NCBI GenBank assembly: GCA_023666975.1
Contig: JAMPAW010000003.1
Coordinates: 4,847 to 27,035 of the forward strand
DNA from: Clostridium sp.
GTDB taxonomy: Bacteria > Bacillota_A > Clostridia > Lachnospirales > Lachnospiraceae
Direction: 5' to 3'
DNA: 22,189 bases
Part shown: positions 1-22,189 of the stretch, piece by piece
Position numbering within the stretch: the stretch's first letter is position 1
How the letters are laid out: every line of letters starts with the position of its first letter
The notes under the pieces: model-generated
Databases searched by the model: none
Told to the model about the DNA's origin: nothing
What the model saw: only the letters and a program-made list of their open reading frames with translations
Position numbers and translations under genes: made by a program

Positions 1-2033
1 AGCAACGGTACAGCCTGTCGCTGCATGTTTGAACCCATCAGTGCTCGGTTTGCATCGTCATTCTGCAAAAACGGAATCATGGAAGTTGCCACGGAAAATA
101 CCATCTTAGGAGATACATCCATCAAATCGACTCTATTTTTGTCAAACTCTGCCGTCTCTTCCCGAAAACGTCCGGCAACACGGTTTCTGGCAAAAGTCCC
201 ATCTGCATTAATTGCCTCATTTGCCTGCGCAACTACGTAATTATCCTCTTCATCTGCGGTCAAATAGATAACATCATCCGTGACTACAGGATTATTCGGG
301 TCTGTTTTATCCAATTTTCTATATGGTGCTTCAACAAAACCATACTGGTTGATTCTTGCATAGCAGGCAAGGGAGTTAATCAAACCGATATTCGGACCTT
401 CGGGTGTCTCAATAGGACACATTCTTCCGTAATGGGTATAGTGAACATCACGCACCTCAAAACCGGCTCTGTCACGGGACAAACCACCGGGACCAAGTGC
501 AGATAAACGTCTTTTATGTGTCAACTCGGAAAGCGGATTATTCTGATCCATAAACTGGGATAACTGGGAGCTTCCAAAGAACTCCTTAACCGCTGCGGTA
601 ACCGGCTTGATATTAATCAGGGATTGTGGAGAAATCGTCTCAATATCCTGTGTTGACATTCTCTCACGAACTACTCTCTCCAATCGGGAAAGACCGATTC
701 GATACTGGTTTTGCAACAGTTCACCCACTGCCCTGATACGACGGTTACCCAAATGGTCAATATCATCATCATTACCAACTCCATACTCCAGATTCATATT
801 ATAACTAATAGATGCCAGAATATCCTCTTTGGTAATATGCTTTGGAATCAGGTCACGAACATCACGGCGGATTGCTTTCTTCAATTCTTCCTCATCTGTA
901 TATTCCTCTAACAGCTGTGCCAAAACCGGATAAAACACATCTTCTGTCACACCCAGCTCTTTGGCATCAAAATCAACATACCGGCTGATATCCACCATCA
1001 TATTAGAAAGAACCTTTATGTTGCGGCTCTCCGTCTGAATCATCACGTAAGGAACTGCCGCATTCTGTAAATCCGCAGCACTGTCCCTTGTCAGCCTGTC
1101 CCCTGCCTTTGCCAGAATCTCACCTGTTGAGGGGTCTACCACATCCTCTGCCAGCACATGGCCCGCAAGCCTGTTGCGAAATGAAAGTTTTTTGTTAAAT
1201 TTGTAACGTCCAACTTTGGCAAGGTCATAGCGTCTGGGATCAAAGAACATAGCATTAATCAAGTTCTCGGCACTTTCTACTGCCAACGGCTCACCCGGAC
1301 GGATTTTTTTGTATAACTCTAATAGACCATCTTCATAATTTGTAGACGGGTCCTTTTCCAAACTTGCTATAATCTTTGGCTCATCACCAAATAACTCACG
1401 AATCTCCTCATTGGTTCCGATACCCAGCGAACGGATCAAAACAGTAATCGGCACCTTGCGGGTTCTATCTACACGAACGTAAAATACATCATTGGAATCT
1501 GTCTCATATTCTAACCATGCGCCACGGTTAGGAATCACAGTACAGGAATATAAGGTTTTACCAAGTTTATCATGGCTGATTGCATAATAGATACCGGGTG
1601 AACGAACCAACTGGCTGACAATAACACGCTCTGCACCGTTAATGACAAAGGTCCCCGTCTCTGTCATCAGAGGCAAATCTCCCATAAAAATGTCATGCTG
1701 GTTAATCTCGTCCGTTTCCTTATTATGAAGACGCACATTGACCTTCAACGGAGCTGCATAGGTTGCATCTCTTTCCTTACACTCCTCAATCGAATACTTA
1801 ACATCCTCCTCACTGAGCTGGAAATCAATAAACTCCAGACTTAACTGACCACTGTAATCAGTGATTGGAGAAATGTCTTCGAACACCTCTTTAAGTCCTG
1901 CTTCTAGGAACCATCTGTATGAGTCTTTTTGTACTTCGATTAGATTGGGCATCTCAAGTACTTCCTTCTGTCTGGAATAACTCATTCGGATTCCTCTTCC
2001 CGCTGCAACAGGACTAATTCTGCTCTTTTCCAT
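1..2033 (-). CDS. rpoB: RNA polymerase beta subunit, N-terminal 677 residues (cut by window edge)
   Basis: Catalytic core subunit of DNA-directed RNA polymerase; it forms the active-site cleft together with beta-prime. The reading frame is open from the ATG at 2033 to the left edge, so about the first half of a usual clostridial RpoB (roughly 1200-1300 residues, family knowledge) is present. The rifampicin-binding region is at about residues 489-520, with [20 protein letters not shown] and then LSALGPGGL. The positions matching E. coli D516, H526 and S531 are D496, H506 and S511, all wild type, so this region predicts a rifampicin-sensitive enzyme. The [13 protein letters not shown] block is also clear. 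AAGGAG lies 11 bases before the ATG; an in-frame GTG four codons upstream overlaps the ribosome site and is less likely. The gene has its own promoter at 2179-2207 and a leader of about 140 bases. rpoC would be expected beyond the edge. Confidence 0.98.
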
Positions 2034-2178
2034 TGACGCTTTCACTCCTTGACCTTTATTATTCGCTCTCATTCAGCAAATTCCAATTCGTCCCTGCTAA
2101 ACAATCACGTATTTTCAATGCTTTTCACAAAGCAAATCCATTATTGAGGATAGCTACCCACAATAACGACATTTTAGT

Positions 2179-2207
2179 ATTTTATCACCATAGGATTCAA
2201 GTGTCAA
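2179..2207 (-). promoter_or_regulatory. SigA-type promoter of rpoB
   Basis: Read on the minus strand, the -35 box is TTGACA (2202-2207), the spacer is 17 bases, and the -10 box is TAAAAT (2179-2184), preceded by TGA as an extended -10. Transcription should start near 2172, leaving a leader of about 140 bases. This promoter lets rpoB be expressed independently of rplJL and of the three genes upstream. Confidence 0.85.
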
Positions 2208-2247
2208 CCAAAATTTTCATATTTTTAGGAAAGATTTACCACAACAT

Positions 2248-2721
2248 CTACTGTCCTAAACGTTTTTCAATCATCTCAACAATCTGGTTAATTGCCTCAA
2301 TGGCCTCATCAATCTGCTGCTTTGTTTTTTCAATTCCATGTTGAACCAGCAAATCCCCCAGAATACTATCGCCAGAGAGATCCCTACGCACAAGATTTCG
2401 TGACATACTTACTTTTTTTATTTCCGGCACTTTCACTCCGTCCAACTGTTGTTCAAATTCATGCACAGCCTGCCGCGCCGTTTCCAGTTCCCTGTTAAAA
2501 TCCTGCATTTTAATGCGTTTTGCATAGGAGGTAAGAAATCCCCCACCCAATATATCAAATGCTCCCAATTTACCTGCCTGGCCAATCGTTTCCTTTATGC
2601 TCTCCAGGTATATCGCAGCACGCTTTCCTGCATTGATGGCTTCCGCCATCCTCATTCTGTCCGGTCCGTCATCATTTCTTCCATCATCCCAATTATCCGG
2701 TGGCGTTTCCTTTAATCGCAT
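2248..2721 (-). CDS. Conserved-looking helical protein of unknown function, 157 aa
   Basis: I do not recognise the family. The protein is charged, soluble and mostly predicted helical, with no signal peptide or membrane segment. It begins with an acidic stretch (MRLKETPPDNWDDGRNDDG). A glycine-containing motif, GAFDILGGGFLTSYAK, lies near residues 53-68. After it come long amphipathic helices with heptad-like spacing that could form coiled coils (about 70-92 and 130-155). The ATG at 2721 is preceded by GGGAGGG at good spacing. It lies 32 bases behind the aminotransferase stop, so the two are probably co-transcribed, and it ends about 214 bases before rpoB. The DILGGG core between helices may be a helix-packing turn; this is inference. 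No catalytic motif is visible. Confidence 0.85.
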   Translation of the reverse strand: MRLKETPPDNWDDGRNDDGPDRMRMAEAINAGKRAAIYLESIKETIGQAGKLGAFDILGGGFLTSYAKRIKMQDFNRELETARQAVHEFEQQLDGVKVPEIKKVSMSRNLVRRDLSGDSILGDLLVQHGIEKTKQQIDEAIEAINQIVEMIEKRLGQ

Positions 2722-2753
2722 CTTTCTTCCCTCCCCATTTTGATATTATTCTT

Positions 2754-4040
2754 TCATTTCTCACCCAAGAGCTTCTCTACCGCAGCAAGCTTCACGCAGA
2801 GGACAAAGACTTTTGTCGCTTCTTCCATTTCTTCCGGTGTCGGGAAAGTCGGTGCAATACGGATATTGGAATCCTCCGGATCATTACCGTACGGATAAGT
2901 CGCACCTGCCCCGGTAAGAACCACGCCCAACGCCTTACACTTTGCAACAATCGCCTTTGCGCATCCCGGCATGGCATTAAACGAGATAAAATATCCGCCC
3001 CTTGGTTTAATCCAGCTTCCGATTTCCAGTCCGGTAAGCTCAGCGTCCAAAGTGTTAAGCACAGCCTCAAACTTAGGACGGATAAGCTCTGCATGCTTCT
3101 TCATATGCGCTTTTAAACCGTCTATATTTTTAAAGAATCGTGCATGGCGTAACTGGTTAATTTTGTCATGGCCAATGATCTGTGTTGTCATAAATTTCTC
3201 AAGGTACTCAATATTCTCAAGAGAAGTGGCAATGGCAGATACACCGGAACCGGAAAATGTTACCTTTGAGGTTGAACCGAATATATAAACCATATTCGGA
3301 TTGCCAGCCTTTTCACACTCCTCTAAAATATTCAGTATTTCATCTTGAATATCCTCATATATGTGATGAACGCAATATGCATTGTCCCAGAAAATACGGA
3401 AGTCCTCCGCAGCAGGCTTTAAGCTTGCAAACCGCTTCACCACTTCATCGGAATAGGAGATGCCGGTCGGGTTCGAGTATTTGGGCACACACCAGATTCC
3501 TTTTACGGAAGCATCATGATTCACATACTGCTCCACCATATCCATATCCGGCCCGTCTTCATTGAGCGGAATATTAATCATCTCAATTCCAAATAATTCG
3601 GTAATTTTGAAATGCCGGTCATATCCTGGAACCGGACATAAAAACTTAACCTTATCCAGCTTACACCATGGTGTCGCACCATTCACGCCCATGAGCATGG
3701 AGCGGCAAACCGTATCATACATAATATTCAGGCTGGAATTCCCGCATATGATGACATTGTCTTTCTTAACTTCCAGCATATCGGCCATTAACCGTCTGCA
3801 TTCCCCAATGCCATCCCAGTCTCCGTAATTTCTGGTGTCGTTTCCCAGCTCCGTCCGCATATCGGATGCACTGTTAATCACATCCAGCATCGGCATAGAG
3901 ATTGCCAGTTGGGAATCACCAGGCTTCCCTCTTGCCATATTCAAAGAAAGACCTTTGGCTTCTGCTGTTTTAAATTCTTCCTCTAATCCCTCTTTCAACG
4001 TTAACAGTTCATCACGGCTCAAATCCTTGTATGCTTTCAT
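2754..4040 (-). CDS. PLP-dependent aminotransferase, class Ic aspartate aminotransferase-like, 428 aa
   Basis: Fold-type I pyridoxal-phosphate enzyme, most like the subgroup Ic aspartate aminotransferases (the AspT / MocR-type aminotransferase domain family), which exchange amino groups between aspartate and 2-oxoglutarate in the cytoplasm. Visible family marks are LNMARGKPGDSQL near residues 33-45, YGDWDG at 72-77, the cofactor phosphate contact GNSS at 100-103, SNPTG at 189-193, WDNAY at 218-222 (the Asp that contacts the pyridine nitrogen), and the Schiff-base lysine in GSTSKVTFSGSG (K259). A late arginine in NIRIAPTFPT fits the carboxylate-binding Arg. Length is normal for the family. AAGGAG lies 10 bases before the ATG. 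It sits between the HD gene and the unknown 157-aa gene, and a weak promoter of its own is possible at 4085-4113. Substrate beyond acidic amino acids is not certain. Confidence 0.92.
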   Translation of the reverse strand: MKAYKDLSRDELLTLKEGLEEEFKTAEAKGLSLNMARGKPGDSQLAISMPMLDVINSASDMRTELGNDTRNYGDWDGIGECRRLMADMLEVKKDNVIICGNSSLNIMYDTVCRSMLMGVNGATPWCKLDKVKFLCPVPGYDRHFKITELFGIEMINIPLNEDGPDMDMVEQYVNHDASVKGIWCVPKYSNPTGISYSDEVVKRFASLKPAAEDFRIFWDNAYCVHHIYEDIQDEILNILEECEKAGNPNMVYIFGSTSKVTFSGSGVSAIATSLENIEYLEKFMTTQIIGHDKINQLRHARFFKNIDGLKAHMKKHAELIRPKFEAVLNTLDAELTGLEIGSWIKPRGGYFISFNAMPGCAKAIVAKCKALGVVLTGAGATYPYGNDPEDSNIRIAPTFPTPEEMEEATKVFVLCVKLAAVEKLLGEK

Positions 4041-4084
4041 AATACACTCTCTCCTTATCTACAAAAATTCTGTTCAACTCATTT

Positions 4085-4113
4085 ATTTTAACATATATTG
4101 CGCTTCGTTTAAA
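4085..4113 (-). promoter_or_regulatory. Candidate promoter for the aminotransferase gene
   Basis: On the minus strand: TTTAAA (4108-4113), a 17-base spacer, then TGT followed by TAAAAT (4085-4090), an extended -10. The -35 box is poor, so this is only a candidate. It lies in the 133-base gap between the HD gene and the aminotransferase. Confidence 0.45.
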
Positions 4114-4173
4114 TAATCAAATCACAAGTTCCGACAAAAATTTTCACCCTGCCGGTCAACAGTGCTATGCAGA

Positions 4174-4716
4174 CTAAAGAGCAATTGTCATCTGTGAAAA
4201 CAACTCCAGATATCTCTTCTCTACATCTGAAAAGGGGACCTCTTCCTGCGAAAATACACTTTTCATCTCCGGTTCCTCCGGATTCGCACATTCATTTAAC
4301 AGTTCCCGCAAATCAAAATAGAGCATATCATCGTCAACTCTTTTTACCAGAACTGCCTCCTCTTCTGTCAGCGGGCTTCCCAGATATTTTGTATAAATCA
4401 CTTCCAATATCCGCTCCTCATAGCGCTCATATTCAGGAATATATTTTTTAAACGGCCGCGGGACATCTGACATATATGCCTCTCCTGCATCGTGGAGCAG
4501 GCAGGCAAGGCAGACTCTCCTGCTGTACCCTCTCGCCACAGCCTCTAAAGCACAGTTAATGCAGTGCTGTCCTACCGAAAAGAAATGTTTAACATGTCCA
4601 TTCCCCCTGCATATGAGCGACAACGCATGCGCTATGTCTGTAATATGAATTTTATCTGTTTCCGGTTTTACGGGAACAAAGTGCGTTCCCCCATACGTCG
4701 TAATATAATCCGGCAT
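4174..4716 (-). CDS. HD-domain phosphohydrolase, 180 aa
   Basis: Metal-dependent HD-superfamily hydrolase; relatives act on nucleotides or other phosphorylated substrates in the cytoplasm (for example YfbR-type 5'-deoxynucleotidases). The motif set is nearly complete: DIAHALSLICRGNGH near residues 27-41, FSVGQH with metal-ligand-type H51, the HD pair H75-D76 in LLHDAGEAYMSDVPRPFK, and a late aspartate in KRVDDDML (128-130). The N-terminal stretch with HFVPVKPE and the I.D.AHALS pattern is typical of the HD proteins also found in many phages and clostridia. GAAAGGAG eight bases before the ATG supports the start. It follows rplL after about 200 bases that hold a long stem-loop. The exact substrate cannot be read from the sequence. 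Confidence 0.88.
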   Translation of the reverse strand: MPDYITTYGGTHFVPVKPETDKIHITDIAHALSLICRGNGHVKHFFSVGQHCINCALEAVARGYSRRVCLACLLHDAGEAYMSDVPRPFKKYIPEYERYEERILEVIYTKYLGSPLTEEEAVLVKRVDDDMLYFDLRELLNECANPEEPEMKSVFSQEEVPFSDVEKRYLELFSQMTIAL

Positions 4717-4795
4717 TTATATACTCCTTTCATATCGCTGTCATACCACTTCTCTCACTTCACGTCCTTTAAGCCAAAATCCCGTCCAATCAGAA

Positions 4796-4836
4796 CAGAC
4801 CTCGGAACGGATAAGTATCACCCGTTCTAAGGTCTG
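4796..4836 (-). other. Long stem-loop between rplL and the HD gene
   Basis: Two 15-base arms, 4796-4810 and 4822-4836, pair around an 11-base loop. In the minus-strand RNA this gives 13 Watson-Crick pairs, one G-U and one mismatch. No clean T run follows on the minus strand, where the next bases are TTCTGATTGG; on the plus strand CTTTTC follows. It could be a partial terminator or an RNA-processing or stability element that lowers expression downstream of rplL. The stem is seen; the role is inferred. Confidence 0.6.
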
Positions 4837-4915
4837 CTTTTCACTCTTGATTCTGTTCTTCAGGCTGTCCCATTGTACCCGACAGGGGCTATGGGATAGT
4901 GGATTGGGAAGCACC

Positions 4916-5287
4916 TTACTTCAAGGTTACTTTAGCGCCCTCTGCCTCTAACTTAGCCTTAATCTCTTCTGCCTCTGCCTTAGAAGCACCCTCTTTAACA
5001 ACCTTAGGTGCACCGTCAACAACGTCCTTAGCTTCCTTAAGACCTAAACCGGTTACTTCACGAACAACCTTGATCACCTTAACCTTAGCATCACCAACTT
5101 CGGTCAACTCTACATCAAACTCGTCCTTCTCTGCTGCTGCCTCGCCGCCTGCTGCGCCGCCTGCTGCTACAACTGCAACACCTGCTGCTGCAGATACGCC
5201 AAATTCTTCTTCACAAGCCTTAACCAAATCATTTAACTCTAAAACACTTAACTTCTTAATCTCTTCAATAAATTCCTGAGTAGTCAT
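4916..5287 (-). CDS. rplL: Ribosomal protein L7/L12
   Basis: Acidic stalk protein of the 50S subunit. Dimers bind the C-terminal tail of L10 and recruit translation GTPases. The order is canonical: an N-terminal dimerisation helix pair (residues 1-35, [20 protein letters not shown]), an Ala/Gly-rich flexible hinge (about 35-52), and the globular C-terminal domain with [18 protein letters not shown], then [16 protein letters not shown] and the final [12 protein letters not shown]. The length of 123 residues is normal. GGAGG lies 10 bases before the ATG. It is 52 bases downstream of rplJ, in one operon under the L10 leader. Confidence 0.99.
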
Positions 5288-5339
5288 TATTCTAATTCCT
5301 CCATATTATTATATTTGCTCATTGTCGTGTTCTCTGTTC

Positions 5340-5834
5340 TTATGCCGCACCTTCCTGCTTCTCTGCAATCTGCTTAAGCACTCTTGCAAAGTTCGCAACA
5401 GGTGACTGAATACTGCCAAGCAACTTGGAAAGCAGTTCTTCTCTTGACGGAATGCTTGAAATCGCCTTAATGCCCGCCTGGTCATAATAAGTACCTTCAA
5501 CCACGCCTGCTTTAATCTCCAAATCCTCTGCTTCCTTGGCATATTTAGCAAGGATTCTTGCTGGAGCAGTGGCATCTGTCTTAGAGATTGCGATTGCCGT
5601 CGGTCCTTCCAAATCATCTTTTAAAGATTCAAACTCCGTACCTTCAATTGCAAAGCGTACCATAGTGTTCTTGTAAACCTTATAAATGATATCAGATTCT
5701 CTTAACTCTTTACGAAGTCTGGTATCCTGCTCTACGGTAATTCCACGATAATCCACTATTACAACTGATTGTGCATCCTGAAGATTTGCTTTAATCTCGT
5801 CGATGATTGGCTGCTTTAATTCAATCTTTGCCAT
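5340..5834 (-). CDS. rplJ: Ribosomal protein L10
   Basis: Base of the ribosomal stalk: the N-terminal domain binds 23S rRNA and the C-terminal helix carries L7/L12 dimers. The family pattern is clear in residues 1-100: QPIIDEIKANLQDAQSVVIV, DYRGITVEQDTRLRKELR, YKVYKNTMVRFAIE and LEGPTAIAIS. The C-terminal helix that holds L12 is SPVANFARVLKQIAEKQEG. The length of 164 residues is normal. AAGGAGG is 10 bases before the ATG. The gene is preceded by a dedicated promoter and leader through which the L10-L12 complex probably regulates its own operon. Confidence 0.99.
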   Translation of the reverse strand: MAKIELKQPIIDEIKANLQDAQSVVIVDYRGITVEQDTRLRKELRESDIIYKVYKNTMVRFAIEGTEFESLKDDLEGPTAIAISKTDATAPARILAKYAKEAEDLEIKAGVVEGTYYDQAGIKAISSIPSREELLSKLLGSIQSPVANFARVLKQIAEKQEGAA

Positions 5835-5895
5835 CGTTTCTGCGCCTCCTTATCATATTAATGACTGCGCGATAATCGAATCTGCTCCGTCCTAT

Positions 5896-5927
5896 AAAAA
5901 ACGCCCTACATCCAAAGACATAGAGCG
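5896..5927 (-). terminator. Attenuator terminator of the rplJL leader
   Basis: In the minus-strand RNA, CGCTCTATGTC (5917-5927) pairs with GATGTAGGGCG (5902-5912) across a four-base loop, and six T follow (5896-5901). It is an 11-pair intrinsic terminator ahead of rplJ, competing with the antiterminator helix over the CGCT bases. Confidence 0.88.
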
Positions 5928-6007
5928 AAACGTTATCCATACGATTCTTCCTCGGCAGGCGCTGTGCTTACACCAAACGGTACCTGCTGTCTTCGGCAGT
6001 TCATCGC
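5896..6007 (-). ncRNA. L10 (rplJ) autoregulatory leader
   Basis: The leader between the promoter and rplJ carries the conserved L10-leader signature. Read on the minus strand it has CTGCCGAAGACAGCAGGTAC, then CCTGCCGAGGAAGA. The GCAGG and CCTGC strands pair, and the domain is closed by GCGAT (6003-6007) pairing with ATCGT (5941-5945). An alternative helix is also possible: AGCGATGAAC (5999-6008) with GTTTCGCT (5924-5931), with a two-base bulge. That helix overlaps both the closing stem and the first arm of the terminator. This gives three exclusive elements: L10-binding domain, antiterminator and terminator, as described for the B. subtilis rplJL leader. Excess L10-L12 would favour termination. 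Confidence 0.92.
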
Positions 6008-6012
6008 TACCT

Positions 6013-6041
6013 ACTCTATCACACAGATATCCCGCTGTCAA
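6013..6041 (-). promoter_or_regulatory. Promoter of the rplJ-rplL operon
   Basis: Minus strand: consensus TTGACA (6036-6041), a 17-base spacer, then TGA directly before TAGAGT (6013-6018), an extended -10. The start near 6006 places the whole L10 leader in the transcript. It lies between the corA stop and the leader, so rplJL does not depend on an upstream rplKA unit. Confidence 0.85.
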
Positions 6042-6080
6042 GTTTTTTTCGCAGCACAGTAAAATTCATTTACAACACAT

Positions 6081-7022
6081 TTACAGCATCCGCTTTTTCT
6101 TCAATGCCTTCATCACGATAAAACAAATCACAAAAGTGGTTATGCCGATAATCTCAAATCCGTAAGGGGTGCTTTGCAGCGGCACCCATCTCTCGTCCAC
6201 ATTCATGCCGAAAAAACCGGAAATAATATCCGGAATCGCCATGACAATCGTGATAGCCGCCAGGTATTTCATCACACTGTTCAACCGAATATCAATGATA
6301 TTCGACAAGAGCTCCCTTGTACCATGGATAATGTCGCGATAAATAATCGTCATCTCGATAGCCTGTCCATTCTCCACCCTGACATCGTCCAGCAAATCCT
6401 TGTCCTCCGGAAACTGCCTCACACGGCTGTAACGGGCCAGACGGTCAATCACAGCCCCGTTCGCGCGAAGAGAAGTCGTAAAGTATACAAGATTGGATTC
6501 CAGTTCGTGTAGAGTTACCAGATCCTCTTCTTTCATATCCTCCTGTGCACGTTCTTCTATCTCCGTCCTCTTATTGTCAATGGTGCGCAGATACAATTGA
6601 TAAACCATACAGGTGCGGTACAAAATCTGATAAATAAAACGCATCTGCTTCTTGGTACTGAACTCCCGCACAGTAGAATTTACAAAATACTGCAATACCG
6701 GCGTCTCTTCTGCACAGATAGTAATCAGGTAATCCTCCAGAAGAAGAATACCCAACGGAATTGCCGTATAAGCCTTCTGCTCATTACGAATCTCGACTAC
6801 CGGAATGTCTACCAGTATCAATGTATAATCATCTTCCAGCTCCACACGGGAGCTCTCGTCCGCATCCATAGCGGCCCGCACATCGGCGATATCAATCTCA
6901 AACCGTTCAGAAATCATTTCCAATTCCCCAGAGCTGGGGTCGGTAAGCTGAATCCATGAACCCGGTTCAAAGGCATGCTCTTCCCTGATTTTGCTGTCGT
7001 CCGTCCGATATATTTTTATCAT
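6081..7022 (-). CDS. corA: CorA-family magnesium/divalent cation transporter
   Basis: Homopentameric channel of the inner membrane for Mg2+ (also Co2+/Ni2+ in some members). The large N-terminal cytoplasmic domain is followed by a long stalk helix and two C-terminal membrane segments. The first segment (about residues 253-271 from this start) runs straight into the signature loop FFGMNV, with GMN at 272-274; the second is about 288-304 and ends in a basic KKKRML tail. The length of about 313 residues is usual. The ATG at 7028 is only one base from the AGGAGG, while the ATG two codons later (7022) has seven-base spacing, so I use 7022. The gene is 35 bases downstream of the COG2426-type gene and probably shares its promoter at 7570-7599. 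Confidence 0.95.
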   Translation of the reverse strand: MIKIYRTDDSKIREEHAFEPGSWIQLTDPSSGELEMISERFEIDIADVRAAMDADESSRVELEDDYTLILVDIPVVEIRNEQKAYTAIPLGILLLEDYLITICAEETPVLQYFVNSTVREFSTKKQMRFIYQILYRTCMVYQLYLRTIDNKRTEIEERAQEDMKEEDLVTLHELESNLVYFTTSLRANGAVIDRLARYSRVRQFPEDKDLLDDVRVENGQAIEMTIIYRDIIHGTRELLSNIIDIRLNSVMKYLAAITIVMAIPDIISGFFGMNVDERWVPLQSTPYGFEIIGITTFVICFIVMKALKKKRML

Positions 7023-7057
7023 GCTCATGCCTCCTCTACGCTTTTCTCCTCAATTGC

Positions 7058-7534
7058 TCAGCCAACAAATCCCAGACCTGCAAACAGCCCGGAGCTGAGT
7101 AATCCCATGATAATCCCTGCCAGCACAACTCCCAGCAATACTGCCAGCACACTAGACTTAAAATCCATATCCAGAATACTCGCCGCCAGCGTCCCTGTCC
7201 ATGCACCTGTACCCGGAAGGGGAATTCCCACAAACAGGAACAACGCCCAAAACAGGCCTCTTCCCGCTTTTGCTTTCAACTTCTCCCCGCCTTTATGCCC
7301 CTTTTCAAGGCAAAAGGAAAAAAATCTGCCGATAAATTTCTTGTCCTTGCCCCATTCCAATACCTTTCTTGCAAAGAGAAAAATAAAAGGAACCGGCAGC
7401 ATATTGCCCACAATGCAGACAATATAAGACTGCAGTACCGGCAGGCCAAAGGCAATCGCATAGGGAACAGCCAATCTCAATTCAACGAGTGGAACCATGG
7501 AAATAAAAAATGCAATTAAATACTTTTTCAGCAT
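7058..7534 (-). CDS. Small multidrug-export family membrane protein (COG2426 type)
   Basis: Integral membrane protein of the family annotated small multi-drug export protein (COG2426, PF06695); true substrates are poorly known. It shows four or five hydrophobic stretches, a PLVELRLAVPYAIAFGLP segment near the N-terminus, a basic cytoplasmic loop (EKGHKGGEKLKAKAGRG), and the hallmark FVGIPLPGTGAWTGTLAA. The frame opens at 7555, but AAGGAG lies inside that extension, six bases before the ATG at 7534, and the predicted transcript start is near 7563 with no ribosome site before 7555. I therefore take MLKKYLIAFF as the real N-terminus (158 residues). It is the first gene of a two-gene unit with corA. 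Confidence 0.88.
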   Translation of the reverse strand: MLKKYLIAFFISMVPLVELRLAVPYAIAFGLPVLQSYIVCIVGNMLPVPFIFLFARKVLEWGKDKKFIGRFFSFCLEKGHKGGEKLKAKAGRGLFWALFLFVGIPLPGTGAWTGTLAASILDMDFKSSVLAVLLGVVLAGIIMGLLSSGLFAGLGFVG

Positions 7535-7569
7535 ATGCTTCTCCTTGTCAATCATAAAAACCGACTTTT

Positions 7570-7599
7570 ATTTTAACCCTATCTTATTAGAAATGTCAA
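7570..7599 (-). promoter_or_regulatory. Promoter of the COG2426-type gene and corA
   Basis: Minus strand: TTGACA (7594-7599), an 18-base spacer, TAAAAT (7570-7575). The predicted start near 7563 leaves a leader of about 29 bases to the ATG at 7534, which supports that start over 7555. Confidence 0.8.
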
Positions 7600-7616
7600 T
7601 CTCTTATTCATGATTA

Positions 7617-7646
7617 TCAAAAAGGCATCCACTGCCGTGAATGCCT
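7617..7646 (-). terminator. Intrinsic terminator of the symporter gene
   Basis: Minus strand: AGGCATTCAC (7637-7646), a four-base loop, GTGGATGCCT (7623-7632), then TTTT and GATAA. Ten pairs with one G-U. It lies 45 bases after the symporter stop and just before the next promoter, so the two units are separated. Confidence 0.92.
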
Positions 7647-7690
7647 CTTGCACAATTCCGATATCATAGCTGCACGCACCGGTTCTTCAT

Positions 7691-9226
7691 TTATTCCTCC
7701 AGAGAATGCGTCCTGTGAACGGTAACTGTTTCATCATAACAGGTGAAAATCTCATCTGTAAATTCCTTATCCAGCTTCGGAGTGACGGCACTGACAAGCG
7801 GAACGACAACCATGCCTGCAAGCATGGCGGCAGCACCCGCATTAATCGGAGATTTAATGAATCCGATAAACATATTGGAAACCGTAAGACCGACACCTAC
7901 AATATAGCTTGCCCAAACGGCAGCCTTGCTAATCTTCCTGGAGTAGAGGCCATACATAAATGGAGCCAGAAATGCACCGGCCAAAGCTCCCCACGAAATA
8001 CCCATCAGCTGCGCAATAAAGGTTGGCGGATTCAACGCCAGCACCACAGATACAATAATAAATACAGCCACTAACGCTCGCATTACGATTAACTGTGTTT
8101 TATCGTCCATGTTCTTTGCCACGGACTCTTTCAAAAAATCAAGCGTCAGCGTAGAACTGGAAGTCAATACCAGAGAGGACAGCGTCGACATAGACGCAGA
8201 CAACACCAACACAATCACAATTCCGATCAGTATGTCCGGCAGCGTTGACAGCATCTGGGGAACAATGGAATCATACGCCACGCTTCCGTCAGCATTATAA
8301 ATTGCAGGACTATCAAAGAGACGGCCAAATCCGCCTAAGAAATAACAGCCACCGGAAATGATAATGGCAAAAAAGGTAGATACCACGGTACCGGTCTTCA
8401 CTGCCTTCTCATCTTTAATCGCATAGAATTTATGCACCATCTGAGGAAGCCCCCATGTTCCGAGTGAAGTTAACACAACAACGCCGAGAAGGTTAAGCGG
8501 GTCCGGACCGAAAAAGCTTGCCAGCAAACCTTGTCCGCCCTGCAGCGCCGGAACAGCCACATCGTCCGCAGAAATAACGGAGAGCTCCTTGATTGCATTT
8601 AGAAATCCACCCTGCCCGTTCAACACGGCTGCAATTACCGCACAGATACCGACCAGCATAATAATACCCTGAATAAAATCATTCAATGCGGTTGCCATGT
8701 AACCGCCGACAATGACATAAACGCCGGTCAGTAAAGCCATGACAATAATACAGACCTTATAGTCAATATCAAATGCCATACCGAACAGTCTGGAAAGTCC
8801 GTTATAAATTGAGGCAGTGTACGGCACAAGAAATATGAACGCAATAGCGGAGCCTGCGATCCGCAGTGCCTTTGAATCATATCGTTTTCCGAAAAATTCC
8901 GGCATTGTCTTGGCGTCTAATTTCTGTGTCATAATACGGGTTCTTCTTCCCAACACCAGCCACGCCAGCAAACTGCCGATAAACGCATTGCCAAGTCCAA
9001 TCCACGTAGAGGCAAGACCATATTTCCAGCCAAACTGTCCTGCATATCCGACAAAAACTACGGAAGAAAAATAAGATGTACCGAACGCAAACGCAGTAAG
9101 CCACGGTCCGACAGTTCTTCCTCCTAATACAAAGTCATTGACATTGGTAGCCTGTTTTCTGGAATAAATACCAATACCAATCATCACAGCAAAAAACACT
9201 ACCAGTAATAAAATTTTGATTGCCAT
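7691..9226 (-). CDS. Sodium:solute symporter, SSS/SLC5 family, 511 aa
   Basis: Na+-coupled uptake transporter of the membrane. It aligns by eye with PutP/PanF-type symporters: first helix KILLLVVFFAVMIGIGIYS, then DFVLGGRTVGPWLTAFAFGT (PutP has DYILGGRSLGP), TMPEFFGKRYDSKALR, VYVIVGGYMATALNDFIQG, and late LSASMSTLSSLVLTSSSTLT, which matches the Na+-site region of the family. About 13 membrane helices are expected. The length is normal. The substrate is not certain; proline, pantothenate and related organic acids are possible. GGGAG is nine bases before the ATG. The gene stands alone between a consensus promoter (9353-9381) with tandem palindromes and a strong terminator. Confidence 0.93.
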   Translation of the reverse strand: MAIKILLLVVFFAVMIGIGIYSRKQATNVNDFVLGGRTVGPWLTAFAFGTSYFSSVVFVGYAGQFGWKYGLASTWIGLGNAFIGSLLAWLVLGRRTRIMTQKLDAKTMPEFFGKRYDSKALRIAGSAIAFIFLVPYTASIYNGLSRLFGMAFDIDYKVCIIVMALLTGVYVIVGGYMATALNDFIQGIIMLVGICAVIAAVLNGQGGFLNAIKELSVISADDVAVPALQGGQGLLASFFGPDPLNLLGVVVLTSLGTWGLPQMVHKFYAIKDEKAVKTGTVVSTFFAIIISGGCYFLGGFGRLFDSPAIYNADGSVAYDSIVPQMLSTLPDILIGIVIVLVLSASMSTLSSLVLTSSSTLTLDFLKESVAKNMDDKTQLIVMRALVAVFIIVSVVLALNPPTFIAQLMGISWGALAGAFLAPFMYGLYSRKISKAAVWASYIVGVGLTVSNMFIGFIKSPINAGAAAMLAGMVVVPLVSAVTPKLDKEFTDEIFTCYDETVTVHRTHSLEE

Positions 9227-9308
9227 TTTCTCTTTCTCCCTCTAATTCTTTTCTCTGACGCAAAACACAACATATCCGTATCATTTTAATCTTATCCTGT
9301 TGTTTGCA

Positions 9309-9334
9309 GCTTTAAAGCGCTTATGTTTTAAAAC
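9309..9334. promoter_or_regulatory. Two adjacent 10-bp perfect palindromes, candidate operator
   Basis: GCTTTAAAGC (9309-9318) and GTTTTAAAAC (9325-9334) are both perfect palindromes, 16 bases centre to centre. They lie about 12 to 37 bases downstream of the predicted symporter transcript start, where a bound repressor would block elongation. The span between them contains AAGCGCTTT, which resembles a CcpA cre core but lacks the flanking TG and CA. The palindromes are seen; the operator role is inference. Confidence 0.5.
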
Positions 9335-9352
9335 TTTAACGTCGTAAAGTGA

Positions 9353-9381
9353 ATTATAGATAAGAAGCCCCTGTCTGTCAA
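9353..9381 (-). promoter_or_regulatory. Consensus promoter of the symporter gene
   Basis: Minus strand: TTGACA (9376-9381), a 17-base spacer, TATAAT (9353-9358), a perfect SigA-type consensus. The start near 9346 gives a leader of about 120 bases. Confidence 0.92.
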
Positions 9382-9409
9382 GCATAAATAGAGAAAATGT
9401 CTGCTTTCA

Positions 9410-10540
9410 TTATCTGCCAAATATTTTTTTGCCAATCATGTCAAGCGGGTGCTTGATGATATTCCGGAATCTGTTCATCTGCCGCTTTTGCTCCTGCAGC
9501 TCCTTTTGCTGTTCTTTTAGTGCTTTTTTCATGTGCAAAGCAAGACTGCCAAAAAACAGTATCACATCTTCCAGCATATATCCATCATATGGATTCCACT
9601 TGTTCTTTTTTGCGGCATGCGGGGAGAACAATTCCTCCTCCCCTAAATATTCTTCGGCAATCCGGACGTTCCCCTCATGATATTGGGCCAGAAACACCGC
9701 TCTCTCTGTCTCAGAAAACATATTATATCTATCTTCTTCTCCCTGATATCCGGACTGTTCTTCAAGCAGCTGCCGAAACATTACATTTCCATCTGCATCC
9801 AAATCCGGAATCTTATTTAAAATCCGCTTAATCTCCGTGTTATTACGGGTAAGGCTGAGATTTCTCATTTCCCTTGTGACATGGTATTCATCTGAATAAC
9901 TCAGTCCCAAAGCATCTAAGAAATCCGTATATATTGTCCCTCCAACAAACCGTTCTGCCTCAAATCTTCTTACAATAATATTATCCCTGCCTACATAATC
10001 CGCTATCTTTTCCAGCATATCATAATAATCCAGCCGAATCCTCGGAAGCTCTTTTGCCATTCTGTCCCATGTAAGCCGGGATTCCTCCTTCAGCCCCTCT
10101 TTCACCCGCTGGCTCCACCATGAATAGAGAAAAGTATCCTGCATACGGAGATACACGATTACCTTAACTGCAATCTGCTTTTGCCCAATCTCCTCTTTTA
10201 TCTTCTGCCATACATTTTTCCCGTCACGGAAGCCGCAGGTCCACAGCCCTTCGTCCGACAAAATAATATTCGGATAAGTCTTAAACGCTTTATCAAGCTC
10301 CGCAAATCCTTCGTGGAAAATTTCCTCTTCTCTTGCCGTATCCCGCAAACCGTCCTCACGATGTATGCACCCAAACAGAAAATGCCCGTTTCTCAGTCTA
10401 CTCGCACTTGGATAGCGATAAACAAATTCAGGATAATAATATCCCTGACGGTTCAATACTTCCTGATTCTCACTGCAAAAGTTCTGTATCGCTGTCGTTC
10501 CTGTTTTCGGTGTTCCAATATGCAAATAAATCGTATTCAT
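9410..10540 (-). CDS. Sulfotransferase-like protein, 376 aa
   Basis: Resembles bacterial PAPS-dependent sulfotransferase-fold proteins, which move a sulfo group to carbohydrates or other acceptors. The N-terminus reads IYLHIGTPKTGTTAIQNF; GTPKTGTT (residues 9-16) is the 5'-phosphosulfate-binding loop. Next come a strand ending IILSDEGLW and a second motif VIVYLRMQDTFLYSWWSQR, which fits the 3'-phosphate-binding RxxxxxxxS region. The C-terminus is a basic, helical tail rich in K, Q and E. The frame could start at 10585, but AAGGAG lies seven bases before the ATG at 10540, so MNTIYLHIG is taken as the start. It follows valS by about 180 bases without a clear terminator or promoter. No cell-surface glycan genes are nearby, so the acceptor is unknown. 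Confidence 0.8.
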   Translation of the reverse strand: MNTIYLHIGTPKTGTTAIQNFCSENQEVLNRQGYYYPEFVYRYPSASRLRNGHFLFGCIHREDGLRDTAREEEIFHEGFAELDKAFKTYPNIILSDEGLWTCGFRDGKNVWQKIKEEIGQKQIAVKVIVYLRMQDTFLYSWWSQRVKEGLKEESRLTWDRMAKELPRIRLDYYDMLEKIADYVGRDNIIVRRFEAERFVGGTIYTDFLDALGLSYSDEYHVTREMRNLSLTRNNTEIKRILNKIPDLDADGNVMFRQLLEEQSGYQGEEDRYNMFSETERAVFLAQYHEGNVRIAEEYLGEEELFSPHAAKKNKWNPYDGYMLEDVILFFGSLALHMKKALKEQQKELQEQKRQMNRFRNIIKHPLDMIGKKIFGR

Positions 10541-10721
10541 TGGCATACTCCTTTCACTTCTACTCAAACTTTCTGTCATTTTCATTATCTGACGGACATC
10601 TCTTTGTTCTGATTGTGCCTCTATGCTGTCAATCTTATCCTTACCGCTTGAAATTTAAGTGAAATACCAATCCTCAATACCAATTTACTCTTTACCCTAT
10701 CTCATTTCCCACCTTTAATTT

Positions 10722-13367
10722 TTATTGATTAAGCTGCAAAAGCCGCTCTTCCACGGTTGCCAGCATGCCCGTATACTTTGCCAGCTTCTCCTTTTCTTCC
10801 GCAATCTTCGCCTCAGGTGCCTTACCGACAAAATTCGGATTGTTCAACATTCCGTTACAGCGCTTAATCTCGCCTTCCAAACGCTTTTTCTCTTTGGCAA
10901 GACGCTCCTTTTCCTTGTCGATATCCACCAGCTCCGCAAAAGGCATATAGACTACCGCATCATGGATTACTGCCGATACTGCATCCTCTGCAATTCCCGT
11001 CTTATCCGCCTGCACGATTACCTCCGATGCAAAACCAAGCGTTGCAAAGAACACTTTTGCGTCCTCGAAAATACTGCGCACCTCTTCTTTTTCTGAAACC
11101 ACATAAACCGTTGCCTTTTTGCTGTTTGGCACATTCATTTCCGCACGGAGATTACGGATTCCACGAACTGCCTCCTTAATGGTATCCACTGCCCTTTCAT
11201 CTTCTGCAAAATTCCATTCCTGCTTAAATTCCGGCCAGTTGGAAATCATAATGGATTCCTCTGTATTCTGAAGGTTGGTAAAAATCTCCTCTGTCACAAA
11301 CGGCATATATGGGTGGAGCAGTTTTAACGCATTGCCTAAAACCGTCTTCAGCGTCCACAGCGCAGCACCCTTCGTCTCATCATCATCACGGTAAAGCCGC
11401 GGTTTTACCATTTCGATATACCAGTCACAGAACTCCTCCCAGATGAAGTCATATACCTTAGACGCCGCAATACCAAGCTCAAACTTGTCGAGATTTTCTG
11501 TCATGTCCTTGGCAAGTGTATTCACCTTCGACAAAATCCAGCGGTCCGCCAAAGTCAGCTCGCCGGGTTCAACATCTGTCACCTCTGCCTTCTCTGTATT
11601 CATCATGATGAAACGGGAAGCATTCCAGACTTTGTTTGCAAAATTACGGCTCGCCTCTACCCGCTCCCAGTAAAAACGCATATCATTTCCCGGCGCATTT
11701 CCGGTAATCAGTGTAAACCGCAGCGCATCTGCGCCATATTTCTCAATAACCTCTAACGGGTCAATTCCATTTCCTAACGACTTCGACATCTTTCTTCCCT
11801 GATCATCTCTCACAAGGCCATGGAACAATACGGTATGGAACGGAAGCTTCCCGGTCTGCTCCAATGAGGAAAAGACCATACGGATTACCCAGAAGAAAAT
11901 AATATCATACCCTGTCACCAAGACATCTGTAGGGAAGAAATAATCCATTTCCTCCGTCTTTTGCGGCCAGCCCAAAGTTGAAAACGGCCATAATGCGGAA
12001 GAAAACCATGTGTCCAATGTGTCCGGGTCCTGCTTCATCTCGCCGGAACCACACTTTGGACAGGTACATACCGCTTCCTTCGATACGGTAATCTCATTAC
12101 AAGCCTGACAATAATAGGCAGGAATTCTATGTCCCCACCAGAGCTGACGGGATACACACCAGTCACGGATATTTTCCAACCAGTTGTAATAATTTTTGTT
12201 CATCCGCTCCGGAATCAGCTTCAAATCACCCTTCTTTACCGCCTCCAATGCAGGTTTCGCCATCTCCTCCATCTTGACAAACCACTGCGGTTTAATCAGC
12301 GGTTCCACTGTTGTCTTACAGCGGTCATGCGTACCTACATTATGGCTATGGGGAATAACCTTAACGAGCAATCCCAGCTCCTCCAAATCTGCAACCATTG
12401 CCTTACGCGCCTGATAGCGGTCCATTCCCGCATATTTACCGCCAAACGAATTAATGGTGGCATCGTCATTCATGATATTGATTTCCTCTAAATTATGCCG
12501 TTTACCAACCTCAAAGTCATTCGGGTCATGAGCCGGCGTAATCTTTACGCAGCCGGTTCCGAATTCTTTGTCAACATAGGGGTCCGCAATCACGGGAATC
12601 TCCCTGTCCGTAAGGGGAAGCTTTAACATCTTCCCGATAATATCCTGATATCTCTCGTCCTCCGGGTTCACGGCCACGGCAGTATCGCCCAATAAGGTTT
12701 CGGGACGGGTAGTCGCTATCTCTACAAATCTTCCTTCCTCCCCGGCAATCGGATAATTGATATGCCAGAAATGGCCTTCCTGGTCCACATGCTCCACCTC
12801 GGCATCAGAAATCGTCGTCTGACACACCGGACACCAGTTCACGATGCGGGAACCCTTATAAATCCAGCCCTTTTCGTAAAGCTTGCAGAAAACTTCATTG
12901 ACCGCCTCATTATTACCGTCATCCATCGTAAACCGCTCCCGCTCCCAGTCCGCAGAGGAACCAAGCTTCTTCAACTGATTGATAATCCGTCCGCCATATT
13001 CATCTTTCCACTCCCATGCTTTTTCCAAAAAGCCGTCCCGTCCAAGCTCGTCTTTATCAATCCCTTTTTCCTTCAGCGATTCGATAATCTTAACCTCGGT
13101 CGCAATAGCTGCATGGTCGGTGCCCGGCTGCCACAATGCGTTATATCCCTGCATTCTCTTATAACGGATTAAAATATCCTGCATGGTATTATCCAATGCA
13201 TGGCCCATATGCAGCTGACCGGTAATATTCGGCGGAGGCATTACGATCGTAAACGGTTTTTTACTGCGGTCAACCTCCGCATGGAAATACTTTTTGTCCA
13301 TCCAATTCTGGTAAATTCTGTCCTCAATTTCCGACGGGTTATAAGTTTTTTCTAATTCCTTTGACAT
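10722..13367 (-). CDS. valS: Valyl-tRNA synthetase
   Basis: Class Ia aminoacyl-tRNA synthetase charging tRNA-Val. Signatures in order: [15 protein letters not shown] with the HIGH-type motif HMGH at residues 53-56; a CPVC zinc-type pair in the insertion; the editing domain with [18 protein letters not shown], which clears threonyl-tRNA-Val; a second zinc-type cluster (CQACNE, then CTCPKCG); [11 protein letters not shown] with KMSKS at 526-530; the anticodon-binding region; and a C-terminal coiled coil (about 805-881, [19 protein letters not shown]) that contacts the tRNA. The length of 881 is normal. AGGAG lies seven bases before the ATG. Expression is controlled by the upstream valine T-box. 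Confidence 0.99.
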
Positions 13368-13468
13368 CTTTGTTCTCCTCTCTTTTTGTCTATATATTTA
13401 GGCGTTTGCGAAATTCCTGATTTCCAAAACCCAGTTGTGCAATACCGACAATATCATAACCGGAATAT

Positions 13469-13499
13469 AAAAAGCCCTTTATCCAAATTGATAAAGGGC
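13469..13499 (-). terminator. T-box terminator upstream of valS
   Basis: Minus strand: GCCCTTTATC (13490-13499), a six-base loop, GATAAAGGGC (13474-13483), then five T (13469-13473). Ten perfect pairs. It forms when tRNA-Val is charged. Confidence 0.95.
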
Positions 13500-13745
13500 G
13501 AGCATTCGCGGTACCACCTTAATTTCTCACTTGTCTTATCCGATAACGGGGACGAATCGTCATGACCTACACTGAGTACCCCATAAGTTTCTCTTCCAAT
13601 CCGTCACAAAAGTACACTTTCTCAGTCATGCAGTTCAAAAGCTACCTTCAAAGCATCTTTTCTGAAGTGACTTTTCAGCCTGTGAATCACCTTCTCTGGC
13701 AGACGATTGCTTCTACTCCTCTTTCTCAAAACCTTTTCAAAATTA
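13469..13745 (-). ncRNA. T-box riboswitch, valine (valS leader)
   Basis: The leader senses uncharged tRNA-Val and allows valS transcription when valine is short. On the minus strand it holds the stem I region (13640-13735). AAGCA and TGCTT form the stem above the specifier loop, and the loop strand TGAAGGTAG presents GTA (13643-13645), a valine codon followed by a purine. The conserved T-box AAGGTGGTACCGCG is at 13507-13520. Its bulge TGGT (13513-13516) can pair with the ACCA end of the tRNA, matching discriminator A of tRNA-Val. A strong terminator ends the switch, and a consensus-like promoter precedes it. Confidence 0.95.
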
Positions 13746-13750
13746 AATTT

Positions 13751-13779
13751 ACTATAAAGTAGGAACGAAAAATTGTCAA
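13751..13779 (-). promoter_or_regulatory. Promoter of the valS T-box transcript
   Basis: Minus strand: TTGACA (13774-13779), a 17-base spacer, TATAGT (13751-13756). The start near 13744 fits the 5' end of the T-box. Confidence 0.9.
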
Positions 13780-13813
13780 GTAGGGATTTTTAATTTCTGC
13801 AAGGTGGAAACTA

Positions 13814-13842
13814 TTGTTATTTACCGCATTCTCTGTTATAAT
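13814..13842 (+). promoter_or_regulatory. Promoter of the PD-(D/E)XK nuclease gene
   Basis: TTGTTA (13814-13819), a 17-base spacer, TATAAT (13837-13842). It is divergent from the valS promoter about 35 bases away, and gives a leader of about 110 bases. Confidence 0.8.
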
Positions 13843-13881
13843 TTCCTTAATCGAAAACAATACAGATTACGCAAGCTGCCC

Positions 13882-13954
13882 GTCCACATGGACAGACGAG
13901 AGAATACATAGTAAGGAAACACTATGTCCACAGTAAAGTGTTCAACATAGGAGG
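13882..13954 (+). promoter_or_regulatory. Leader with mutually exclusive hairpins over a ribosome site
   Basis: A small hairpin GTCCA/TGGAC (13882-13893) is followed by ACATAGT (13906-13912), its complement ACTATGT (13921-13927), and then ACATAG again (13945-13950). The middle copy can pair with either flank. The second pairing takes in the first two bases of the AGGAGG at 13949-13954. AACACT (13918-13923) can also pair with AGTGTT (13937-13942). This layout suits a translational on/off switch; no known riboswitch class is recognised. The pairings are seen, the function is inferred. Confidence 0.45.
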
Positions 13955-13960
13955 AATTTA

Positions 13961-14854
13961 TTGGAGAAGAAGCACAATCAATGGCACCCCGGCTTTATCG
14001 CCGCCTTGCAAATGGAACTGCGGGAAAACAGGGAGGATTTGGAATTTACAGAGGAACATAACTTAAGCAAAAAACCATTGCAGATTGACTTGCTGGTTAT
14101 CAAAAAGGACGGGGATACAGTAATTCACAATGGAATCGGCAAGCTGTTCCACCGATATAATATTGTAGAATACAAGTCACCGGACGATACCATGGGAATC
14201 GACGTATTTTACAAGGTGAACGCTTATGCCTGCCTGTACAAGAACAGCGCAGACAAGGAAAACCAGTATCCAGTGGGGGATATCACGATTACTCTGTTAA
14301 GGCACAATTACCCAAGAACACTGATGAAGCACTTGCGGGCAGAAGGCTATACCATTACCCGCCGTGAACCCGGCATCTATGAAGTGGCAGGAAAGGCGAT
14401 GTTTGCCACGCAGATTATCGTATCAAAGGAACTGCCGGAGGAGGAACATATCTGGCTGAAATCACTGCGGCGGGATATTTCCAAGGAAATGTATGAGAAG
14501 CTACTGCTGACGATCGGTCAGCTGGCAGGCAGGGAACGGGAAACCTATGGCGAAGCAGTACTGGAAGTGGTATCCAGTGCGAATAACAGCAGGATTGCGG
14601 AATGGAAGGAGGAAGCAGAAATGTGTGCGACATTGGAACAGATCATGGCACCGGAGATAGCTGAGCGGGAACGTCTGGCACGGGAGAAAGCACTTGAAGA
14701 AGGCCGCGAAGAGGGCCGCGAGGAAGGCATGGAAAAAGGCCGTATACTTGCCTATGCTGAACTAGGGGTAAGCATAAAAGACATCGCCAGACAGTTTTCG
14801 CATTCAGTAGAGGAAATCCAAAAAATCATATCCGACAATGGTAAAAGCAACTGA
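13961..14854 (+). CDS. PD-(D/E)XK (Rpn-like) nuclease family protein, 297 aa
   Basis: Resembles the recombination-promoting nuclease / PD-(D/E)XK transposase-associated family common in Lachnospiraceae. The nuclease core is seen as QIDLLVIKKDG with D43, then NIVEYKS with E70 and K72, the D...ExK metal-binding pattern, followed by the helix DVFYKVNAYACLYK. The C-terminal part has the typical repeated EEGREEGREEGMEKGR (246-261) and a helix-turn-helix-like end (LGVSIKDIARQFSHSVEEI). The start is TTG, chosen because a full AGGAGG lies six bases upstream and no better codon is near. It is the only gene on the plus strand in the window. Its direct target and any link with transposition or phage defence cannot be told from sequence. 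Some databases label such proteins 3-isopropylmalate dehydrogenase, which the sequence does not support. Confidence 0.85.
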   Translation: MEKKHNQWHPGFIAALQMELRENREDLEFTEEHNLSKKPLQIDLLVIKKDGDTVIHNGIGKLFHRYNIVEYKSPDDTMGIDVFYKVNAYACLYKNSADKENQYPVGDITITLLRHNYPRTLMKHLRAEGYTITRREPGIYEVAGKAMFATQIIVSKELPEEEHIWLKSLRRDISKEMYEKLLLTIGQLAGRERETYGEAVLEVVSSANNSRIAEWKEEAEMCATLEQIMAPEIAERERLAREKALEEGREEGREEGMEKGRILAYAELGVSIKDIARQFSHSVEEIQKIISDNGKSN

Positions 14855-14861
14855 ACCTTAT

Positions 14862-14900
14862 AAAAACAAGGAACCCGCCAAAACGGGTTCCCTGTTTTTA
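14862..14900. terminator. Bidirectional intrinsic terminator
   Basis: AACAAGGAACCCG and CGGGTTCCCTGTT pair over a short loop with a single mismatch. TTTTTA follows on the plus strand and TTGTTTTTA on the minus strand. It separates the convergent nuclease gene and RHS cassette and should stop both transcripts. Confidence 0.9.
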
Positions 14901-14987
14901 TAACCGCATTATCAACGAATTTCCGTTTTTGTCGCAGCCAAAGGAGGCTGCTGCACCTGCACTGTAACCAGCGGTTGGATACTCAGT
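14898..14987 (-). pseudogene. Coding-like remnant, 29 codons
   Basis: On the minus strand a frame between two stops reads EYPTAGYSAGAAASFGCDKN and then a few more residues to a TAA inside the terminator tail. It has no start codon and overlaps the stop of the 172-aa gene. Codon choice (GCAGGTGCAGCAGCC) is richer in G+C than the two genes before it. It may be the 3' end of a lost gene, for example an older cassette member. I do not recognise the protein. Confidence 0.3.
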
Positions 14988-15501
14988 TTACATGCCAGCC
15001 TGCTTCTTTTTTCAATAGCCGATAAAAATTTCTTTCGGATATAGGAAGCCGAAGTGTAGTAATTATTTCAAAAACAACACACCCTACCAAGAAATATACA
15101 TTTATATTTTCCAGATTTGTAAAAAACACAAGTCCCGATAAACAACAGACAACCATAGCTATACATGTCTTTTTATTAAGTATATCTCCCCAATCACGCT
15201 TCACACGATAACTAACTTCTCCATCACTAATTATTTCTATAATATCCCCTATCTTATCTCTTCCTTTTTTAATCAATAACGTATCTTTACTTTTTCCATT
15301 CAATTTGTAATTTAATACTGTGATATCATAAGTCCATTTATCAAGTTGAACTGTATCAAAATAAATAACCTTGGCAGCAATTCTAAAACCTTTAAATTTT
15401 TTATTATTCCACAATAGTTTATACCGAAAAGGTGTTGTTATAAGAGTACCTAATGTAGCCACAAAACATAATCCACAAAAATTAATATCCCATATTTCCA
15501 T
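14983..15501 (-). CDS. Small membrane protein with DUF3592-like block, 172 aa, candidate immunity protein
   Basis: No recognised enzyme motif. Hydrophobic segments at about residues 7-24, 111-127 and 134-150 frame a polar region (40-105). That region reads AAKVIYFDT, then TVLNYKLNGKSKDTLLI and DKIGDIIEIISDGE; this order of a strand, an NG turn and an IGD.I.I strand resembles DUF3592-type domains. It is low in G+C with a basic C-terminus. The ATG overlaps the stop of a preceding mini-frame (TAATG), and GGAG is 11 bases upstream, so translation is probably coupled. It is the last gene of the RHS cassette. By position and membrane topology it may protect against the RHS tip, but this is inference. 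Confidence 0.75.
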   Translation of the reverse strand: MEIWDINFCGLCFVATLGTLITTPFRYKLLWNNKKFKGFRIAAKVIYFDTVQLDKWTYDITVLNYKLNGKSKDTLLIKKGRDKIGDIIEIISDGEVSYRVKRDWGDILNKKTCIAMVVCCLSGLVFFTNLENINVYFLVGCVVFEIITTLRLPISERNFYRLLKKEAGWHVN

Positions 15502-15536
15502 TAATGTCTATTCTCCATCATATATTTATCACTCAT
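15501..15536 (-). CDS. Possible coupled mini-ORF, 11 aa
   Basis: ATG at 15536 to TAA at 15501, giving MSDKYMMENRH. The same frame is open further up to a TTG at 15569 that overlaps the stop of the 317-aa gene (22 codons in all, ISDLINLAKEMSDKY and on). Its TAA shares one base with the next ATG. It is either a coupling peptide or the frameshifted end of the upstream protein. There is no strong ribosome site. Confidence 0.25.
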   Translation of the reverse strand: MSDKYMMENRH

Positions 15537-15565
15537 TTCTTTCGCTAGGTTAATCAAATCGCTTA

Positions 15566-16519
15566 TCAACCCACATACCGCTCTTCTGTTTTTTCTATTA
15601 TGTAATCGTAAATACTTGCATACTGGGTATTTGTAATCCCTAAGGCTCTTGAAAAACTAAGCACCCTTGACGATTCTGCTGTTCCACACAAAAAATTATT
15701 TCCTGTTTTTGCAATAACATAATATTTAAGTGGTAATCCTAATTCTCTAAGCCTCACCGTTTCACTAACAACTGACATATTCCCAGTTATTGGAAGCAAA
15801 TCATAATAAGATATTTCTTCTTGCGATAAATGAACTAAACACCAAATATAATCTTTATTGAAACTAATATCATATTTCTTTATTATTTCTGCTATATCAT
15901 CTACTGACAAATTATATCCATGTATATCTTTATAAGAATTTAAAATTACTTTCTGTCTTTTTTCTATTTCCTCATCTTCAACACGAATACTTATTTCCTT
16001 TTCTTTGCCAATTCTCTTCTTTGAGTCATTATCGTTTTTTTGGATTATCTTTTTTAAAATCAATTTAAATATTAAAAATATACTCTCATTTGCTACAAAA
16101 AATATTGTTAGACTAATAAAATTTTTTAAAATTTTATCATACACGACATTATCCAATATACAACACCTTATTTGATTTGGATTGTTTTTATCCACTGCTA
16201 TGTCTATATTCGTTCCAATCTCTTTATCATCATAAAAATACACAGTGTTTACAAAATCTACTTCATTCATTTCATATGTAATTGTCATTTGCACAACTTC
16301 TCCAAATACAGATTGCCTTAGATACAACGGGTATTCTCTTATGCCTATAATCTGAGCTTCTACAATATTATATTGACTTTTATTTATTTGATATTGAACG
16401 TAGCTTACTAATTGTATTCCTCCCTGTAGATAAATCCTGCCCAAAAATAATAACAGAAAAATTACTATAAAAACCTTCTCATATAATTTTAATATATCAT
16501 ATCTTCTTCTATTGTCCAT
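15566..16519 (-). CDS. Membrane protein, DUF3592-like loop plus possible SUKH-like C-terminal domain, 317 aa, candidate immunity protein
   Basis: Residues 15-33 and 133-154 are membrane segments. The loop between them reads NIVEAQIIGIREY, MTITYEMNEVDFV, then IGTNIDIAVDKNNPNQIR, which fits the DUF3592 pattern of a G..v.v..d..NP turn. After a charged linker (160-190) comes a cytoplasmic domain (about 190-317) with LPITGNMSVVSETVRLRE, LPLKYYVIAKTGNNFLCGT, a V.SFS strand and ASIYDYIIEK. This order resembles SUKH (SMI1/KNR4) domains, a superfamily widely used as immunity proteins in polymorphic toxin systems. The assignment is by eye. The ten-base gap from the RHS stop holds most of the ribosome site GAGGAG, so the two genes are tightly coupled. 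The gene is clearly A+T-rich, like the RHS tail. Confidence 0.78.
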   Translation of the reverse strand: MDNRRRYDILKLYEKVFIVIFLLLFLGRIYLQGGIQLVSYVQYQINKSQYNIVEAQIIGIREYPLYLRQSVFGEVVQMTITYEMNEVDFVNTVYFYDDKEIGTNIDIAVDKNNPNQIRCCILDNVVYDKILKNFISLTIFFVANESIFLIFKLILKKIIQKNDNDSKKRIGKEKEISIRVEDEEIEKRQKVILNSYKDIHGYNLSVDDIAEIIKKYDISFNKDYIWCLVHLSQEEISYYDLLPITGNMSVVSETVRLRELGLPLKYYVIAKTGNNFLCGTAESSRVLSFSRALGITNTQYASIYDYIIEKTEERYVG

Positions 16520-16529
16520 AGTCTCCTCT

Positions 16530-19500
16530 TTACATTAAATCAAGCCATTTTGCTACTGCCTGCACAATATAAGAAGCAACCGCTTGAATCTTTGAAAAGA
16601 AATCATATTGATCATACAACATACCTGATTGCCACTCATACCCATCCATTATTCCCTTATATGCTGCGGCACCTTGTGCCTCCGCTTTACTCATATTTGT
16701 CATGCCAGCTGTCAGTATACCTATTACATCAATAATAATATAGCAAACATCACTTTGAGCTTTTACTATATCACCCGCTTGAATATCATAAATAAAATCA
16801 TATATATATGCCATTATGTCAATAGAATTTGACATTATAGATATCACATTTCCTGCACCAGAGAAAGGGAACACTAAAGACACAGCTGTTCCAATTATAC
16901 TCAAAACCGTTGCAACATTATGGACTATTGTGGTATCATACCTCGCCAACCCAAACGGGTCTAGGAAGCTTACCGGATTCCCTTCCACATATGCATACCG
17001 GTTCAGGCTGCTTGCTCTCTCTAATGTCCCGGTCAGCACATCCTGATTCACAAACCGCTTGATATCCACATTATAGTAACGTGCCCGCATGTAATAGAGT
17101 CCGTTGGCGTCTGTGGCTACGCCATACTGTCCGTTATACAGGAACGGGATATCTTCATTATACTCACCGTCAATCAGTTCCCCATAAGGTGTGTAATTAT
17201 AGGTTTCGATTACCTTTCCCCCGGAATCGGTTACCGCCATCGTGCTTCCCACGTTATTGAAGTGATAGGTCAGGTAGCCGTCAGTCTTATTCTCCTGTGC
17301 CAGAAGTCCCTGTCCATAGAAGTAATACGTTATCTCCTGCCCGGAATCTTTCGCTCTGCGGTCTGTGGTTATGCTCTGCAATACCTGATTCAGTTCCGGC
17401 TGGCTGTTTATCACATACTCCGTCCGCCTTGTTCCGGTCGTTACGGCTGTCCGGTTGTTCTCGGCATCATATTCATAGGCGGTACCGCCTGCTTTCACAA
17501 GTCGGTTGCGGCAGTCAAAGACAAACTCGGTCATCTCTCCCTGCAGCGGACCGTAGGTCATGTTGCCGTCTTTATCATATTTCACCTTCTCGCCGTTATA
17601 GGTGAGCAGGCGGTTGTTCCGGTCATAAGTCATTTCCGCAGTGGCGACCCCGGTAAAGTCCAGTTCACCACTGTACAGCTGCTTTACCTCAGTAATGTTG
17701 CCGGCTTCATCATAGCGGTATTCCTGCCGGTTGACGATGGTTTCCCCGCTCTTATCCAGAATCTGCGTAAGGCGGCCTGCCCTGTCATAGCTTCTGGTCT
17801 CCACGGTTCCGTCCGGCCGTTCCGTCTTCACCAGCCTTGCATTTTCATCATAGGCGTATGCCGTCGTCCTGCCGTTCCAGTCCGTAACGGTTTTCGGGTT
17901 GCCGTTCCGGTCATAGGTATAGGTAACCTTCTCCCCATTCGGGTAAACCAGCTTAACCAGGTTACCGGCTCTGTCATACCGGTAGCCGATTTGATTGCCG
18001 CGGGCATCCTCATAGGATGTCACACGGTTTAATCCGTCGTAGGTCCGGGTGATTGTGCTTGTCTTGTCCCCCACTGTTTCCTGCACCTTCAGCACGTTAT
18101 CATTGGCATCATAAGTATACTCAATCACGCCTGCCTCATCCGTCTGCCGGGTGATTCTCCCCAGTGCATCATATTCATAGGCTGTCTTCTGGCTCCGGCT
18201 GTTCGTTTTTGACGCGGCCAGATTCTGTGCATTGTAGGTGTATCTTACATGGTAATCCTCTCCAATGATTTCGTCAGTGAGGTTATTATTGAGGTCATAG
18301 CGGTAACTGGTCACCCCGCCGTTCGGGTTGGTCAGCGTTGCAAGGTTTCCCATGCTGTCATAGGCTGCGCTTGCCGTATTCCCCAAGGCATCCGTCGAGG
18401 ATGCCAGATACCTGCCGCCCACATAGGAATAAGTGGCTGCATTGCCGGCTGCCACATTCATCTGCTTAACCAGGTTGCCCATGGCATCATAGCTGTTCTT
18501 GGTCACATGCCCGAAAGCGTCCGTTACTCCTGTACAATTTCCCATGCAGTCGTAGGTATAGCTCTCCGTCATCACCCCCTTGGCGTCATAAACTGCGGTC
18601 AGGTTGGAGTTAAGGTCATACTCCATCCTTCTTGTATTTCCCTCCCCGTCTGTCAGGGAAACCACGTTGCCGAGATTGTCGTAACTGATAGACAGGGTAA
18701 CGTCCTCCTGCTTCGTATCCCCCTTCCTTGTCATGGAAACAATCTGCCCTCGTGCATCATAGGCAAATTCGGTTATGCCGCCCTCCGCATCGGTTACACG
18801 GGTACAGTTCATCGCCTTATCATAATCATACTTCGTCACATTGCCGTTATTATCTGTCTGGCGAATGATTTTCCTATAGGCATTATACTCCATTTTCGTG
18901 GAATTGCCTAGTGCATTTTCTATAAATGACAGATTTCCGTCCTTGTCGTAGCCAAAGGAGGTTACCGCACCCGCACCGTCTGTCACCCGGCTGATTCTTC
19001 CCGCCTTATCATAAACCAACGTAGTCGTATTCCCTTTGGCATCCGTCTGGCTCTTTAACAGGCCGTTTCCGTAATAAGCATACTTTATTTCCCCGCCATT
19101 GCTCTGCACCATGGACAGAAGCTGGCTTCCCGCACTGTAACTGGCAGTTTGAATACCTTTGAGCGTATCGGTCAGGGACAGTGCATTGCCAGCCGAATCA
19201 TAGACCGCCTCCGCTGTGGTGCTTCCGTCCGGGCAGACAATCTTTGTCACATTCCCATTGTGATCATAACTGTAGGTAAAGGATTTCCCATCCGGCCGCT
19301 TCTCCTCGATCAGCCGGTCTTCTTCATCATAGACATAGCGGGTCGTATTGCCCTCAGCGTCCGTTTTTGACAACCGTTTGCCATAGTCATCATAAGTATA
19401 GGCTACCGTTGCCTTTTGCCCGTTATCCATGACAACACTTTCCTCTGTCACCCTGCCGGATACATCTACCTGATAATCGGTCACGACCCCGTCCCCGTCA

Positions 19501-22073
19501 ATGTACTGTACCACATTTCCGTTGGCATCATAGGTAAATGAGTGGGTGTTTCCACTACGGTCAGTCAGTGTGTCCAGCATTCCGTTCCTGTAGGTATAAG
19601 AAACCGTGCCAGCGGAGGAGGTTTCCGTCAATATCTGTCCGTTTTCATTATAGGTATAATCCGCTCTCAGACCATTGCCGCCGGTAACGGATTCCACCTG
19701 TCCCGCAGCATTATAGGTATAACCAATATCCGTTCCGTCATTACACTGTACACGGACAACACGGTTATTGTCATCATAAGTATATTGCGTTGTTCTTCCG
19801 GTAGTCTCGACGATTTTCGTGATATTCCCGCTGCTGTCATAGCTGTAATCTGCACCGGTTCCGTCGGGTTTCCGGTAACCTGTCATATCATGATAACGAT
19901 TGTATCTATAGTCCGTTACTCCGCCGATTGTATTTTCATATAAAATACCCTGCCCATATTCGTCTGACACAGCTTTCTCTACTGTCCCGTCCGGATTTGT
20001 CATTGTGACAGAAAGGGTTCCATCATCCTGTTCCAAATAGGCGAAGGTGGTCCTTTCTTCCTTTTTCCCATTGGATATCTGGGAGAGCACCCTGCCTTTC
20101 TCATCATAAGTATTCTCTACATAGATGACTTTATCCCCCTCTTTTCCCTTCAGGATATGCCTCTGTTCGTCATACTCATAGACTAATTTTTTCCCTTTCT
20201 TGCTGGTCAGGACAGTCATGCAGTCTCCATCATAGCTCAATGTTGTCTTCTGGCCCGCAGCATCGGTAATGCTGACAATTCTGCCCTCTTTATCGTAGGC
20301 AGCCGAAATGGATTTACCTGTTGCCTTATCGGTAACAGTCAATGCCTCCTCTGTCCTTGTCACAATGACGGCATATCCGTTTTCATCCACATAACCGGTC
20401 AATATACCATCGGGATCAAACGTATATTTCTCTTGTCCGCATGATAAAATATACCCTTCCCTATTTTTTGTAATCCGGTATTTCTGACTGTCGGTACCAG
20501 TCTGATAATATATTCGCTCCACAGAAGAATCGTCTGCCAATGTAATTGTATTGCCTTCCAGTGTTCCACACACGATATCTGCCGTTTCCTCCGATTCCAC
20601 AAAGGACAAAACCTCATACGGATTCTGATAAAGAATAATCAAAGATCCCTGCTGCTCTATACGCTTTTCATAGTTGTGATACCACCCTCTGCCTGCTTCC
20701 CCTGCCGTCTCTGTGCAAAGAGAGTTATAGGACAATCCGAAAGACAGCGTAGATGCACCAGACACCGCTGCCACCACATGCTCGACGGTAAAGGCACCAG
20801 TCATCAGATTAACCGGGTCTTTTACGTTCTGCGTATTGCCCGGAGTTGACGGTGTTGCCGGCGTTGGTGTTGGTTTATTATTCGTCGTCCCGCCTGTAGT
20901 GCTTGCTGAAGAGTTCTTATCGTCTTCCGGTTCCTCTTTTCTGGGCGGCGTCACCTTGAGAACTTTCTTAGTCAGATGAGACGTAATCGGCTGAAGAGTA
21001 ACCGCTATGCCTGTATTATTTACATCCAGTTCTTCCACATATTTATTCAGAAGGTGATAATATTCCGTGCTGACATCACCCATCGCATCAAATTGAAATT
21101 TCAGAGTTCCGCAAATTGTCTCCCCTGCTTCCAGCGTATCAAACGTGTATTTATCCTCCGGGCATGTAGTGATTTTGGCCGTGTTCTTCATTTTATCCGG
21201 CACATAGTAATCAATTCCGGTATCTATGGAAATCGGGTCCGACATTTGCTGACTGTCCTCATCCCAGAGTCTAATCACGGTGGCCTTTGCGCTTGTAGTG
21301 CTATACTTTCCAAAATTAGTCGTTACATAATGATAATCCGTGTCCGACATATTACTCAGTTGAAACTGGACATAGTAATCCTCTCCGATATAAGCGTCCG
21401 CTTCCGGATAAATATATAAATGTAAGCCCTCACCAACCTCCACTTTTAGCTCATGGTCAGAAACCAGTGATTTGGAAAGTTTTTTGTTAAATGGCTGTAT
21501 TATCGCATCCAAATCTATCTGCAACGGATAACTTCCGGATTTACTGCCTCCCACAAACCACGTATGTGTCCTGCTCTCCCCTCCCAGTAAGGTTCCAATC
21601 TTCCACTCCTTCTGATTGTCTCCCTCCTGCATACTTGCCAAATCCAATCCGTCGGGGAGATTAAGCACTTCTTTTGTATTTTCCAGCCGGAAGGACTCTC
21701 CTGCCTCATTGCATATAGTGACATCTACCTGATAGATATTTTTCATCCATGATATATCGACACCGACTGTTTTGGTAATGACAAGAACAGGATTTTGGGG
21801 ATCATCTGATACATTATCTACTGTAATCTTACCTTTCTTATTTTTATTCTTATCTTCATCTTTATCAGAACTTTCTCCAGGGACACTGTAACCCGGCAAT
21901 GTATACTCTACATGGTCGCTCGTACTGTTAAACACAAGTGTTTGAATATCATCCTTGCCAAAGTCCAAATTAACAGTATACTCAAATACTGTCTTATTCG
22001 ATTCCGTATCAATACCTGCCTCCTTCATCTCCTCTAAAGTCATTTCTCTGGTATCAAATTCTGCTGTAACCAT
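16530..22073 (-). CDS. RHS/YD-repeat protein with C-terminal toxin-like tip, 1847 aa
   Basis: A large polymorphic-toxin carrier. Residues 1-375 look like beta-sandwich domains with an acidic/lysine linker at 68-82. A Ser/Thr/Pro-rich linker at 376-418 leads to DPVNLMTGAFTVEH (419 on, the DUF6531-type start of RHS shells). About 45 YD repeats follow (typical unit YTYDANGNV, YRYDRAGNL), expected to build a hollow cocoon. The RHS-associated core ends at about 1641-1708 with LYYMRARYYNVDIKRFVNQD, LNRYAYVEGNPVS and FLDPFG; DPFG is at 1705-1708 (16950-16961). The last 139 residues are unlike the core: hydrophobic at about 1718-1763 and 1776-1790, with an amphipathic end. I recognise no nuclease or deaminase motif there, so a membrane-acting toxin is inferred. 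No signal peptide follows the ATG at 22073, and its ribosome site is only two bases away, so the 5' end may be lost. Confidence 0.93.
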   Translation of the reverse strand: MVTAEFDTREMTLEEMKEAGIDTESNKTVFEYTVNLDFGKDDIQTLVFNSTSDHVEYTLPGYSVPGESSDKDEDKNKNKKGKITVDNVSDDPQNPVLVITKTVGVDISWMKNIYQVDVTICNEAGESFRLENTKEVLNLPDGLDLASMQEGDNQKEWKIGTLLGGESRTHTWFVGGSKSGSYPLQIDLDAIIQPFNKKLSKSLVSDHELKVEVGEGLHLYIYPEADAYIGEDYYVQFQLSNMSDTDYHYVTTNFGKYSTTSAKATVIRLWDEDSQQMSDPISIDTGIDYYVPDKMKNTAKITTCPEDKYTFDTLEAGETICGTLKFQFDAMGDVSTEYYHLLNKYVEELDVNNTGIAVTLQPITSHLTKKVLKVTPPRKEEPEDDKNSSASTTGGTTNNKPTPTPATPSTPGNTQNVKDPVNLMTGAFTVEHVVAAVSGASTLSFGLSYNSLCTETAGEAGRGWYHNYEKRIEQQGSLIILYQNPYEVLSFVESEETADIVCGTLEGNTITLADDSSVERIYYQTGTDSQKYRITKNREGYILSCGQEKYTFDPDGILTGYVDENGYAVIVTRTEEALTVTDKATGKSISAAYDKEGRIVSITDAAGQKTTLSYDGDCMTVLTSKKGKKLVYEYDEQRHILKGKEGDKVIYVENTYDEKGRVLSQISNGKKEERTTFAYLEQDDGTLSVTMTNPDGTVEKAVSDEYGQGILYENTIGGVTDYRYNRYHDMTGYRKPDGTGADYSYDSSGNITKIVETTGRTTQYTYDDNNRVVRVQCNDGTDIGYTYNAAGQVESVTGGNGLRADYTYNENGQILTETSSAGTVSYTYRNGMLDTLTDRSGNTHSFTYDANGNVVQYIDGDGVVTDYQVDVSGRVTEESVVMDNGQKATVAYTYDDYGKRLSKTDAEGNTTRYVYDEEDRLIEEKRPDGKSFTYSYDHNGNVTKIVCPDGSTTAEAVYDSAGNALSLTDTLKGIQTASYSAGSQLLSMVQSNGGEIKYAYYGNGLLKSQTDAKGNTTTLVYDKAGRISRVTDGAGAVTSFGYDKDGNLSFIENALGNSTKMEYNAYRKIIRQTDNNGNVTKYDYDKAMNCTRVTDAEGGITEFAYDARGQIVSMTRKGDTKQEDVTLSISYDNLGNVVSLTDGEGNTRRMEYDLNSNLTAVYDAKGVMTESYTYDCMGNCTGVTDAFGHVTKNSYDAMGNLVKQMNVAAGNAATYSYVGGRYLASSTDALGNTASAAYDSMGNLATLTNPNGGVTSYRYDLNNNLTDEIIGEDYHVRYTYNAQNLAASKTNSRSQKTAYEYDALGRITRQTDEAGVIEYTYDANDNVLKVQETVGDKTSTITRTYDGLNRVTSYEDARGNQIGYRYDRAGNLVKLVYPNGEKVTYTYDRNGNPKTVTDWNGRTTAYAYDENARLVKTERPDGTVETRSYDRAGRLTQILDKSGETIVNRQEYRYDEAGNITEVKQLYSGELDFTGVATAEMTYDRNNRLLTYNGEKVKYDKDGNMTYGPLQGEMTEFVFDCRNRLVKAGGTAYEYDAENNRTAVTTGTRRTEYVINSQPELNQVLQSITTDRRAKDSGQEITYYFYGQGLLAQENKTDGYLTYHFNNVGSTMAVTDSGGKVIETYNYTPYGELIDGEYNEDIPFLYNGQYGVATDANGLYYMRARYYNVDIKRFVNQDVLTGTLERASSLNRYAYVEGNPVSFLDPFGLARYDTTIVHNVATVLSIIGTAVSLVFPFSGAGNVISIMSNSIDIMAYIYDFIYDIQAGDIVKAQSDVCYIIIDVIGILTAGMTNMSKAEAQGAAAYKGIMDGYEWQSGMLYDQYDFFSKIQAVASYIVQAVAKWLDLM

Positions 22074-22148
22074 TTCTCCTTTTTCCAGATTAATGATAAT
22101 CTCTTTACTCTGTCCTGCCTCTACGACAGCTTCTACCTCCCTACATAG
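22074..22148 (-). other. Coding-like 5' extension of the RHS frame without start codon
   Basis: The RHS frame stays open for 25 codons above the chosen ATG, to a TGA at 22149-22151. It reads VEAVVEAGQSKEIIINLEKG into the ATG, which looks like protein rather than leader. No ATG, GTG or TTG occurs in it. Upstream of the TGA this frame has further stops, while another frame is open from the window edge to a TAG near 22143. This suggests truncation or a frameshift at the 5' end. Confidence 0.5.
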
Positions 22149-22189
22149 TCAAGTCTTTTTTCCTTAAAATTAAGGATTTGTTTACATTG

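Follow-up and report, generated by a model that had tools for sequence, protein, structure and literature searches.

A hydrophobic RHS C-terminal tip with two downstream membrane-protein genes in a Lachnospiraceae Clostridium sp.: a predicted membrane-attacking toxin and its candidate immunity proteins

The window, i.e., the whole 22,189-nucleotide stretch of Clostridium sp. DNA analysed here, encodes an RHS protein with a short hydrophobic tip in the place where other RHS proteins carry an enzyme. Judging from sequence, this 139-residue greasy tail probably attacks rival cells by damaging their membranes, and the two membrane-protein genes that follow it, P0002 and P0003, probably shield the producer. 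The complete reading, an RHS shell bearing a polymorphic-toxin cassette with a membrane-attacking tip and with P0002 as the blocking immunity protein, has in our estimate a probability of roughly 60%. Among its components, the assignment of the locus as a toxin-immunity cassette is highly likely, the role of P0002 as the cognate immunity protein is very probable, and the membrane is the likely target of the tip, while immunity of P0003 to this very tip falls somewhat short of an even chance. The general kind of weapon, an RHS carrier with a membrane-damaging tail, is already known; the tip family and its two-part protector appear new.

Organization and base composition of the locus

The RHS ORF shows the succession of parts typical of RHS-class polymorphic toxins, RHS/YD repeats followed by Rhs_assc_core and a variable C-terminal tip, and it is adjoined at the 3' side by a gene with an immunity-type SUKH_5 domain that is predicted to be protective (Table 1). 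The DPFG motif begins at residue 1705 and is followed by exactly 139 residues up to the stop; since the Rhs_assc_core domain stops at residue 1709, everything 3' of the core was assigned to the tip. The hydrophobic tip after DPFG, the two membrane-protein genes in the same direction (minus strand) and the 10-base gap between the RHS gene and P0002, all claimed in the original prediction, were confirmed, and AGGAG is located three bases 5' of the P0002 ATG. The TAATG junction claimed for the two downstream genes proved wrong, as P0002 ends with TGA at 15568-15566, the P0003 ATG lies at 15501 after a 64-base spacer, and the TAATG string is out of frame with P0002.

Table 1. Features of the RHS locus in the window
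Feature	Position	Strand	Details
RHS/YD-repeat protein ORF (P0001), 1847 aa	16530..22073	-	22 RHS_repeat stretches, DUF6531, Rhs_assc_core
Rhs_assc_core domain, residues 1627-1709, ends at DPFGL	16947..17195	-	TIGR03696 E 2.7e-17
C-terminal tip, residues 1709-1847, 139 aa, predicted membrane-acting toxin	16533..16949	-	hydropathy, AF2 model, seven diverged relatives
P0002, 317 aa; TM, beta domain, TM and SUKH_5; leading candidate for immunity	15566..16519	-	hydropathy, Pfam, model
P0002 membrane module, residues 7-155, TM / beta domain / TM	16055..16501	-	hydropathy, beta strands in model
SUKH_5 domain of P0002, residues 204-308	15596..15910	-	PF14567 E 1.5e-10, 41.5 bits, cut-off 27
P0003, 172 aa; TM, presumed beta domain and two further TM-like segments; second candidate for immunity	14983..15501	-	hydropathy, relatives
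Low-GC cassette (tip + P0002 + P0003)	14983..16949		GC 0.301, 1967 bases
Terminator-like hairpin, 8 pairs	14870..14891		between P0003 and convergent ORF 13961-14854; predicted on + strand only

The GC content is 0.475 in the RHS core, 0.357 in the tip, 0.276 in P0002, 0.299 in P0003 and 0.469-0.481 beyond, and the value for the whole block is lower than that of every one of 2023 equal-length segments sampled each 10 bases. The best single change point, 16852, is located about 100 bases inside the tip, not exactly at its start. Because this block of 30% GC lies between flanks of 47-48%, the tip, P0002 and P0003 were probably imported as a single cassette. On the minus strand, too, a T-rich tail follows the palindrome at 14870..14891, as judged by eye.

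The tip and its relatives in Lachnospiraceae

The mean Kyte-Doolittle hydropathy of the tip is +0.56 vs. -0.68 in the 1708 residues before it, and two TM-like stretches were recognized by hydropathy, which was used in place of a topology predictor throughout. Five AF2 models were built from the single sequence (mean pLDDT 41-68), and the one with pLDDT 67.7 contains five helices. Profile searches found no convincing match for the tip in Pfam, NCBIfam, PHROGs or PADLOC, in agreement with the earlier failure to recognize any motif, so that the suggestion of an undescribed pair holds for these collections but not for the kind of system, which is known. Among 5.8 billion proteins, filtered to those 0.55-1.75 times as long as the RHS protein, only the tip itself was retrieved at E<=0.01 from 233 candidates; a scan of viral contigs and a tblastn search of phages and plasmids gave no match.

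A profile of the window tip and two relatives was searched against 397 Lachnospiraceae genomes, and the loci were then read. It matched seven genomes, of which five were accepted (G331, G113, G269, G148 and G107), with G331 and G113:C25 matching by construction as parts of the profile; the G015 match was left out of the family. The G351 match (L031) was rejected since it is interrupted by a stop and lies outside RHS sequence, and the sole genome-contig match (L001) is spurious because it runs antisense to an ORF of an ATP-synthase cluster. A single-sequence search with the tip found four of the 397 genomes; G331 and G113 were kept, whereas, on reading of the loci, G001, which coincides in place with L001, and G135, whose match is in a transporter-like ORF, were rejected.

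The resulting family comprises eight tips: the window tip and seven relatives (18-29% identity), two each in G113 and G269 and one each in G331, G148 and G107. Seven of the eight are 114-152 aa long. In the alignment, invariance is confined to Leu1 and His10 (window tip numbering), and thus the family has no conserved catalytic set. Iteration of the family profile drew in two long tips, L116 (E 0.0085) and then L114, and the family was fixed at the eight tips of the first round. Three look-alike short tips, L027:9526-9948, L030:2886-3344 and L118:2459-2803, were kept outside; the former two were counted among the other cassettes of the survey described below, and L118 has no next ORF inside the 200 bases used by the gene caller. 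A two-TM ORF sits beyond these 200 bases.

Judged by sequence, the partner genes differ from tip to tip. Among the seven other family tips, a relative of the P0002 membrane module follows one, the G113:C44 tip (189 bases on, E 2e-9), and a P0003 relative follows none. The P0003 profile does match a gene (E 3e-4 in 3363 ORFs) that lies 318 bases past the remnant of a broken tip in G269:C4, where the remnant itself matches the tip profile with E 0.004 over 45 positions and has a stop inside. A regular lack of both downstream genes next to homologous tips had been proposed as grounds for refuting the toxin-immunity pair, and by sequence this is largely what was found; yet all seven have a membrane-like next gene, one of them borderline (L016, 88 aa). 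Polymorphic tips and immunities usually vary in partner sequence, and for these reasons we consider the demand for constant partners too strict.

The two downstream membrane proteins

The TM-like segments of P0002 are located within residues 7-38 and 133-155, and those of P0003 at 3-21 and within 107-155. By hydropathy alone, both proteins are thus membrane-protein partners of the sort expected for Tse5-like RHS pore-formers. The expectation of two membrane immunity candidates was borne out to this extent but is incomplete, since the first of them also has a C-terminal SUKH_5 domain. In the P0002 model, beta strands are found between residues 50 and 120 (block pLDDT 49-88), and a beta domain is presumed for P0003 from its resemblance to P0002. 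A likeness of both proteins to DUF3592-like membrane proteins was considered, but no DUF3592 match was found for either one, nor up to E 1 for 10 related or partner proteins.

Full-length relatives of P0002, namely P0004 and L167, have TM-like segments in matching places, so a two-TM module fused to a C-terminal SUKH_5 domain is common to three diverged proteins. The SUKH_5 score of L167 (20.7, E 4e-4) is below the cut-off; no RHS gene was found within the 14 kb read around L167, and G189, the genome that carries it, is absent from the list of genomes with an Rhs core. P0003 has four relatives with 66-74% identity, two of which are labelled Lachnospiraceae. SUKH domains are mostly found with soluble enzyme toxins, and therefore the SUKH part of P0002 hints at a cytoplasmic step.

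Survey of Rhs cassettes and alternative explanations

We compared the eight family cassettes with 83 other Rhs cassettes, using a crude next-gene caller. A membrane-like segment in the next gene was found in 8/8 family vs. 24/83 other cassettes at a Kyte-Doolittle threshold of >=1.4 (p=1.2e-4) and in 7/8 vs. 21/83 at >=1.6 (p=9e-4), and two or more segments in 6/8 vs. 8/83 (p=1e-4). Over all 91 cassettes, mean tip hydropathy is +0.32 before polytopic genes vs. -0.49 before the others (p=2.5e-8). Among tips with a TM-like stretch, a polytopic gene follows 14 of the 23 shorter than 250 aa and none of the 19 longer ones (p=1.5e-5), with both tip cut-offs, 250 aa and 0.05, set after the data were seen. 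The named toxin families matched by the surveyed RHS tips are enzymes nearly throughout, and SUKH-type models matched the products of the next genes in overlapping counts that include P0002 (SMI1_KNR4 in 8, SUKH_6 in 7 and SUKH_5 in 6 of 99 proteins). The toxin-immunity assignment is thus supported by anatomy, base composition and this survey, and membrane action, originally deduced from the two downstream membrane proteins, now has the wider ground that polytopic genes follow short hydrophobic tips.

The same split between short and long tips favours a membrane-acting toxin over a mere pre-toxin segment for translocation or linkage whose toxin domain has been lost, a reading that we consider improbable. 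In some Lachnospiraceae RHS proteins, the core is indeed separated from the remainder of a long tip by a hydrophobic hairpin (H..LD..G..P....D..N...Y...GD), and a conserved His is found at the start of both the hairpins and the window tip. The family profile borders on matching the long tip L116 at the above E value among 101 tips, and in the reverse search the window tip comes next after the true hairpins and two L064 RHS tips (E 0.2). Although the hhalign comparison of tip and hairpin outscored all 100 column-shuffled controls, it aligns only 12 columns (E 0.047) in a register that is not the expected one. Moreover, none of the 10 hairpin-bearing tips with a callable next gene precedes a polytopic one, whereas the seven family tips of similar length each have a membrane-like next gene of their own. 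A comparably improbable alternative is an intracellular enzyme, e.g., a helical HEPN-like RNase, with the SUKH domain of P0002 as the working part of immunity. It would account for SUKH_5 in P0002, and Foldseek returned weak rows to HEPN proteins, every one with E >0.7. The conserved R-x(4-6)-H is the HEPN RNase motif, and an R-x6-H string occurs close to the tip start in the window, L014 and L028; however, the motif is missing in five of the eight family tips and, where it occurs, stands right at the beginning of the tip, the family lacks a conserved catalytic set, and a soluble enzyme would leave the polytopic partners unexplained.

The window copy itself could also be a non-functional or silent orphan cassette, its front cut off and its tip serving only as a recombination donor, which we regard as quite unlikely. 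No export signal was found in the 1847-aa RHS ORF, and in-frame stops lie immediately 5' of it. In alignments, its N-terminus pairs with residues 1306-1668 of the ORF in G107 and with 2098-2447 of that in G331 (the G113:C46 piece gave no match); hence it begins at residue 1306 or 2098 of relatives whose ORFs are 1300-2100 residues longer at the front. In G107, the roughly 1300 N-terminal residues missing from the window ORF include a signal-peptide-like stretch. Given this missing front and the stops just upstream, the window copy may not be exported, as far as sequence can tell. On the other hand, the 1847 codons are open, as are P0002 and P0003, and an assembly break is possible; the 5' part of the gene may be located outside the window, whose edge is 116 bases past the ORF start. 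Furthermore, the orphan reading bears on the window copy and not on what the cassette encodes.

Proposed mechanism

In the proposed membrane-attack mechanism, the RHS shell would carry the tip, which, by analogy with other RHS toxins, would be released by a cut near DPFGL. The tip would then insert into a competitor's cytoplasmic membrane and depolarise it as an ionophore or pore. In the producer's membrane, P0002 with its membrane module and SUKH domain would block the tip, and P0003 would either confer additional immunity to this tip or represent an immunity gene that belongs with a related tip and has stayed in the cassette.

A bolder and rather unlikely extension is that P0002 is a one-chain two-compartment immunity protein, its module guarding the membrane against tips from outside and its SUKH domain capturing newly made tip before export, and that short helical tips, paired with polytopic proteins unrelated to one another, form a regular, uncatalogued membrane-attack arm of Lachnospiraceae RHS warfare. 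If so, P0002 alone would cover what EsxX immunity divides between a membrane pair (ExiCD) and a soluble pair (ExiAB). The SUKH-membrane fusion, if protective, would carry a large immunity superfamily over to membrane attack. The short hydrophobic Lachnospiraceae tips with membrane-protein partners, of which the window tip has no Pfam match, make up a sequence-diverse family, and a short greasy tip followed by a polytopic next gene is suggested as a search rule for more such systems.

Comparison with known systems

The SUKH superfamily (SUKH_5, PF14567) includes the P0002 C-terminus, which scores above the family cut-off; the difference is its fusion to a TM-beta-TM module in P0002, P0004 and L167. 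No WxTIP motif was seen by eye in the window tip. Tse5/Tsi5 of Pseudomonas aeruginosa, likened to the window by description and not by sequence, combines a hydrophobic pore-forming C-terminus inside an RHS shell with a membrane-bound immunity protein, Tsi5, comparable to P0002 and P0003; it is a Gram-negative, T6SS-delivered system with one immunity gene and, in the cited passages, no SUKH part described (PMC10684867, PMC12744356). Tox-WTIP is likewise a predicted membrane-spanning helical toxin domain with RHS carriers among others, but it has two helices with RxxR and Wx[ST]IP motifs and is proteobacterial (PMC3482391).

The C-terminal domains of CDI ionophore toxins, which dissipate the membrane potential, have five helices, the number counted in the single-sequence AF2 model of the window tip, and their CdiI partners are hydrophobic membrane immunity proteins in highly polymorphic pairs. 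In contrast to the window, their carrier is CdiA rather than RHS, they are proteobacterial with a separate entry domain, and CdiI is a two-helix hairpin of 72-100 residues, unlike P0002 and P0003 (PMC11630599). BiTLP, the Bacillus inaquosorum teneurin-like protein, is a Gram-positive YD-shell protein whose hydrophobic C-terminus, when provided with a signal peptide, permeabilised E. coli, and nearly all ORFs of its type have immunity genes directly 3'; its carrier is of the teneurin type, and the portion cited describes no membrane immunity partner for BiTLP (PMC13018210). Finally, EsxX of the Staphylococcus aureus T7SS with ExiAB/ExiCD is a Gram-positive membrane-depolarising toxin whose membrane and cytoplasmic immunities are separate; it differs in its LXG/T7SS carrier and glycine zipper, and its immunities are separate proteins (a DUF5085 pair and a membrane pair), whereas in P0002 one chain holds the membrane module together with the SUKH domain (PMC12744356).

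Organization and base composition of the cassette

In the RHS ORF, the Rhs_assc_core domain extends to residue 1709, leaving 139 C-terminal residues as the tip, which is followed by the two candidate immunity genes P0002 and P0003. The original prediction placed a TAATG stop-start overlap between the latter two, which is absent, the genes being 64 bases apart. The GC content is 0.475 in the RHS core, 0.28–0.36 across the tip, P0002 and P0003, and 0.47–0.48 outside, with the best single change point about 100 bases within the tip. This low GC content relative to the flanks suggests that the tip and both genes moved as a single import.

Features of the cassette and of other ORFs in the window
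Feature	Position	Strand	Remarks
RHS ORF	16530-22073	-	1847 aa
P0002	15566-16519	-	317 aa; 10 bases after RHS ORF
P0003	14983-15501	-	172 aa
Terminator-like hairpin	14870-14891	detected on + only	beyond P0003
297-aa ORF	13961-14854	+	convergent with cassette; charged repeat EEGREEGREEG at its end
391-aa ORF	9410-10585	-	begins IGTPKTGTTAIQ

Neither the 297-aa nor the 391-aa ORF has a Pfam match at E 0.01. The former presumably resembles Rpn-type recombination nucleases. We take the start of the latter, IGTPKTGTTAIQ, to be sulfotransferase-like, and its neighbors to be a sodium/solute-symporter-like ORF and a valS-like ORF.

A diverged family of RHS tips

Profile searches of the tip against Pfam, NCBIfam, PHROGs and PADLOC gave no convincing match; hits to a PHROG of unknown function (E 0.04) and to a Pfam family (E 0.14) were dismissed as noise. 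No relatives were found in the protein database search or in phages, plasmids and viral contigs, and the sole match in assembled genome contigs was spurious. Relatives were recovered by a six-frame search of 397 genomes from one family, treated as Lachnospiraceae because the centre genome is Lachnospiraceae bacterium UBA4381 (G001). This search yielded tips in genomes G331 and G113, and the resulting three-sequence profile matched in 7 of the 397 genomes, of which G331, G113, G269, G148 and G107 were accepted after reading of the loci. The family comprises eight tips, the window's included, of 114–152 aa with a single exception of 83 aa. The window tip shares 18–29% identity with the others, and only two columns, Leu1 and His10, are invariant. 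Five helices are predicted for the tip (9-32, 35-60, 64-85, 91-109 and 117-141 of a 142-aa construct starting PFG; single-sequence model, pLDDT 67.7).

Partner genes of the family tips

Both genes behind the tip were proposed to be membrane immunity proteins. Both are indeed membrane-like, and P0002 is not just a membrane protein: its N-terminal half comprises a TM segment, a beta domain and a second TM segment (hydropathy and a low-confidence model), and residues 204-308 match SUKH_5 (Pfam profile search, E 1.5e-10). The same architecture is found in P0004, which shares 30% identity and also carries the SUKH_5 Pfam domain, and in L167 from genome G189 (profile E 2e-62), where SUKH_5 scores under the cut-off (E 4e-4). 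The near-identical placement of the TM-like segments in P0002 (9-27/137-155), P0004 (15-33/136-154) and L167 (14-32/132-150) indicates that the fusion is not accidental. Since no RHS gene was seen in the 14 kb around L167, and G189 is absent from the listed genomes with an Rhs core, L167 would on the usual reading be an orphan immunity gene.

A membrane-like segment occurs in the next gene of all eight family tips, the 88-aa protein of locus L016 being borderline. The anticipated constant pairing with these two particular genes did not hold: P0002 relatives adjoin one of the seven other tips and P0003 relatives none, which disfavors a fixed partnership. The single P0002 relative starts 189 bases past the 83-aa tip (G113:C44) and matches the P0002/P0004/L167 profile by the membrane module only (E 2e-9). 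In G269:C4, a P0003 profile made without the target matched a gene (E 3e-4) starting 318 bases past the stop codon that ends a 30-residue remnant of a tip; the match of this remnant to the tip profile reaches E 0.004 only and has a stop inside. Positions 1-1301 of this locus (L032) contain, in order, the stop-shortened window-like remnant, a small ORF and the intact P0003 relative, perhaps an immunity gene that has outlived its toxin.

Survey of Rhs cassettes

Rhs cores are present in 112 of the 397 genomes. Of the core places in these genomes, more than 150 in all, the survey took the 150 with the best core scores, a sample biased to good cores; the regions read cover 147 of these 150. With core ends located by a DPxG-type pattern and duplicates dropped, the survey yielded 112 core ends, of which 104 run to a stop; 91 tips are 60 aa or longer and have a closed next ORF. 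A tip was obtained from 72 of the 109 loci read. Some scanned tips (n=98) match HNH-type, REase, Ntox, deaminase or lysozyme families, and the scanned next-gene proteins (n=99) include matches to SUKH, Imm and CdiI families, so the survey captures genuine toxin-immunity pairs.

Membrane-like next genes follow 8/8 family tips versus 24/83 other cassettes (p=1.2e-4). In this and the following comparisons, hydropathy is used in place of a topology predictor and genes are defined by a simple ORF rule; some genomes contribute several cassettes, and cut-offs were in part chosen post hoc. The difference persists with near-duplicates dropped (8/8 versus 23/75, p=2e-4) and at a stricter cut-off (7/8 versus 21/83, p=9e-4). 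Outside the family, a single segment is present in 13 next genes, and in ten of these it falls within about the first 40 residues, as in signal peptides or lipoproteins. All eight non-family polytopic next genes (two or more segments) lie behind tips that are shorter than 250 aa and whose mean hydropathy exceeds -0.1. The survey's strongest contrast concerns tips with a TM-like stretch, where a polytopic gene follows 14/23 short tips versus 0/19 long ones (p=1.5e-5). As departures from a strict rule, such a gene is absent behind 5/18 short hydrophobic tips and present behind 1/73 other tips.

Two further groups were noted by eye. In the cassette array of G113:C25 (L016 and L033), several tips are glycine-rich (123 and 153 aa in two) and have no Pfam match at E 0.01. 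Behind them lie similar two-TM proteins carrying a YxVVEGY-like motif, and these pairs may represent another undescribed class of tip and immunity protein in which the partner is a membrane protein. One-TM proteins of about 240–260 aa sharing a CNSxN motif lie behind RHS cassettes in two genomes (L029:129-854 and L032:2707-3486) and are perhaps a further immunity family.

Integrity of the RHS ORF and nature of the tip

Among three relatives compared, the start of the RHS ORF aligns to residue 1306 or 2098 in two, which carry 1300–2100 extra N-terminal residues, and has no match in the third. The G107 relative has a signal-peptide-like N-terminal stretch (by eye). Several in-frame stops lie right upstream of the RHS ORF (22074-22189, minus strand), and the window edge is 116 bases away. 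This copy may therefore be broken, mis-assembled or cut by the window edge.

We consider it unlikely that the tip is a pre-toxin segment rather than the toxin. A 60-residue hydrophobic hairpin (H..LD..G..P....D..N...Y...GD) recurs right behind the RHS core in long tips (L068, L089, L101, L114, L116, L146, L147 and L161); 25 of the 28 families matched by the scanned tips include neither a named hairpin family nor a pre-toxin TG family. Our favored reading, with a probability of roughly 85%, is that the locus is a real toxin-immunity cassette of predicted toxicity.

Comparison with known membrane-acting toxins

In titles and abstract openings of the open-licence literature, we found no description of Lachnospiraceae RHS membrane tips or of a SUKH-membrane fusion; nothing linking DUF3592 with immunity was found in the open-licence literature either. 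The tip family appears new and the immunity architecture appears unusual. The RHS shell would carry the tip to the cytoplasmic membrane of the target cell, where its helices would insert and cause depolarisation. By analogy with ExiAB, the SUKH part of P0002, the odd piece of this scheme, might serve to neutralise the tip within the producing cell. The predicted mechanism class is already known on other carriers. According to published work, CDI ionophore domains have five helices (PMC11630599), the same number as in the single-sequence model of the window tip; a Bacillus inaquosorum YD-shell protein has a membrane-permeabilising C-terminus (PMC13018210); and membrane immunity proteins include Tsi5 for Tse5, TsaI for TspA and ExiCD for EsxX (PMC12744356).
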